64,000 nt of DNA, taken from Cupriavidus sp. WGlv3. GTDB lineage: Bacteria > Pseudomonadota > Gammaproteobacteria > Burkholderiales > Burkholderiaceae. Below the pieces are notes generated by a model. It was not told where the DNA came from, ran no database searches, and saw nothing but the letters and a program-made list of their open reading frames with translations. The stretch lies in the NCBI RefSeq assembly GCF_023952475.1, contig NZ_JALHRX010000005.1, positions 124,001 to 188,000 on the forward strand. The letters are read 5' to 3'. Shown one piece after another: positions 1 through 64,000 of the stretch (position 1 is its first letter; each line of letters opens with the position of its first letter). The translations under genes and the position numbers were made by a program.

Positions 1-803
1 TAGATGCGCGCCACGCAGGCCAGCGCCAGCGCGGCCCACAGCAGCAGGAACGCCAGCATCACCGATGCGCCCACCGCCAGCACCGCGCACAGCAGCGCCA
101 CCAGCGCGCCCACGCCGTAGCGGCGCGACAGCTGCCGCGTGCGCGCATCGGGCGCGCCGGCCGCGGCTGCGGGCAGCTGCATCGGCAGCAGGTAGACGCA
201 CAGCCAGCCCACCAGCGCGCCGGTGGGCACGTCGATCAGATGATGCTGCCAGGTGGTCAGCACCGACACCCCGATCAGCGCAAACCAGCCATGCAGCAGC
301 CAGCGCCAGCCGCCGCGCAGGTGCGCCGCGAAGGCGACCCACAGGATTACCAGCAGGCTGATATGCAGCGACGGCGCCTGGTTGAACGGCAGGTCGAAGC
401 CGCCCAGCAGCGTGAACAGCTGGCCCGGCACGCCGTCGGCAGCGGGCCGCGCAAAGCTGAAGCGCAGCGGGAAGGCGATAAAGCACGCCACCGACACCAG
501 CTGCGCCAGCACCAGCCGCTTCACGTGCGTAAGCAGCGCCGCGCGGCTGCGCCACAGGAAGAACGAGATGCCGTACAGCAGGTCGATCGACCAGTACGGC
601 ACGATGGTCCAGGGCAGGAACGGAATGCCCCGCTCCCATTCGTAGTAGAACGACGGCACCTCGGCGCGCTGGCTCGCCAGCCAGTTGGCGAAGCCATAGC
701 TGGAAAAGAAAAACGCGCCGGCCAGCGCCAGCAGCAGGCACGCCAGGCCCCACGGCCGCCGCGGCTGCACCCCGGCGCGCGCCTGCGTCGGCACCGTGCT
801 CAT
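1..803 (-). CDS. PAP2-family membrane phosphatase (YnbD-like), 3' end outside window
   Basis: The gene reads off the left edge, so only the first 267 codons are visible. It begins MSTVPTQ, has an early hydrophobic segment and several further membrane segments. It carries the core of the PAP2 lipid phosphatase fold: FNQAPSLHISL followed about 45 residues later by WQHHLIDVPTG, the two histidine-containing motifs. The start ATG overlaps the stop of the upstream hydrolase-methyltransferase gene by the ATGA pattern, so the two are translationally coupled. In E. coli the matching gene ynbD has a PAP2 domain followed by a dual-specificity phosphatase domain; whether that second domain exists here cannot be seen. 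Predicted role: dephosphorylating a lipid or phospho-alcohol at the inner membrane in the pathway of the two preceding genes. The family call is firm and the substrate is unknown. Confidence 0.8.
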   Translation of the reverse strand, partial: MSTVPTQARAGVQPRRPWGLACLLLALAGAFFFSSYGFANWLASQRAEVPSFYYEWERGIPFLPWTIVPYWSIDLLYGISFFLWRSRAALLTHVKRLVLAQLVSVACFIAFPLRFSFARPAADGVPGQLFTLLGGFDLPFNQAPSLHISLLVILWVAFAAHLRGGWRWLLHGWFALIGVSVLTTWQHHLIDVPTGALVGWLCVYLLPMQLPAAAAGAPDARTRQLSRRYGVGALVALLCAVLAVGASVMLAFLLLWAALALACVARI

Positions 804-2569
804 GCGCCGCGCCTGCGCGCCAGGCTGACGGTGAAGATGCCCCACGGGTCGATGCGCTGCGTGATCTTGTCGAAGCCGGCGGCCCGCACCAGTTCGTCCA
901 TCTCGGCCTGCGAGCGGCGCCGCATCACCCAGGCGGCGCCGGCGCGATGGCTGGTCAGCGCGCGCGCGATGAATTCCAGCTGCGGATGCCAGGGCTGGCC
1001 GGTATAGACCAGGTAGCCGCCCGGCGGCACCGCGCGCGCCAGGCCGTCGAGCGAGCGCCGCACCATGGCGTTGTCGGGGAACAGCTCATACAGGCCGGAC
1101 ACCACCGCCAGCGTCGGCGCCGGCGCCAGCGCGGCCAGGCCGTCGCCGTCGAAGGCATCGCCCTGCTCGAAGCGGGCCACGCGCTGCAGGCCCTTGGCGG
1201 CGATCAGCGCGCGGCCCTGCTCCACGTTCAGCGCGCTGTAGTCGCGCAGCAGGATCGACTCGACCGCACCCGCGCCGCCCTCCAGCGCGCCCAGCGCTTC
1301 CAGCACGTAGCGGCCGTGGCCGGCGGCGATATCGACCATGCGCACCGGCGTGCCGGCCGCACGCAGGCGCCGCACCGCCTCGGCAATCAGCGCCTCGGCG
1401 TGGACCTTGCGCTGGCGGATGCCGCGCCAGCCGATCGCGTCCAGGTATTGCCGGTCGGCCAGCCGGCCCGCCGCGCCGCGGCCGGACGGCGTGTTGCGGT
1501 AAACGTAGTCGAGCGTCGAGCCCGAGTCGAAGCCGGTCTGATGGCCCAGCCGCACCCCGTCCGACAGCATCCCGCCCAGCTTCAGGTTGGCCCGCGCCGC
1601 GCGCCAGTACCAGGCGGCCAGCCCGCCCGGCGCCGACGCCAGCCGGTCCGCCTCCTCGCGAAACGGGCCGATCTGGTCGGCGTCGAGCAGCGAGCGCGGC
1701 GCCGACGGCGCGTCGAACTCACGCAGGATAAAGCGGCGCGCGGCATCGACCGCCAGCTTGCGGTCGCGCTCGCCGAGGGTGTCGTGGTAGAAGCCGTCCA
1801 GCACGATGCGTTCCTTGGTGCGCGAGCCCAGGCGCTCGTAGAAGCGGTCCTGCGGCCCGCGGTGCACGACCCAGTCGGCGCCGGAGATCAGCAACTGCGT
1901 CGGCACCGTGATCGCGGCCGCATCGGCGACGATGCGCTCGGCGGTCTGGTACAGGTCGAGCAGGATATTGACCGCGATCGGGCGCGTGATCAGCGGATCG
2001 CTGTCATAGCTGGCGATGCGCTCGGGATCATGGGTCAGGAACTTTGCCTTGACGTAGCTGTTGACGAAGAACTTGCCGCGCAGGCGCTGCATCAGCCTCA
2101 GCCCCGGCCGCGCGAACGGCACGTACAGCTTGACCTTGAACGCCGGCGACGCCAGCACCAGCGCGCGGATCGGCGGGGCGTAGTCGTGCACCCAGGTCGC
2201 CGCCAGCACCGCGCCCACGCTCTGCGCGACCACCGCGGTGCGCTCCAGCGGGATGCCGTGGACTTCGGCGATATGCGCGGTAAAGGTCTGGATGTCGCGC
2301 ACCGAATCGGCCAGGCTCGGGCTGTAGCCGCGCTCGCCGGGCGAATTGCCATGGCCGCGCGCATCCCAGGCGAAGATGTCGTAGCCAGGCAGGTTGAGCT
2401 CGTCGGCAAGGTGGGCGACCCGGCCGGAATGCTCGTGGCCGCGGTGGAACAGCAGCACGGCGCCGCGCGCCGGCCCTTCCACCGCGGGCCAGTGGCGATA
2501 GAACAGCGCCTGGCCGTCGTGGGTCTCGAATTGCCGCTGCAGCGGCTGGCGGGAAGACGGTCGGTCCAT
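800..2569 (-). CDS. ynbC: alpha/beta hydrolase fused to class I SAM methyltransferase (YnbC-like)
   Basis: A 589-residue two-domain protein, close to the 585 of E. coli YnbC. The first half is a monoacylglycerol-lipase-like alpha/beta hydrolase with oxyanion region LLFHRGHEHSGR, the motif WDARGHGNSPG and the nucleophile elbow VVAQSVGAV, in which the first glycine of GxSxG is alanine. The second half, from about residue 330, contains the SAM-binding glycine loop VDIAAGHGRYVLEAL and reads as a methyltransferase. I start it at MDRPSSRQ because a GGAG Shine-Dalgarno sequence lies eight bases upstream and the start falls four bases after the stop of the CDP-alcohol transferase. The order with its neighbours is that of E. 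coli ynbA-ynbC-ynbD, an uncharacterised phospholipid-modification operon. Substrates are not known from sequence. Confidence 0.85.
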   Translation of the reverse strand: MDRPSSRQPLQRQFETHDGQALFYRHWPAVEGPARGAVLLFHRGHEHSGRVAHLADELNLPGYDIFAWDARGHGNSPGERGYSPSLADSVRDIQTFTAHIAEVHGIPLERTAVVAQSVGAVLAATWVHDYAPPIRALVLASPAFKVKLYVPFARPGLRLMQRLRGKFFVNSYVKAKFLTHDPERIASYDSDPLITRPIAVNILLDLYQTAERIVADAAAITVPTQLLISGADWVVHRGPQDRFYERLGSRTKERIVLDGFYHDTLGERDRKLAVDAARRFILREFDAPSAPRSLLDADQIGPFREEADRLASAPGGLAAWYWRAARANLKLGGMLSDGVRLGHQTGFDSGSTLDYVYRNTPSGRGAAGRLADRQYLDAIGWRGIRQRKVHAEALIAEAVRRLRAAGTPVRMVDIAAGHGRYVLEALGALEGGAGAVESILLRDYSALNVEQGRALIAAKGLQRVARFEQGDAFDGDGLAALAPAPTLAVVSGLYELFPDNAMVRRSLDGLARAVPPGGYLVYTGQPWHPQLEFIARALTSHRAGAAWVMRRRSQAEMDELVRAAGFDKITQRIDPWGIFTVSLARRRGA

Positions 2570-2573
2570 CGCG

Positions 2574-3200
2574 CTACTCCGCAAGGCGGGATTGGGCCTC
2601 GGCAATGCCGCGGCGCACCCGGTTGGCCATCGTGAACAGCGACAACAGCGACAGCAGCAGCCACAGCCAGTTGGCGGCCGCGCCGAAGCCCAGCCCCAGC
2701 CCGGCCCACAGCGCGATCGCGCCGACCGCGAAGGCCCGGTCGCTCTTGCCGAGCGGGCCGTCGTAGCGCCGGCTGGCGCCGGCCAGCGGCCCGATCAGTC
2801 CGGCCGCCTCGACCAGCAGCGCCAGCAGCGCGAAGGTGCCCACCTGCCCCAGGCTGAAACCCGGCAGCGCGGCCAGCGGCAGGATCAGTGCCAGGTCCGA
2901 GACCATGTCGCCGAGCTCGTTCAGGTAGGCGCCCAGCACGCTCTGCTGGCCATGCTCGCGCGCCAGCATGCCGTCGATGGCATTGAGCGCCATGCGCCCG
3001 AACAACCACAGCGGAAACAGCAGGAACAGCGCCGGGGTCTCGGCCACCTGCATGCCCAGCGTGGCCAGTACGCCGACCGCGAGCGATCCGGCGGCCGCGG
3101 CCAGCGTGACCTGGTTGGCGGTCACGCCGCGCTGCGCCAGGTCTTGCACCAGGGGGCGCAACCAGGCCTGGAACCTGGGCTTCAGTTCGTAGAGCGTCAT
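2574..3200 (-). CDS. ynbA: CDP-alcohol phosphatidyltransferase family protein (YnbA-like)
   Basis: A 208-residue integral membrane protein with about six hydrophobic segments. The family's catalytic signature D-x2-D-G-x2-A-R-x8-G-x3-D-x3-D is present as NAIDGMLAR, eight residues, then GAYLNELGD. Two of the four metal-binding aspartates (first and third) are therefore asparagine here, while the second and the last are kept. The family joins a CDP-activated lipid to an alcohol to make a phospholipid. A GGGAGG ribosome site precedes the chosen ATG; a longer reading frame upstream lacks one. It is first in a three-gene unit with the hydrolase-methyltransferase and the PAP2 phosphatase. The CDP-diglyceride-synthase-like ynbB found in E. 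coli is not between them. Activity with two substituted aspartates is an open question. Confidence 0.85.
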   Translation of the reverse strand: MTLYELKPRFQAWLRPLVQDLAQRGVTANQVTLAAAAGSLAVGVLATLGMQVAETPALFLLFPLWLFGRMALNAIDGMLAREHGQQSVLGAYLNELGDMVSDLALILPLAALPGFSLGQVGTFALLALLVEAAGLIGPLAGASRRYDGPLGKSDRAFAVGAIALWAGLGLGFGAAANWLWLLLSLLSLFTMANRVRRGIAEAQSRLAE

Positions 3201-3398
3201 CGCGCCGGCCTCCCTGCCGAGCAGATGCCGGAAGCGCACCGCGCGGCGGCCGCGTCCGTCTTGTTCTTGGTGTTGGTCTGGCTCTTTCGGCCCGGCCGCG
3301 GCACACCCCGGCCAGGGCATGGCAGCAGTGCCTGGCTCGGCACTCTACCGCCAAGCCCGGACAATACCAGATGACGCCTGCGGCCTGAACCCCACTCG

Positions 3399-4469
3399 CT
3401 AGGCCGACGCGATGGTGCTGCGCACGGCGTCGCTCACCTGCGCGACCACGCCGTCGCGCCAGTCGTCGGCATCGCCGTAGAAGGCGCGCCACATCGCCTG
3501 GCGCACCAGCGCGCGCTGGTTTTCGTCGGCCTCGGGATGCCGGTGCAGCCAGTGGTCGCCGCGCAGGGCGTCGAGCACCTCGCCCACCGGCAGCGTGCCG
3601 AACTCGAGCGCGATGCCGGCGTAGTCCACCGCCGGCAGCGTCTGCGGCACGGCGTGCCAGGCCAGCCCGGTCAGGTTGGCCGAGGTCGACGAGCCATCGT
3701 AGATCGAGGTCACGCGCTCGCCCCAGATCGCGCGCGTGCGCCTGATCGATTCGGGCGTGTCCGGGCCCATGTGGATCGGTTCGCCGTAGCCCCACGGCCC
3801 CAGGCCGGTATGGATGTCGATCCAGCGCAGCGCCGCGCGGCCGGCGCCGAAGCGCGCCAGGATGCGGCACAGGGTGTAGTTGCTCCAGGTGGCCTTGTCG
3901 CCGCCGTAGAACATGCCGCCCGGATCCTGGTACTGGCCGCTGCTGACCGCGGCCTGGTACCACGCCATGCCACGTTCGGCCACCGCCTTCATCAGGCGCG
4001 CCTGGTCGGCCTCCGACGGCGGCCATTGCGCCGGCAGCAGCAGCGGCGCGATTTCGGCATAGGCGGCGTTATGCGGCAGCGGCTGCGAGAAATCCATGAA
4101 GTTGCGGTTCAGGTCGACGTTGTCCTCGTTGACCCGGCGCAGGTGCGAGAAGCCATACGGATTGACCGCATGCACCAGCAGCAGGCAGGCATCGGCGGCG
4201 GCGCAATCGGCAAGCAGCGCGGCGTCGTGCAGCAGCGCCGCCTGCGCTCCGGAGCCGGCAAAGCCTTCGGCACCGTGGGTGCCGGAGGTCACCATGATGC
4301 AGCGCCGGGCCTCGGGCGCGCCGGCCAGCGCGACGTCGATCGCCAGGTCTTCGCCGGCGCTGCCGCGCCGGGTGGGATGCGGGAATTGCGCCAGCGCGGC
4401 GCCGGCGCCGCGGGCGGCGTCCAGGAAGGTCTGGCGCGCTTCGGCGTAGCTGCGAGAAAAATGGCTCAT
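3399..4469 (-). CDS. DUF2817 (M14-like) zinc carboxypeptidase-fold protein
   Basis: A 356-residue cytoplasmic protein (no signal peptide) of the DUF2817 family, distant relatives of M14 zinc carboxypeptidases. Visible family motifs are SGTHGAEGFAGSG (candidate zinc ligands His and Glu), then INPYGFSHLRRVNEDNVDLN written here with VNPYGF, and DIHTGLGPWG, which holds a later histidine. I chose the start MSHFSRSY because homologues begin at this point; an in-frame upstream ATG would add 13 unlikely residues. It lies upstream of, and in the same direction as, the ynb-like genes, separated by about 200 bases. The family probably hydrolyses peptides or amides, but no substrate is established to my knowledge. 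Confidence 0.8.
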   Translation of the reverse strand: MSHFSRSYAEARQTFLDAARGAGAALAQFPHPTRRGSAGEDLAIDVALAGAPEARRCIMVTSGTHGAEGFAGSGAQAALLHDAALLADCAAADACLLLVHAVNPYGFSHLRRVNEDNVDLNRNFMDFSQPLPHNAAYAEIAPLLLPAQWPPSEADQARLMKAVAERGMAWYQAAVSSGQYQDPGGMFYGGDKATWSNYTLCRILARFGAGRAALRWIDIHTGLGPWGYGEPIHMGPDTPESIRRTRAIWGERVTSIYDGSSTSANLTGLAWHAVPQTLPAVDYAGIALEFGTLPVGEVLDALRGDHWLHRHPEADENQRALVRQAMWRAFYGDADDWRDGVVAQVSDAVRSTIASA

Positions 4470-4532
4470 GGCGTCACCCGCGGATGCGATGCAGGCATTA
4501 GACGCCAATTCGGCGGGTCTCGCCAGTCGCGG

Positions 4533-5318
4533 CTAGAACAGCGAACCGGACTGGAATCTGCCCGCCGCGGCGGGCGGCTCGGCTTCGGGCCCCCAGATGC
4601 CGGACGAGGTGAACGCCTGCGGATGCATCGCGATCCCGGCCGCGGCCAGCTGCGCCGCGGTCAGCACCAGGTGCCGCGCCAGCCAGTCATGCAGGCTGCG
4701 CAGGAAGCGGATGTTGTCGACGCTGGTGGATGCCGCGATCAGCCGTTCCAGCTTCACGTGCGCGGTATAGACGTCGAGCAGGTTGGTCGCGCGCAGGCGC
4801 GGCGGCGTCGACGGGCTGCGCTCGATCGCCAGGATGCGGCGCACCTGCGCCGGGGCGATGTCGCCGCTGCGCTGGTATTGCGCATAGACGTCCTCCAGCG
4901 CCGGAAAGCGCACCGTCGGCTGCACGCGCGGCACCGCGGCCACCTTCTCCATGCGCAGCACCAGGTAGCGGATCGCCGCGGCGCGTTCGGCAGCGTGTTC
5001 GGCCGCGCGGGCCTGCCCGGGGTCGCGCCGGCGCGGGCCGGCCGGCAGCTCCCGCAGCTCCGGCAAGGCCGTGCGCGGCACCACGTCGCGTTCGGTGTAG
5101 TCGGGCACCTGCCGCAGCAGGGCCGGCTGCGCCAGCGCGGCGCGCGCGCAGTCCTCGCCGAACGGGTATTCATGCCCGGCGGCGTCGCGCAGGATATAAG
5201 CCTGGCCTTCCGGAAAGCCGTGATGGCGGCGGCTGGCGCCGCGCGCGTGGCAGCGTGTGGCGGGATCGACGAAATCCTTGCGTACCGGGATCCAGCCGCC
5301 GTCGTGTGCCTGGGTCAT
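4533..5318 (-). CDS. hypothetical protein, 261 aa
   Basis: I do not recognise this family. The frame is fully open, has codon use like its neighbours and begins MTQAHDGGWIPV. The first 60 residues contain two cysteines with nearby histidines (around ATRCHARGASRRHHG and FGEDCARAA), a pattern that could bind metal or a cofactor. The middle is alanine and arginine rich and likely helical. The C-terminal third (from about residue 170) has repeated leucine heptad-like spacing and reads as an alpha-helical bundle. There is no signal peptide and no membrane segment. It sits between dppA and the DUF2817 gene, 76 bases after dppA, and may be the last gene of the peptide operon transcript, though the spacing does not prove this. 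Confidence 0.65.
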   Translation of the reverse strand: MTQAHDGGWIPVRKDFVDPATRCHARGASRRHHGFPEGQAYILRDAAGHEYPFGEDCARAALAQPALLRQVPDYTERDVVPRTALPELRELPAGPRRRDPGQARAAEHAAERAAAIRYLVLRMEKVAAVPRVQPTVRFPALEDVYAQYQRSGDIAPAQVRRILAIERSPSTPPRLRATNLLDVYTAHVKLERLIAASTSVDNIRFLRSLHDWLARHLVLTAAQLAAAGIAMHPQAFTSSGIWGPEAEPPAAAGRFQSGSLF

Positions 5319-5394
5319 GCGTTGTGTATGGTTGCTCGACCCGCTATTGTCGCCGATCTGCGGGGCGCGCCCGGCCCGCCATGCTGGGGCCGCT

Positions 5395-6213
5395 TTACTT
5401 CAGCATGAACGACATCGCCGACAGGCAGTTCAGCATGCGCACCGCAGCCTGCACCGAATCGGCCTGGAACGACAGCGTCACGCCGTCGCGCCGCTCCAGC
5501 GTCGGCCACTGGCAGAACAGGTCGGCATGCGCCGGGGTCTGTGTCTGCAGGGTGCAGGCCACCGGCGCGGCGATGCGCAGGCATTGCGCCTGCGCACGCT
5601 CGCGCACCGCAGCCGCTGCCGCCGCGGCAATGGCCGCGCGCGCCGCCGCCGGCGACAGCGAGGCGCCGCTGCCGAAGCCGCCCGCGGTCTTGGTCTCGAC
5701 AAAGCGCACCCACGGCATCAGCGCGTGGGTTTCCTGCACGAACACGTCGTCGCCGCTGGCCATCAGCACCGGCGCGCCGAACTCGCCGGCGAGCGCGGCG
5801 TACAGCCCGGCCTCGCCGAGTTCCTTGCCGTTGAGCCAGACTCGCGCAAAGGCGCCGCTGTTGATGGTGTGCGCGAGCACGCCCCGGCTCTGCGCACGGC
5901 CGTGGTAGCCGATCATCAGCACGCCATCGACGCCGGTCTCGACCCCCGCCATCATGCCCAGGTAGCGCGGCTTGCCCAGCACCACCCGCGCGCGCGGGTC
6001 GAGCTGGTCCGGCAGCAGGTTGCGGAAGCCGCCGTGCGAATCGTTGACCAGCACTTCGGCCGCGCCGCCGGCAAAGGCGCCTTCGATGGCGGCGTTGGCC
6101 TCGCCCGTCATCCAGGCGCGGGCGCGTTCGTATTCGCCATTGCCCGCACGGGTCTGCTCGGCGTGGAACACGCCGGCCACGCCCTCGATATCGGTGGAAA
6201 CAAGGATCTTCAT
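5395..6213 (-). CDS. dppA: M55-family D-aminopeptidase DppA
   Basis: A 272-residue member of peptidase family M55, zinc-dependent D-aminopeptidases whose model is Bacillus subtilis DppA. Key motifs are the N-terminal STDIEGVAGV (zinc ligands Asp and Glu), then VNDSHGGFRN, then MIGYHGRA with a metal-binding His, and HTINSG. The start ATG at 6213 overlaps the TGA of the P1 peptidase gene by one base, so the two are translationally coupled. As the last clear gene of the gsi peptide-uptake operon it would release D-amino acids from the N-termini of imported peptides in the cytoplasm. The family assignment is firm; the physiological peptide is inferred only from context. Confidence 0.92.
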   Translation of the reverse strand: MKILVSTDIEGVAGVFHAEQTRAGNGEYERARAWMTGEANAAIEGAFAGGAAEVLVNDSHGGFRNLLPDQLDPRARVVLGKPRYLGMMAGVETGVDGVLMIGYHGRAQSRGVLAHTINSGAFARVWLNGKELGEAGLYAALAGEFGAPVLMASGDDVFVQETHALMPWVRFVETKTAGGFGSGASLSPAAARAAIAAAAAAAVRERAQAQCLRIAAPVACTLQTQTPAHADLFCQWPTLERRDGVTLSFQADSVQAAVRMLNCLSAMSFMLK

Positions 6214-7259
6214 CAGCAGCTCTGGGGCAGTTCGGGCATCAGGTCGAGCAGCGCGGCGCGGCCATGGCCGTCGCGGCCCTGCACCGGCGCGGCATGCCAC
6301 AGGGCATGCAGGATGGCCTGCTCGACGCTGTCGGCCGCGGCCCGGAACAGCGGGTCGAGCAGGGTTTCATGCAGCAGCGCAAGCGCCGGCATCGGCCGCG
6401 CCGCATCGTCGGGCACGGTGTACGCCGTCGAGAACGCCAGCGCGATATCGCCCGAGCCATGCCCGAACACCGAACCGGTGCGCGCCAGCCCGGCGCCGGC
6501 GCGCAGCGACAGCCGGCGCAGCTGGCGCGCGTCCAGCGGCGCATCGGTGGCCACGATCATGATGATCGAGCCCTTCTCCGGTTCCGGCACGCCACCGGGC
6601 AGCGCCAGCCGGCGTGCCAGTTCGGGCCCGACCAGCCGGCCGGCCAGGGTCAGCGACTCCGGCGTGCCGAAATTCGCCAGCACCAGCGCGCCGACGCGAT
6701 GGCCGCCCGCCACGCGCGAGGCCGAGCCGATGCCGCCCTTGACGCCGAATGCCGACATGCCGCGGCCGGCGCCCACGGCACCCTGCTCGAATCGGGCTGC
6801 CGCGTCGGCCAGCGCTGCATCGTAGTGCGACCCGGCCACCGCCATGCGCTGGATATCGTTCAGGTAGCCGTCATTGCATTCGAACACCAGCGGATTGACC
6901 GTGGGCAGCGCGCGGCCGATTTCCGGATTGGCCGCCACCGCCGCGCGGATCTGCGCCTGCGCCACGGCACCGACGGCAAAGGTATTGGTCAGCGCCACCG
7001 GGGTTTCCAGCACGCCCAGCTCGTCCACCTGCACCAGCCCGACGCTCTTGCCGAAGCCATTGAGCACGGTGGCCGCGGCGGGCACCTTGTCGCGGTACGG
7101 ATCGCCGCCATGCGGGCGGATCACGGTCACGCCGGTCTGCACGCCGACCTCGGCCAGCGTGCAGTGGCCCACGGTGACGCCGGCCACGTCGGCAATGCTG
7201 TCCAGTGGCCCCGCGGGAAGGCTGCCGACGCGCGGCACGCCAGGGGTGGAGGCATCCAT
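6213..7259 (-). CDS. P1-family aminopeptidase (DmpA/BapA-like)
   Basis: A 348-residue P1-family (MEROPS S58) peptidase. This family includes DmpA (L-aminopeptidase/D-amidase) and beta-peptidyl aminopeptidases. It is made as a proenzyme that cuts itself before a serine, which then becomes the N-terminal nucleophile. The expected region is GVKGGIGSASRVAG at about residues 205-218. Other family blocks are SIADVAGVTVGH at the N-terminus, VFECNDGYLN, and the C-terminal MIMVATDAPL written here as IIMIVATDAPL. It begins three bases downstream of the gsiD stop and overlaps dppA. Next to a peptide importer, an isoaspartyl peptidase and a D-aminopeptidase, it points to hydrolysis of peptides with D-, beta- or iso-linkages. 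Confidence 0.9.
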   Translation of the reverse strand: MDASTPGVPRVGSLPAGPLDSIADVAGVTVGHCTLAEVGVQTGVTVIRPHGGDPYRDKVPAAATVLNGFGKSVGLVQVDELGVLETPVALTNTFAVGAVAQAQIRAAVAANPEIGRALPTVNPLVFECNDGYLNDIQRMAVAGSHYDAALADAAARFEQGAVGAGRGMSAFGVKGGIGSASRVAGGHRVGALVLANFGTPESLTLAGRLVGPELARRLALPGGVPEPEKGSIIMIVATDAPLDARQLRRLSLRAGAGLARTGSVFGHGSGDIALAFSTAYTVPDDAARPMPALALLHETLLDPLFRAAADSVEQAILHALWHAAPVQGRDGHGRAALLDLMPELPQSC

Positions 7260-7261
7260 CT

Positions 7262-8176
7262 TCAGCGGCGGTCGATCTTGGGGTCGAGCGCGTCGCGCAG
7301 CCCGTCGCCCAGCAGGTTGAAGGCCAGCACGGTCAGGAAGATTGCCAGGCTGGGGAAGATCGCCACGTGGGGCGCGGTGACCATGTCGGCGCGCGCCTCG
7401 TTGAGCATCGCGCCCCACTCCGGCGTGGGCGGCTGCGCGCCCAGGCCGAGGAACGACAGGCTGGCGGCGGTGATGATCGAGGTGCCGATCCGCATCGAGA
7501 AATACACCACGATCGACGACACCGTGCCCGGCAGGATATGTCGCACCAGGATGGTCCAGTCCGACGCGCCGATGCTGCGCGCGGCCTCGACATAAGTCAG
7601 CCGCTTCAGCATCAGCGTATTGCCGCGCACCAGCCGCGCGAACGCAGGGATGCTGAAGATGGCGACGGCGAAGATCACGTTGGTCATGCCGTTGCCGAGG
7701 ATGGCGACGATGCCGATCGCCAGCAGGATGCCGGGGAAGGCGAACAGCACATCGGAGATGCGCATCACGATGCGGTCCCACCAGCCTTCGTAGTAGCCCG
7801 CAAGCAGGCCCAGCACGGTGCCGATCACCGCGCCGATGATCACCGACAGAAAGCCCGCCGCCAGCGAGATGCGCGTGCCGGCCAGGATGCGGCTGAAGAT
7901 ATCGCGCCCGAGCGAATCGACGCCCATCCAGTGCGCGGCCGACGGGCCGGCATTGAGCGCGTCGTAGTCGAAATAGTTCTCGGGGTCGTACGGCACGAAA
8001 TGCGGCGCCAGCACCGCGACCAGCACCAGCAGCAGCACGAACGCGCCGGCGCCGAGCGCCAGGTGCTGCTTGCGGAATTTGCGCCAGAACTCGGTCCAGG
8101 GCGTGCGCACGGCCTCGGGTGCGGCCGCGCTGGCGGATGCCGCTTGCGCTGCGGCGGGCGTGGAAAGCTCAGTCAT
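7262..8176 (-). CDS. gsiD: peptide ABC transporter permease GsiD/DppC type
   Basis: A 304-residue inner-membrane permease of the DppB/DppC family. After a 35-residue Ala-rich cytoplasmic N-terminus there is a first membrane segment, the family block [16 protein letters not shown], then five more segments. The ATPase-contacting EAA loop reads [22 protein letters not shown]. The C-terminus ends in [11 protein letters not shown] as in GsiD and DppC. It follows gsiC by seven bases and precedes the P1 peptidase by two. With GsiC it forms the membrane channel of the importer energised by GsiA and fed by GsiB. The name follows gene order shared with the E. coli glutathione importer; actual substrate could be other short peptides. 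Confidence 0.92.
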
Positions 8177-8183
8177 GCCGGCC

Positions 8184-9104
8184 TCACTTGTAGCGGATGG
8201 TGGGATTGATCACGGTGTAGAGCATGTCCACCACCAGGTTGATCAGGATGAATTCGAGCGAGAACAGCAGCACCTCGGCCTGGATCACCGGATAGTCGCG
8301 CATCTCGACGGCGTCGACCAGCAGGCGCCCCAGGCCCGGCCAGTTGAACACCTTCTCGACCACGATCGAGCCGCCCAGCAGGAAGCCAAACTGCAGGCCC
8401 ATCATGGTCACCACCGGGATCATGGCATTGCGCAGGCCGTGCTTGGCCACCACCAGGGTTTCGCGCACGCCCTTGGCGCGGGCGGTGCGGATAAAGTCTT
8501 CCTGCAGCACCTCGACGAACGAGGCCCGGGTGAAGCGCGCCATCACCGCCGCCACCGCGGCGCCCAGCGTGACCGAGGGCAACACGTAGTGCTGCCAGCT
8601 GTCGGCGCCGATCGACGGCAGCCAGCCCAGCTGCACCGAGAACACCTCCATCAGCAGCATGCCCAGCGCGAAGGCCGGAAACGAAATCCCGGAAACCGCC
8701 AGCGTCATGCCGAAGCGGTCCGGCCAGCGGTTGCGCCACACCGCCGAGCCGATGCCGATGGCCATGCCGAACACCACCGCCCACGCCATCGACGCCACCG
8801 TCAGCAGCAGGGTCGGCATGAAGCGGTCGCCGATCTCCTCGCTGACCGGGCGCTTGGTGCGCAGCGAATTGCCGAACTCGCCGCGCAGCGCGTTCGAGAA
8901 GAAGTTGACGAACTGCTCGTGCATGGGCCGGTCAAGGCCCAGGTCCTTGCGCACCAGTTCGACCGTGGCCGAGTCAGCCTCCGGACCCGCCGCCAGGCGC
9001 GCCGGATCGCCCGGCAGCAGATGGACGAACAGGAACACCAGCACCGCCACGATCAGCAGCGTGGGGATCACGCCCAGCACACGTTTGAGGAAGTAATTCA
9101 GCAT
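8184..9104 (-). CDS. gsiC: peptide ABC transporter permease GsiC/DppB type
   Basis: A 306-residue DppB-type permease with six predicted membrane helices. It has the characteristic N-terminus [17 protein letters not shown] followed by [12 protein letters not shown], and an EAA loop [22 protein letters not shown] take the ATG at 9104; a GTG one codon earlier is equally possible, and neither has a strong ribosome site. It is separated from gsiB by about 160 bases that can fold into a GC-rich hairpin, and from gsiD by seven. It partners GsiD to form the transmembrane path of the importer. Confidence 0.92.
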
Positions 9105-9128
9105 CACACACCATGAAGAAAGGCCGCG

Positions 9129-9169
9129 GGCCGCCCGCCTGCGAACCCCGCGTCGCGAGGCAGGCGGCC
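9129..9169 (-). promoter_or_regulatory. GC-rich intercistronic hairpin between gsiB and gsiC
   Basis: An imperfect inverted repeat, with arms built on CGCCTGC and GCAGGCG plus flanking GGCC, lies between the binding-protein gene and the first permease gene. There is no following T-run, so it is not a classical terminator. Hairpins at this position often protect the upstream binding-protein message and make it more abundant than the permease message. Function here is inferred from position only. Confidence 0.35.
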
Positions 9170-9261
9170 GCTCTCGGCTTACTGCTCTACTGCTCTGTTG
9201 GATGACCGGCCGCGACGAGGACGATCCTGGTGCTGCATGCTCCCGCCGCTGCTCTCACCCC

Positions 9262-10818
9262 TCACTGCTTGAGGTCGATCTCGTCGAAATTGAACGACCC
9301 ATCCGGCATCACATACGCGCCGCTCATGCGCTTGCTGCGCGCGAACAGCACCTTCTCCGTCACCAGGAAGGCCCACGGCGCGTCCTTCCAGATGCGTTCC
9401 TGCGCATCCTTGTACAGCCGTGCCTTCTCGCCGCGGTCGGTGGTGCGCAGCGCGCCGGCGATATCGGCGTCGACCTGCTCGTTCTTGTAGTAGGCGGTGT
9501 TCAGCAGCTTGGGCGGCATCGATTCCGAAGCCAGCAGCGGACGCAGCGCCCAGTCGGATTCACCGGTCGACGACGACCAGCCCACGTAATAGATCCGCAC
9601 GCCGGCGTCCTCCGGCTTCTGCACACTCTCGACCTTCTCCACGCGCTGGCCGGCTTCCAGCGCCTGCACCTGCGCCTTGATGCCGACCTGCTGCAGCTGC
9701 TGCTGCACGAACTGGATCACCTTCTGCGCAGTGGTGTGGTTATAGGCCGACCAGAGCGTGGTCTCGAAGCCGTTCGGGTAGCCGGCTTCCTTCAGCAGCG
9801 CGCGCGCCTTGGCCGGGTCATACGGCCACGGGCCCAGCTTCTCGGCATAGTCCACGCCGTGCGGCACCACGCCCTCGGCCGGCACCGCGTAGCCGGCAAA
9901 GGCGACCTTGGCCAGCGCTTCCTTGTTGATGGCGTAATTGATGGCCTGGCGCACCTTGGGGTCGTTGAACGGCTTGACCATGGTGTTCATGGTCAGGTAG
10001 CGCTGGATGATCGATGGCGCGGCGATCAGGTCCACCTTGGCGCTGCTCTTCAGCACCGCGGCCTGCTCGAACGGGATGCTGAAGGCAAAGTCCGCCTCGC
10101 CGGTCTGCATGATGGCGGCGCGGGTGTTGTTGTCGACCACCGGCTTCCAGGTGATGGTGTCGATCTTCGGGTAGCCGGTCTTCCAGAAGCCCGCGAACTT
10201 CTTGCCCTTCAGGTGGTCGGGCTGCTTCCACTCGACGAACTCGAACGGGCCGGTGCCCACCGGATGGAAGGCAATGTCCTTGCCGTACTTCTGCAGCGCG
10301 GCCGGCGAGATCATCACCGCCGACGGATGCGCCAGCACGTTGATGAACGGCGAGAACGGCTCCTTCAGCGTGACCTTGACGGTGTTGGCATCGACCACGT
10401 CGGTCTTGGCCACGCGATTGAACAGCGTGTAGCGCTTGAGCTTGTTGGCCGGGTTGGTGACGCGGTCCAGGTTGGCCTTGACGGCGGCGGCATCAAACGT
10501 AGTGCCGTCGTGGAACTTGATGCCCTTCTTCAGCTTGATGGTGTAGGCCAGGCCATCCTTGCTGACGTCATAGCTGTCGGCCAAGACGTTGACCAGCTTC
10601 ATGTCCTTGTCCAGGCCGAACAGGCCCTGGTAGAAGGTCTTGCCGACCGCCTGCGACAGCGTGTCGTTGGAATCGTACGGGTCCAGCGTGGTGAACGTGG
10701 AGGCGACCGCCATCACCGCGTCCTTGGCGGCAAAGGCGGACACCGGCGCCAGCGCGCCCATCGCGCCAGCCAAAAGCAGCCCGGCCAGCAGCCTGGGCGA
10801 AACCATCCGTGCAGACAT
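9262..10818 (-). CDS. gsiB: peptide ABC transporter substrate-binding protein GsiB type
   Basis: A 518-residue periplasmic binding protein of SBP family 5. The N-terminus is a Sec signal peptide (hydrophobic [19 protein letters not shown], cleavage after AFA). The mature domain starts with [15 protein letters not shown], and the family block [20 protein letters not shown] is present. The start was set at MSARMVSP because an AAGGAGAAT ribosome site lies directly upstream. It is the solute receptor for GsiA/GsiC/GsiD. The E. coli homologue binds glutathione, but SBP family 5 members differ widely in peptide preference. The adjoining peptidases suggest isopeptides, beta-peptides or D-residue peptides as alternatives. 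Confidence 0.92.
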
Positions 10819-10846
10819 CTCGATTCTCCTTGGATTGACTTCCGTT

Positions 10847-12751
<1,905 letters not shown>

Positions 12752-12811
12752 TGGAACTCCTTCTGTTGCTGCCTGATGCCGTGGTGCTGCGCGTCGCCGT
12801 GGTGCCGCGCG

Positions 12812-13777
12812 TCAGCCGTAGATCGAAACGTTGACCGCTTCGCCGACCCTGGCGAAACCGCGGTACATGCCTTCGGTGTTGAATGGCAGCGTGACATTGC
12901 CGGCGCGGTCGACCGCGATCAGGCCGCCGCGGCCCTGGATGGCCTGCAGTTTTTCCATCACCACGCGGCGGGCCGATTCCTCGAGCGACAGGCCGGCGTA
13001 GCGCATCTGCGCGGACACGTCGTACGCGGCCACGGTGCGGATAAACATTTCGCCGGTGCCCGTTGCGGAGACCGCCGCGACGTCGTCGGCATAGCAGCCC
13101 GCGCCGATCACCGGCGTATCGCCGACGCGGCCGACCTGCTTGTTGGTCACGCCGCCGGTGGAAGTGGCTGCGGCCAGGTTGCCGCTGCCGTCGCAGGCCA
13201 CCGCGCCGACGGTACCGAACTTGTTGTCAGGATCGATCGGCTCGGCCTTGGCTTGCGCCGCGAGCGCGGCGGCATCGTGGTCCAGCAGCGCCATGCCGGC
13301 ATTGCCGCGCGCGCGCTGCCATTGCTCGTGGCGCGCCTGCGTGAAGTAGTAGTCGGGCGCCACCAGCTCCAGGCCCTGCGCCTGCGCGAAGGCCTCGGCA
13401 CCGGCGCCGGCAAACAGCACGTGTTCGCTGTGCTCCAGCACCGCGCGCGCGGCCAGCACCGGGTTGCGCAGGCGCGTGACGCACGCCACCGCGCCGGCAT
13501 CGAGCGTGGTGCCGTCCATCACCGCGGCGTCCAGCTCATAGGTGCCGGCATGGGTCAGCACGGCGCCCTTGCCCGCGTTGAACAGCGGGCACTCTTCCAG
13601 CAGGCGCACGGCCTCGGTAACGGCGTCGAGCGCGCTGCCGCCATCGGCCAGGATGCGCTGGCCGGCTTGCAGCACATGTTGCAGCGCTTCGATGTATTCG
13701 CGTTCGCGGACCGCATCCATCGCCGCGCGGGTGATGGTGCCGGCGCCGCCGTGGATGGCAATGACAGCTGCTTGCAT
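12812..13777 (-). CDS. iaaA: isoaspartyl peptidase / L-asparaginase
   Basis: A 321-residue Ntn-hydrolase (family T2), matching E. coli IaaA in length. It begins AAVIAIHGGAGT and is expected to cut itself before Thr189 in DNKFGTVGAVACD, producing alpha and beta chains with that threonine as nucleophile. The GG motif STGGVTNKQ and the RVGDTPVIGAGCYAD block follow as in the family. The enzyme removes N-terminal isoaspartyl residues from beta-Asp-X dipeptides and also hydrolyses asparagine. In E. coli iaaA is also the gene directly ahead of gsiABCD, so the synteny is conserved. It lies 16 bases after the rpiR stop, so it is probably cotranscribed with the regulator. Confidence 0.95.
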   Translation of the reverse strand: MQAAVIAIHGGAGTITRAAMDAVREREYIEALQHVLQAGQRILADGGSALDAVTEAVRLLEECPLFNAGKGAVLTHAGTYELDAAVMDGTTLDAGAVACVTRLRNPVLAARAVLEHSEHVLFAGAGAEAFAQAQGLELVAPDYYFTQARHEQWQRARGNAGMALLDHDAAALAAQAKAEPIDPDNKFGTVGAVACDGSGNLAAATSTGGVTNKQVGRVGDTPVIGAGCYADDVAAVSATGTGEMFIRTVAAYDVSAQMRYAGLSLEESARRVVMEKLQAIQGRGGLIAVDRAGNVTLPFNTEGMYRGFARVGEAVNVSIYG

Positions 13778-13793
13778 AAGGAGGCTCGGAGAC

Positions 13794-14756
13794 TCAGGAC
13801 TTGCGGGTATTGGACGACCGCGCGCGGCGCGCGCCGGTCTTGGCTTCGGTGGGCTGCACTGGCATCGGCGCGGACCGGCGCGCGGGCTCGGCATCGGGCG
13901 TGCCATACAGCCACGGCAGCAGGAATTCGGTCATTTCGGCGGCGGCCTTGACCGGGCGTTCGGCCCGGTGCGCCACCGCGCCGCACAGCGCCTCGATCAG
14001 CGCCAGCACGGTGGCATCGGAGTTGGCCGAGAGCCGGTTGCCGGCCTGCGCATACAGCGCGATATCGGCCAGCGGCGCCAGCGGCGAGGTCGGGCCGTCG
14101 GTCAGCGCGAGGACCTGGCCGCCGTGCGCCTTGACCCGCTGGGCCAGTTCGATGGTATCGGTCACATAGCGCGGGAAGGCAATCACGATCAGCAGGTCGC
14201 TTGGCTGCAGCTTGAACAACTGGCGCGCCGCGTGCGAAGCGCCGCCCGCACCGGCGACCGAGGTCACCATGCGGCAATGCATTTCCAGGCCGTGCTGCAG
14301 CAGGCCCGCCAGGAAGCCGCTGGCACCAAAGCCCGCCACGTAGACGCGCTGCGCACCAAGGATCGCCGCGACCGCGCGCTCGCACGCCTGCGCGTCGATG
14401 CCGCGCCGCGTGGCTTCGGCATTGGCGGCCGCATCCTCGAGCGAGGCGGCGAACACTTCGGCCACGGTGGCGGGTCGTTCCAGCTCGCTGCGCAGCCGCT
14501 CGACCGGCGCCAGCGTGGCTTCGAAACCGCGCACCAGTTCGGCCCGGAACTGCGGATAGCCGTCGAAGCCGAGTGCGCGGGCAAAGCGGTTCGCCGTCGC
14601 TACCGATACCTCCACCGCCGCGGCAAATTCATCGATGCGCATGGTCGCTGCGCGAAACAGGTTGGCCAGCACGTATTCCGCCATGCGGCGGTGCGCCGGC
14701 GTCAACGCCGGCAGGCTGCGTGCAATGCGGTCCGAGATCGAATGGCCAATGGGCAT
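13794..14756 (-). CDS. MurR/RpiR-family transcriptional regulator
   Basis: A 320-residue regulator. The N-terminal HTH_6 domain reads ALTPAHRRMAEYVL with the recognition-helix block VSVATANRFARALGF. The C-terminal half is a SIS sugar-isomerase-like sensing domain with RVYVAGFGASGFLAGLL and DLLIVIAFPRYVTDT. I chose MPIGHSIS because family members start just before this helix; an in-frame ATG at 14783 would add nine residues. Neither has a clear ribosome site. It is the first gene of the iaaA-gsi-peptidase unit, 16 bases from iaaA, with an 18-base palindrome just upstream, which fits autoregulation of the whole operon. SIS domains usually sense phosphosugars or amino sugars, which is worth remembering when guessing the inducer. 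Confidence 0.88.
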   Translation of the reverse strand: MPIGHSISDRIARSLPALTPAHRRMAEYVLANLFRAATMRIDEFAAAVEVSVATANRFARALGFDGYPQFRAELVRGFEATLAPVERLRSELERPATVAEVFAASLEDAAANAEATRRGIDAQACERAVAAILGAQRVYVAGFGASGFLAGLLQHGLEMHCRMVTSVAGAGGASHAARQLFKLQPSDLLIVIAFPRYVTDTIELAQRVKAHGGQVLALTDGPTSPLAPLADIALYAQAGNRLSANSDATVLALIEALCGAVAHRAERPVKAAAEMTEFLLPWLYGTPDAEPARRSAPMPVQPTEAKTGARRARSSNTRKS

Positions 14757-14799
14757 GGTGGAAGCGGTTGATCGACAGCGCATCAGGGTGCGCGTCGTT

Positions 14800-14817
14800 G
14801 TGAAAATTAATTTACAC
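14800..14817. promoter_or_regulatory. candidate operator palindrome for the RpiR regulator
   Basis: The sequence GTGAAAATTAATTTACAC is an inverted repeat with eight of nine positions matching between halves. It stands out as an AT-rich island in GC-rich DNA. It lies 44 bases upstream of the chosen rpiR start. Operators of the family member HexR are AT-rich palindromes of the TGTAAT-TAA-ATTACA kind, and this site has the same character. Binding is inferred. Confidence 0.5.
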
Positions 14818-14973
14818 GCAACCGACTTCCAAGAAAATAGAGTTTTGCCAGACCAAGGGTAATCCCTAGAATCACCGTCTTTCGCGGCACTTTCACGGTG
14901 CATGCGTCGACGCGCTTCGACCCGCTTTGGCGCGCCTCCTGCACCGGCACGGCGTGCCCCGCACCGGAAACGC

Positions 14974-14979
14974 TACAAT
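14974..14979 (+). promoter_or_regulatory. candidate -10 box upstream of yheS
   Basis: A TACAAT hexamer about 80 bases upstream of the yheS start resembles the sigma-70 -10 consensus. No good -35 hexamer is visible at 16-18 bases. The rest of the region between the rpiR and yheS starts (about 300 bases) shows only this and the palindrome at 14800. Confidence 0.3.
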
Positions 14980-15058
14980 GCGGGCCAGCGCCACAGCGCC
15001 GGCCGCGGCCCGCGTTCACGGCGCTTTTTCTGTTTTTCACTCAGGCATTTCCCCTCCC

Positions 15059-16990
15059 GTGATCCGAATCGACCAGCTAGTCCTTCAGCGCGGCACCAAG
15101 GTGCTGTTCGACCACACCAGCGTGACGCTCAACCCGGGCGAGCGCGTGGGCCTCGTCGGCGCCAACGGCAGCGGCAAGTCGACGCTGTTCGCGCTGCTGC
15201 GCGGCGAGCTGCACCCGGACGGGGGCGATGTCAGCGTGCCGGCGCAGTGGCGCGTCGCCCACGTGGCGCAGGAAACGCCGGCGGTCAGCCGCACCGCGGT
15301 CGACTACGTGATCGACGGCGACACCCGCCTGCGCGAGATCGAGGCCGCCATTGCCGCGGCCCAGGCCAGCGGCGACGGCAGCGCCGAAGGCGAAGCCCAT
15401 GCCGCCTATGCCGACGCCGACGGCTACACCGCCCCCGCGCGGGCCGAGGCCCTGCTGCTGGGCCTGGGCTTCACGCTGGCGCAGGTGTCGCAACCGGTGG
15501 CTTCCTTCTCGGGCGGCTGGCGCATGCGCCTGAACCTGGCGCAGGCGCTGATGTGCCCGTCGGACCTGCTGCTGCTCGACGAACCGACCAACCACCTGGA
15601 CCTCGACGCCATCGTCTGGCTGGAAGACTGGCTGGCGCGCTATCCCGGCACGCTGGTGATGATTTCGCACGACCGCGAATTCCTCGACGCGATCTGCAAT
15701 GTCACGGTGCATATCGAGAACCAGCAGCTGCGCCGCTACGGCGGCAACTACACGCTGTTCGAGACCCTGCGGCTGCAGCAGATGGCGCAGCAGCAATCAG
15801 CCTACGTGCGCCAGCAGAAGGAAATCGCGCACCTGGAATCGTTCATCACCCGCTTCAAGGCCAAGGCGACCAAGGCGCGCCAGGCGCAGAGCCGCGTCAA
15901 GGCGCTGGAAAAGATGGAGCGGCTGGCGCCGGTGCACGTTGCAGCCGGCTTTGCCTTCGAGTTCCGCGAGCCCGATGCCGCGCCCAACCCGATGATGGTG
16001 CTCGACGGCGTCGACTGCGGTTATGCGCAAGCGGAGCCGCCCGTCACCATCCTGCACAACCTGGCGCTGTCGATCCAGAACGGCCAGCGCATCGGCCTGC
16101 TGGGCGCGAACGGCCAGGGCAAGTCGACGCTGGTCAAGACCCTGGCTGGCACCCAGGATCCGCTCACGGGCAACCTGCGCCTGGGCAAGGGCCTGCAGAT
16201 CGGCTACTTCGCCCAGCACCAGCTGGAAACGCTGCGCGACCACGACTCTGCGCTGCAGCACCTTGCGCGCCTGGCGCCCGACGTGCGCGAGCAGGAGCTG
16301 CGCGACTTCCTCGGCAGCTTCAACTTCCGCGGCGACATGGCGACCACGCCGATCGAACCCTTCTCCGGCGGCGAAAAGGCCCGGCTCGCGCTGGCCCTGA
16401 TCGTCTGGCAGAAGCCCAACCTGCTGCTGCTCGACGAACCGACCAACCACCTCGACCTCGACACCCGCGAGGCGCTGACCATGGCGCTGGCGCAGTTCGA
16501 AGGCACGCTGATCCTGGTCTCGCACGACCGGCACCTGCTGCGCGCCACCGCCGACCAGTTCATGCTGGTCGCCGACGGCACCATCCGGCCGTTCGACGGC
16601 GACCTCGACGACTACCGCGACTGGCTGCTGCAGCAGGCCGCGGCCAAGCGCAACGCCGCCACGGCCGCGCACCTGGCAGAGAACGGTGGCGACGCCGCCA
16701 CGATCAACCGCAAGGACCAGCGTCGCGCCGAGGCCGACGAGCGCCAGCGCCTGTCGGCGCTGCGCAAGCCGCTCACCAAGGAACTGGAAAAGGTCGAAAA
16801 ACGCATGGCGGTGCTGCAGGCCGCCAAAGCCGAGATCGACCAGTTCATGGCCGACGAAGCCAGCTACGCCGAGGCCAACAAGACCAGGCTGATGGAGATG
16901 CTCAAGCGCCAGGGCGAGGTCAACGGCGAGCTCGAAACGCTGGAAGAAAAGTGGCTGGAGCTACAGGAGCAGATCGAGCAGATTGCCTGA
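15059..16990 (+). CDS. yheS: ABC-F ATPase YheS
   Basis: A 643-residue soluble ABC-F protein with two ATPase domains and no membrane segment. Domain 1 has Walker A GLVGANGSGKSTL, signature FSGGWRMRLNLAQALM and LLLDEPTNHLDLD. Domain 2 has GLLGANGQGKSTL, FSGGEKARLALALI and the same LLLDEPTNHLDLD. Between them is the ABC-F linker (QQQSAYVRQQKEIAHLESF and following basic residues) that enters the ribosome E/P site. A charged, coiled-coil C-terminal extension follows from about residue 545. The start is a GTG opening V/M-IRIDQLVLQRG, aligned with E. coli YheS. ABC-F proteins act on stalled ribosomes; YheS has been implicated in relieving nascent-chain arrest. It is monocistronic, with a repeat element and terminator downstream. 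Confidence 0.93.
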   Translation: MIRIDQLVLQRGTKVLFDHTSVTLNPGERVGLVGANGSGKSTLFALLRGELHPDGGDVSVPAQWRVAHVAQETPAVSRTAVDYVIDGDTRLREIEAAIAAAQASGDGSAEGEAHAAYADADGYTAPARAEALLLGLGFTLAQVSQPVASFSGGWRMRLNLAQALMCPSDLLLLDEPTNHLDLDAIVWLEDWLARYPGTLVMISHDREFLDAICNVTVHIENQQLRRYGGNYTLFETLRLQQMAQQQSAYVRQQKEIAHLESFITRFKAKATKARQAQSRVKALEKMERLAPVHVAAGFAFEFREPDAAPNPMMVLDGVDCGYAQAEPPVTILHNLALSIQNGQRIGLLGANGQGKSTLVKTLAGTQDPLTGNLRLGKGLQIGYFAQHQLETLRDHDSALQHLARLAPDVREQELRDFLGSFNFRGDMATTPIEPFSGGEKARLALALIVWQKPNLLLLDEPTNHLDLDTREALTMALAQFEGTLILVSHDRHLLRATADQFMLVADGTIRPFDGDLDDYRDWLLQQAAAKRNAATAAHLAENGGDAATINRKDQRRAEADERQRLSALRKPLTKELEKVEKRMAVLQAAKAEIDQFMADEASYAEANKTRLMEMLKRQGEVNGELETLEEKWLELQEQIEQIA

Positions 16991-17005
16991 CGTCTGCCGC
17001 GACGA

Positions 17006-17137
17006 TTTGCTCCCCTCGCCCGCTTGCGGGAGAGGGGCCGGGGGAGAGGGCCGGCGCGTGGCAAGCATCGAGCCGCGTCACTTCGTGGATGCACTGCCCT
17101 CTCCCCCGCCCCTCTCCCAGAGGGAGAGGGGAGCAAA
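17006..17137. repeat. large inverted-repeat (REP-like) intergenic element
   Basis: The outer arms TTTGCTCCCCTC (17006-17017) and GAGGGGAGCAAA (17126-17137) are perfect reverse complements. Inside them GGGGGAGAGGG (17040-17050) pairs with CCCTCTCCCCC (17097-17107). Each side also folds on itself as a local hairpin around CCCGC/GCGGG and CTCCC/GGGAG. The whole can form a cruciform. GAGAGGG/CCCTCTC palindromes of this style are common multi-copy intergenic elements in proteobacteria. Only one copy lies in this window. Confidence 0.7.
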
Positions 17138-17169
17138 CCCGCCGGTGGGATGCCGCTGTGGCCCCACGC

Positions 17170-17203
17170 AAAAAAAAACGGCGCACACAGCGCCGGTTTT
17201 TTT
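17170..17203. terminator. bidirectional intrinsic terminator between yheS and dsbB
   Basis: An A-run, the stem CGGCGC-ACACA-GCGCCG and a T-run of seven form a terminator usable in both directions. It would end yheS from the left and the alr-radA-dsbB transcript from the right. Confidence 0.8.
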
Positions 17204-17223
17204 CATTCGAACGCCCCCACCCC

Positions 17224-17712
17224 TCAGCGGAAATTCTTTTCCCTCCGGATCAGCCCCACCGCCAGCGTCAGCGTCAGCACGAACAGCCAGATCAGCGACC
17301 ATGCCGGCACCGACAGCCCCAGCACCGGCGGCAGCGGCGCGGTGCACAGGCCGTCGGAGTAGAACAGCTGCGGCAGCACCTTGGCGGTGGGCAGCGCATT
17401 GACCCAGTTCTCGAGCGGATCGATGCCGCACGAGGCCTTGGGATTGAGCAGCAGCGACACATGATAGACCGCCACCGCAATGCCGGCGATGCCGGACAGC
17501 ATGCCCAGGCCCTGCCACAGCGAGCGCGTGTTCTGCGCCACCGCGGCCAGCAGCGAGAACACGCCGATACCGATGAAGGCGAAGCGCTGCATTACGCAGA
17601 GCGGACAAGGCTGATAGCCCTTTTCGAATTGCAGGTAGAGCGCGACGCCGACCAGGGCGAAGGAGACGATGGCAATCAGCAGGAAATAGGCACGGGAATT
17701 GGCTTGCATCAT
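17224..17712 (-). CDS. dsbB: disulfide bond formation protein DsbB
   Basis: A 162-residue inner-membrane protein with four hydrophobic helices. The first periplasmic cysteine pair is Cys36-Pro-Leu-Cys39 in QPCPLCVMQR and the second pair is Cys95 (KASCGIDPLE) and Cys123 (DGLCTAPL). DsbB reoxidises DsbA and passes electrons to ubiquinone. The start could be either of two adjacent ATG codons. It is the last gene of the alr-radA-acetyltransferase-dsbB strand group, about 140 bases after the acetyltransferase, and is followed by a terminator. Confidence 0.95.
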   Translation of the reverse strand: MMQANSRAYFLLIAIVSFALVGVALYLQFEKGYQPCPLCVMQRFAFIGIGVFSLLAAVAQNTRSLWQGLGMLSGIAGIAVAVYHVSLLLNPKASCGIDPLENWVNALPTAKVLPQLFYSDGLCTAPLPPVLGLSVPAWSLIWLFVLTLTLAVGLIRREKNFR

Positions 17713-17854
17713 TGGAACTCAGGTGATCCGGTAATCGTTGCCGTCAGTGCGAGGGCGCGGCTGTGCTGCGCATTATTACCGATTTTGCCGCGCCTGCCGT
17801 CGGCGCCACATGCGGCGCCAGCCTGCTGGCCCGTGGCGGGTTGAAGCATCGGCA

Positions 17855-18418
17855 TCATGCGCCCGCTGCCTGCCACGCCGCGCGCGGCAAGCGGTACAGG
17901 CAATGCGGCCGCAACGGGTGCTGCGGCGGCAAGGCAGGATGATCGAAACCCTCCGCATCCTCGCGCATGCCGAGCCGCTCCATCACCGCGCGCGAGCGGG
18001 CATTGGCAAGCGTGGTGAAGGCGACGATTTCCTCCAGCCCCAGGCGGCCGAAACCGTAGGCGAGCGCGCCACGCGCCGCCTCGGTGGCGTAGCCCCGGCC
18101 CCAGGCGTGCCGCGCCAGCCGCCAGGCGATCTCCACGCACGGCGCGAACGGCAGCGTGGCGGCCGGCTCGTGCAGTCCGACGAAGCCAAGGAAGGTATCG
18201 TCTGCCATGCGTTCGACGACCCAGACGCCCCACCCCTTCTGCGCGATCAGGCTGCGGCAGCGCCCGGCCATCGCATCGCTTTCGGCGCGCGTCAGCGGTG
18301 CCGGGAAATAGCGCATCACCTGCGCATCGGCATTGAGCGCGGCCAACGGCGCATAGTCTTGATCGCGCCACTGGCGCAGCCGCAAGCGGCCAGTCTCGAA
18401 GGCGATGCCGTCGTCCAT
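17855..18418 (-). CDS. GNAT N-acetyltransferase, RimJ/RimL type
   Basis: A 187-residue protein of the GNAT fold (Acetyltransf_3). It starts with FETGRLRLRQWRDQDYAPLAALN and has the acetyl-CoA-binding region RHAWGRGYATEAARGALAYGF followed by the typical ARSRAVMERLGMR. The C-terminal part HPLRPHCLYRLPRAAW is also usual for the subfamily. It begins three bases after the radA stop, so the two are likely cotranscribed. The acceptor (protein N-terminus, antibiotic or small molecule) is not evident. Confidence 0.88.
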   Translation of the reverse strand: MDDGIAFETGRLRLRQWRDQDYAPLAALNADAQVMRYFPAPLTRAESDAMAGRCRSLIAQKGWGVWVVERMADDTFLGFVGLHEPAATLPFAPCVEIAWRLARHAWGRGYATEAARGALAYGFGRLGLEEIVAFTTLANARSRAVMERLGMREDAEGFDHPALPPQHPLRPHCLYRLPRAAWQAAGA

Positions 18419-18421
18419 GGC

Positions 18422-19783
18422 TCAGTCCAGGTGGCGCACGCGGTCGATGGCCTGCTCGATGCGCTCGACCGCGATCACCTCGAGCCCGTCGATCTTCTGC
18501 TTGGGCGCATTGGCCTTGGGGATCACGGCCAGCGTAAAGCCCAGCTTGGCCGCTTCCTTCAGGCGCTCCTGCCCGCGCGGGCTGGGGCGGATCTCGCCGG
18601 CCAGCCCCACTTCGCCGAACACCACCAGGCCGCGCGGCAGCGGCTTGTTGCGCATCGACGAGTGGATCGACAGCAGCACCGCCAGGTCCGCCGCGGGTTC
18701 GGTGATCTTGACCCCGCCCACCGCGTTCAGGAACACGTCCTGGTCAAAGCAGGCGATGCCCGCGTGCCGGTGCAGCACCGCCAGCAGCAAGGCCAGCCGA
18801 TTCTGCTCCAGCCCCACCGCCAGCCGACGCGGGTTGGGCACATGCGCGGTATCGACCAGCGCCTGGATTTCCACCAGCAGCGGCCGCGTGCCCTCCTGCG
18901 TCACCAGCACGCACGAGCCCGGCACGGTCTCTTCATGCTGCGACAGGAACAGCGCCGACGGATTGCTGATGCCGCGCAGGCCACGCTCGGTCATCGCGAA
19001 CACGCCCAGCTCGTTGACCGCGCCGAAGCGGTTCTTGAAGGCGCGGATCAGCCGGTGCGATGAATGGGTATCGCCCTCGAAATACAGCACCGTATCGACG
19101 ATATGCTCGAGCACGCGCGGCCCCGCCAGGCTGCCCTCCTTGGTCACGTGGCCGACCAGGATGATGGTGGTGCCGCTGCTCTTGGCGATGCGCGTGAGCT
19201 GCGCCGCGCATTCGCGCACCTGCGCCACCGATCCCGGCGCCGAGGTCAGGGCCTCGGAATACAGCGTCTGGATCGAATCGATCACCGCAACCTCGGGCTT
19301 TTCCACTTCCAGCGTGGCCTGGATCTTCTCCAGCTGGATTTCGGCGAGCAGTCCCAGCGACGGGCTTTCCACGCCCAGGCGCTGCGCGCGCAGCGCGATC
19401 TGCGCCCCCGACTCCTCGCCACTGACATAGAGCACGCGGCGCTGCCCGGCCAGGTTGGCCAGCGCCTGCAGCAACAGCGTCGACTTGCCGATACCGGGAT
19501 CGCCACCGATCAGCACCACCCCGCCCGACACCAGGCCGCCGCCCAGCACCCGGTCGAACTCGTCGATGCCGCTGGAAAAACGCGGCACGTCGGCGGCCTC
19601 GATCTCGGCCAGCTTGCGCACCGTGGCCGATGCCGCGAGCGGCTGGAAGCGCTTGTTAGCGGCGGATTCCGCCACGGTCTCCACCAGCGTGTTCCACTGC
19701 TGGCAATGCGGGCACTGGCCGGCCCAGCGCGGCGTGGTGCCGCCGCATTCGGTACAGGTATAGACAGTCTTGCTCTTGGCCAA
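18422..19783 (-). CDS. radA: DNA repair protein RadA
   Basis: A 453-residue RadA/Sms. Order of parts: a zinc finger with CTECGG and CPHCQQW; the RecA-like core with Walker A GGDPGIGKSTLL and Walker B EVAVIDSIQTL; the RadA-specific KNRFG motif; and a C-terminal Lon-protease-like domain (from about residue 280) ending in GLEVIAVERIEQAID. The start is a TTG that gives AKSKTVYTCTECGG at the N-terminus, the family's usual beginning; an AAGGA element lies upstream. RadA drives branch migration of recombination intermediates and processes stalled forks. It lies about 170 bases downstream of alr. Confidence 0.95.
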   Translation of the reverse strand: MAKSKTVYTCTECGGTTPRWAGQCPHCQQWNTLVETVAESAANKRFQPLAASATVRKLAEIEAADVPRFSSGIDEFDRVLGGGLVSGGVVLIGGDPGIGKSTLLLQALANLAGQRRVLYVSGEESGAQIALRAQRLGVESPSLGLLAEIQLEKIQATLEVEKPEVAVIDSIQTLYSEALTSAPGSVAQVRECAAQLTRIAKSSGTTIILVGHVTKEGSLAGPRVLEHIVDTVLYFEGDTHSSHRLIRAFKNRFGAVNELGVFAMTERGLRGISNPSALFLSQHEETVPGSCVLVTQEGTRPLLVEIQALVDTAHVPNPRRLAVGLEQNRLALLLAVLHRHAGIACFDQDVFLNAVGGVKITEPAADLAVLLSIHSSMRNKPLPRGLVVFGEVGLAGEIRPSPRGQERLKEAAKLGFTLAVIPKANAPKQKIDGLEVIAVERIEQAIDRVRHLD

Positions 19784-19954
19784 CGGAGGTCCTTGCAGAA
19801 AGAATCGAGCCGGGCCTGAAGCGACCCGGCCGGCGGAGGTAGCGTAGTGGGCGAAGCGGCCTGAGGCAGCGCACGCGTGCAGAGCGTAACCGTGCGGCGC
19901 TGCGCCCGCACCGCGCTCCACTTATCGGCGCAAATCAGGCCACCTCAGACCACA

Positions 19955-21076
19955 TCAGGCGACCGCAGGCGCGGCGCTGTCCGATGCGGTGATGGTCGCC
20001 ACCGTGGTCGGCACGCGCGGCGCCAGCGCGCACATCAGCTCGTAGCCGACCGTGCCGCTGGCCTGGGCCACTTCGTCGATCGGCAGGCCCTGGCCCCACA
20101 GCGTGACCGGGCTGCCGACGCGGGCCTTCGGGCACGGTGTCAGGTCCACGCACAGCATGTCCATCGACACGCGCCCGACCAACTCGGTGCGCACGCCGTC
20201 GACCAGCACCGGCGCGCGCTGCTCGCCCCAGCCCGACGCATGGCGCGGATAGCCGTCGGCATAGCCGCACGCGACCACGCCGATGCGCATCGGCCGCTCC
20301 GCGGTGAAGAGCGAACCATAGCCGACGGTATCGCCCGGCTGCAGGTCCTGCACCGAGATCAGCTCGCTCTGCAGCGACATCGCCGGCTGCAGCCCGGTGC
20401 CTGCGATATCGGCATCGCGGCCGGTGGGCGAGGCGCCGTACAGGATGATGCCGGGACGCACCCAGGCGCGGTGCGCCCGCGGATGCCACAGCACCGCGGC
20501 GGAATTCGACAGGCTGGCCTCGCCCGGCAGGTTGGCGGTGGCGGCGTCGAAGGCCTCGACCTGGTGGGCGACGCCGCGCGGGCCGTCGGCATCGGAGAAA
20601 TGCGTCATATGGACGATGCTGCCCACGCACGGCATGGCGCGCGCGCGCTCCCAGGCGGTGCGGTATTCCGCCGGATGGAAGCCGAGCCGGTTCATGCCGG
20701 TGTTGAGCTTGAGCTGGATCGCCAGCGGTCCCCTGGGGCGCGCGCTTTCCAGCATGCGCAGCTGCTCGTCGCAGTGGATCGCGGTGGTCAGGCGGTATTG
20801 CTCGATCAGGGCAATGTCCTGCGGCTGGAAGAAGCCCTCCAGCAGCAGGATCGGGCCCTGCCAGCCGAGGTCGCGCAGCAGCACGGCCTCATTCAGGTCC
20901 AGCAGGCCGAAGCCATCGGCACCACGCAGTGCAGCAAAAACGCGGCGGATGCCATGCCCGTAGGCATTGGCCTTGACCACCGCCCAGACGCGCGAGTCAG
21001 GCGCCTTGCGGCGGATCACGTCGAGATTGTTGGCCAGGGCGGGTTGGTGGATGACGGCTTGGATCGGTCTTGGCAT
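19955..21076 (-). CDS. alr: alanine racemase
   Basis: A 373-residue PLP enzyme of fold type III. The PLP lysine is Lys35 in [13 protein letters not shown], and the second catalytic residue is the tyrosine of [10 protein letters not shown]. The block HMTHFSDAD and the C-terminal CVDLTPCP region also fit. It interconverts L- and D-alanine for peptidoglycan. This copy heads the alr-radA group, an arrangement typical of the biosynthetic Alr in related genomes. It diverges from lplT across a roughly 600-base region. Confidence 0.95.
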
Positions 21077-21681
21077 TGGAGGTCACATCAGGGTAGCGGA
21101 CAAAGCCGGCAGCGGCGCGAGCGGCACGTGCGCGCGGCGCGGGCTGGAGGGACGACTCTGTCTCAGTATCGATGGCGCAAACGTCACCTGTCGGTGTGCC
21201 GCAGCACGTACCGGCGACCCAGGTGGGCGACGGCAGTGGCGACGGTTGTGGCTACGGATATGCGGGATGCCCGCAATTGGCACGCCCAGGTATCCCAGTC
21301 ACCATATCTCGCCGGGCGCACACCAGATCAGCGAAAGACCGGTCCGGCGGGCCGCGGTGGCAGCCGTTATTTGAACACATTCGGATGCGGTTGCCGGGGA
21401 TCATCGGGGAATCGGCAAGGCAATTTGCTGTCAAAAAGAGCCGTTGCCGGGGTTCGGGAATGTCATGTTTTCGTGATATAAAGCCGGACGCTCCGGCCAT
21501 GTTCTAAAAGCGAAGCATTATGTCAATGACTGTCAGGCAGGCCTCACGGCGCCGCAGCGCAGCACCTACGACACAATTCGACACGGCCGCGGCACAAGGT
21601 TCCCTGCAAACCATGGCCTCTGCGGCCGGCACCAGCCTGGCCCCCGTGAATGGAGCGCGCGATGGAGAGAAAGTCGACAGC

Positions 21682-23001
21682 ATGAAGAAGGGTTTTTACA
21701 CCATCATGGCCGCGCAGTTTTTTTCCTCGCTGGCCGACAATGCCTTACTGATCGCCGCCATCGCCCTTCTCACCGAATTGCATTCCCCGCAGTGGATGAC
21801 CCCGCTGCTCAAGTTGTTCTTCGTTCTCTCCTACGTCATTCTTGCCGCCTTCGTCGGCGCCTTCGCCGACTCGATGCCCAAGGGGCGGGTGATGCTCATC
21901 ACCAACGCCATCAAGGTGGTCGGCTGCGCCATCATGATGTTCGGGCTGCATCCGCTCTTGGCCTACGGCGTGGTCGGCTTCGGCGCGGCGGCGTATTCGC
22001 CCGCCAAGTACGGCATCCTGACCGAGTTGCTGCCCCCCGAAAAACTGGTGCTGGCCAACGGCTGGATCGAGGGCCTGACGGTGGGTTCGATCATCCTCGG
22101 CACGGTAGTGGGCGGTGCGCTGATTTCCGTGCATGTCTCCGGCCTGCTGCTGCGCCTGGACGTGCCCTTGATCAATACCGGCATCGACACCCCGGCCGAG
22201 GCCGCGATGGTGGTGATCATGCTGTTCTACGTGATCGCTTCGGTGTTCAACCTGTTCATCCCGGACACCGGCGCGCGCTATCCGGCGCAGGAAAAGAACC
22301 CGATCAAGCTGATCGCCGAATTCGGCGACTGCTTCCTGGCGCTGTGGCGCGACAAGCTCGGCCAGATCTCGCTGGCAGTGACCACGCTGTTCTGGGGCGT
22401 GGGCGCGACGCTGCAGTTCATCGTGCTGAAGTGGGCCGAGAAATCGCTGGGCCTGAACCTGTCCCAGGGCGCGCTGCTGCAGGCCGTGGTGGCGGTGGGC
22501 GTGGCGGTCGGCGCGATCCTGGCGGCGGCGCGCATCCCGCTGCGCAAATCGCTGTCGGTGTTGCCATTCGGCGTGGCGATGGGCGCCACGGTGATGGTGA
22601 TGGCGTTCTACACCAAGGACGCGATGCCGCAGGTCACGCTTGACGTGCTCGGCCTGCACATGCCGCTGTACATGGCCATCGCCTACGTGTTCCTGATGCT
22701 GGTGGGCGCGATGTCGGGCTATTTCGTGGTGCCGATGAACGCGCTGCTGCAGCACCGTGGCCACGTGCTGCTGTCGGCCGGGCACTCGATCGCGGTACAG
22801 AACTTCAATGAGAACGTCTCGGTGCTGCTGATGCTGTGCCTGTACGCGCTGCTGATCAAGCTCAACGTGCCGATCGGCGTGGTCATCATCGCGCTGGGCA
22901 TGTTTATCTGCGTGACCATGGCGCTGGTGCTCAAGCTGCACAAGTACAACGTGCGCACCTTCAACTCGCTGGCGATGATCGGCGAGGACAAGCACCACTA
23001 G
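21682..23001 (+). CDS. lplT: lysophospholipid transporter LplT
   Basis: A 439-residue MFS-type membrane protein with about 12 helices, beginning MKKGFYTIMAAQFFSSLADN as in LplT. The family block GAAAYSPAKYGILTELLP is present, and the C-terminus holds GYFVVPMNALLQHRGH. LplT flips lysophospholipids such as lyso-PE across the inner membrane for reacylation. The frame is open 162 bases further upstream to an ATG at 21520. I prefer 21682 because homologues start there and the extra 54 residues look low-complexity. The usual partner acyltransferase Aas is not adjacent. A TATAAA hexamer near 21477 may be its -10 element. Confidence 0.9.
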   Translation: MKKGFYTIMAAQFFSSLADNALLIAAIALLTELHSPQWMTPLLKLFFVLSYVILAAFVGAFADSMPKGRVMLITNAIKVVGCAIMMFGLHPLLAYGVVGFGAAAYSPAKYGILTELLPPEKLVLANGWIEGLTVGSIILGTVVGGALISVHVSGLLLRLDVPLINTGIDTPAEAAMVVIMLFYVIASVFNLFIPDTGARYPAQEKNPIKLIAEFGDCFLALWRDKLGQISLAVTTLFWGVGATLQFIVLKWAEKSLGLNLSQGALLQAVVAVGVAVGAILAAARIPLRKSLSVLPFGVAMGATVMVMAFYTKDAMPQVTLDVLGLHMPLYMAIAYVFLMLVGAMSGYFVVPMNALLQHRGHVLLSAGHSIAVQNFNENVSVLLMLCLYALLIKLNVPIGVVIIALGMFICVTMALVLKLHKYNVRTFNSLAMIGEDKHH

Positions 23002-23043
23002 CACTCTCACGGCGCGGCCGCGGCGGCGGCCGGCCAGCCCGCG

Positions 23044-24186
23044 TCAGGCGGTGTCCTGAACGGCTTGCGGGCCCGCCCGCGGCGGCTCTTCGGTGCGCGC
23101 CAGCGCCCGCTCCTGCCACCCCGGCGGCACCACGAAACCGCGCGAGCATTCGCGCCACCAGCCTGGCGCCTGCGGCCCGGCCGGTTCCATCTCGCACAGC
23201 ATCACCGGTGACTCGCGGCGCCAGCCGTGGTCATGGCGCGGGTCGGCAAAGCGCTGCGCCAGCAGCGCGTGCAGCGTGCCGGCGTCCGCCGTGCCGGCTT
23301 CCGGCACCAGCGCGCCCGACAGCCACCCGGTACGCGGCAGGCGGCACCAGCGCAGGCCCGGACGCCCACTGGCGCGCGCGGCCCAGGCCTCGAGCGTGGA
23401 CCACCAGCCGTGCAAGTGGTCTGGCGCAATCCCAAGCGTCTCCAGCCCGGCCGGCACCTGGCCGTCGCGATAGAACAGCCAGCCCAGCAGGTAGACTTCG
23501 CTGCGGTCCACGGTATGGCCGAGCGCGGCCCGCGCCTCGGGCGTATGCCCCAACGGCAGCTGCCGGTGCACGATATGGCCGAGCTTGTCGCCAAGGCGGT
23601 CGACCAGGTTCGGGCCGACGAAATCCTGCGCCCGCGGCGGCTGGTGGCCGCCCGCCGCCATCAGGTAGAACTTGGCCGCCATCTCCCAGTGGACCACCGC
23701 GCCCGAGTCCAGCTCGCGCCAGACGAAATCCAGCTCGCCCAGCGTGCGCACGCCGTGCCGCCCCGCGTGCCGCACCGGCACGTTGGCGGCCAGCAGCGAC
23801 AGCCCCTGCATATGGCGCAAGGCGAAATGCAGCAGCCGTTCGGCATGCCGCCCCAGGCGCAGGCTGCGGTTGGCAGGGTCGGGGTCGGCATTGGTGCAGA
23901 GCGCGGCATGGCCGTCGGCCAGTTCGTCGATGGTGGGGGGCAGCGCGGCGGGATCCGCGCCTTCGAGCCAGCGCTGCCAGGCCTCGCGGGTGCCGGCCGG
24001 CCAGCGCGCCAGCGCGGCCCCTGGTACGGTGTCCAGCAGCGGCGGCGACAGCGTGGTCCAGGCCAGGTCGCGCGCGCGTGCCGACGCGGCGCGGCGCCAC
24101 AGCGGCGCGTGCGACGGTCCATGGCCGTCGCCGCCGCGGGTCAGCGAGAGATCAGGCCCCAGCTCCCGCACGGTCGTGGAGCTCAC
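23044..24186 (-). CDS. DUF1853 family protein
   Basis: A 380-residue protein of unknown function. Conserved DUF1853 blocks are GELDFVWRELDSGAVVHWEM, AAKFYLMAAGG, and FVGPNLVDRLGDKLGHIVHR. The acidic and lysine residues in EMAAKFYL together with FVWRE resemble nuclease-like cores, but that is only a resemblance. Its start lies 35 bases inside the uracil-DNA glycosylase gene; a start a few codons later is possible. It is the last gene of the overlapping tsaB-rimI-UDG group. Confidence 0.82.
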   Translation of the reverse strand: MSSTTVRELGPDLSLTRGGDGHGPSHAPLWRRAASARARDLAWTTLSPPLLDTVPGAALARWPAGTREAWQRWLEGADPAALPPTIDELADGHAALCTNADPDPANRSLRLGRHAERLLHFALRHMQGLSLLAANVPVRHAGRHGVRTLGELDFVWRELDSGAVVHWEMAAKFYLMAAGGHQPPRAQDFVGPNLVDRLGDKLGHIVHRQLPLGHTPEARAALGHTVDRSEVYLLGWLFYRDGQVPAGLETLGIAPDHLHGWWSTLEAWAARASGRPGLRWCRLPRTGWLSGALVPEAGTADAGTLHALLAQRFADPRHDHGWRRESPVMLCEMEPAGPQAPGWWRECSRGFVVPPGWQERALARTEEPPRAGPQAVQDTA

Positions 24187-25018
24187 GGGCCAGGCACAGG
24201 TCTTCCCAGGCGCGCGCCTTGTCGGTCAGCGTGCGCAGCAGGTAGGCGGGATGGTAGGTCACCACCACGGGGATGCCCTCATAGGCATGCACGGTGCCGC
24301 GCAGCTTGCCGATGGGCGTGGTGGTGCGCAGCAAGGATTGGGCAGCGAAGCGGCCCAGCACCACGATCACGCGGGGCCTGACCAGCGCAATCTGCCGGCG
24401 CAGGAAGGGCTCGCACTGCGCCACCTCTTCCGCTTCCGGATTGCGGTTGCCCGGCGGGCGGCACTTGAGCACGTTGGCGATGAACACGTTGCGCCCGCGC
24501 GCCAGCCCGAGCGCACCGAGCATGTTGTCGAGCAGCTTGCCGGCCTGGCCGACGAAGGGCTCGCCCTGCAGGTCTTCGTTCTCGCCGGGGGCTTCACCCA
24601 CCAGCATCCAATCCGCCTGGCGCGCGCCCACGCCGAACACCGTATTGGTACGGGTCTGGCACAGGCCGCAGGCGGTGCAGCCCGCCACCGCGGCTTCCAG
24701 CGCCGGCCAGTCCATCGCGGCGATGGCCGCTTCACGATCCGCTTGTGCATCTGCGGGCGCCGGCCCGGCAGGAGCCAGCGCTGGCGCAGCGCGCTCAGGG
24801 GCTGGCGGCGCCACCGGTGCGGCCAGCGGCGCCTCGGGATGCGCAACCGCTGCAGCCACCGGGGCAGCCGTCGCTGCCACGGACGGCTCGGCTGCCGGCA
24901 TCGCCGCAGGCTGCGCTGCCAGGTCGGGCTGCGCCTCTGCCTGCGCCGCCCGGGACGCGCGCGGTACCCATTCGGTCGGAATGCCCAGCACCTCGAGGAA
25001 CTGCGCGCGGCGGCTCAT
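24152..25018 (-). CDS. family 4 uracil-DNA glycosylase with Ala/Pro-rich N-terminal extension
   Basis: A 288-residue protein. Residues 1-22 form a short conserved head (RAQFLEVLGIPTEWVPR). Residues 23 to about 95 are a low-complexity Ala/Pro linker. The rest is a family 4 UDG with the iron-sulfur cysteines starting CTACGLC, active-site block VGEAPGENEDLQG, the DNA-contact block NVLKCRPPGNRNP and the late motif HPAYLLR. It removes uracil from DNA made by cytosine deamination, which matters in GC-rich genomes. Its ATG overlaps the rimI stop by ATGA. The linker suggests a tethered partner interaction, as seen in SPO1-polymerase-like UDG fusions, but this is inference. Confidence 0.92.
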   Translation of the reverse strand: MSRRAQFLEVLGIPTEWVPRASRAAQAEAQPDLAAQPAAMPAAEPSVAATAAPVAAAVAHPEAPLAAPVAPPAPERAAPALAPAGPAPADAQADREAAIAAMDWPALEAAVAGCTACGLCQTRTNTVFGVGARQADWMLVGEAPGENEDLQGEPFVGQAGKLLDNMLGALGLARGRNVFIANVLKCRPPGNRNPEAEEVAQCEPFLRRQIALVRPRVIVVLGRFAAQSLLRTTTPIGKLRGTVHAYEGIPVVVTYHPAYLLRTLTDKARAWEDLCLARELHDRAGAGA

Positions 25019-25575
25019 GCCTGCCCCTCCGTGCCTTCGTTGGCGGCAGCCTGCGCCGGCCAGGCGCGGCGCAGCACCAGCGCGTCTTCGCGCTCGCCGC
25101 CCGGCGCCGGGTAATAACCCTTGCGGCGTCCGATCTCGGCAAACCCGGCCGCCTGGTAGAGCGCGATCGCCCCGGTATTGGAGGGCCGCACCTCCAGCAG
25201 CATGGTGTGGATGCGGTGCGCGTGCGAGGTCGCCAGCACCACCGCGAGCATCAGGCGCCCGAGCCCCTGGCGCTGGCGCAGCGGCTCGACCGTGATGTTG
25301 AGCAGGTGCATTTCATCGACCACCGGCATCAGCACGGCGTAGGCCACCAGCGTGCCCGCCGGATCGCGCAGCGTCAGCCCGAGATGCCCCGACTTGACCG
25401 AGTTCTCGAAGTTGCCGCGCGTCCACGGATGGCTGTAGGCGCGCGCCTCGATGCCCGCCACCGCCTGCAGGTCTAGCGCGCTCATGCGGCCCAGCGACCA
25501 GCCCTCGGGCAGCGCCGGCATGGCCGGCACCTCGGGCCAGTCGTGGCGGTCTGCGAGGGGATACGCGGCGCTCAC
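25015..25575 (-). CDS. rimI: ribosomal protein S18 alanine N-acetyltransferase RimI
   Basis: A 186-residue GNAT protein. The core starts at LDLQAVAGIEARAYSHPWTRGN and includes the acetyl-CoA loop VEPLRQRQGLGRLML and the typical LEVRPSNTGAIALYQAAGF. The start is a GTG whose GTGA overlaps the tsaB stop by four bases, adding about 35 residues ahead of the core. An internal ATG just before the core is an alternative. tsaB-rimI adjacency is conserved across proteobacteria. RimI acetylates the N-terminal alanine of ribosomal protein S18. Confidence 0.93.
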   Translation of the reverse strand: MSAAYPLADRHDWPEVPAMPALPEGWSLGRMSALDLQAVAGIEARAYSHPWTRGNFENSVKSGHLGLTLRDPAGTLVAYAVLMPVVDEMHLLNITVEPLRQRQGLGRLMLAVVLATSHAHRIHTMLLEVRPSNTGAIALYQAAGFAEIGRRKGYYPAPGGEREDALVLRRAWPAQAAANEGTEGQA

Positions 25576-26327
25576 GATGCGCTCCCCGGCTGGGCCGCCG
25601 CACGCGCCGCCGCTACGGCCTCGCGCTCGGCGATGGTCTGGGCAACCTTGTCGCGCAGGTAGACCGGCATGGCCTGGTCGGCGTCGATGGCCTCGCCGCG
25701 CGCCAGGGCGCGCAGCGCGATGGCAACCATCGGCTGCGCATGCGGCATCGCCTCGGGCAGCACGCGCGCGGCGCGGCCGAGGCCCGCCAGGCGTTCGCCA
25801 AACACCGTGGACGCGTTGCCGGCCAGCCAGAAGTCGCCGCCGGGCAAGGCGACGGTTTCCGGCGCGCCGACCTGCATCGGCGTGAGTTCCGCCCACTCCT
25901 GCGCGGCGGCGTTCCAACCGAAGGCCGCCGCATAGGCCTGGTCCATGCGCGCATCCAGCGCCACCAGCACCGCGGTGCCGTCCGGCAGCGCCGGCGTGGC
26001 GGCGCGGGTGCGTTCGGCGCAGGCCTTCAGCGTGTTGACCGGCACCACGGGTAGCCCGGCGCCGAACGCCAGCCCCTGCGCCACGCCGCAGGCAGTGCGC
26101 AGGCCGGTGAACGAGCCCGGGCCAGCGCCAAAGGCGATGGCCGCGCAATCGGCCAGCGCAATGCCGGCTTCGGCCAGCAGTTCCCCGGCGGCCGGCAGCA
26201 CGCGCGCCGACGAGCGTGCGCCGGTGTGCTCATGGCGCACCAGGCACTCGAGGCCGGTGCCTGCCGCGCGTCCGAGCGCGACCGAGCACCACTCCGTAGA
26301 AGTTTCAACAGCGAGAATCCAGGACAT
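25572..26327 (-). CDS. tsaB: tRNA threonylcarbamoyladenosine biosynthesis protein TsaB
   Basis: A 251-residue ASKHA-fold protein. It begins MSWILAVETSTEWCSVAL, and has HTGARSSARVLPAAGELL and AFGAGPGSFTGLR, all TsaB hallmarks. TsaB scaffolds TsaD and TsaE for t6A37 modification of ANN-decoding tRNAs. The chosen ATG is the only one giving the family N-terminus. It opens the tsaB-rimI-UDG-DUF1853 group and diverges from the acyl-CoA-binding protein gene over about 130 bases. Confidence 0.94.
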   Translation of the reverse strand: MSWILAVETSTEWCSVALGRAAGTGLECLVRHEHTGARSSARVLPAAGELLAEAGIALADCAAIAFGAGPGSFTGLRTACGVAQGLAFGAGLPVVPVNTLKACAERTRAATPALPDGTAVLVALDARMDQAYAAAFGWNAAAQEWAELTPMQVGAPETVALPGGDFWLAGNASTVFGERLAGLGRAARVLPEAMPHAQPMVAIALRALARGEAIDADQAMPVYLRDKVAQTIAEREAVAAARAAAQPGSAS

Positions 26328-26455
26328 GGCGCGATTGTAGCCGTTGGGCCCGGAATCGAGGGCTTCTTCGGTTTTATACGGACGGCGCGGCCGCGCGGGA
26401 CGGCTATCATCGGGCTGCATTTCCGCAATCCAGACAGTCCACACGGAGGAACCCC

Positions 26456-26725
26456 ATGAGCGACCTGCAGGCACGTTTCGAACAGGCCCAGATCGACGTC
26501 AAGCAACTGAGCGAGCGCCCCAGCAATATGTCCCTGCTGCGCCTGTACGCGCTGTTCAAGCAAGGCAGCGAGGGCGATGCGCACGGCGACAAGCCGGGCA
26601 TGACCGATTTCGTCGGCCGCTACAAGTTCGAGGCGTGGGAAGCGCTGCGCGGCACCGCGCGCGAACAGGCGATGGAGCAGTACATCGCGTTGGTGGAAGA
26701 ACTGCGCAGCGGCGCCGCCAGCTGA
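26456..26725 (+). CDS. acyl-CoA-binding protein
   Basis: An 89-residue ACBP, the normal length of this four-helix family. Diagnostic parts are LLRLYALFKQGSEGD (acyl-CoA tunnel tyrosine and lysine) and GRYKFEAWEALRGTARE. A GGAGGAA ribosome site precedes the ATG. The protein binds long-chain acyl-CoA esters in the cytosol, plausibly buffering pools for beta-oxidation or PHB synthesis. It is a single-gene unit converging on the MFS exporter; no clear terminator is visible in the 20-base gap. Confidence 0.95.
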   Translation: MSDLQARFEQAQIDVKQLSERPSNMSLLRLYALFKQGSEGDAHGDKPGMTDFVGRYKFEAWEALRGTAREQAMEQYIALVEELRSGAAS

Positions 26726-26745
26726 ACGGCTCCGGCCCGGCGGCG

Positions 26746-28227
26746 TCAGGCCGCCGGCGCCGGGCGCGGCCGGATGCGCCAGGCCGCCAGCATCGCGCTG
26801 GCGATCACCACACCCACCGCGAGGAAGGTTTCATCGAAGGCGCGGATGCGCGCCGCCTGGAGCGCGCTGTCGCCGGCCTGGCCCAGCAGTGCGCCATGCT
26901 CGGCCAGGCGCCACTGCAGCCCCACTCCCGCCAGGCTCACGCCGATGGCGCCGCCCAGTTGCCGCAGGAAGTTGATGCAACTCGAGCCCTGGGCGATCAG
27001 CGTGAAGTCCACGCCGCGCATCGCACCCAGCGTCAGCGATGGCAGGATGCAGCCCAGGCCGATCCGCCCCAGCACCGCCAGCGCCACCAGCACCAGGTAG
27101 GGCGTCGCGCGCGAGCCCAGCGCCATCAGCAGGAACGACAACGACAGCAGCGCCAGCCCGAACGACACCTGCACATGTGGCGGGATCCGGTGCGTGAAGC
27201 GCCCCGCCACCGCAATCGTCAGCGCCAGCATCACGCCCGCCGGGAACAGCACCAGGCCGGCGCGCGACGGGGTGTATTCCAGCGCCATCTGCATATAGAC
27301 CGGCAACAGGTAGGTCGAGCCGAACAGGCCCGCGCCATAGATGAAGGCCACCACCGCCCCGGCCGCGAACTGCCGGTAGCTGTACAGCCGCATATTCATC
27401 AGCGGGTACGCCGCGCGCAACTGCCACATCACGAACGCCGCCAGCATCAGCACGCCGAAGCCCGACAGCGCCAGGCCCGCGGCGACGCTCTCGCGCATCT
27501 CGACCACGCCGTTGAGCAGGCTGACCGTGGCGATGCCGGCCAGGCCCAGCCCGCGCCAGTCCAGCGGCTGGCGCTCGCCCATCATGATCGAGTCCACCGC
27601 CATGAAGCGGCGCGCCATCAGCACGGCCAGCAGCGTCAGCGGCACCACCACGAAGAAGATCGAGCGCCAGCCGAAGGCCTCGACCAGGAAGCCGCCCAGG
27701 CTGGGTCCCAGCGCCGGCGCCAGCACCACGCCGAAGCCGAACATGCTGATCGCCTTGCCCTGCTCGCGCTCTTCGAAGACGCGCAGGATCAGGATATTGG
27801 GCAGCGGCTGCATGATGCCCGCGGCGATGCCCTCGGCCACGCGCATCGCGATCATCACGCCGTAGGTCGGCGAAAAACCGCCCACCAGTCCGCCCGCGCC
27901 CAGCAGCAGCGACGCGCCCAGGAAGGTGCGCCGCAGCCCGTAGCGATTCAGCAGCCAGGGGGTCAGCAGCATCGACAGCGTCATCGCGATCATGAAGCTG
28001 GCCGCGACCCATTGCGCGCGCTCCTGCCCCAGCACGAAATGCCGGCTCAGGTCGGGAATGGCCACATTGACGATGGTGGACGAGACGATCGACGAGATCG
28101 TGCCCAGCATCAGCGTCGCCAGCACCAGCCAGCGCAGCCGTTCGCCATAGCGCGCGCGCAGCGACTGCCGGGTCGGCAGATCCGACCGCTGGCCGGAACC
28201 TTCCGGCGTGGCGGGGCCCTCGCTCAC
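26746..28227 (-). CDS. MFS drug exporter, DHA2 (EmrB/QacA) type
   Basis: A 493-residue, 14-helix MFS protein. It shows the first-helix pattern SSIVSSTIVNVAIPDL, the motif-A loop LLNRYGLRRTFLGAS and the antiporter motif C region VVLAPALGPSLGGFLVE. Together these mark the DHA2 proton-coupled multidrug exporters. The start is a GTG sharing GTGA with the stop of the upstream SRPBCC gene, so the two are coupled. No membrane-fusion partner (EmrA) is present here. Confidence 0.9.
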   Translation of the reverse strand: MSEGPATPEGSGQRSDLPTRQSLRARYGERLRWLVLATLMLGTISSIVSSTIVNVAIPDLSRHFVLGQERAQWVAASFMIAMTLSMLLTPWLLNRYGLRRTFLGASLLLGAGGLVGGFSPTYGVMIAMRVAEGIAAGIMQPLPNILILRVFEEREQGKAISMFGFGVVLAPALGPSLGGFLVEAFGWRSIFFVVVPLTLLAVLMARRFMAVDSIMMGERQPLDWRGLGLAGIATVSLLNGVVEMRESVAAGLALSGFGVLMLAAFVMWQLRAAYPLMNMRLYSYRQFAAGAVVAFIYGAGLFGSTYLLPVYMQMALEYTPSRAGLVLFPAGVMLALTIAVAGRFTHRIPPHVQVSFGLALLSLSFLLMALGSRATPYLVLVALAVLGRIGLGCILPSLTLGAMRGVDFTLIAQGSSCINFLRQLGGAIGVSLAGVGLQWRLAEHGALLGQAGDSALQAARIRAFDETFLAVGVVIASAMLAAWRIRPRPAPAA

Positions 28228-28700
28228 CCCAGCCGCCCGGTGTCGGCGATCTCGCGGATCTTGCGGACGGTGTCGATGTCGGCCGCGTGGTAGGCGGACT
28301 TGACGATCTCGGCGTAGCGGTCGTCGCCGCTGGCATCGACGGCCGGCATGGTGGTGTCGTAGATAAAGCGCAACAGCAGCGCGCCCGGACCCGGGGTCTC
28401 GATCGCCATGGTCAGCGTGCCGCCGGCATGCTCTGGCGTGGCCGCGGTCTCATAGCGCACCAGCCGGCGCGGCTCGTAGACCACGTGATCTTCGATCGAG
28501 GCCGCGCCGAAATGCAGCACGCGGTCGATCCAGTTGTCGCCGCGGCCCACCACTTCGGCGCGGTCCAGGCCCAGCACGAAAAGCTCGGGAGATTCGGCAC
28601 GCAGCACCAGGCCCTGCCACACCTGCTCGGCCGTCAGCGGTTCCAGCTGCGGGTTGCCCGGATCATTGATCTCCACCAAGTGCTCAAAACGCAACTTCAC
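28224..28700 (-). CDS. SRPBCC-fold protein, DUF1857 family
   Basis: A 158-residue small cytoplasmic protein with the START/SRPBCC helix-grip pattern. It starts MKLRFEHLVEINDPGNPQLEPLT split here across FEHLVEINDPG, and then LTAEQVWQGLVLRAE, the opening typical of DUF1857. The C-terminal helix is YAEIVKSAYHAADIDTVRKI. Such proteins bind hydrophobic ligands; no ligand is known. It is upstream of and overlaps the MFS exporter by four bases, so it may bind or sense a molecule the exporter handles. Confidence 0.82.
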   Translation of the reverse strand: MKLRFEHLVEINDPGNPQLEPLTAEQVWQGLVLRAESPELFVLGLDRAEVVGRGDNWIDRVLHFGAASIEDHVVYEPRRLVRYETAATPEHAGGTLTMAIETPGPGALLLRFIYDTTMPAVDASGDDRYAEIVKSAYHAADIDTVRKIREIADTGRLG

Positions 28701-28933
28701 TCTCCCGTTTGCGATAAGTCGATATTATGAAGTCTCCGCGTATTCGCGAGACCTTTTTGTCTGCGCACTGCAACATGGGCCGCCCCCTCTCTCGGATATC
28801 GGCCAGACTCGCACCGGCTGGAGCCCCTCACGTGAATGCCGCGCCCGGCTGAAACATCACTCCTGACAGCAGCTGTCAGGAGACCCGGCGCACAATGCGG
28901 CCGCTTTCACACGGAACGCTGCAGGAGGCTGTG

Positions 28934-29341
28934 ATGGAGTTGCTGATCAATATCGATGTCGACGACCTGGCGCGCGGCATCGACTTCTACGCGCAGGGGC
29001 TGGGACTGCGGCCGGGCCGCACGCTGTTCGACGGCTCTGTCGCCGAAATGCTGGGCGGCAATGCCCCGATCTACCTGCTCGCCAAGCCCGCGGGCACGCG
29101 CCCGACCACGCGCGCCGCGACCCGGCGCGACTATCGCCGCCACTGGACCCCGGTTCACCTCGATTTCGTCGTCGCCGACCTCGAGCAGGCCATCGAACGC
29201 GCGCTCGCGGCCGGCGCCGAGATCGAGGACTGGCCGCAGGAATTCGCCTGGGGCCGCCAGGCCACGCTGTCGGACCCGTTCGGGCACGGGCTGTGTTTTA
29301 TCGAGTGGAAGGGCCAGGGCTACGGGACGGTCGCCGACTGA
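28934..29341 (+). CDS. VOC-family (glyoxalase/bleomycin-resistance fold) protein
   Basis: A 135-residue single VOC module. It begins MELLINIDVDDLARGIDFY, has HLDFVVADLEQAIERAL in the second half and ends with TLSDPFGHGLCFIEW, the usual beta-alpha-beta3 pattern with metal-site acidic and histidine residues. A GGAGG ribosome site is well placed before the ATG. The substrate cannot be told. It is a single gene with about 230 bases upstream facing the SRPBCC gene. Confidence 0.85.
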   Translation: MELLINIDVDDLARGIDFYAQGLGLRPGRTLFDGSVAEMLGGNAPIYLLAKPAGTRPTTRAATRRDYRRHWTPVHLDFVVADLEQAIERALAAGAEIEDWPQEFAWGRQATLSDPFGHGLCFIEWKGQGYGTVAD

Positions 29342-29506
29342 GCCGGCCGCTCTGCAAGCGCGGGCATTTTCGGAACATTCGCCTGTTGCCGGCTGCGCCG
29401 GGATGTCACATTTCCATGCAGCGTGGTGCCTGCCTGTTTCCTTGATGCCCGTGGTGTAATAACATTGTGCTGACGTCGGAACTGACCACACCATGAGCAA
29501 CAAGAC

Positions 29507-29755
29507 ATGAAGGCAACGATCCGCAAGATGGGCAACTCGCAAGGTGTCCTGATTCCCAAGGCAATCCTGGCACAGCTGGGTCTGGAGAATGAAGTGGAAA
29601 TGGAAATCGTGAATGACACGCTGGTGCTGTGCCGGCCCCGGCAGGCACCGCGCCAGGGCTGGGCCGAAGCCAGCCGGCAGATCGCCGCGGCCGGCGACGA
29701 TACCCTGGTGCTGGGCGAACTGCCCAACGCCGACGACGCGGAGCTGAAATGGTAG
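29507..29755 (+). CDS. mazE: MazE/PemI-type antitoxin (AbrB fold)
   Basis: An 82-residue antitoxin. The N-terminus RKMGNSQGVLIPKAILAQLGL is the swapped-hairpin AbrB DNA-binding domain, and the acidic C-terminus (LGELPNADDAELKW) would wrap the toxin. Its stop overlaps the toxin start by seven bases. A tiny ATG-started frame of five codons at 29492 ends in a TGA overlapping this start, and no good ribosome site is seen, so initiation may depend on coupling. MazE with MazF normally represses the pair's own promoter. Confidence 0.9.
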   Translation: MKATIRKMGNSQGVLIPKAILAQLGLENEVEMEIVNDTLVLCRPRQAPRQGWAEASRQIAAAGDDTLVLGELPNADDAELKW

Positions 29756-30069
29756 CGCGCGGCGACGTCTGGCTGGTCGCGCTCGATCCCACCGTCGGCA
29801 GCGAGATCGAGAAGACGCGCCCCTGCGTCATCCTGTCTCCGCCCGAGATGCACGACTACCTGCGCACGGTAACGGTAGCGCCGATGACCACCGGCAGCCG
29901 GCCGGCACCGTTTCGCATACCAGTGACCTTCCAGCGCAAGACCGGCCTGATCCTGCTGGACCAGCTGCGCACCGTCGACAAGTCGCGGCTGGTGAAGCGC
30001 GCGGGCGGCCTGAGCGACCGGACCGTGGCAGACACCTTGCGGACCTTGCGCGAAGTGTTTGCGGACTGA
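29749..30069 (+). CDS. mazF: MazF/PemK-type endoribonuclease toxin
   Basis: A 106-residue toxin of the CcdB/PemK fold. It begins VARGDVWLVALDPTVGSEI and continues EKTRPCVILSP, the family block with the catalytic arginine. T-V-A-P-M-T-T-G-S-R in the middle and LLDQLRTVDKSRL near the end are also typical. MazF cleaves single-stranded RNA at short sequence motifs. The start ATG lies within the last codons of the antitoxin gene. The pair looks intact, with no frameshift. Confidence 0.92.
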   Translation: MVARGDVWLVALDPTVGSEIEKTRPCVILSPPEMHDYLRTVTVAPMTTGSRPAPFRIPVTFQRKTGLILLDQLRTVDKSRLVKRAGGLSDRTVADTLRTLREVFAD

Positions 30070-30273
30070 GCCGCGGCGCCGGGGCATTTAATGCCGGCAG
30101 GCAGGCGCCGCCTGGCTTCATAAGCTTATGAAAAAGAAATAGACGCCAGAATCGTCTGCGGCGCGCCATTCGGACGCAATTGCGTTAATCTGTGCCCTCG
30201 CTCCGGACAGGCGATCCCTGCCCCGGCGATTGCCTCTCACTCGCCACATCACAACAAGATCTTCACCATTCCT

Positions 30274-31083
30274 ATGCGCACGTCTTTCATCAAGCGTCTG
30301 GCGGCAGCTGTGTCCGCCGTGGGTTTTATCGCCGCCGGCAGTGCCTCGGCCCAGGAACAGACCATCCGTGTCGGCACGGTCAGCGGACCGGACGCCGAAG
30401 TCTGGCAAGTGGTACAGAAAGTGGCCAAGCGCAATGGCCTGAACGTGAAGGTGGTCGAGTTCAACGACTACGTGCAGCCCAACGCCGCCCTCGACGCCGG
30501 CGACCTGGACGCCAACAGCTTCCAGCACCAGCCGTACCTCGACAGCCAGGTGAAGCAGCGCGGCTACAAGATGCAGAGCGTGGGCTACACCTATATCTCG
30601 CCGCTGGGCATCTACTCGAAGAACCTGAAGTCGCCCAAGGACCTGCCGCAGGGCGCCAAGGTGGCGGTGCCCAACGACCCGTCCAATGAAAACCGCGCGC
30701 TGCTGTTGCTGCAGGCGCAAGGCGTGATCAAGCTGAAGGCCGGCGCCGGCACCAACGGTTCCAATGCCACGCCGCTGGACGTGGCCGAGAACCCCAAGAA
30801 GCTGAAGCTCGTCGAACTGGACGCGGCCCAGCTGGCGCGCGCGCTGCCCGATGTCGGCGCCGCCGTGATCAACACCAACTACGCGCTTGCCGCCGGCCTG
30901 CAGCCGACCAGGAACGCGATCGCGCTGGAAGACATCCACAGCCCGTACGCCAACATCATCGTGGTGCGCACCCAGGACAAGGACAAGCCGTGGGTCAAGA
31001 AGCTGGTGGCCGCGTACCAGTCGGAAGACGTGCGCCAGTTCATGAAGGCGCAGTACAAGGGCGCGATGGTGCCGTCGTTCTGA
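30274..31083 (+). CDS. metQ: MetQ/NlpA-family substrate-binding protein
   Basis: A 269-residue binding protein of the NlpA lipoprotein family. The signal peptide ends SASAQEQ and has no lipobox cysteine, so the mature protein is predicted to be soluble in the periplasm. Family blocks are VEFNDYVQPNAALDAGDLDAN, then SFQHQPYLD and VAVPNDPSNENRALLLLQ. It normally delivers methionine to MetNI, but no metN or metI is adjacent. It is a single gene with about 200 bases upstream and the tRNA-Leu 116 bases downstream. Confidence 0.9.
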   Translation: MRTSFIKRLAAAVSAVGFIAAGSASAQEQTIRVGTVSGPDAEVWQVVQKVAKRNGLNVKVVEFNDYVQPNAALDAGDLDANSFQHQPYLDSQVKQRGYKMQSVGYTYISPLGIYSKNLKSPKDLPQGAKVAVPNDPSNENRALLLLQAQGVIKLKAGAGTNGSNATPLDVAENPKKLKLVELDAAQLARALPDVGAAVINTNYALAAGLQPTRNAIALEDIHSPYANIIVVRTQDKDKPWVKKLVAAYQSEDVRQFMKAQYKGAMVPSF

Positions 31084-31199
31084 TTGCCGGCGGGCGCCCC
31101 GACCACTGCTGAGCGCGGTGGCCAAAGTTTTTTCACACGGCGCCCGCGCAAGGGCTTGCAAATTCCGCCGCCTTCGGTAGAATTCGCGGCTCACCACCT

Positions 31200-31286
31200 G
31201 CCCAGGTGGCGGAATTGGTAGACGCACTAGGTTCAGGTCCTAGCGGTGGCAACACTGTGGAGGTTCGAGTCCTCTCCTGGGCACCA
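31200..31286 (+). tRNA. tRNA-Leu (anticodon CAG)
   Basis: An 87-base tRNA gene with encoded CCA. The acceptor stem is GCCCAGG paired with CCTGGGC, the D arm is GGCGGAATTGGTAGACGC, the anticodon loop reads TTCAGGT (CAG), a long class II variable arm follows, and the T arm includes GGTTCGAGTCC. It reads CUG codons, which are dominant in this GC-rich genome. A terminator follows at once. A copy of its last 21 bases lies 149 bp downstream. Confidence 0.97.
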
Positions 31287-31292
31287 CAATTC

Positions 31293-31321
31293 AAAAAGGT
31301 CTGCGCATGCAGGCCTTTTTT
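31293..31321 (+). terminator. intrinsic terminator of tRNA-Leu
   Basis: The stem AAGGTCTGC-GCAT-GCAGGCCTT (nine pairs, one G-U) is followed by a run of T, seven bases after the tRNA CCA end. Confidence 0.8.
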
Positions 31322-31337
31322 CTTTTCCGCCCAGGAA

Positions 31338-31395
31338 GAAAAGCGCTTGAGCGCTTTTCGTGAGGACGAGAAGGGCTGCGCTTGCAAGCGCAGCC
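31338..31395. repeat. two adjacent perfect palindromes downstream of tRNA-Leu
   Basis: First palindrome: arms GAAAAGCGCT and AGCGCTTTTC around TG (31338-31359). Second: a 22-base perfect palindrome centred on TTGCAA with outer GGCTGCGC/GCGCAGCC (31374-31395). Neither is followed by a T-run strong enough to call a terminator. They lie between the tRNA and the copy of its 3' tail. Confidence 0.7.
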
Positions 31396-31414
31396 GGGGT
31401 CGCGCATGCGTGAC

Positions 31415-31435
31415 CGAGTCCTCTCCTGGGCACCA
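31415..31435 (+). repeat. duplicated 3' end of tRNA-Leu (att-like tail)
   Basis: These 21 bases are identical to the last 21 bases of the tRNA gene at 31266-31286, from CGAGTCC of the T arm through CCTGGGCACCA. The rest of the tRNA is missing. Such tails are left when an integrase uses a tRNA 3' end as attachment site, or when a second tRNA copy decays. No integrase gene is nearby. Confidence 0.75.
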
Positions 31436-31446
31436 GAGTTTCAGGC

Positions 31447-31475
31447 AAAGGCCCGCACGGAAGTGCGGGCCTTTT
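31447..31475 (+). terminator. intrinsic terminator after the duplicated tRNA tail
   Basis: A perfect 12-pair stem (AAAGGCCCGCAC and GTGCGGGCCTTT around GGAA) is followed by T-rich sequence. It ends 12-40 bases after the tail copy, in the position a tRNA terminator would occupy. Confidence 0.75.
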
Positions 31476-31596
31476 GCTTTTTGCAGCGTCAAAACCTCTC
31501 TCTCCTCCGCCGCCGCGCTATTGATCGCATACAGTAGTTCCATCCACAGGCCGCGGCCCCGCCTCAGCCTGTTACGCGTCATAACGGAGAACTACC

Positions 31597-33153
31597 GTGG
31601 GCAAACTGCAAGAGCGTCGCCGTTTCCTGGGAGCCGCGCTTGGCGGCCTGCTGGTCCCGGCGCTGCCGGCGTGCGGCGGCGGCGACGACGAGCCGCCCAA
31701 GCCCACGCCGCCCGAGCCGGTTCCTCCGGCGCAGATCACCCAGGCCATCGCCCAGCTCGACCAGTTGGTTGCGGACCTGATGGCGAGCTCACGCGTACCC
31801 GGGATGGCGGTCGCGGTGGTGCGGGGCAACCAGACTGTTTACGCCAAGGGCTTCGGGCGCCGGCTGGTGACCGATCCCGCGCCGGTCGATGCCGACACCG
31901 TGTTCCAGCTGGCCTCGGTGTCGAAGTCCATCGGCGCCACCGTGGTCGCGCGCCAGGTCGGCCGCGGCGGCATCAGCTGGGATACCCCAGTGCGTACGCA
32001 CCTGCCCTGGTTCACGCTGGCCGATGCCGAGGTGTCGGCGGACGTCACCATCGGCGACCTCTACGCCCACCGCTCCGGCCTGCCGGACCACGCCGGCGAC
32101 CGTCTCGAGGACATGGGCTACGACCGCCAGCAAGTGCTGACGCGCCTGCGCTTCGTGCCGCTGCATCCGTTCCGCGCGGTCTACGCGTACACCAACTTCG
32201 GCATGACCGCCGCCGCCGAAGCGGTTGCCGTCGCCGCCGGCACCGACTGGGCCACGCTGTCGGAGCAGGCGCTGTACCAGCCGCTGGGCATGACGCGCAC
32301 CAGCTCGCGCTTTGCCGACTATGCCGCGCGCGACAACCGCGCGCTCGGCCACGTGCGGGTCAACGGCAACTGGGTGCAAGGCGCGGCGCGGATGCCCGAT
32401 GCGCAATCGGCTGCGGGCGGCGTCAGTGCGTCGGCCAACGACATGGCGAAATGGCTGGCGATGCTGCTCGCCAAAGGCGAGTTCAGCGGGCAGCGGGTGG
32501 TCGATGCCGCCGCGCTGGCGCCCGCGACAAGTCCGCAAATGCAGAGCAACCCGCCCGCCGGCGACCGCCCTGCCGGCTACTATGGCTATGGCTTCAATGT
32601 CGGCACGACCGAACTGGGCCTGACCTCGCTCAACCACTCGGGCGCGTTCGCCCTGGGCGCCGCGACCAGCTTCATGGCGGTGCCTGAGCTCGACCTGGCC
32701 ATCGTGACGCTGACCAACGCGCAGCCCATCGGCGTGCCGGAAACCCTGAGCGCCCAGTTCTTCGACCTGGCGCAATTCGGCGCCATCCGCCGCGACTGGG
32801 GCAAGCTCTACGGTGATGCGCTGGCACCGCTGCTGGAGCCGGAAGGCCGGCTGGTGGGGCAGCCGCGCCCGGCCAATCCGCTGTCCGCGCGCGCGCTGTC
32901 GACCTACACCGGCACCTATCGCAACGACTACTACGGTCCGCTGCAGGTCGCCGACCAGGGCGGCACGCTGGTGATGACGCTGGGCGCGACGCCGCTGGTG
33001 GTGCCGCTGAGCCACTGGGACGGCGATATCTTCACCTTCACGCTCGACAATGAAAACGCCATGCCGGGCACGATCTCGCGGGCCGCGTTTTCCAGCGACC
33101 GCGTCTGGCTGGAGTTCTACGACCACGAAGGCCTGGGCATGTTTGTGCGCTAG
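31597..33153 (+). CDS. secreted serine hydrolase, beta-lactamase (class C / AmpC-like) family
   Basis: A 518-residue exported protein. The N-terminus has a basic RRR stretch before a hydrophobic segment and a cysteine in PACGGG, so it is probably a lipoprotein or Tat-type export. A Pro-rich spacer (residues 30-46) precedes the beta-lactamase fold: catalytic S107-V-S-K110, then Y198-T-N200, and a late NHSGAF in the position of the KTG/HxG motif. The last 120 residues form a separate beta-rich lipocalin-like tail (TYTGTYRNDYYGPL) seen in DUF3471-type hydrolases. Likely an esterase or D-amino acid peptidase. The start is a GTG with GGAG upstream. It precedes the metallo-hydrolase lipoprotein gene. 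Confidence 0.88.
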   Translation: MGKLQERRRFLGAALGGLLVPALPACGGGDDEPPKPTPPEPVPPAQITQAIAQLDQLVADLMASSRVPGMAVAVVRGNQTVYAKGFGRRLVTDPAPVDADTVFQLASVSKSIGATVVARQVGRGGISWDTPVRTHLPWFTLADAEVSADVTIGDLYAHRSGLPDHAGDRLEDMGYDRQQVLTRLRFVPLHPFRAVYAYTNFGMTAAAEAVAVAAGTDWATLSEQALYQPLGMTRTSSRFADYAARDNRALGHVRVNGNWVQGAARMPDAQSAAGGVSASANDMAKWLAMLLAKGEFSGQRVVDAAALAPATSPQMQSNPPAGDRPAGYYGYGFNVGTTELGLTSLNHSGAFALGAATSFMAVPELDLAIVTLTNAQPIGVPETLSAQFFDLAQFGAIRRDWGKLYGDALAPLLEPEGRLVGQPRPANPLSARALSTYTGTYRNDYYGPLQVADQGGTLVMTLGATPLVVPLSHWDGDIFTFTLDNENAMPGTISRAAFSSDRVWLEFYDHEGLGMFVR

Positions 33154-33171
33154 CGGCCCGGGCTGCCTGAC

Positions 33172-33215
33172 GTATTGATCCGGTATTGATCCGGTACCGA
33201 TCCGGCATCGATCCC
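33172..33215. repeat. four tandem 11-bp repeats
   Basis: The unit GTATTGATCCG occurs twice exactly, then as GTACCGATCCG and GCATCGATCCC, end to end, just upstream of the metallo-hydrolase gene. Each contains a GATC core. It could be an operator array or a slippage tract. Confidence 0.65.
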
Positions 33216-33231
33216 TTCACGGAGGCACGAC

Positions 33232-34119
33232 ATGCTCAGACACCTTGCGCGGATTCCCGCCGCCCTCACCACGCTTGCCGCCCTCTCCGCCTTGCTCGGC
33301 GCCTGTGCCGCGCCGACGCCGCCGGCAGCCGCGCCGCGCCCGGTAGCGCCCGGCCAGCCCAGCGCGGGCAAGGCCGAAGTGCTGTGGCTGGGACAGGCCG
33401 CCACGCGCATCACCACGCCGGGCGGCAAGGTCATCGTGATCGACCCGTGGCTGACCAGCAATCCGAAGACTCCGCCCGGCTTCAAACAGCTGCCCGCGCT
33501 CGGCAAGGTCGACCTGATCCTGGTCACGCATGCCCACAACGACCATCTGGGCGATACCCCCGCGCTGGCCCGGCTGACCAACGCCCCGGTGTACAACGGC
33601 GGCGGCATGGGCCGGGCGCTGGTCAGCCTGGGCCTGGTGCCGGAGGCGCAGGTGCAGCGCTTCGGCAAGAGCGGCACGGTCATGCCGTTTGGCCCGGCGG
33701 GCCCGAAGATCACGGCGGTGCATGCGGAACACTCGTCGGAACTGGCGCTGAAGAATCCGGCCACCGGCAAGGACGAAACCCACTACGGCGGCGAGCCGGT
33801 GGGCTACATCATCGAACTGGAGAACGGCTTCCGCATCTGGCACATGGGCGATACCGGGCTGTTCGGCGACATGCGCCTGATCGGCGAGATCTACAAGCCG
33901 GATCTGGTGCTGATCCCGATCGGCGGGTATTCCACCATGGGACCGCAGGATGCCGCGATCGCCGTGCGCGACCTGATCCGGCCTCGCTTCGCAATACCGA
34001 TCCATTACCAGACCTCGCCGCAAGCCAGCGGTACGCCGGAGCAATTCAAGGCGGCACTGGGTACTGGTGCCGCGGCAACCGTGATCGTGCCGCAGCCGGG
34101 AGAGAAGGTCGACTTCTGA
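33232..34119 (+). CDS. metallo-beta-lactamase-fold hydrolase, lipoprotein (UlaG-like)
   Basis: A 295-residue protein with a lipoprotein signal ending LLGAC25. After a Pro/Ala spacer comes the MBL fold of the UPF0173/UlaG type: IDPWLTSNPK, metal ligands in H101-A-H-N-D-H106, VHAEHS, WHMGDTGLFGD and the late IPIHYQTSP. It should bind two metals and hydrolyse a lactone, phosphodiester or similar bond on the outer-membrane or periplasmic face. It is preceded by tandem 11-base repeats and the secreted serine hydrolase. The two could form one operon of exported hydrolases. Confidence 0.88.
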   Translation: MLRHLARIPAALTTLAALSALLGACAAPTPPAAAPRPVAPGQPSAGKAEVLWLGQAATRITTPGGKVIVIDPWLTSNPKTPPGFKQLPALGKVDLILVTHAHNDHLGDTPALARLTNAPVYNGGGMGRALVSLGLVPEAQVQRFGKSGTVMPFGPAGPKITAVHAEHSSELALKNPATGKDETHYGGEPVGYIIELENGFRIWHMGDTGLFGDMRLIGEIYKPDLVLIPIGGYSTMGPQDAAIAVRDLIRPRFAIPIHYQTSPQASGTPEQFKAALGTGAAATVIVPQPGEKVDF

Positions 34120-34128
34120 GCGCCGGCG

Positions 34129-35232
34129 TCAGCCGACGCGGTAGCGCCGGATCACTTCCGGGTCCGGGTCGAGGCCCAGGCCCGGGCCCGCGGGTAGCGC
34201 GATCATGCCGTCGCGCGGCACCACGGCATCGCCAAGCACTTGCGCGGCCATGTCGAAGTACCGCCATTCGATCATGGCCTCGGCATCGCCCAGCGCCGCG
34301 GTGGCATGCATGGCGGCCAGCAGCCCGGGGCCGTCGTAGAAGGTATGGACCATCACCTGCGCGTTGTGCGCCCTGGCCAGGGCAAAGACATCGCGCAGGG
34401 CGCTGATGCCGCCCATCTTGGCCGGGCTGGGCTGCACCACATCGACGGCACCGATGCCAAGCAGGTGCTCGAATTCCATCAGCGTGGTGGCATTCTCGCC
34501 GGCGGCGACCGGAATCGCGCATTGCCGGCGCAGCGCCGCGAGTCCGGCGTAGTTCTCGGGCGGCCACAGCGGCTCTTCCAGCCACCTTAGCGACAAGGGC
34601 TGCAGGGCGCGGGCCATGTCGATGGCCTGATGCAGCGTCCACGGGCAATTCGTATCCAGCGTGATCTCGATATCCGGGCCCGCGGCCGCGCGCGCGGCGC
34701 GGATCACGGCCAGGTCGACTTCGTGCAGCTTCAGACTGCGATAACCATCGGCGATGGCGCGCCTGACGTTGACCGCGATCGCTTCGGCATCGGCATAGCG
34801 GATCAGGCTGGCGTAGGCCGGCAGCTGCTCGCGCCGCGCGCCGCCGAGCAGCCGGTAAACGGGCAGCCCGGCCGCCTTGCCGCACAGGTCCCACAATGCG
34901 ATGTCGAGCGCCGACAGCCCGTAGAACAGCGGCCCGCTGCGCCCGAACACATGGAAGCTGCGCTGCAGGTCGAGGCCGATCGCATCGATCTGGCTCGCGT
35001 CACGGCCGATGCAGGCCGGCGCCAGCATCTGCTCGATCGCCGCCCTGGCCGCCGGAACGCCGACAAAGCCGAAGGTTTCGCCCCAGCCGACCAGGCCGTC
35101 ATCGGTGCTCACCTTGAGCAGCAGCGAATCGGCGGCCTGCATGCCAGCCCCGCCCCAGACCCCCGCGGCCGACACGCCGCCGACCGTGAACGGAATGCGC
35201 AGGGCGATGGCTTCGATGCTGGCGATCTTCAT
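34129..35232 (-). CDS. mandelate racemase/muconate-lactonizing (enolase superfamily) enzyme
   Basis: A 367-residue enolase-superfamily protein. Metal ligands are clear: TLDTNC (Asp), WLEEP (Glu) and AGENAT (Glu). The final-strand catalytic histidine lies in VHTFYDGPG. On the second barrel strand, where mandelate racemase has Lys-x-Lys, this protein reads SLKLHE, that is Lys-x-His. The reaction is expected to start with proton abstraction next to a carboxylate, such as sugar-acid dehydration. GGAAGGAG precedes the ATG. It diverges from the propeller lipoprotein and converges on the metallo-hydrolase gene. No transporter or partner enzyme is adjacent to reveal the substrate. Confidence 0.88.
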   Translation of the reverse strand: MKIASIEAIALRIPFTVGGVSAAGVWGGAGMQAADSLLLKVSTDDGLVGWGETFGFVGVPAARAAIEQMLAPACIGRDASQIDAIGLDLQRSFHVFGRSGPLFYGLSALDIALWDLCGKAAGLPVYRLLGGARREQLPAYASLIRYADAEAIAVNVRRAIADGYRSLKLHEVDLAVIRAARAAAGPDIEITLDTNCPWTLHQAIDMARALQPLSLRWLEEPLWPPENYAGLAALRRQCAIPVAAGENATTLMEFEHLLGIGAVDVVQPSPAKMGGISALRDVFALARAHNAQVMVHTFYDGPGLLAAMHATAALGDAEAMIEWRYFDMAAQVLGDAVVPRDGMIALPAGPGLGLDPDPEVIRRYRVG

Positions 35233-35525
35233 GGCGCGCTCCTTCCGGCCGCGGCCGGTCCGGTGACGCCGGCGCCCAGGCCGCAGGACTTCAATATAGG
35301 CCAGAAGCCGGGCCCGGCATGAGCGCGCGTCGCCGCCGCGCGTTGCGGCCACCCTGTGGAATCCCACAGGGTCGGCGCGCCACCCTGCCCGCCTTTCCCT
35401 ATTCTCGCCCGTGGCAATTCGCGCCAGCCCCAGGCGTCGCGTCCGCTGCGGCCTCCACGGCGCCGCCATGCCGGCCCCGGCCGCGAATTGATCGTTGAAG
35501 AACAAGATCCGAAAGGGAAGACTCA

Positions 35526-36971
35526 ATGCGTAAGACGATTTTGCTGATGGCGATTTGCGCGGCGCTGTCCGCGTGCGGCGGAGACGATAACAGCACGACA
35601 CCGCAACCCAACCCCGGCGACCCAGGCACCCCGGGTACCCCCGGAACGCCGGGCACGCCTGGCAACCCTGGCCCCGGCAATCCCGGCACGCCCGTGCCGG
35701 CGAGCTGGACCGATCCGGCGCCCTTTACCGAGGCCGGCGCGGGCACTGTCAACGTCGCCATCGATGCCGCGGGCAATGCCATCGCGGTCTGGATGCAGCT
35801 CGATGCGGGCACCGCCAACGAAAGCGTGCTGGCGAGCCGCTACCTGCCGGGTTCCGGCTGGAGCGCGCCGGTGGCACTGGAAAACGACGCCGCCGGCGCC
35901 ACCGACGGCCCGCAGATCGCGATGGATCGCGCCACCGGGCGCGCCATGGTGGTGTGGGCGCAGCTGACCAGCGCAGGCGCCTACGACATCTGGGCCAGGC
36001 CCTTCGACCCGGCCACAGGCTGGGGCACGCTGGCCCGTATCGAGGCCGGCGTCGGCCTCGCCGCGCAGCCGCAGGTCGGCATGGACGCCAGCGGCAACGC
36101 GATCGCGGTGTGGAGCCAGCGCGACGGCCAGTTCGGCCCGTTCAAGATCGTCGCGAACCGCTACACCGCCGCCAGCGGCTGGGGCACGGAATCGATGTTG
36201 GCGACGCCCAATGACGCCGGCATCCAGAACCTGCGCCCGCAGGTTGCCGTGGCCCCTTCGGGCGAGGCGATTGCCGTGTGGGAACTGACCGACCTCGCCA
36301 GCAACGGCATCTGGACCAGCCGCTTCAGCGGCGGCAGCTGGGACGCGCCCAGCGAACTGGTGCGCGACGACAGCATCGACCGCTCGCTCGGCTATCCCGC
36401 CATCGCCATGGACGGCAGCGGCAATGCCACGCTGGTATGGGGCCAATCCGATGTCGCCAACGGCACCGTGGCAAGCACGCTGTACGCCAGGCGCTTTACT
36501 TCGGCCTGGCAGAACCCCGTGGCGGTGGCGCCGCCGGTGGCCGAAGCCTTTATCAGCAAGGCGCGGCTGTCGGTCAATGCGCGCGGCGACGCCATGGTGG
36601 CCTGGGGCCGCAACGACAACACGCTGGTGGCCAGCGTGGCCCCGGCCAACGGCGCCTGGGGCACCGCGACCGTGCTGCTGAGTGCCAGCACGCGCACGCC
36701 CAGCCTGCCTACGATCGGCCTGGACGGCGCCGGCAACGGCTTCGTCGCCTGGACCCAGGAGCCCGAGGGCAGCAGCGTGGCCGACCTGTGGACCAACCGC
36801 TATGTCGCCGGCACCGGCTGGGGCACCGCCGCGCTGGGCGAGAGCTACGGCGACACCGCCGCGATTCCCGCGCTGGCGGTAAACGAGAAAGGCAATGCGG
36901 CGCTGGTCTGGAACCAGTGGAGCGACGCCGGCACCCGTATCGCGGGCCGCTACTACACGCCGGCCAACTGA
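35526..36971 (+). CDS. lipoprotein with Gly-Pro-rich stalk and eight-repeat beta-propeller-like domain
   Basis: A 481-residue exported lipoprotein (lipobox ALSAC17). Residues 28-60 are a collagen-like stalk of GTP, GNP and DPG units. From about residue 75 to the end there are eight repeats of 45-60 residues around the pattern P-x-(V/I/L)-(A/G)-(M/V/L)-D-x2-G-(N/D)-A-x-(A/V)-x-W-x-Q, for example PQVGMDASGNAIAVWSQ and PAIAMDGSGNATLVWGQ. This fits a seven- or eight-bladed propeller displayed from a membrane anchor. A terminator follows. Similar repeat lipoproteins are annotated as hypothetical; a binding role for surface ligands or glycans is a guess. Confidence 0.8.
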   Translation: MRKTILLMAICAALSACGGDDNSTTPQPNPGDPGTPGTPGTPGTPGNPGPGNPGTPVPASWTDPAPFTEAGAGTVNVAIDAAGNAIAVWMQLDAGTANESVLASRYLPGSGWSAPVALENDAAGATDGPQIAMDRATGRAMVVWAQLTSAGAYDIWARPFDPATGWGTLARIEAGVGLAAQPQVGMDASGNAIAVWSQRDGQFGPFKIVANRYTAASGWGTESMLATPNDAGIQNLRPQVAVAPSGEAIAVWELTDLASNGIWTSRFSGGSWDAPSELVRDDSIDRSLGYPAIAMDGSGNATLVWGQSDVANGTVASTLYARRFTSAWQNPVAVAPPVAEAFISKARLSVNARGDAMVAWGRNDNTLVASVAPANGAWGTATVLLSASTRTPSLPTIGLDGAGNGFVAWTQEPEGSSVADLWTNRYVAGTGWGTAALGESYGDTAAIPALAVNEKGNAALVWNQWSDAGTRIAGRYYTPAN

Positions 36972-36994
36972 CGCGCGGTTGTCGCGCTGACTGC

Positions 36995-37026
36995 AAGCCC
37001 CGGGGCAAGGTGTTGCCCCGGGGCTT
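36995..37026. terminator. strong GC hairpin between convergent genes
   Basis: A perfect 13-pair inverted repeat (AAGCCCCGGGGCA and its complement) with loop AGGTGT lies between the propeller lipoprotein and the LuxR gene. The flanking A/T tracts are short, so termination is likely but not certain. Confidence 0.6.
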
Positions 37027-37069
37027 CTCCGCGTTAACGGCCGGCCGCCCGGTGAAAGCCGCATCGGCG

Positions 37070-37825
37070 TCAGATCGACAGCAGCCCCAGCGCCACCGCG
37101 CGCGCGCAGGTGGCCTGGCGCCCGCGCGTATTGAGCTTGTCGGCGGCAACGTTGAGGTGGAAGTAGACGGTGCTCTCGCTGATGCCGAGGATGGTGGAGA
37201 TCTCCCAGGTGGTCTTGCCGATCGCCGCCCAGTGCAGGATCTCGCGCTGGCGCCGGCTCAGCGCCGGGCGCGCGGCCTCGCCTTGCAGCCGCCGCAGTGC
37301 GGAATGCAGGCAGTGCGCGAAGTAGCTCATCGGCGCCAGCGTGGTGCGCAGCGCGCGCAGGTCGGAGGTGGCATCGGTGGTCAGCGTCATGAAGGCCCAG
37401 TCGATCCCCGGCGTCCATAGCGGAATGGTCAGGCCCGCGTTGAGCCCGTGTTCGCCCGCGCTGCGCAGCAGCTTGCGCGCGCTCTGCCCGATATCGCGGC
37501 GCGTGTGGTCGACCTCGCCCAGCGCATTCCACGACGTCGCCGGCATGCCCGCGCGCACGTGCGCCACGCGCGCGTCGCCATCCTCGTGCCGCTTCGCGCG
37601 CAACGGCTCGTAGCGCGCCCGCGCCCAGTCCGCCGAAAAATCGTGGAAGCAGACGAAGTCGTTGTCGTCCTGCGGGCCGAGCACGGGCTGCTTCATGACG
37701 TAGGCATGGTGGTTGAAGCCCATGGCGCGGGCCGCGCGCAGCGCCACTTGTGCCACTTCCTGCGGCGTGCGCGCGTTCAGCACGGTCTCGGCGTATTGCC
37801 AGTCACGGAGGGGGTCTACCTTCAT
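37070..37825 (-). CDS. LuxR-family regulator with autoinducer-binding domain (LuxR solo)
   Basis: A 251-residue regulator. Residues 15-165 match the autoinducer-binding domain: FSADWARARY, the conserved Asp of DGDARVAHVRAG, a Trp in ATSWNAL and HGLNAGLTIPLWTP. The C-terminal GerE helix-turn-helix reads LSRRQREILHWAAIGKTTWEI and STVYFHLNVAADKLN. No luxI synthase is in the window, so it is a solo that may sense signals from other cells or another part of the genome. It diverges from the DUF1801 gene across about 240 bases. Confidence 0.9.
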   Translation of the reverse strand: MKVDPLRDWQYAETVLNARTPQEVAQVALRAARAMGFNHHAYVMKQPVLGPQDDNDFVCFHDFSADWARARYEPLRAKRHEDGDARVAHVRAGMPATSWNALGEVDHTRRDIGQSARKLLRSAGEHGLNAGLTIPLWTPGIDWAFMTLTTDATSDLRALRTTLAPMSYFAHCLHSALRRLQGEAARPALSRRQREILHWAAIGKTTWEISTILGISESTVYFHLNVAADKLNTRGRQATCARAVALGLLSI

Positions 37826-38069
37826 GCAATCTCCGACAGGATGCGCGCCCGTCGCGGGCGCGATCGTGAAGACGCAGCCGTGCGGCAACTGGCCGCCGGC
37901 CGATGAAGCTTGCGAGGGTAGGCGAATTTCGCTGCCATGGAACGCCCCGTTCGGGGGAAGCGAAGTGCTGTTGACCATGGCTGAACTCCCCTGGCTGACG
38001 CTGGTCGGCGAGACCGCACCGAGCGGCTATGATAAGCCGGTCAGCCAGAACCCTGAGGAACGAGCATCA

Positions 38070-38489
38070 ATGCATCCATCTGAACAGATCGACCAGCTGA
38101 TCGTGGGCCTGGCCGACTGGCGCGGCCAGACCCTGGCCAGCCTGCGCAAGGCCATCCTCGCCGCCGACAGCGGCATCGTCGAGGAATGGAAATGGATGGG
38201 TAGCCCGGTATGGTCGCGCGACGGCATGATCGCCGTCGCCAACGCCCACAAGGCCAAGGTGAAGATTACCTTTACCAACGGCGCCAGCCTGCCCGACCCG
38301 GACCACCTCTTTAACGCCGGCCTCGGTGGCAACAAATGGCGCGCGATCGACCTCGCCGAGGGCGACAAGATCGACGCACGCGCGCTCAAGGCCCTGGTCC
38401 GCGCCGCGATCGCCTTCAACCAGGGCAAGGCGAAGAAAAAAGCGCCGGCGCGCACCCGGGCAAAGGCCAGCCAGCAAGACGACGCGTGA
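38070..38489 (+). CDS. DUF1801 family protein
   Basis: A 139-residue protein of the YdhG/DUF1801 fold. It shows the family pattern LRKAILAADSGIVEEWKWMGSP with VWSRDGMIAVAN, KVKITFTNGASLPD and WRAIDLAEGDKI. The last 20 residues are Lys/Ala/Arg rich, resembling nucleic-acid-binding tails. The fold resembles the yeast frataxin-like/YdhG proteins, whose roles are poorly known. The chosen ATG follows GAGGAA closely and gives the typical N-terminus. Confidence 0.82.
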   Translation: MHPSEQIDQLIVGLADWRGQTLASLRKAILAADSGIVEEWKWMGSPVWSRDGMIAVANAHKAKVKITFTNGASLPDPDHLFNAGLGGNKWRAIDLAEGDKIDARALKALVRAAIAFNQGKAKKKAPARTRAKASQQDDA

Positions 38490-38501
38490 AGCGCCGGAGC
38501 T

Positions 38502-39488
38502 TCAGCTTCCCTCGATCTTGAAGCCGATGTCCTTGATGAACTGTCCCCAGCGTGCGTGGTCCGCGCGGATCTGCGTGGCGAACGCATCGGGCGTGACCGC
38601 CTGCGGCGGCAGCACGCCCACGCCCGCCAGCCGCTTCTGGTAAGCGGGATCGGCCAGCACCTTGCGCACCGCGGCGGAGACCGCCTCCACCGTCTCGCGG
38701 GGCATGGCCTTGGGGCCAAACAGCGCGAAATAGCCGCTCAGCTGCTCCATCTCGGGGTAGCCCAGCTCGCGGAACGTGGGCGCGCCAGGCGCGAGTTCCG
38801 AGCGCTCCGGGATGGTGGTGGCCAGCACCTTGGTCTTGCCGGCCTGGTACAGCGGCACGCCGGTGGTCAGGCCGTCGATCATCAGCGGCACCACGCCGCC
38901 CACCAGATCCTGCGTGGCGGGCGCGGAACCCTTGTACAGCACCGGTTCAAGATGGGTGCCGGCGAGCCGGTTGAACAGCAGCGGGCCGAAGTGCGACGAC
39001 GTGCCCGGACCATACGAGGCCGAGTGGATCGGCTTGCCCGGGTTCGCCTTGGCGTAGGCGACCAGCTCCTTCAGCGTGTTGTACGGCGCGTCCTTGTTGG
39101 CGGCCAGCAGCACCGGCGCGCGGCCGAGTTCGGCGAGCGCGGTCAGGTCGGTCAAGGGATCGTAGGGCACGCGGTTGATATGCGCGCCCGAGGTGGCCGA
39201 AGAGCCCAGCGTCACCAATAGGGTCTGACCATCGTTCTTCGCGCGGATCACGTCCTGCGTGGCCGGAATGGTGGCGCCGCCGGGCTTGTTCTCCACCACC
39301 ACCGACTGCCCGGTCACGCGCGCGAGGTAGTCGGCGAACAGGCGCGCCACCACGTCGGTGCCGCCGCCCGGCGGATAGGCCACCACCAGCCGGATGGCGC
39401 GCGCGGGCCACTGCTGGGCCAGCGCGTGCGGCGCCACGCCGGCCGCCATCGCGAGCGCCGCGGTGCTCAGGAACTGTCGACGATCCAT
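38502..39488 (-). CDS. Bug-family tricarboxylate transporter receptor (TctC-like)
   Basis: A 328-residue periplasmic binding protein. A twin-arginine-like leader MDRRQFLSTAALAMAAG ends near AHALAQ. The Bug/TctC signatures IRLVVAYPPGGGTDVVAR and VVVENKPGG appear, then SYGPGTSSHFGPLLF and the C-terminal block ADHARWGQFIKDIGF. Such receptors bind carboxylates and are numerous in Cupriavidus and Bordetella, usually as orphans without TctA/TctB. None are adjacent here. It lies 65 bases downstream of a LysR gene in the same direction. Confidence 0.93.
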   Translation of the reverse strand: MDRRQFLSTAALAMAAGVAPHALAQQWPARAIRLVVAYPPGGGTDVVARLFADYLARVTGQSVVVENKPGGATIPATQDVIRAKNDGQTLLVTLGSSATSGAHINRVPYDPLTDLTALAELGRAPVLLAANKDAPYNTLKELVAYAKANPGKPIHSASYGPGTSSHFGPLLFNRLAGTHLEPVLYKGSAPATQDLVGGVVPLMIDGLTTGVPLYQAGKTKVLATTIPERSELAPGAPTFRELGYPEMEQLSGYFALFGPKAMPRETVEAVSAAVRKVLADPAYQKRLAGVGVLPPQAVTPDAFATQIRADHARWGQFIKDIGFKIEGS

Positions 39489-39553
39489 AGATGAAGTCTC
39501 CGCGTTATCGTTGTGCGCCGCACCGGCGGCGGGTCTTTCATCTTAGTGAGTGT

Positions 39554-40510
39554 TCAGGCCGGGGGCACGCCCGGGTTTCCACCATGCGCGACGCCGGCTG
39601 TGGCCCGCGGCGGCCCGAACCGTTCCGCATAGATGCCCGCCACCCAGTCGACAAACACCCGCACGCGCGGCGCCAGCTGGCGGTGGAACGGGTACAGCGC
39701 CGACACCGGCAGGTCCGGGCATGGCCAGGCTTCCAGCACCGGCACAAGCCGCCCGGCGCGCACATGGTCTTCGACGCGGAAGCGCGGCACCTGGATCAGG
39801 CCGCAGCCGGCCAGCGCCGCGCTGGTATAGCACTCGGCATCGCTGACTGAAACCCAGCCGCTGGCCCGGAACGCGCGCACCTCGCCATCGACGGTCAGCG
39901 TGAACGGGTAGCGGCTGTCATGGTTGCGGGAAAAGAAGCCGACGCCGACATGTTCGGCCAGCTCCGACGGATGCCGCGGCGTGCCGTGCGCCGCCAGGTA
40001 CGCGGGACTGGCGCACAGCACCTCGGGCATCTCCGCCAGGCGCCGCGCCACCAGCGACGAATCGCGCGGACGGCCAGCGCGCACCACGCAATCGATGCCC
40101 TCGCCGATCAGGTCGACCAGGCGGTCGCCGCTGCTGATGACCAGGTCGATATGCGGATAACGCGCGCGGAACTCGCCGATGCGCGGCAGGATGATCAGCG
40201 TGGCATGGGTGCCATGCAGGTCCAGTCGCAGCGTGCCGCGCGGGTCGGCCACCTGGGTGCTGAGCGAGGTCTCGGCGTCTTCCAGCGCCTGCAGCACGCG
40301 CTTGCCGCGCTCATAAAAGGCTTGCCCGTCCAGCGTCGGGCGCACCTGCCGCGTGGTGCGCTCCAGCAGTCGGGCGCCGACGCGCGCCTCGAGCTCCTTG
40401 ATCGCGTGGGTCGCCGTGGCGCGCGGCATGTCCAGCGCGCTGGCGGCGCGGGTGAAAGAACCCAGTTCCACGATCCGGGTGAAGAGTTGCAGCGCGTCGA
40501 AGCGGTCCAT
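39554..40510 (-). CDS. LysR-family transcriptional regulator
   Basis: A 318-residue LTTR. The helix-turn-helix is MDRFDALQLFTRIVELGSFT followed by ASALDMPRATATHAIKELEARVGARL. The effector domain has LRLDLHGTHATLIILPRI and the block CVVRAGRPRDSSLVARRL typical of the DsdC/CrgA-like subgroup. It is followed in the same direction by the Bug receptor gene, its most likely target, and diverges from the YddA-type transporter. Confidence 0.9.
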   Translation of the reverse strand: MDRFDALQLFTRIVELGSFTRAASALDMPRATATHAIKELEARVGARLLERTTRQVRPTLDGQAFYERGKRVLQALEDAETSLSTQVADPRGTLRLDLHGTHATLIILPRIGEFRARYPHIDLVISSGDRLVDLIGEGIDCVVRAGRPRDSSLVARRLAEMPEVLCASPAYLAAHGTPRHPSELAEHVGVGFFSRNHDSRYPFTLTVDGEVRAFRASGWVSVSDAECYTSAALAGCGLIQVPRFRVEDHVRAGRLVPVLEAWPCPDLPVSALYPFHRQLAPRVRVFVDWVAGIYAERFGPPRATAGVAHGGNPGVPPA

Positions 40511-40751
40511 GCGGGGGCGGCCTGTGATGGGGAAACGGTCACCCGGGATTGGAATCAGCTTCGGCGCCTGCGTCAAGCCACGGCCAGTGGCGCCTGGCGC
40601 CCGCGCGTGGCCGGGCTCGCGCAAAAGCGCCGGGCATCGATTTTGCTGGCCTATATTTCAATAGCCATTTTCCGCCGCGCCGCGGTCCGCGCCCGGAGCC
40701 GTGCCGCCATGTGACGATAATGAAATCCGCTCAGCACCCCGGAGGTGGATT

Positions 40752-42515
40752 ATGAGCGCCGTGCCCGAGCCGCAGGCGGCCGACAGCACTACGCCCCCCG
40801 GCAAACGCCCCGCCACGTCGACCCGGCACGTCTGGACCCGCTATTGGGTGATCGCCAAACCCTACTGGGTCTCGCAGGAGCGATGGAAGGCGGCCGGCCT
40901 GCTGCTGGTGCTGATCCTGCTGCTGCTGGGCCAGACTCAGGCCGAGGTGCTGATCAACGAGCAGACCGGCGAATTCACCTCGGCGCTGGCGGCGCGCGAC
41001 GCCGACCGTTTCTGGGCCTCGATCCGCACCTGCCTGTATATCCTGATCGTCGCCATTCCCGTCTACGCGGTCTATTACTACATCCGCAACACGCTGGGCC
41101 TGCACTGGCGGCGCTGGATGACCCACCATTACCTGGACGGATATTTCAAGAACCGCATTTTCTACAAGCTCAATGCGGATGCCGGCATCGACAATCCCGA
41201 CCAGCGCATCTCCGAGGACATCAACACCTTTACGCGACAGTCGCTGTTCTTCCTGTCGATCGGCATCGGCGCGCTGCTGCAGCTGATTGCGTTCAGCGCG
41301 GTGCTGTGGATGATCTCCAGGGAGCTGGTCTATTTCCTGGTGGTGTACGCCATCGCCGGCACCTTTGTCTCGATCGCCTGCTTCGGGCGGGTGCTGATCG
41401 GCCTGAACTTCTACCAGCTCAAGCGCGAGGCCGACTTCCGCTTCAGCCTGATCCGCGTGCGCGAGAACGCCGAATCGATCGCGTTCTATCGCGGCGAGCC
41501 GCAGGAGTCATCCCATGTCCGCGGGCGCTTCGGCAAGGCGTTCCAGAACTTCGAGCGGCTCATCCGGTGGCAACTGGGGCTGAACATGTTCCAGTATGGC
41601 TATGGCTTCCTGACCATCCTGCTGCCCAGCGCGATCGTGGCCTCGCGCGTGCTGGACGGCGAGCTCGAGGTCGGCAGCGCGATCCGCGCCGCGGGCGCCT
41701 TTGCCGCCGTGCTGAATGCGCTGACGGTGATCGTCGACAACTTTGAAGACCTGAGCCGGTTCGTGGCCGGGCTCGACCGCCTGGACACGTTCTCCAGTAC
41801 CCTGACCGGGAAAAAGACGACCGCGCCGCGGGCTGCCTCCACCATCGAGTCCCGCCAGGACTCGCGGCTCGCGCTGGAACATGTCACGCTGCAGACGCCC
41901 AACCAGGAGCGCACGCTGGTCACCGACCTGAGCGTGTCGATCCATCCCGGCGAGGGACTGCTGATCGTCGGCGCCAGCGGCGGCGGCAAGAGTTCGCTGA
42001 TGCGCGCGATCGCGGGCCTCTGGAACAGCGGCACCGGCCGCATCGTGCGGCCGGCGCCGCAGGACATGCTGTTCCTGCCGCAGCATCCGTACATGGTGGT
42101 CGGCAGCCTGCGCAGCCAGCTGCTCTATCCCAATCATGTCGGCCGGCAGGTCGCAGACGACGAGCTGCTGCAATTGCTGGATACCGTCAACCTGCGCGAC
42201 ATTGCCGGCCGCTTTGGCGGACTCGACACGGAAGTGGACTGGAGCAAGGTGTTGTCGCTGGGCGAGCAGCAGCGGCTGACCATCGCGCGCGTGCTGCTGG
42301 CCAGGCCGCGCTATGTGATGCTGGACGAGGCCACCAGCGCCCTCGACATCAGCAACGAAGAGGCCCTGTACCAGTTGCTGGCCGGCTTGCAGGCGACGCT
42401 GGTCAGCGTCAGCCACCGGCCCACGCTGCTGAAGTATCACCACCAGGTGCTGGAACTGCCGGGCGACGGCACCTGGCGGCTGCATCCGGCAAAGGATTAC
42501 CGCTTTGGCTGGTAA
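40752..42515 (+). CDS. YddA/SbmA-type ABC transporter (fused membrane and ATPase domains)
   Basis: A 587-residue half-transporter. The membrane domain (ABC_membrane_2, about 30-330) begins YWVIAKPYWVSQERWKAAG and carries the SbmA/BacA-like blocks INEQTGEFTSAL and WRRWMTHHYLDGYF. The ATPase domain has Walker A GASGGGKSSL, a degenerate signature LSLGEQQRL and Walker B YVMLDEATSALD. The membrane half relates to peptide-antibiotic uptake proteins and to peroxisomal ABCD fatty-acid transporters. GGAGGTGG lies ahead of the ATG. It diverges from the LysR gene. Substrate unknown: peptides or acyl compounds. Confidence 0.88.
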   Translation: MSAVPEPQAADSTTPPGKRPATSTRHVWTRYWVIAKPYWVSQERWKAAGLLLVLILLLLGQTQAEVLINEQTGEFTSALAARDADRFWASIRTCLYILIVAIPVYAVYYYIRNTLGLHWRRWMTHHYLDGYFKNRIFYKLNADAGIDNPDQRISEDINTFTRQSLFFLSIGIGALLQLIAFSAVLWMISRELVYFLVVYAIAGTFVSIACFGRVLIGLNFYQLKREADFRFSLIRVRENAESIAFYRGEPQESSHVRGRFGKAFQNFERLIRWQLGLNMFQYGYGFLTILLPSAIVASRVLDGELEVGSAIRAAGAFAAVLNALTVIVDNFEDLSRFVAGLDRLDTFSSTLTGKKTTAPRAASTIESRQDSRLALEHVTLQTPNQERTLVTDLSVSIHPGEGLLIVGASGGGKSSLMRAIAGLWNSGTGRIVRPAPQDMLFLPQHPYMVVGSLRSQLLYPNHVGRQVADDELLQLLDTVNLRDIAGRFGGLDTEVDWSKVLSLGEQQRLTIARVLLARPRYVMLDEATSALDISNEEALYQLLAGLQATLVSVSHRPTLLKYHHQVLELPGDGTWRLHPAKDYRFGW

Positions 42516-42606
42516 TTGCCGGAACCCCGGTAGCGACAGCGCGCGCCCGCATGCGTTGCGCTATGCTGAATGGATTCCCGTCCGCAGTGCTTATCGGAGA
42601 TCGACC

Positions 42607-43125
42607 ATGCGCCATCGCCTGTCCGTCTGGCTGGCCGCCACCGCGGCAACCCTGCTGTGCGCGTGCGCAACGCTGCAGCCCATGCAGACCGCGCAGAAAA
42701 TGATCGGCAGCCCGCAGAGCGCGGTGCGCGATACCTTCGGCGCGCCTTCCGAAACCTATCCGCTCGCCAACGGCACCAGCCGCTGGATCTATTCCAAGCA
42801 GCCGCTCGGCTTCGAGGTGTATGCCGCGGACTTCGACGCCGGCGGCAAGCTGACCAGCTTCCGCCAGATGCTGACCGAGAAGGAAATCTACGCCGCGCGC
42901 CCGGGCGTGTGGACCAAGCAGGACGTGGCCGAGCACTTCGGCCTGCCGCGCGAGCCGGTCGAGTACTACCCGATGATGAAACGCGAGGCGTGGTCGTACC
43001 GGCTCTACGCCGGCGCGTATCAGCCGGCGCACTTCAGCGCGTACTTCGACGAGCGCGGCGTGCTGGACCGCACCATGATCATCGTCGACGCGATCGGCGG
43101 GGATGCGCGCGACGGCAGCAAGTGA
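42607..43125 (+). CDS. lipoprotein, SmpA/OmlA-like small domain
   Basis: A 172-residue lipoprotein with lipobox LLCAC. The mature part contains two repeats of a BamE/OmlA-like alpha-beta unit: MIGSPQSAVRDTFGAPSETYP followed by GTSRWIYSKQPLGFEVYAADF, and WTKQDVAEHFGLPREPVEYYP followed by REAWSYRLYAGAYQPAHFSAYF. Such domains occur in envelope-assembly lipoproteins, but this is not BamE itself. The start follows GGAG by about eight bases. It lies 91 bases after the ABC transporter gene on the same strand. Confidence 0.82.
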   Translation: MRHRLSVWLAATAATLLCACATLQPMQTAQKMIGSPQSAVRDTFGAPSETYPLANGTSRWIYSKQPLGFEVYAADFDAGGKLTSFRQMLTEKEIYAARPGVWTKQDVAEHFGLPREPVEYYPMMKREAWSYRLYAGAYQPAHFSAYFDERGVLDRTMIIVDAIGGDARDGSK

Positions 43126-43164
43126 GCGGGCCGGCAGCAGGCGGTCGTGCCACGGATGCCGGCC

Positions 43165-43641
43165 TTATCCCTGGTCGGCGCCTCTGGCAGGATCGGCGAT
43201 CATGGGCGCGCCGGGCTTGCGCAGCATCTTCTCGACTTCGCCAGCGTGCAGCTCCTCGAGCTGGATCAGCTGCCGCGCATACTCTTCCAGCGCGACCGAG
43301 CGGCCCTCGACCAGGCTGAGCAGTTCCCGGTACAACGCCAGCGCTTCCCGCTCCGTGGCCAGCGACTCGCGCAGGATCGCGCCGATATCCTGGGTGTGGG
43401 CGTCCAGCAGCTCGCCGATGCCGAGCGAGGGATAGGCGCCGAGGGTGGTGATCCATTCGCCGGCCTGCTGCGCATGCAGCAGCGACTCGTCGGCCTGCTC
43501 GCGCAGCCACGACACGATCGGGATGCGCCCGAAGCCGAAGATCAGGAACGAATAGTGCGTGTAGCGCACCACGCCGGCGAGCTCGGCCTCGAGGATCCGA
43601 TTGAGGACGCCGACCACCTTTTCCTGTTCGATGTCCGCCAT
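43165..43641 (-). CDS. ferritin-like/bacterioferritin-type protein
   Basis: A 158-residue four-helix protein. Iron-site residues typical of the bacterioferritin fold are visible: RILEAELAGVVRYTHYSF, EQADESLLHAQQAGEW (E...ExxH pattern) and LATEREALALYRELL and LEELHAGEVEKML later. The start follows GGAGGTGCTGCC. It could oxidise and store iron, although the haem-binding methionine of true Bfr is not evident. It lies 82 bases downstream of a universal stress protein gene on the same strand, suggesting shared stress control. Confidence 0.82.
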   Translation of the reverse strand: MADIEQEKVVGVLNRILEAELAGVVRYTHYSFLIFGFGRIPIVSWLREQADESLLHAQQAGEWITTLGAYPSLGIGELLDAHTQDIGAILRESLATEREALALYRELLSLVEGRSVALEEYARQLIQLEELHAGEVEKMLRKPGAPMIADPARGADQG

Positions 43642-43723
43642 GGCAGCACCTCCGTGCAATGGAGTCCGACGGCAGGCCGCATCGCGGCCCTGCGCGCCCA
43701 CGCCCACGCCAACGCCCGCGCCT

Positions 43724-44155
43724 TCAGCGGTAGACCAGCACGGGAACCCGGCAGTGGGTCAGCACCTTCTGCGTTTCACTGCCGACCAGCAAGGAGTCCA
43801 GGCCCCTGCGGCCGTGCGACGCCATGAAGATCACATCACACTCGTGCCTTGCCGCGGCATCGATGATGCCCTTGTAGGGAACGGTTGCCGTCATGTCGGT
43901 GGCGCACGGCACGCCCGCCGCGCTGGCGGCGGCGACCACCTCTTCCAGCCGCGCCCGGGCCCGTTCGGCTTCCTGCTCTTCGAAGGCCTTGCGCCTGGGA
44001 TGGCCGGCGTCGCCCGAGGCCAGGTAGGGATACTCTTCCATGCAGGTATAGGCAGTCAACCTAGCGCCATCGGCCTTGACAAAGCCGATCGCCGCTTCCA
44101 TCGCCATCCTTGAAAGTTCCGAGCCATCGGTGGCCAGCAAGATGTGCTTGAACAC
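43724..44155 (-). CDS. universal stress protein UspA family
   Basis: A 143-residue Usp. It begins FKHILLATDGSELSRMAM and ends with the nucleotide-binding pattern MASHGRRGLDSLLVGSETQKVL (G-2x-G-9x-G-S/T type, so ATP-binding). I use the GTG at 44155, because GGGGAGGGG sits six bases before it; an in-frame ATG five codons earlier would lie on top of that ribosome site. A close paralogue is at 50036. It is upstream of the ferritin-like gene. Confidence 0.92.
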   Translation of the reverse strand: MFKHILLATDGSELSRMAMEAAIGFVKADGARLTAYTCMEEYPYLASGDAGHPRRKAFEEQEAERARARLEEVVAAASAAGVPCATDMTATVPYKGIIDAAARHECDVIFMASHGRRGLDSLLVGSETQKVLTHCRVPVLVYR

Positions 44156-44347
44156 GATTCCCCTCCCCATGCGTTGGTTCGCGGCGGAGGTGAGGCGCTC
44201 CGCCGGTCAAGCTTCAGTATGGACAAGAATCCGGCTTGCGGCGGAACGCAACGATGCCCAGCGGCCGGCGCCTGGCCGGCGCGCTGGCGGGGGGACTTTG
44301 CAGGACCGTGCCAGGGGCCGGTGCCAGAGGCCCGGTCCCGGCGCTTC

Positions 44348-45091
44348 TTACTGCATGTGCTGCCCGCCGTTGATGGCGATATTGGAGCCGGTCACATAGG
44401 CCGCGTCCTCCGAGCACAGGTAGGCGATCAGCGCCGCCACTTCCTCCGGCTTGCCGACGCGGCCCACCGGGATCTGCGGCAGGATCTTGCTCTCCATGAT
44501 CTCCCTGGGCACGGCGTTGACCATCTTTGTGGCCAGGTAGCCCGGCGAGACCGTGTTGACGGTCACGCCCTTGCGCGCCACTTCCAGCGCCAGCGACTTG
44601 GTGAAGCCGTGCATGCCGGCCTTGGCCGCGGCATAGTTGGTCTGGCCGAACGCGCCCTTGGAGCCGTTGACCGACGAGATATTGATGATGCGGCCCCAGC
44701 CGCGCTCGACCATGCCTTCGCACAGCGGCTTGGTCAGGTTGAACACCGAATCGAGATTGGTCCGCATCACCGCATCCCAGTTCGGCTTGTCCATCTTCTT
44801 GAACGCCATGTCGCGCGTAATGCCGGCATTGTTCACCAGGATGTCGACCTGGCCGAGGTCGGCCAGGATGCGCGCGGCGCAGGCCTGGCAGGCGTCATAG
44901 TCGGCGACGTCGACCTCATAGGCGCGCATTTCGCGGCCGCTGGCCGCCATTGTGGCCAGCCAGTCCCCGGCGTTGGCGTTGCCGGGCGAGTGCGTCACCA
45001 CCACGGCATAGCCGGCGTCGTGCAGCCGGATGCTGATGGCTTCGCCGAGTCCACCCATGCCACCTGTTACCAATGCGATTCTCTTCGTCAT
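44348..45091 (-). CDS. phaB: acetoacetyl-CoA reductase
   Basis: A 247-residue short-chain dehydrogenase. The NADPH motif is TGGMGGLGEAI, the NAG motif NNAGITRDMAFKKM, and the catalytic triad Ser140, Tyr153, Lys157 (SSVNGSKGAFGQTNYAAAK). The sequence SVNGSKGAFGQTNY is the specific PhaB/FabG-PHB signature. It reduces acetoacetyl-CoA to (R)-3-hydroxybutyryl-CoA, the PHB monomer. Cupriavidus carries several phaB copies; this one is not beside phaC/phaA but next to a phasin, resembling the phaB3-phaP3 arrangement of R. eutropha H16 from memory. Confidence 0.93.
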   Translation of the reverse strand: MTKRIALVTGGMGGLGEAISIRLHDAGYAVVVTHSPGNANAGDWLATMAASGREMRAYEVDVADYDACQACAARILADLGQVDILVNNAGITRDMAFKKMDKPNWDAVMRTNLDSVFNLTKPLCEGMVERGWGRIINISSVNGSKGAFGQTNYAAAKAGMHGFTKSLALEVARKGVTVNTVSPGYLATKMVNAVPREIMESKILPQIPVGRVGKPEEVAALIAYLCSEDAAYVTGSNIAINGGQHMQ

Positions 45092-45359
45092 GCTGATTGC
45101 GTCGTTGTCGTGAATTGAAAGACCCCTGCCTTGCAGGAAGGGACATTCCCCCGGTAGTCCCCGAGCAAGTTCCCACTACCGTCGCGCAGGCAAAGCGCGG
45201 CCATGCCGGGCCGGACCGTGCCGGTCCCGGTGCGCATCGATGAGGCGGGAAGATATGGTGTCGCGGTGCCGCAGGCACGGGAACGCGGGGTTCCCGGCCT
45301 GCCTGCCTGCGATCTGTGTGTAGCGCGCGGTCCGGCCTTGCCGGGCCAGCGCTGTGCTG

Positions 45360-45917
45360 TTACGCCTTGGCGGCGCGCGGCGTAGCGTTCGCCGCCGTGG
45401 CCGACGCGGCTGCGGCGGTCTTGGCAAAGTTGGCCTTGGCGACTTCTGCGGTCTGCTTGGCGGCGTCCTGGAACGACTGGTACGTGGTGTTGGCCGCGGC
45501 AACGCCCGACTGCAGCAGCGCGGTCAGTGCTTCCGAACCGGCCGGCGCGTTCTTCACAAAGGTGTCGACGAAAGCCTGGACGTTGCGGTTGTGCTGTTCG
45601 TACTGGGCTTCGACGGCCTTGCTCAGTTCTGCCTGGGTGTTCGAGGCAATTTCATAGACATGGCGTGCATACGCCACCGCCTTCTCGGCAGCCGGCTGTG
45701 CCAGGGTGCCTTGGGCTGCGAACACTTCGCGCAAGTCCTTGCCGGCCAGTACCGCTTCGACATTGACCTGGCCTTCGGCGAGCGTGGTCCTAAGGGCCTG
45801 CAGGTTCAGCTCGGTCAGCTTCTGGAAACCTTCAAACGCCGTGTTCGTCAGCGCGAACAAATGGCTCACGTTGGACTTCTGCGCCGCAGCAAATTGTTCG
45901 GGCGTAAAAGGTGACAT
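45360..45917 (-). CDS. phaP: phasin (PHB granule-associated protein)
   Basis: A 185-residue phasin (Phasin_2). It begins MSPFTPEQFAAAQKSNVSHL and has the helical block FEGFQKLTELNLQALRTTL plus an Ala-rich tail ending TPRAAKA. Phasins coat PHB granules and set their number and size. CAGGAGA precedes the ATG. About 270 bases separate it from phaB downstream, where nothing else is recognisable. Upstream is a 338-base region with a TGC-rich palindrome that may bind PhaR. Confidence 0.92.
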   Translation of the reverse strand: MSPFTPEQFAAAQKSNVSHLFALTNTAFEGFQKLTELNLQALRTTLAEGQVNVEAVLAGKDLREVFAAQGTLAQPAAEKAVAYARHVYEIASNTQAELSKAVEAQYEQHNRNVQAFVDTFVKNAPAGSEALTALLQSGVAAANTTYQSFQDAAKQTAEVAKANFAKTAAAASATAANATPRAAKA

Positions 45918-46147
45918 GCAGATCTCCTGTGGGTGGTCGGGACGGAATGGCGCGCCAGCGCTGGCAATCAGACACGACAAAGCGTTCCGACCGTGCCGCG
46001 CGGCGAATCTTGCAGCGCACCATCGAACCCGCATCCTAGAGTGTTTCCTCCAATTCGAACCCTAGGGATAAACCCAAAAAGTATTGAAGACAGGACAAGC
46101 AAAGTGCATCTTTAGGCACTAATGTTACAAGTATTTACGGTGTATTG

Positions 46148-46156
46148 CTGCACTGC
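46148..46156. promoter_or_regulatory. candidate PhaR-type site upstream of phasin
   Basis: TGCACTGCA is a perfect odd palindrome within TTGCTGCACTGCATGA and matches the TGC-RNY-GCA core reported for PhaR in other PHB producers. It lies about 230 bases upstream of the phasin start. Position and motif are suggestive only. The rest of the 45918-46255 gap shows AT-rich sequence and the aceB terminator. Confidence 0.3.
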
Positions 46157-46205
46157 ATGACAGTTGTAAGTCTGGCTTAACGCGGCCGCTGCACACGGAA
46201 GCAAT

Positions 46206-46234
46206 AAAAAAACCGCAGCCGAAGCTGCGGTTTC
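46206..46234 (-). terminator. intrinsic terminator of aceB
   Basis: On the minus strand AAACCGCAGC-TTCG-GCTGCGGTTT forms a stable UUCG-capped hairpin followed by a T-run, 22 bases after the aceB stop. Confidence 0.85.
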
Positions 46235-46255
46235 TGATGGCAAGTGCCGGCTTGC

Positions 46256-47842
46256 TCAGACTTCTTCGTACAGCGGCAGGGTCAGGAACTCGGCAAAGTC
46301 TTCCGACGTCGACATCTGCTCGAAAATCTCGGCAGCGCGGTCATAGGTGCTGGTGTCGCCACCAACCAGTTCCTTCACCTTGGCCAGCTCTTCCGGAATC
46401 AGCTTGCGCACCAGCTCGGCCGTGACCTTGGTGCCGTCTTCCAGCTTGCCCTTGGGCGAGCGGATCCACTGCCACACCTGCGAGCGCGAGATCTCTGCGG
46501 TGGCGGCATCTTCCATCAGGTTGTGGATCGGCACGCAGCCGTTGCCGGCCAGCCAGGCGCCCAGGTAGTGGATGCCGACGTTGATGTTCATGCGCAGGCC
46601 GTGCTCGGTGATCGGCGTTTCCGGCTGGAAGTTCAGCAGGTCGGCTCCCTTCACCTGCACGTCCGGACGCTGCTTCTCGAACTGGTTCGGCTTGTCGCCC
46701 AGCACCGCCACGAATTCCTTCATGGCCGGCTCGACCAGGCCGGGGTGCGCCACCCAGCCGCCGTCGTAGCCATCGGTGGCGTCGCGGCGCTTGTCGCTGA
46801 TGATGCCTTCCATGGCGATGGCGTTCTTCTCCGGATCGTTCTTGATCGGGATCAGCGCGCTCATGCCGCCGATGGCGGGGGCGCCGCGTGAGTGGCAGGT
46901 CTTGAGCAGCAGCAGCGCATACGAGCGCATGAACGGCGCGGTCATGGTGACCTTGGCGCGGTCGGCCAGGCAGAAGTCCTTGTCGTTCTTGAACTTCTTG
47001 ATGCACGAGAAGATGTAGTCCCAGCGGCCGGCGTTCAGGCCGGCGCTGTGCTCGCGCAGCTCATACAGGATCTCTTCCATCTCGAACGCGGCGAGGATGG
47101 TCTCGATCAGCACGGTGGCCTTGATGGTGCCTTGCGGCAGGCCGATTTCGTTCTGCGCCATCACGAAGATGTCGTTCCACAGGCGCGCTTCCAGATGGCT
47201 TTCCATCTTCGGCAGATAGAAGAACGGGCCGGCGCCGCGGGAAATCTGCTCGCGGGCGTTGTGGAACAGGAACAGCGCGAAGTCGAAGACACCGCCCGAG
47301 ACGCGCTTGCCGTCGATGGTGACGTGCTTTTCGTCCAGGTGCCAGCCGCGCGGACGGACCTGCAGCGTGGCGATCTTGTCGTTCAGCTTGTATTGCTTGC
47401 CCTTGGATTCCAGCGTCAGCGTGCGGCGCACGGCGGCCTTCAGGTTGACCTGGCCCTGCAGCTGGTTGTGCCAGTTGGGGGTGTTGGAATCCTCGAAATC
47501 GGTCATGTAGCTGTCAGCGCCCGAGTTGAAGGCGTTGATCACCATCTTGGCTTCGACCGGGCCGGTGATTTCCACGCGGCGGCATTCCAGCGCCTTGGGC
47601 ACCGGCGCAACCTTCCAGTCGCCTTCGCGGATGCTCTTGGTTTCCGGCAGGAAGTCAGGCACCTCGCCGGCATCCAGGCGCTTGGCGCGCGCGACGCGCG
47701 CGGCCAGCAATTCCTGACGGCGCGGCTCGAAGGCGCGGTGCAGCTTGTCTACCAGGGCCAGGGCTTCCGGCGTGAGGATATCTTCGTAGGCCGGCAGGAT
47801 TTCGCCGGTAATCTTCATGCCCGCGGGCAGCGTGATAGCCAT
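46256..47842 (-). CDS. aceB: malate synthase A
   Basis: A 528-residue AceB-type malate synthase (the A isoform is about 530 residues; G is about 720). It has VEITGPVEAKMVINAFNSGAD as VEITGPVEAKMVINAF, the ADSYMTDFEDSNTPNW block, RPRGWHLDEKHV, the signature KMESHLEARLWNDIF and GRWDYIFSCIKKF. It condenses glyoxylate with acetyl-CoA to malate, the second step of the glyoxylate shunt. AGGAGAAC precedes the ATG. It is 51 bases downstream of a haloacid-dehalogenase-like gene and about 4 kb from aceA, which is unusual compared with aceBA operons of enterics. Confidence 0.97.
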   Translation of the reverse strand: MAITLPAGMKITGEILPAYEDILTPEALALVDKLHRAFEPRRQELLAARVARAKRLDAGEVPDFLPETKSIREGDWKVAPVPKALECRRVEITGPVEAKMVINAFNSGADSYMTDFEDSNTPNWHNQLQGQVNLKAAVRRTLTLESKGKQYKLNDKIATLQVRPRGWHLDEKHVTIDGKRVSGGVFDFALFLFHNAREQISRGAGPFFYLPKMESHLEARLWNDIFVMAQNEIGLPQGTIKATVLIETILAAFEMEEILYELREHSAGLNAGRWDYIFSCIKKFKNDKDFCLADRAKVTMTAPFMRSYALLLLKTCHSRGAPAIGGMSALIPIKNDPEKNAIAMEGIISDKRRDATDGYDGGWVAHPGLVEPAMKEFVAVLGDKPNQFEKQRPDVQVKGADLLNFQPETPITEHGLRMNINVGIHYLGAWLAGNGCVPIHNLMEDAATAEISRSQVWQWIRSPKGKLEDGTKVTAELVRKLIPEELAKVKELVGGDTSTYDRAAEIFEQMSTSEDFAEFLTLPLYEEV

Positions 47843-47893
47843 CAGTGTTCTCCTGTTAAACGATAGCGATAGCGTTGGTTGTTGGGCGCCCTG

Positions 47894-48595
47894 CTAGGCC
47901 GTCACGCCATGGGCGCGGACGAATTCGAGCAGGTCGTTCATGTCGTGCCCGGTGCCGGCGGGGGCGACATCGAGCCGCTCCGCCGGATGGCCGGCACGGT
48001 TGATCCAGAAAGTGGTGTAGCCATACCAGCTGGCGCCGCAGGCGTCCCAGCCGTTGGACGAGACGAACAGCATCTCCTGCGCCTCCAGGCCGAAGGCCAG
48101 CGGCCCCAGCGCGTAGGCGGCGGGCGCGGTCTTGTACTGGCGCACCGCATCGACCGACAGCACGTGGTCGAACAGTCCGTGCATGCCGGCGCTCTTGACC
48201 GAGATGTCGAGCATCTCCGCATTGCCGTTGGACAGGATGCCCAGCGGCAGCCCCGCCTTGCGCAGTCGCTTCAGTGCGCCGAGGTTTTCCGGGAACGCCG
48301 ACAGGCACGCGTACTCCTTGAGCAGCTGCGCTTCAGTCGCTTCATCCAGCATCAAGCCCAGACGCTCGGCGGCGTAGCGCAGCGCATCCACGGTGATGGC
48401 CCAGAACGGCTTGTAGTGCGCGCCATCGGGCGCGGCCATGGTGCGGATGCGCGTGTAGTCGATCTGGCGTTCGCGCCACAGCAGCGCCAGCGCCTCGCCG
48501 CGGCCCGGGAACAACTGCTCCGCGCGCGCGGTGACGGAATACACGTCGAACAGCGTGCCATAGGCATCGAAGACGACGGCGCGGATCTTGTTCAT
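47894..48595 (-). CDS. haloacid dehalogenase type II family hydrolase
   Basis: A 233-residue HAD protein. The nucleophile is Asp10 in FDAYGTLFDV, motif II is ILSNGNAEML, the conserved lysine lies in RQYKTAPAAYALG and motif III is VSSNGWDACGASWYGY, all of the (S)-2-haloacid dehalogenase pattern. It may hydrolyse 2-haloacids or phosphoglycolate-like compounds. Haloacetate would give glycolate and then glyoxylate, which would suit its position just ahead of aceB. It is probably cotranscribed with aceB and is divergent from a LysR gene. Confidence 0.9.
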   Translation of the reverse strand: MNKIRAVVFDAYGTLFDVYSVTARAEQLFPGRGEALALLWRERQIDYTRIRTMAAPDGAHYKPFWAITVDALRYAAERLGLMLDEATEAQLLKEYACLSAFPENLGALKRLRKAGLPLGILSNGNAEMLDISVKSAGMHGLFDHVLSVDAVRQYKTAPAAYALGPLAFGLEAQEMLFVSSNGWDACGASWYGYTTFWINRAGHPAERLDVAPAGTGHDMNDLLEFVRAHGVTA

Positions 48596-48911
48596 AGGGG
48601 CCTGGACAACCTGCAACGGGACGGGGCGACTTCAGGGGCGACTTAGGGGCCGACTCAGTGAACGGTGGCCAGACCACAGCTGCGTGGCTCTGTACACCAT
48701 TGAATGCATCGAATTGTAGGGAGACGCTGCAGTGCGGCAAAGTGGGCGTCGGTCACTTGATCTTTTACTTTTACACAACTAATCTTGGCTGACTAAAACA
48801 AAACTCCGCACCAAATCCTCTTCACTGGTGACCAAAGGCCCGACTTGGCACCCTTTGCGTGGCCAGCGCGGCACCCTGCGGGACCTCCCGTGCAACTCAG
48901 GCGAAACATTC

Positions 48912-49862
48912 GTGGACCATTTCAAACAACTGGAGACCTTTGTATCCGTCGCCTCGCGCGGCAGCCTGTCCGCCGCCGCCGCGGCCGAGGGCGTGGCGCC
49001 CGCGATCATTGGCCGGCGTATTGATGCCCTGGAAGAGCGGCTGGGCGTCAAGCTGCTGGTGCGGACCACGCGCAAGATCAGCCTGACCTTCGAGGGCTCG
49101 GCGTTCCTGGAAGATTGCCAGCGCATCCTGAACGACCTGCACAACGCCGAGGCCAGCGTCTCGGCCGGCGGCGTCAAGGCCAGCGGCCACCTGCGCGTGA
49201 CCGCGCCGGCCGGCTACGGGCGCAAGCACGTGGCGCCGCTGGTGCCGCTGTTCATCGAGTCGCACCCGGACGTGTCGATCACGCTGGACCTGTCCGACCG
49301 CGTCGTCGACCTGGTCAACGAAGGCTTCGACTGCGCCATCCGCCTGGGCGACCTGCCCGACTCCAGCCTGGTGTCGATCCGGCTCGCCGAAACCCGCCGC
49401 GTGGTGGTGGCCGCGCCGGAATACCTGGCGCGCGCCGGGCGCCCGAACACGCCCGAGGACCTGCAGCGTCATAACTGCCTCGCCTTCGGCGCCAGCGCCA
49501 ACATGCAGCGCGGCTGGGTGTTCCAGGAAGAAGGCCGCGCCGTGACCGTGAAGGTGGGTGGCACCATGGAATGCAGCGACGGCGCGGTGCTGCACGAGTG
49601 GTGCCTGCAAGGCAACGGGCTGGCCTGGCGCTCCTGGTGGGAAGTCGGCAGCGAGATTGCCAGCGGACGGCTGGTGACGGTGCTGGACGAGTTCCAGGCG
49701 CCGCCGATCGGCATCCATGCGGTGTTCCCGCAGCGCAAGCACCTGCCGCTGCGGGTGCGGCTGTTTATCGATCACCTTAAGAACACCTACGGCAATCCGT
49801 CCTACTGGCGGCGCGCCGAGCAGGCTTCCGCGCTGCCTGTGGCGGAAGTGCTGGCGGACTAG
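48912..49862 (+). CDS. LysR-family transcriptional regulator
   Basis: A 316-residue LTTR starting at a GTG (VDHFKQLETFVSVASRGSLS). The helix-turn-helix continues AAAAEGVAPAIIGRRIDALEE. The effector domain includes SGHLRVTAPAGYGRKHVAPLV and DCAIRLGDLPDSSL. It diverges from the HAD-aceB pair over about 315 bases. That gap contains an AT-rich block at 48757-48806, the most promoter-like part. Regulation of HAD-aceB is the natural guess, though no clear T-N11-A box was found. Confidence 0.9.
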   Translation: MDHFKQLETFVSVASRGSLSAAAAAEGVAPAIIGRRIDALEERLGVKLLVRTTRKISLTFEGSAFLEDCQRILNDLHNAEASVSAGGVKASGHLRVTAPAGYGRKHVAPLVPLFIESHPDVSITLDLSDRVVDLVNEGFDCAIRLGDLPDSSLVSIRLAETRRVVVAAPEYLARAGRPNTPEDLQRHNCLAFGASANMQRGWVFQEEGRAVTVKVGGTMECSDGAVLHEWCLQGNGLAWRSWWEVGSEIASGRLVTVLDEFQAPPIGIHAVFPQRKHLPLRVRLFIDHLKNTYGNPSYWRRAEQASALPVAEVLAD

Positions 49863-49914
49863 GCACGGTGCCAAGGCGGGCTTGCGGCCCTTCGGATGCC
49901 ATTGACATTACGCA

Positions 49915-49942
49915 ATGACCTTCTCGGCACACTGACTACAAT
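49915..49942 (+). promoter_or_regulatory. candidate sigma-70 promoter of the usp gene
   Basis: ATGACC (-35, four of six consensus) and TACAAT (-10, five of six) are separated by 16 bases, about 95 bases ahead of the usp start. It is a reasonable but unproven promoter. Confidence 0.4.
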
Positions 49943-50035
49943 GCATTCAAGACAGGCGCTGCCCCGCGCCGCGGCCATGCCGCGACGCGCGGGTCGCCGC
50001 CCTGCCCCGACCCCTAGTCAGCAAAGGAGCCCCGC

Positions 50036-50470
50036 ATGTTCCAACATATCCTGCTTCCCACCGACGGCTCGGAACTCTCCAAGAAAGCCATCAACGGCGG
50101 ACTGGAGCTCGCCAAGGCCATCGGCGCGCGCGTCACGGCCTATGTCTGCCTGGAGGAATACCCGTACACGCCGTTCAGCGAAATCGTGGTCGAGGCCCCG
50201 CAGGCATTCAAGGACCGCATCGAGAACCAGGCCAAGCTGTATCTGAAAGAGGTCGAGAACCTGGCCACGGCGGCCGGCGTGACCTTCGACGCGGACATGT
50301 CGACCTTTGCCGTGCCCTACCTCGGCATCATCGACGCCGCCGAGCGCCACGGCTGCGACGTGATCTTCATGGCCTCGCACGGCCGGCGCGGGCTGTCGGG
50401 CCTGCTGCTCGGCAGCGAGACGCAGAAGGTGCTGACGCATACCGACATTCCGGTGATCGTCTACCGCTGA
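50036..50470 (+). CDS. universal stress protein UspA family
   Basis: A 144-residue Usp, paralogue of the one at 43724. It shares FQHILLPTDGSELSKKA, the EEYPYTPFS region and the ATP-loop pattern ASHGRRGLSGLLLGSETQKVLTH. It begins at an ATG with AAAGGAG upstream. Usp proteins respond to starvation and redox stress. It is a single gene with its own promoter and a strong terminator. Confidence 0.94.
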   Translation: MFQHILLPTDGSELSKKAINGGLELAKAIGARVTAYVCLEEYPYTPFSEIVVEAPQAFKDRIENQAKLYLKEVENLATAAGVTFDADMSTFAVPYLGIIDAAERHGCDVIFMASHGRRGLSGLLLGSETQKVLTHTDIPVIVYR

Positions 50471-50495
50471 ACCCCGGCGCAGCGTGCGCCAAAGC

Positions 50496-50537
50496 AAAGC
50501 CGCCCGCACCGGCATGACCGGTGCGGGCGGTTTTTTT
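50496..50537. terminator. intrinsic terminator after usp
   Basis: A perfect 13-pair stem (CCGCCCGCACCGG and complement, loop CATGA) is flanked by AAAG and seven Ts. It would end usp and can serve the convergent M48 peptidase gene. Confidence 0.88.
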
Positions 50538-50552
50538 GCTGGCGCAGGCGCC

Positions 50553-51314
50553 TTACGAGGCCTTGCTGATGCGCTGCTCGATATGCTTGGCGCGGTCGTC
50601 CGAGCCCGGGTGCGACGAGAACATGCTGGACTTGCCGCCGTCGAGCTTGGCCAGCTTCTGGAATGCCGTGACCAGGCCCTTGGTGCTGGCCTTGTTCTTG
50701 GTCAGCAGGTCGAACGAATAGTCGTCGGCCGCGGTTTCCTGCGACTGCGAGAACTGCGCGTTGATCAGCTTCTCGCCCAGCTCGCCCAGTTGCGATTGCG
50801 AAAGCGCTGCCACCGCGCCGTTGCCGGCCGATGCCGCCGCGCCGCGCGCTGCGGTGGCGGTGTAGGCCACCTGCATGGCCTTCTTGGTGTGGCCCAGGGC
50901 CACGTGGCCCAGTTCGTGGCCCAGCACGCCGCGCACTTCGTCGTCGGTCATCATGTCCATCAGGCCGCTGTAGACACGCACGCAGCCGTTGGCCATCGCC
51001 CAGGCGTTGACGTCCTTGGTCATGTAGACCTTGGCATTGACGTTGGGCACGTCGCTGTTCTTCAGCCCGCTCATGATCTTGACCAGGCGCTTGCCGTAGG
51101 TGCTGTTGGCAGCGGCGATCTTGTTGGTCTTGTCCGATTCCGCGCAGGCCTGGTCCGACAGGCTCTTGACGTCGGCGTCCGACAGCGTGGCGGCCTTGGC
51201 CAGCGAGGTGCCGGCGCTCAGCATGCCGTCGACATTGGTGGGCATGCCGCCGGAACAGCCGGCCAGCAGTGCCGCCGCGACGGCGCAGGCAGCGAGCGAG
51301 AGAGTTGCTTTCAT
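50553..51314 (-). CDS. M48-family metalloprotease, lipoprotein
   Basis: A 253-residue M48 peptidase with lipobox LLAGC. The zinc motif is HELGHVALGH, with the third ligand in SQETAADDYSFDLL. It resembles the periplasmic LoiP/YcaL/BepA group of envelope quality-control proteases. The start MKATLSLAACAV gives a normal signal peptide; the longer frame upstream does not. It is a single gene. Confidence 0.92.
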   Translation of the reverse strand: MKATLSLAACAVAAALLAGCSGGMPTNVDGMLSAGTSLAKAATLSDADVKSLSDQACAESDKTNKIAAANSTYGKRLVKIMSGLKNSDVPNVNAKVYMTKDVNAWAMANGCVRVYSGLMDMMTDDEVRGVLGHELGHVALGHTKKAMQVAYTATAARGAAASAGNGAVAALSQSQLGELGEKLINAQFSQSQETAADDYSFDLLTKNKASTKGLVTAFQKLAKLDGGKSSMFSSHPGSDDRAKHIEQRISKAS

Positions 51315-51511
51315 GATGTTGTTCTGGGTGGAGTGGCTCGGAGGTGCCGATAAAGGCTCCGGCACTTTAAGCCATCCGCCCGCGCCAGGGAATCACCCAA
51401 ATGCTGCAAGCCGTCAAAAATGACAATTTGTTGCATTTGAACAATCTTCCACTTCGAAGGACGCAAAAAGTGTGGCGGCCTTGGGCGTGTTTGCAGCGAT
51501 CCCCCAGCGAA

Positions 51512-51664
51512 TCAGCGCGGTCCGGCTGCAGGGACCACGGTGGTGCCCGGTGGAGCAATGAAGGGAATGAACTTGCATGGCTCGCGCTGGCCCAGCGAGC
51601 AGTTTGACCCGATCGCGCAGCCACTGACGGCCAGCACGAGCAACAGACAGACGAGCGGTTTCAT
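51512..51664 (-). CDS. small cysteine-containing lipoprotein, 50 aa
   Basis: A small frame with a clear lipoprotein signal: MKPLVCLLLVLAVSGCAIG, lipobox VSGC. The 35-residue mature part has two further cysteines and ends in a proline-rich tail (PFIAPPGTTVVPAAGPR). The upstream sequence lacks a strong ribosome site (GGGTG only). A signal peptide this good in a short frame rarely occurs by chance, so I regard it as probable. Function unknown. It lies about 200 bases upstream of the M48 protease on the same strand. Confidence 0.55.
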   Translation of the reverse strand: MKPLVCLLLVLAVSGCAIGSNCSLGQREPCKFIPFIAPPGTTVVPAAGPR

Positions 51665-51830
51665 GGCACCCATTTTTTTCGTTTTGCCGGAGGGTATCAC
51701 GGCGAAAAGGGCGCAGAAGGGCTATCACCTGAGAGTGGCCCATCCGCACCGCAACAAACCTTTACAAATCCGTCCGTGAAATCCCGGATCGGTGCCCTAG
51801 CCTGTTCCCATGCTTTCGAGGGAGACGGCC

Positions 51831-51980
51831 ATGCCTTCGTCACGGGACACATTCAAATTGCGTCGACCTGGGCGTCGCACGATGAACTGGCACGACGTCG
51901 CCCTGATCGCGATTGGATGGGTCGGTCTATGCCTCGGCGTGGGATGGACGCTCTCCAAGGCGGCTGGCACCTTCGAGTGA
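51831..51980 (+). CDS. small single-pass membrane protein, 49 aa
   Basis: A short frame starting MPSSRDTFKLRRPGRR with a basic N-terminus, then one hydrophobic segment (VALIAIGWVGLCLGVGWTL) and a stop after KAAGTFE. GAGGGAG lies nine bases before the ATG. An in-frame ATG seven codons earlier (51810) is less well supported. By the positive-inside rule the N-terminus faces the cytoplasm. I do not recognise a family. It lies in the gap between the small lipoprotein and the aceA terminator. Confidence 0.5.
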   Translation: MPSSRDTFKLRRPGRRTMNWHDVALIAIGWVGLCLGVGWTLSKAAGTFE

Positions 51981-52033
51981 GTCGCCGGTACGCGCTCCCG
52001 CATCCGGCGCATGTACGGCCGTCGCATTGGGAA

Positions 52034-52072
52034 TAAAAAAATCGCGCCGTCCCTGAGAGAGAGAACGGCGCG
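52034..52072 (-). terminator. intrinsic terminator of aceA
   Basis: On the minus strand CGCGCCGT and ACGGCGCG form an eight-pair stem with a CT-rich loop, followed by ATTTTTTT. It is about 80 bases after the aceA stop. Confidence 0.8.
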
Positions 52073-52153
52073 TCGCCTAAAAGAGAGAGCGTGATGGTCG
52101 CACGCCCTCCCGATCCCGCCGGACCCACGAGCCGGCGGGAGTGACCAGGAGAG

Positions 52154-53449
<1,296 letters not shown>

Positions 53450-53572
53450 GGTCGCTCTCCTGAACGTGATTGGGAATGGCTGAGGATCTCGTGCTCGCCT
53501 GACCCGGGCTGCGTCGCGTCGCCGCTGCATCGACCGCTGTTTTCATGCCGGGTGACCTGTGTCTTATATAAG

Positions 53573-53587
53573 AGTGTAGAAAACACT
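53573..53587. promoter_or_regulatory. inverted repeat at the aceA promoter region
   Basis: AGTGT-AGAAA-ACACT is a perfect 5-base inverted repeat beside TTATATAAG, which reads as a possible -10 region for aceA on the minus strand. It lies about 125 bases upstream of the aceA start. Candidate operator only. Confidence 0.3.
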
Positions 53588-54023
53588 ACCGCGCTGCAAC
53601 AACCCCGAACCCCAACCGGCACCAAGATTTATTTCTCTTTAAAATCATTAGCTTGCATAAAATATTTCACGATACGGGACATAATCTTTCATCATGAGAA
53701 ATGGCGTTGTGCCACGCAAACGGGGATTTTTGCGGTCCAAAACCTTTTTCCACATTGTGAAAAATCCGCGGATGTGGCGCAAGCTGCTAGTGGACGCGGC
53801 TCGTCTGCAGCGCCCTGGGCGCCGGCGCGCCGTCGATATGTTCGGCCGGGCCGCCGGCTTGCCGGGCGCATCGGCGCCCCCGCGTAAACCCCGATGACAC
53901 AGTCGGCACTTTGACAGTTTGCTGACAGCCTTCCCCGCCTAGAATCCGCCCCTTGTTGATTGGGGCTGCCGCGATGTCGAAATCATCCGGCAGCGAAACG
54001 CTCACTTCACGAAAGGACAGCCA

Positions 54024-55064
<1,041 letters not shown>

Positions 55065-55135
55065 ATCGCGCCACGCCAGACAACCGCCACGCAGCGCCCC
55101 GCAAAGCCTGCCCGGCAATGAGATATTGAAGAAAG

Positions 55136-56458
55136 ATGTTGACCCTGCTCGCCTACTCCATGGTGATCGTGTTCATGGCACTGATCATGACCAAGCGGCT
55201 CTCGGCGATGGTGGCGCTGATCCTTGTTCCCATTGCGTTCGGCGCGATCGGCGGCTTCGGCCCGGATCTGGGACCGATGATGCTGGATGGCGTCAAGAAG
55301 CTGGCGCCGACCGGCGTGATGCTGATGTTCGCGATCCTGTATTTCGGCCTGATGATCGATGCCGGCCTGTTCGACCCGGTAGTGCGCGTCATCCTGAAGC
55401 TGGTGGGCGGCGACCCGGTCAAGATCGTCGTCGGCACGTTCGTGCTGGCCGCGCTGGTATCGCTGGACGGCGACGGCTCGACCACCTACATGATCACCTG
55501 CGCCGCCATGCTTCCGCTCTACAAGCGGCTGGGCATCAGCAGGCTGGTGCTGGCCTGCGTGATCATGATGGCGGGCGGGCTGATGAACATCCTGCCCTGG
55601 GGCGGCCCGACCGCGCGCGCCGCAAGCGCGCTGGGGGTGGATGTGGGGTCGCTCTTCGTGCCGATGATCCTGCCGATGGTCGTCACCGGCATGTGGGGCC
55701 TGTTCGTCGCTTTTCTGCTTGGCCGGCGCGAACGCAACCGGCTCGGCCACATCGCGCTGATGACCGCCGGGGCGGGCGAATCCGGCCATGGCGCCGCGGA
55801 GGTTGTCACCGGCGATCCGCAGATCGCCCGGCCCCGGCTGCTGTGGTTCAACCTGGCGCTGACCATCGGCCTGATGGCAATGCTGATCCTCGGCATATTT
55901 CCGCTGCCTGCGCTGTTCATCGTGGCGTGCGCCATCGCTCTGATGGTCAACTACCCGAGCCTGCATGAACAGAAGGAGCGGATTGGCGCGCATGCGGCCA
56001 ATGTCGTACCGGTCGTAGCGCTGATCTTTGCCGCCGGCATCTTCGTCGGCATCCTGTCGGGCACCAAAATGGTCGACGCGATCGCCAACAGCGTCATCAG
56101 CGCCGTGCCCGACTGGATGGGCCCCTACATGGCGCTCGTCACGGGCGTGCTGAGCGTACCGTTCACGTTCTTTATTTCCAACGACGCGTTCTACTTCGGC
56201 ATTCTGCCGATCCTGGCCAAGGCCGCCGCCGTCTACGGCATCAGCGCCGCCGAGATCGGACGCGCCTCGCTCATTGGCCAGCAGGTTCACCTGCTGAGCC
56301 CGCTGGTCGCGTCGACGTACCTGCTGGTCGGCCTGGCTGAAGTCGAGTTCGGCGACCACCAGCGCTATACCCTGCTATGGGCGCTGTCAGCGGCGCTGGT
56401 CATGATGCTGGCGACCGTTTTCCTTGGCGTGATCCCCATCGTTGGCCAGTCTGCGTGA
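55136..56458 (+). CDS. citrate:metal-proton symporter, CitMHS family
   Basis: A 440-residue membrane protein with about 12 helices. CitMHS hallmarks are the N-terminus MLTLLAYSMVIVFMALIM, ALVSLDGDGSTTYMITCAAM, AGGLMNILPWGGPTARA and, in the second half, FFISNDAFYFGILPILAKAA with SPLVASTYLLVGLAEVE. These carriers import citrate complexed with a divalent metal. The gene follows the isocitrate-dehydrogenase-like gene, forming a two-gene citrate-use unit. It converges on the gamma-glutamylcyclotransferase-like gene. Confidence 0.92.
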   Translation: MLTLLAYSMVIVFMALIMTKRLSAMVALILVPIAFGAIGGFGPDLGPMMLDGVKKLAPTGVMLMFAILYFGLMIDAGLFDPVVRVILKLVGGDPVKIVVGTFVLAALVSLDGDGSTTYMITCAAMLPLYKRLGISRLVLACVIMMAGGLMNILPWGGPTARAASALGVDVGSLFVPMILPMVVTGMWGLFVAFLLGRRERNRLGHIALMTAGAGESGHGAAEVVTGDPQIARPRLLWFNLALTIGLMAMLILGIFPLPALFIVACAIALMVNYPSLHEQKERIGAHAANVVPVVALIFAAGIFVGILSGTKMVDAIANSVISAVPDWMGPYMALVTGVLSVPFTFFISNDAFYFGILPILAKAAAVYGISAAEIGRASLIGQQVHLLSPLVASTYLLVGLAEVEFGDHQRYTLLWALSAALVMMLATVFLGVIPIVGQSA

Positions 56459-56504
56459 CAGAGATCCCGGCCATTCCCTGCGCTCCGGCAAGGAATGGCT
56501 CGGA

Positions 56505-56921
56505 TCACGCAGCGGCGTGATCGCGGGCGCGGCGATAGGCCACCCAGTCGCCGCTGTCGATGCGCGGCAGCGTGGCCGCCGCGGCTTCAGCCACCGGATA
56601 CAGCAGGCAGGCGACGGGCTGGCCGTGGTGCTGCACCGCCTGTTCCTCGCGCACGAACAGCGTGGCCTGGCCCGGATAGACCTCTTCGATTTCATCCAGC
56701 ACCGGCAGCAGGGTTTCGGCAATCTCGTAGATATCGCCGACCACCGGACCGCCGCCGGCATCCAGCACCAGGCCGGGATAGGAACCAAAGTCATAAAGCC
56801 TGCCGGCCACCGTGCCCGTGCCCAGCAGCGTGGGCGCGGCAATGCCGTGGCGCCGCGCGGCGGCGTTCAGGTCGTTGACCTCGCCGGCGCGCAGCGTGCC
56901 GTAGACGAAGACGCGCGGCAT
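56505..56921 (-). CDS. gamma-glutamylcyclotransferase-fold (AIG2-like) protein
   Basis: A 138-residue protein with the GGCT signature PRVFVYGTLRAGEVN, the family block YPGLVLDAGGGPVVGDIYEI and the catalytic-type glutamate in LDEIEEVYPG. Family members include gamma-glutamylaminecyclotransferases and butirosin BtrG. The start is two bases downstream of the rraA stop, so they are coupled. Its substrate in this operon is unknown. Confidence 0.85.
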   Translation of the reverse strand: MPRVFVYGTLRAGEVNDLNAAARRHGIAAPTLLGTGTVAGRLYDFGSYPGLVLDAGGGPVVGDIYEIAETLLPVLDEIEEVYPGQATLFVREEQAVQHHGQPVACLLYPVAEAAAATLPRIDSGDWVAYRRARDHAAA

Positions 56922-56923
56922 GC

Positions 56924-57421
56924 TCAGCGCTCCAGCGGAGCGTCGGCGGCCAGGATCCCGTCGACATCGACGTAGATCCAGTTGCCCGGGCGCACCACCG
57001 CGCCCGGCATCTGCACCGTGACCTCGCTCTCGCCCACGTTGCGCTTCTGGCTCTTTTGCGGATGCGCGGCCAGCGCGCGGATGCCGATGTCGCACACGTC
57101 CAGCTCGGCGGTATCGCGGATGCAGCCGTTGACGACGATGCCGACCCAGCCGTTCTTCTCCGCCAGCAAGCCCAGGTTGCCACCCACCAGCGCGCAGCGC
57201 AGCGAGCCGCCGCCGTCGATCACCAGCACGCGCCCGCGGCCCGGCGACTCCAGCGTGCTGCGCACCAGCGAGTTGTCTTCGAACACCTTGAGCGTCGCGG
57301 CCGGACCGGCAAACGCCGGCTGCTTGCCGAAGGCGCGGAACACCGGCGCCATCACGCGCAGCGTGCCGTCGGCAAGGCGGTCTTCATGCGCGTCGCACAG
57401 GTCGGTGGTGACGGGCTTCAT
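56924..57421 (-). CDS. rraA: RraA family protein
   Basis: A 165-residue RraA. It begins [14 protein letters not shown] and contains [34 protein letters not shown] and [20 protein letters not shown], the RraA/HMG-aldolase signature. E. coli RraA binds and restrains RNase E. Close relatives are 4-hydroxy-4-methyl-2-oxoglutarate or oxaloacetate-acting aldolases with the same R-D metal site (here CIRDTAELD). GGAGACC precedes the ATG. Being between a thiamine enzyme and a cyclotransferase-like gene, an enzymatic role is as likely as RNase E control. Confidence 0.9.
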
Positions 57422-57469
57422 CTCGGGTCTCCTGGTCGGTAAGAAAAAATACTGTCTGGCCGCGTAGCG

Positions 57470-59209
57470 TCATGGCTTCTGGCTGGCGAGCGCCTGCGCC
57501 CGGATCGCGCTCAGCGTGGTGCGCGGCGTGATCACGTCCGGGTCCACCTGGATTTCGATCAGCGTCGACACCGGCGCCGCCAGCGCCTCGCGCAAGGCCG
57601 GCGCAAAGGCCTCGGTCGTGGTCACGGTGGCGCCGCGTGCCCCGTAGGCGCGCGCCAGCGCGGCAAAGTCGGGATTGCACAGCTCGGTGCCGGACACATG
57701 CGTCGGGTATTCGCGTTCCTGGTGCATGCGGATGGTGCCGTACATGCCGTTGTTGACGACGATGATGATCACCGGCGCCTGGTATTGCATCGACGTGGCA
57801 AGTTCCTGGCCATTCATCAGGAAGCAGCCGTCGCCCGCCAGCGCCACCACGGTACGCTGCGGGAACGCGATCTTGGCACCCACTGCCGCCGGCACGCCGT
57901 AGCCCATCGCGCCGCTGGTCGGCGCCAGCTGGCCGCGGCCGCCGCTGGTGAACGGGCGATAGTGGAAATAGCGGTGCAGCCAGCCGGCATAGTTGCCGGC
58001 GCCGTTGGTCACCACCGCATCGGCCGGCAGCAGCTGGTCCAGCGTGCGGATGACTTCGGCCATGTCGACGCCCTGCCCCGTGAACGGCGGCGGCTGCAGG
58101 TAGCGCTCGTAATCGGCATGCGCGGCCTCGGTCCACGCTTTCCAGCGTGGCGCGCTGGGTGGCTGCAGGCCGGCCAGGCGCGCGGCGATGGCCGGCATCG
58201 CGGCCTGGATCATCAGGTCGGCCTGGTACACGCTGCCCAGCTCTTCGGCCCCTGCATGCACATGGACCAGCTTCTGGGCCGGCCGCGGCGCCGCGATCAG
58301 CGCGTAGCCGCCGGTGGTCATCTCGCCCAGCCGCGGGCCGATCGCGAGCACCAGGTCGGCATTGCGGATGCGCTCTGCCAGCGCGGGATTGATGCCGATG
58401 CCGACATCGCCGGCGTAGCTGGGATGGCGGTTGTCGAACAGGTCCTGGCCGCGGAAGGCGCAGCCTACCGGCAGCGCGAAGCGCTCGGCAAAGGCCTGCA
58501 GGTCGGCGCACGCCTGCGGGGTCCAGCCGCTGCCGCCGGCCAGCACGAACGGGCGCTCGGCGGCGTCGAGCATCTCGGCCAGCCGCATCAGCTCGCCCTC
58601 GCCGGGCCAGGCCATGACGCGCTGGTAGGCCTGCAACTGCGGCACCGCGGCGGTTTGCGCCAGCATGTCTTCGGGCAGCGCCAGCACCACCGGGCCGGGC
58701 CGGCCCGAGGTGGCGGTCTGGTAGGCGCGCGCAATGTATTCGGGGATGCGCTCGACCCGGTCGATCTGCGCTACCCACTTGGCCATCTGGCCGAACATGC
58801 GGCGATAGTCGATTTCCTGGAAGGCCTCGCGGTCCATGAAATCGGTGCCGACCTGGCCGATGAACAGGATCATCGGGGTCGAGTCCTGGAACGCGGTATG
58901 CACGCCGATGCTGGCATTGGTGGCACCGGGCCCGCGCGTGCAGAACGCCAGCCCGGGGCGGCCGGTCAGCTTGCCGTAGGCCTCGGCCATCACCGCGGCC
59001 CCGCCCTCCTGGCGGCAGACGATGAAGCGCAGCCGGTCACGGCGGCGGTGGAAGCCGTCGAGCACCGCCAGGTAGCTCTCGCCCGGCACGCCGAAGGCCA
59101 GCTCGGCCCCGTGCGCCAGCAGCGCATCGACCAGGATATGGCCGCCCGGCAGCGGCGTGCAGCGATCGGTGTCTTCGGGCTGGGTGGCGTTGGCCGGCGT
59201 CATTGGCAT
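57470..59209 (-). CDS. thiamine-diphosphate-dependent enzyme, acetolactate-synthase-like
   Basis: A 579-residue ThDP enzyme with the three-domain order of the family. The catalytic glutamate lies in CRQEGGAAVMAEAYGK, followed by FCTRGPGATNASIGVHTAFQD. A central domain with GGSGWTPQACADLQAFAE follows. The C-terminal ThDP motif is GDGCFLMNGQELATSMQYQA with NNGMYGTIRMHQ. It is not IlvB (no small subunit follows) and probably acts on a 2-oxoacid as decarboxylase, carboligase or lyase. The preceding MFS carrier gene (49 bases) and following rraA suggest uptake and breakdown of an organic acid. Confidence 0.9.
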   Translation of the reverse strand: MPMTPANATQPEDTDRCTPLPGGHILVDALLAHGAELAFGVPGESYLAVLDGFHRRRDRLRFIVCRQEGGAAVMAEAYGKLTGRPGLAFCTRGPGATNASIGVHTAFQDSTPMILFIGQVGTDFMDREAFQEIDYRRMFGQMAKWVAQIDRVERIPEYIARAYQTATSGRPGPVVLALPEDMLAQTAAVPQLQAYQRVMAWPGEGELMRLAEMLDAAERPFVLAGGSGWTPQACADLQAFAERFALPVGCAFRGQDLFDNRHPSYAGDVGIGINPALAERIRNADLVLAIGPRLGEMTTGGYALIAAPRPAQKLVHVHAGAEELGSVYQADLMIQAAMPAIAARLAGLQPPSAPRWKAWTEAAHADYERYLQPPPFTGQGVDMAEVIRTLDQLLPADAVVTNGAGNYAGWLHRYFHYRPFTSGGRGQLAPTSGAMGYGVPAAVGAKIAFPQRTVVALAGDGCFLMNGQELATSMQYQAPVIIIVVNNGMYGTIRMHQEREYPTHVSGTELCNPDFAALARAYGARGATVTTTEAFAPALREALAAPVSTLIEIQVDPDVITPRTTLSAIRAQALASQKP

Positions 59210-59258
59210 GGAAACGTTCCTCAGGCAAGCGGATTCGGATAGCGGCGGGCTGGCTGGA

Positions 59259-60521
59259 CTAGGCGGCCTCCGCCCGTGTCGAGGCCTGGCTGCGCGAGCG
59301 GTTGCCGTTGCCCACGGTCACCGCGGTGAAGATCGACAGCAGCTGGAAGCCGCCGATCATGAAGAAAACCCAGGCCGGCAGCCTGGCGTCCATCAGCGCG
59401 CCGAAGAACAGCGGGCCGCAGGCCAGGCCGATATCCAGCCCAGAATAGACCACGCCGTAGACGCGCCCGGTGGCGCCGGCCGGGGCTGCCGCGCGCACCA
59501 GCAGGTCGCGCGAGGGCCCGGCGGTGCCGGCGCCAAAACCAATCACTCCCATCAGCACCGGCACCAGCAGTGCCGGCACCAGGTCCAGCCCCACCAGCAC
59601 CGCCATCAGCCCCGACACGGTGAAGCTGATCGCGATCAGCCGGTCATGGTTGCTGGTGCGGCTGGCGGCGAAGCCGCCGACGATCATGCCGCCGGCGCTG
59701 CACAGCATGTAGACGGTGTACGACGCGGTCGCCAGCGTGAACGGCATGTCGTAGAGATAGGTCAGCGCGGTGGGCGCGAAGCTCTGGATGCCCGCGGCGG
59801 AGAAGGTGGTCAGCAGGAAGAAGCCCCAGCACACCCACACCTGCGGCAGGCGCAGGAAACCCAGCACGCTTCCGCCCGCTGCCGCGGCCCTGGCGGCGGG
59901 CCGGCCCACGGCGCCCTGCACTTCGCGCGGGTCCAGCACGTGGCGCAGCGCCACCAGCACCGCCAGCACGATCAAGGCCACCGCAGAGGCTGCCGCCAGC
60001 GCCACGCGCCAGCTGGCCAGGTTGGCGATCGCCACCAGGAACAGCGGCGCCGCGGCCCAGCCCAGGTTGCCGGAAATGCCGTGCACCGAGAACGCGTGGC
60101 CCAGCCGCGGCTGCGACACATGCTTGTTCAGCAGCGTGAAGTCGGCCGGATGGAACACGCCGTTGCCCAGCCCCGCCACCGCCGCGCCGAACAGCAACCC
60201 GCCATAGCCGCCGCTGGCCGACAGCAGCAAGGCCGCGGCGCCCAGGCAGGCCAGCCCGCCGAACAGCACCGGCCGCGCGCCGAAGCGGTCGACCACGAAG
60301 CCCGACGCGGTCTGCACCACCGCCGAGACCGCGAAGAACACCGTCATCAGCAGGCCCAGCTCGGCATAGCTGAGCCCGAACTCGGCCTTGATCCACGGGA
60401 ATAGTGGCGCCAGCAGCAGGTGGTAGAAATGCGAGACGCCATGCGCCAGCCCCACCAGCCCGATCACCTGGGCGTCGTGGCGAAGGGAATTGGGCGTGGG
60501 CTCGAGGGCGGCGGTGGGCAT
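59259..60521 (-). CDS. MFS transporter
   Basis: A 420-residue, 12-helix MFS protein. It starts with GLVGLAHGVSHFYHLLLAPLF split here as LVGLAHGVSHFYHLLLAP, then has the motif-A loop GFVVDRFGARPVLFGG and the duplicated form in GGFAASRTSNHDRL. It resembles the fosmidomycin-resistance/nitrate-nitrite-like branch rather than drug exporters. GNGVFHPADFTLLNKHV in helix 4 is typical of that branch. It opens the MFS-ThDP-rraA-cyclotransferase unit and ends 49 bases from the ThDP gene. The start at MPTAALEP was chosen over longer frames because they add low-complexity sequence. Confidence 0.87.
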   Translation of the reverse strand: MPTAALEPTPNSLRHDAQVIGLVGLAHGVSHFYHLLLAPLFPWIKAEFGLSYAELGLLMTVFFAVSAVVQTASGFVVDRFGARPVLFGGLACLGAAALLLSASGGYGGLLFGAAVAGLGNGVFHPADFTLLNKHVSQPRLGHAFSVHGISGNLGWAAAPLFLVAIANLASWRVALAAASAVALIVLAVLVALRHVLDPREVQGAVGRPAARAAAAGGSVLGFLRLPQVWVCWGFFLLTTFSAAGIQSFAPTALTYLYDMPFTLATASYTVYMLCSAGGMIVGGFAASRTSNHDRLIAISFTVSGLMAVLVGLDLVPALLVPVLMGVIGFGAGTAGPSRDLLVRAAAPAGATGRVYGVVYSGLDIGLACGPLFFGALMDARLPAWVFFMIGGFQLLSIFTAVTVGNGNRSRSQASTRAEAA

Positions 60522-60566
60522 GGCGCTGGCGGTCGGAGGGGTGATGCGGTGGGCTGGGCGGCCGGC

Positions 60567-60592
60567 AAAAAAATACGGGCCGAAGCCCGCAT
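60567..60592 (-). terminator. intrinsic terminator of the LytS/LytTR pair
   Basis: On the minus strand GCGGGC-TTCG-GCCCGT is a UUCG-capped hairpin followed by ATTTTTTT. It lies about 80 bases after the LytTR gene and just upstream of the MFS start. Confidence 0.8.
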
Positions 60593-60672
60593 CATAGAGG
60601 AAAACCCCTGTCCGCTGCTGGCAGGTGGCGGCCACGCCGCCTCCACGCCGGCGGTCCCGCCCCCCCTCGCCG

Positions 60673-61497
60673 TCACATCTGCTTGAACAAGTGGGCGTAC
60701 TGGCGCGCCACCGGCAGCAGCTCCGGCCGGTCGCGCAGCCGCAGCGACAGCCGGCCCAGCGACTGGTTGACCGCGCTGGCGACGCAGCTGATGTTGACCA
60801 CGGTGCCGCGGTGCACCTGCCAGAAGCGCTCGGGATCAAGCTGCTGGGTCAGCTCGCGCAGGCTGGTGCGGATCAGCGCCTCGCCGGCGCCGGAGACCAC
60901 GTTGACGTACTTGTCGGTGGCTTCCAGGTAGATCACTTCGTCGACCGGGATGATGCGCACCTCCTGCCCCACCAGTGCCTTGATAAAGCGCAGGTACTGG
61001 CGCTGCGGCGCGCCGGCCGTGCCCGGCGTGGCATGCTCCAGCAATTCCAGGCGCGCCAGCAATTGGCCGAGCCGGTCGGTTTCGCCTACCGCGGCTTCAT
61101 CGTCGCCGTCTTCCGCTTCCGCGGGATCGGACAGCCGTGCCTTCAGGCGCTGGACGGTGGCCTCCAAACGTTCGCGCTGCACCGGCTTGAGCACGTAGTC
61201 GACCGCGGCCCGCTCGAAGGCCTCCAGCGCAAACTGGTCATAAGCGGTGACGAACACCACCAGCGGCGGGATATCGAACTCGATCAGTTCGCGCGCCACG
61301 TCCATGCCGCTCATGCCCGGCATGCGGATGTCGAGGAAGGCCACGCGCGGCTGGTGCTCGCGCGCCGCTGCCAGCGCTGCCACGCCGTCGTGGACCACGG
61401 ACACGACCCGCGCCTCGGGCCACAGGGCCGCCAGTTCGGATTCGAGCACACGGGCGAGCAGCGCTTCGTCGTCGGCAATCAGCAGGGTCGGGGTCAT
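60673..61497 (-). CDS. LytTR-family response regulator
   Basis: A 274-residue regulator. The receiver domain (1-120) has IADDEALLARVLE, the phosphorylatable Asp in VAFLDIRMPGMSG and the lysine in VDYVLKPVQRE. A charged linker with a leucine-rich helix follows. The C-terminal LytTR DNA-binding domain (about 170-274) contains VDEVIYLEATDKYVNVVS and RFWQVHRGTVVNISC. It lies 110 bases downstream of the LytS-type kinase gene on the same strand, its likely partner. The arrangement resembles AlgZ/AlgR or YehU/YehT. Confidence 0.94.
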   Translation of the reverse strand: MTPTLLIADDEALLARVLESELAALWPEARVVSVVHDGVAALAAAREHQPRVAFLDIRMPGMSGMDVARELIEFDIPPLVVFVTAYDQFALEAFERAAVDYVLKPVQRERLEATVQRLKARLSDPAEAEDGDDEAAVGETDRLGQLLARLELLEHATPGTAGAPQRQYLRFIKALVGQEVRIIPVDEVIYLEATDKYVNVVSGAGEALIRTSLRELTQQLDPERFWQVHRGTVVNISCVASAVNQSLGRLSLRLRDRPELLPVARQYAHLFKQM

Positions 61498-61607
61498 GGG
61501 GGCGTGGGGGGCGTGTGCGAAAGCAGGTTCTTGGCACTGCAGGCGCACCGGCGGGTGCAAAGCCTGCAGCGCATGTTGTTGTCAGGCGAGCCCGCAGCGA
61601 GTGCGCG

Positions 61608-62783
61608 TCAGAGCCGTGGCATGGCCGGTGCGGATACCGGCATGCCCTCCGGCACCGCGGTGACGGTCTGGGTCACGGTGGGCGCCTCGGCCGGGCGCTC
61701 CAGCGGCAAGGTCAGCCGCACCACCACGCCGCGCGGCGTGTTTTCTTCCATCTGCATGGTCGCCGCCGCGCCGAAGATACGCGCCAGCCGCTCGCGCACA
61801 TGGGTGATGCCCAGTCCCGAGCCCTTGCCCGAGGCATGGCCGAACCCGACCCCGGTATCGGCGATCACCACCTGCACCGCGTTGTCGCCGGCCGCGCGCG
61901 CCGACAGCCGGATATGGCCGCCGATCATGCAGGGTTCGATGCCATGCGTGACCGCGTTTTCCACCAGCGGCTGGATCAGCATCGGCGGGATTTCCACCTT
62001 CGCCAGGTCGCGCGGCAGGTCGATATCGTACGAGAGCCGCTGGCCGAAGCGCATGGCCTGGATCTCGAGATAGCTGCGCAGCAGCTCGAACTCCTGCCGC
62101 AGTGTGCATTGCTCGGCGCGGGTATGCGCCAGCGACATGCGCAGGAAGCCGATCAGCCGCTGCAGCAGCTGCCGCGCGGCGGGCGGATCGGTGGCGATCA
62201 GGCCGTCGAGGTTGGCCAGCGAATTGAACAGGAAGTGCGGCTCGATCTGCGCCTGCAGCGCCATCAGCTGCGCGCGCACCAGCTGCTTTTCGGCTTCCTC
62301 GCGCTGCAGCGCGTCCAGTGCCGCCTGCCGCTCCAGCGACGCCAGCTTCTCGCGCGACCAGTAGAAGTAGATCATCGACGCCGCCGCCAGCATGCCCACC
62401 ACCAGGCACATGCGCAGCATGCCGCCAGCCTCGTCGGCGGACTTGGGCGGCAGGTCCAGCACCACGCGCGTGGCCCAGCTGCCGAACACCACGCCGGCGG
62501 GCACAGCGGCGGCGGCGAGCAGCAGGAAGGGCCAGCGCCGCGGCCGGTCGTTCCACCAGATCACCACGCGCGGGATGTCGATCAGCACCCAGATCGACAG
62601 GCCGATCAGCTGGCTGTAGACGAAGTTGTGCCACAGCGAGCCGCCGGTCTGGAAGCCGTAGTTCAGGCTGATGGCAATCACCGAGTTCATGCACAGCACG
62701 AACAGCAGGTCGCGCCCGAGGATATTCAGGCGGGACGGGATGGCGGTGCAGGCGTGTGAGAAGCAGCGGTCCATGGCGTTCAT
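61608..62783 (-). CDS. LytS/YehU-type sensor histidine kinase
   Basis: A 391-residue kinase. Four hydrophobic segments occur between residues 25 and 145. Then comes a coiled coil (REKLASLERQAALDALQREE) and the His_kinase domain PF06580 with the phospho-histidine in QIEPHFLFNSLANLDGLI. The ATP lid reads IADTGVGFG and GSGLGITHVRERL. No periplasmic sensor domain is seen, so the signal is probably sensed in the membrane. It is followed by the LytTR regulator. Confidence 0.93.
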   Translation of the reverse strand: MNAMDRCFSHACTAIPSRLNILGRDLLFVLCMNSVIAISLNYGFQTGGSLWHNFVYSQLIGLSIWVLIDIPRVVIWWNDRPRRWPFLLLAAAAVPAGVVFGSWATRVVLDLPPKSADEAGGMLRMCLVVGMLAAASMIYFYWSREKLASLERQAALDALQREEAEKQLVRAQLMALQAQIEPHFLFNSLANLDGLIATDPPAARQLLQRLIGFLRMSLAHTRAEQCTLRQEFELLRSYLEIQAMRFGQRLSYDIDLPRDLAKVEIPPMLIQPLVENAVTHGIEPCMIGGHIRLSARAAGDNAVQVVIADTGVGFGHASGKGSGLGITHVRERLARIFGAAATMQMEENTPRGVVVRLTLPLERPAEAPTVTQTVTAVPEGMPVSAPAMPRL

Positions 62784-62843
62784 GTTAGCGCGGCTTTCGC
62801 CATGCGCAATACAGGGGGTGATGTGACGGCAACATGGGCTGCG

Positions 62844-63257
62844 TCAGCCACCCTGCCCGCTGACCTCGCCAGACCGCGCGGGAGCCGGCGCGGGCGCAGC
62901 CGCAGGCGCGCGGCCCGCCAGCGCGCGCCACCATCGCCCGGACAGCACATAACGGGGAAAGGTGATCCACTGCTCGGCCAGGATGCGACCCGCGATATCG
63001 GCCGGCCCGGCAAACGGCTCCGGCGCATGGGCCTCCAGCCGATGGCCCCGCCCCTGCAGCGCCATCGACATACCCATGCACACCAGCCCGAGCGCGATCG
63101 CCGGCAGGTTCAGGCGCACCAGGCCATAGAGGCCCAGCACGGTGCCGGCCATGAACATCGGCACGGCCACGATATGCAGCAGCAGGTTGCGGGGATGCTG
63201 GTGGTTGCGGGCATAGCCGCGCCACTGCCAGCGCAGCAGCGGTTCGTCGTCGCGCAT
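62844..63257 (-). CDS. Mpo1-like (DUF962) membrane protein
   Basis: A 137-residue protein with two or three hydrophobic segments. It has the DUF962 features: YARNHQHPRNLLLHIVAVPMF near the start (His-x-x-Pro-x-Asn then His), and GHRLEAHAPEPF later, with conserved His, Glu and Pro. Yeast Mpo1 of this family is an iron-dependent 2-hydroxy fatty acid dioxygenase using these histidines. Bacterial members are unstudied as far as I know. The tail is Pro/Ala rich. The start ATG is followed by acidic residues; a GAGAGA stretch precedes it. Confidence 0.75.
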   Translation of the reverse strand: MRDDEPLLRWQWRGYARNHQHPRNLLLHIVAVPMFMAGTVLGLYGLVRLNLPAIALGLVCMGMSMALQGRGHRLEAHAPEPFAGPADIAGRILAEQWITFPRYVLSGRWWRALAGRAPAAAPAPAPARSGEVSGQGG

Positions 63258-63507
63258 GATCGTCTCTCTCTCCCTTGCCCGATCCTTGCCGACCGGCGGC
63301 CGTGCGCAAACTTTGTTGCGCTGCGGTACACGTGCGGCGCCTGCCGGAATGGCAGCGCGGGCACGTGCACGGAATGTACCCCGCGGCGGGGATGGAAGAA
63401 AGTCTGTTGCGACGAACGGCGGGCACGGGGTGCGAACGGCACCGGGGCAGGTGCGGACTGCGCATCCGCCGGCCCGCGCGCAGGTGCTGCCGGCGCCTCG
63501 CGCCGGA

Positions 63508-64000
63508 TCAGGCGGCCAGGGCCTGGCGGTCCTGTTCGGACAGCGCGCTGCTCACGGCGTCGCGCGACAGGTGCGGCGCGAACATGTTGATGAAGGCGTG
63601 CGCATAGCCGCGCAGGTATGCGCCGCGGCGCACCGCCACGCTGGTGGTGTTGGGCGCGAACAGGTGGTCGGCCGAGATCCGCACCAGGCCGGAGTCCTTG
63701 CGTTCGTCATAGGCCATCGAGGCGATGATGCCCACGCCCAGGTCGAGTTCGGCATAGGTCTTGATCACGTCGGCATCCAGCGCCGTCAGCACGATCTCGG
63801 GCTGCAGCCCGGCCTCGGCAAAGGCGCTGTCGATCTTGCGGCGGCCGGTGAAGCCGGCGTCGTAGGTGATCAGCTGGAAGTTCGCCACGTCTTCGAGCGT
63901 CGGTTCCGGCAGGCGCGTGAGCGGATGGTCCGGCGACACCACCAGCACGTGCTGCCAGCTGTAGGCCTCGAACGAGGTCAGCCCGGCCTCGGTCGCCAGG
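63508..64000 (-). CDS. cysB: CysB-type LysR regulator, 5' end outside window
   Basis: Only the last 164 codons are visible. The effector domain reads SWQHVLVVSPDHPLTRLPEP, FQLITYDAGFTGRRKIDSAF, TALDADVIKTYAELDLGVGI and SADHLFAPNTTSVAVRRGAYL, all characteristic of CysB/Cbl regulators of sulfur assimilation. The helix-turn-helix part lies beyond the right edge. CysB senses O- or N-acetylserine and sulfate. About 250 bases without a recognisable gene separate it from the Mpo1-like gene. Confidence 0.9.
   Translation of the reverse strand, partial: LATEAGLTSFEAYSWQHVLVVSPDHPLTRLPEPTLEDVANFQLITYDAGFTGRRKIDSAFAEAGLQPEIVLTALDADVIKTYAELDLGVGIIASMAYDERKDSGLVRISADHLFAPNTTSVAVRRGAYLRGYAHAFINMFAPHLSRDAVSSALSEQDRQALAA

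Follow-up and report, generated by a model that had tools for sequence, protein, structure and literature searches.

The tRNA-linked repeats (TLRs) of Escherichia coli have in common an 18–19 bp copy of the 3' end of the tRNA or rRNA gene upstream of them, and the available text of PMC8144298 counts 22 such repeats at ten loci. They were first described in 1978 and, as far as that text goes, no function is known for them except for the evidence it presents on rrA, rrB and rrF. These lie between two terminators, arise by processing of read-through transcripts, bind Hfq and CsrA, and are reported to be conserved within Enterobacteriales (PMC8144298; an editorial on that paper is PMC9245011). A search of the literature, with most subscription journals outside its reach, found no report of TLR-type repeats in Burkholderiales. 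The present analysis concerns a 64,000-nucleotide stretch of DNA from Cupriavidus sp. WGlv3, referred to below as the window, in which the 3' end of a tRNA-Leu(CAG) gene is followed by a second copy of itself. We consider it likely that this feature is a Burkholderiales tRNA-linked repeat, namely a small non-coding RNA gene inserted precisely after the CCA of tRNA-Leu(CAG) and ahead of that gene's original terminator. Judged by its anatomy, the window holds one such unit, with an exact 3' copy and a place in the tRNA operon.

The host gene tRNA-Leu(CAG) lies at 31200–31286 on the plus strand, which also carries all the other parts given below; a second tRNA search matches 31200–31283. Promoter-like hexamers TTGCAA and TAGAAT, separated by 16 nt, were found 5' of the gene at 31156–31183 by consensus match only (one pair, compared with 0.1 ± 0.3 in shuffled sequence), and from their sequence they are presumed to be the promoter of both the tRNA gene and the repeat. 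The last 21 nt of the tRNA, running from the T-loop C to CCA (CGAGTCCTCTCCTGGGCACCA, 31266–31286), recur at 31415–31435 with 21/21 nt identical, 149 bp away from start to start. A preliminary description of the locus had pointed out this exact repetition, and it is confirmed: the 21-mer has two matches in the window and none in each of 100 shuffles. The third copy whose search was proposed there does not occur in the 64-kb window, and further tandem copies were found in relatives. As had also been described, both copies have a terminator-like hairpin with a T run on their 3' side, terminator 1 (T1) at 31293–31320 and terminator 2 (T2) at 31447–31474. A terminator scan found these two, compared with 0.8 ± 0.8 in shuffles, so that the scan is weak evidence by itself.

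The two terminators differ in their association with the repeat. Terminator 1 belongs to the inserted unit; it is missing at the repeat-less loci L186, L188 and L189, and recurs with each tandem unit, for example at L151. Terminator 2 is probably the original terminator of the tRNA, and a similar hairpin lies directly 3' of the CCA at the repeat-less loci L186 and L188. Because terminator 2 directly follows the CCA at repeat-less loci, the inserted unit comprises terminator 1, the core and the copy. The core, at 31329–31435, is a predicted 107-nt RNA with a closing stem (P1 and P2) and three hairpins (H1–H3), ending in ACCA. From 5' to 3' it consists of the P1 5' strand GCCCAGGA (31329–31336), the first 7 nt of which (GCCCAGG) are those of the 5' acceptor strand of tRNA-Leu(CAG) and are complementary to the 3' copy; hairpin H1 (31338–31359); the P2 5' strand GAGGAC (31362–31367), which complements the T-arm part of the copy; hairpin H2 (31374–31395), with a UGCA loop; hairpin H3 (31398–31415); and the second copy itself, which supplies the 3' strand of P2 and P1, the discriminator base and CCA. 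With T1, T2 and the three between the terminators, the hairpins number five rather than the four originally counted. Two perfect palindromes had been placed between the copies; H2 is indeed perfect over 22 bp, whereas H1 is a palindrome but for its two central bases.

Folding of 31329–31435 gave a predicted energy of −66.8 kcal/mol, compared with −42.3 ± 3.7 for shuffled sequences (z −6.69), and 0/200 shuffles folded as low. The predicted structure has five helices, in which P1 and P2 make one long stem with the tRNA copy as its 3' strand, H1 splits the 5' strand between the acceptor and T-arm parts, and H2 and H3 occupy the position of the T loop. The UGCA loop of H2 is self-complementary and is the commonest predicted loop, with 49 occurrences over 61 units; a kissing dimer formed through it is conceivable.

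This five-helix fold covaries among related units. Alignment A3, with 27 Leu sequences and a structure derived from those same sequences, has 94.2% of its cells paired and 11 pairs with changes on both sides; its covariation score was reached in 0/500 shuffles and its number of two-sided pairs in 18/500, while in pair types it does not exceed shuffled alignments (402/500 reach its number). Alignment A5 comprises 59 distinct sequences whose hosts are Leu, Asp and Ser(GGA) and, unlike A3, was built by fitting to the model R1 structure, a procedure that favours this structure; it has 95.5% of cells paired, compared with 32–49% in slid registers, and two-sided changes in 26/41 pairs. The covariation score of A5 is 0.512, compared with 0.173 ± 0.007 in shuffles, with 0/500 as high, and its pair types are without excess (reached in 204/500 shuffles). 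Alignments A1 and A2, in which P1 was misplaced between Leu and Asp, were excluded from the counts. The many two-sided changes in P1 are a few host differences repeated over many rows, not many events. Helices H1 and H2, which are free of the copy constraint, have two-sided changes in 8/9 and 5/9 pairs, respectively. Two positions of P2 show G-A and A-G oppositions in 14/27 Leu units and Watson–Crick pairs in 13/27; tandem GA is mentioned for the E. coli tyrT RNA in the available part of a review (PMC8250186).

For comparison, E. coli K-12 was surveyed for partial copies, in a set of stretches of which one (L331) lacked a tRNA, and with a detection threshold below which the reported rrnB 5S copy fell. 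Partial copies were observed at tyrT, tyrV, lysT, lysW, lysY, lysZ, lysQ, lysV and argQ, and none was found at leuQPV, argX-proM, the gly and met operons or glnX. Like the window unit, the E. coli TLRs (rttR at tyrT/tyrV, RtT RF00391; lysT-lysQ, lysV and argQ) lie directly 3' of a tRNA gene and close with the last nucleotides of that tRNA repeated exactly, 18–19 nt there and 21 nt here. Tandem units occur at tyrV in E. coli and also among relatives of the window unit. For most E. coli units, as for the window unit, the predicted structure has hairpins enclosed by a stem between the copy and a complementary segment upstream of it; lysQ and lysV are the exceptions. Unlike in E. coli, H1 interrupts the complement in the window unit, separating an acceptor part from a T-arm part, and a terminator 1 comes with every unit. 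RF00391 at its gathering score matched none of six Cupriavidus and family loci, and gave nothing up to E = 10 in 31150–31520; in E. coli, the positive control, it matched four times at the tyr locus and five times at the lys locus. In the reverse direction, model R2 gave 0 matches against 11 E. coli stretches at E up to 10 with default filters. The two groups therefore have a plan in common without a demonstrated common descent, since the anatomy is that of TLRs, yet neither RtT nor our own model links the sequences. In the E. coli lysT-lysQ operon (L327), four of the five RtT matches begin inside a tRNA gene, which suggests that in the Rfam RtT model the copied 3' end is paired with a 5' strand taken from the tRNA.

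Two further kinds of E. coli RNA are relevant. In RrA, RrB and RrF of the rRNA operons, a TLR lies between two terminators with a 150-bp spacing of the repeated 3' end, according to the available text of PMC8144298; their host is 5S rRNA and they bind CsrA, whereas the host of the window unit is tRNA-Leu. The same text describes 3'ETS-leuZ, a sponge RNA that is likewise a functional RNA from a processed tRNA-Leu transcript; it pairs with RyhB and RybB, and no copy of a tRNA 3' end is described there for it (PMC8144298). CsrA titration, the activity of rrA/B/F, was considered for the window unit and rejected: just 9/61 units have a GGA within a predicted hairpin loop, the motif is not conserved, and CsrA binding is therefore not suggested.

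The ends of the units usually match the host tRNA. Matching was counted on first-model matches at E ≤ 1e-9 from 43 hand-chosen sources, picked without requiring a copy; excluded from these sources were the tRNA-Leu loci of genus code g10, which have lost the acceptor part. A same-strand tRNA lies within 700 nt upstream in 64/66 of these matches, and their last 21 nt equal the end of that tRNA exactly in 53/64 and with at most two mismatches in 61/64. An earlier count over 111 units gave an exact copy in 84 and a copy within two mismatches in 108, and the 5' acceptor strand was fully complementary in 74 and had at most one mismatch in 107. The count over 64 matches is preferred because a near copy had been a condition for choosing the 111 units, some of which also entered the count with two upstream tRNAs. 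In 13 units the copy does not agree with the 5' strand of the tRNA; seven of these keep the tRNA letters, two (L210 and L319) follow the complement, and the other four fit neither, among them L296, whose tRNA is truncated by the end of a contig.

Not every unit retains the complete tRNA-like end. In the eight g10 matches listed 3' of tRNA-Leu, P2 and H1–H3 persist but the acceptor 3' strand and CCA are gone, and several units outside the family (L337, L355 and L356) have an exact 21-nt copy with P1 little or absent. Within g10 the copy is retained at L289, L290 and L293. At the g10 loci L287, L288, L294, L295, L310, L312 and L320, where P2 and H1–H3 persist, other sequence takes the place of the acceptor 3' strand and CCA, as though recombination had occurred at the T stem.

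In the WGlv3 genome, the unit, defined as a partial 3' copy with the core within 600 nt, is found at 3 of the 56 tRNA genes detected with the Rfam model, these being the tRNA-Leu of the window and two tRNA-Asp genes; the remaining repeated tRNA ends all belong to whole tRNA genes. Cupriavidus genomes were searched with the locus and with the unit, 60 genomes each, and relatives were taken among the matches listed. Among these, the same unit lies 3' of tRNA-Leu genes, single or in tandem, and a related core lies 3' of tRNA-Asp(GTC), with the copied end being that of tRNA-Asp. Cupriavidus metallidurans CH34 carries a unit at the tRNA-Leu of NC_007974.2. Of 20 dispersed core hits taken from those listed, 19 adjoin tRNA-Asp and one (L209) has neither a tRNA nor a core match; BIME/REP elements are by definition palindromes scattered between genes with no tie to tRNA genes. 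In a background scan of 80 loci fetched by 21-mer pattern, with L111–L150 left out, 1/89 CCA-ended tRNAs has a partial copy within 260 nt; this is a Trinickia unit with the same core.

A first covariance model, built from the 27 Leu units, matched in at least 74/249 genomes and 8/25 genera of the family, a lower bound with at most 15 candidates scored per genome, and revealed tRNA-Ser(GGA) as a further host within the family. A second covariance model, used at the level of the order with 11 candidates scored per genome, matched in 16/349 genomes and 10/147 genera, with tRNA-Ser(CGA) and tRNA-Glu(TTC) as further hosts. This gives five host tRNA types in all, Leu(CAG), Asp(GTC), Ser(GGA), Ser(CGA) and Glu(TTC). 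Outside the family, exact copies are present in family codes f4, f8 and f38 and decayed ones in f10 and f25; the 16/349 include matches with no visible host copy (L339, L343 and L344) and matches with decayed copies (L340, L341, L342 and L345). In a class-wide sample, 1/321 genomes matched, namely WGlv3 itself, a result that leaves room for unrelated TLR cores because the E. coli TLRs do not match the model. Two or more units in tandem occur at L151, L155, L169, L173, L182, L202 and L282. The last of these (G196:C1 2149000–2151300) is the largest array, with seven core matches and two tRNA-Leu genes in ~1.3 kb. At L156, L157, L161, L288, L294, L295 and L321, two or three tRNA-Leu(CAG) genes lie 1–7 kb apart, most of them with a core match.

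A comparison with related strains, as proposed in the preliminary description, revealed that the unit comes and goes at the tRNA CCA. Among ten genomes with a common upstream flank, whose loci were selected by match and do not give population frequencies, six (G000, G018, G021, G023, G056 and G057) carry one or two units at the locus. G002 and G049 have a terminator-2-like hairpin straight after the tRNA CCA and no unit, G054 has terminator 1 alone, and G055 has terminator 1 with a P1/H1 remnant. At a second tRNA-Leu locus the unit is present in G055 and absent in WGlv3, and a near-identical terminator follows in both. The unit is dispensable, since 4/10 of the compared genomes are without an intact one, and its loss would require only recombination between the two tRNA 3' ends. 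A tree of 110 cores from five hosts has five host changes, compared with a minimum of four and a shuffled mean of 41.4, and a tree on roughly H1 and H2 only has six, both trees being weak, with few columns. Because cores cluster by host tRNA, units appear to move rarely between tRNA species.

Several other explanations were weighed against an RNA-making repeat. The scar left at an attachment site by an excised mobile element, suggested in the preliminary description, would account for the direct repetition of a tRNA 3' end over an att-like length and for its presence or absence between genomes, and has in our view almost no probability: a conserved, structured interior is found in related form at five tRNA types and in many genera, where a scar would be lineage-specific, and 10 ORFs tested downstream, in 31.6–43.7 kb, contain no integrase, transposase or phage Pfam family (one of them has no Pfam match at all). 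Nor is the idea that the copies bracket the entry to an accessory gene stretch borne out by these ORFs or by the downstream gene start, which is the same in related genomes without the repeat. No phage or plasmid record has a single place covering 80% of the query; in the best 20 of 88 phage records the similarity does not extend beyond the tRNA region, and among the best 40 of 74 plasmid records four (H1–H4, Cupriavidus replicons of ~2.5–2.8 Mb) reach the core. The possible look of integration at such a site is provided by G041 (L360, G041:C4 1–11500; L304), in which a stretch with a tyrosine-recombinase-type integrase gene and a phage capsid gene is bounded by a tRNA-Ser-like 3' end (44 nt, near base 69–112) and by a Ser-type unit whose upstream end is reduced to CCCTCTCTCCGCCA. 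This stretch, which lies near contig ends so that its assembly is not certain, is probably an element integrated in tRNA-Ser(GGA), and it differs from the window locus. The segment from the T loop to CCA is the kind of site used by tRNA-targeting integrases, and the second tRNA 3' end might accordingly be a harmless integrase target that shields the tRNA gene, as the G041 element in a tRNA-Ser 3' end beside a unit could suggest. That element, however, is upstream of the unit, at its tRNA-side end, and a decoy site has no need for a conserved interior, leaving such shielding very improbable. An equally slight chance is given to a decayed tandem tRNA-Leu gene, also proposed earlier. Whole tandem tRNA-Leu genes do occur in relatives, the tRNA is matched at both ends, by the 5' acceptor 7-mer and by the last 21 nt, and the disagreeing units keep the tRNA 5' letters (7/13) more often than they follow the complement (2). 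The likeness, however, is limited to these two segments; no second tRNA is called there, the middle consists of three conserved hairpins, 13/27 Leu units complement T-loop bases of the copy, a pairing that a tRNA lacks, and a related core is found 3' of Asp, Ser and Glu tRNAs.

Two alternatives dispense with a specific RNA product. The unit could be a selfish or neutral DNA repeat, spread and lost by recombination at tRNA 3' ends, with hairpins that have no RNA role beyond termination. Its variable occurrence at one exact position in each of two loci, the remnant states, the tandem copies and the persistence of exact copies where P1 is weak or absent are all consistent with this reading, which we nevertheless judge unlikely in view of a helix covariation score reached in 0/500 shuffles, a clustering of cores by host (five changes compared with the minimum of four) that implies rare jumps, a length of 149 bp that is too short to encode mobility, and the fact that no autonomous partner was seen in the 10 downstream ORFs or the G041 stretch. 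A terminator or insulator cassette, in which extra hairpins block read-through from a strong tRNA gene as BIME/REP can, is decidedly improbable. The core is hairpin-rich and is flanked by two terminator-like hairpins, and BIMEs, some of them resembling rtT, are said to act as terminators (available text of PMC2965389); such a function would leave unexplained the CCA-ended copy, the host-matched complement and the covarying H1–H3, and one terminator suffices at related loci.

The predicted fold, the covariation and the occurrence of units at five tRNA types support the remaining suggestion of the preliminary description, a short RNA with a tRNA-like tail, and the repeat is probably RNA-making. 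In the proposed pathway, transcripts that start at the tRNA promoter and pass terminator 1 would run through the core to terminator 2, and the RNA would fold with the tRNA copy as the 3' strand of a tRNA-like acceptor/T-arm stem. The tRNA maturation enzymes could then trim the transcript, possibly with an RNase P cut before G31329, to give an RNA of ~107 nt (31329–31435) ending in CCA, the level of which would follow transcription of its tRNA gene. Gain and loss among loci of the same tRNA species would proceed via recombination between identical tRNA 3' ends. As to what the product does, a structured sRNA seems to us more plausible than a pure spacer, and so does a decoy that captures a factor recognising the acceptor end of tRNAs.

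More tentatively, tRNA-tailored RNA cassettes may form a general class in two orders, in which the strands of the closing stem match whichever tRNA is the host, and in which an acceptor/T-arm mimic with CCA, matured by RNase P together with the tRNA 3'-processing enzymes, reports on or competes in the maturation or use of the host tRNA; we regard this as possible but doubtful. The locus also cautions against taking tRNA-end repeats of this kind for att sites. A Burkholderiales core that is unrelated to those of E. coli and has the TLR plan constitutes a second set of TLRs, with covariation diversity, natural empty sites and five host tRNAs, and this second set makes testable the question of why a bacterium keeps a structured RNA that copies the ends of the adjoining tRNA.
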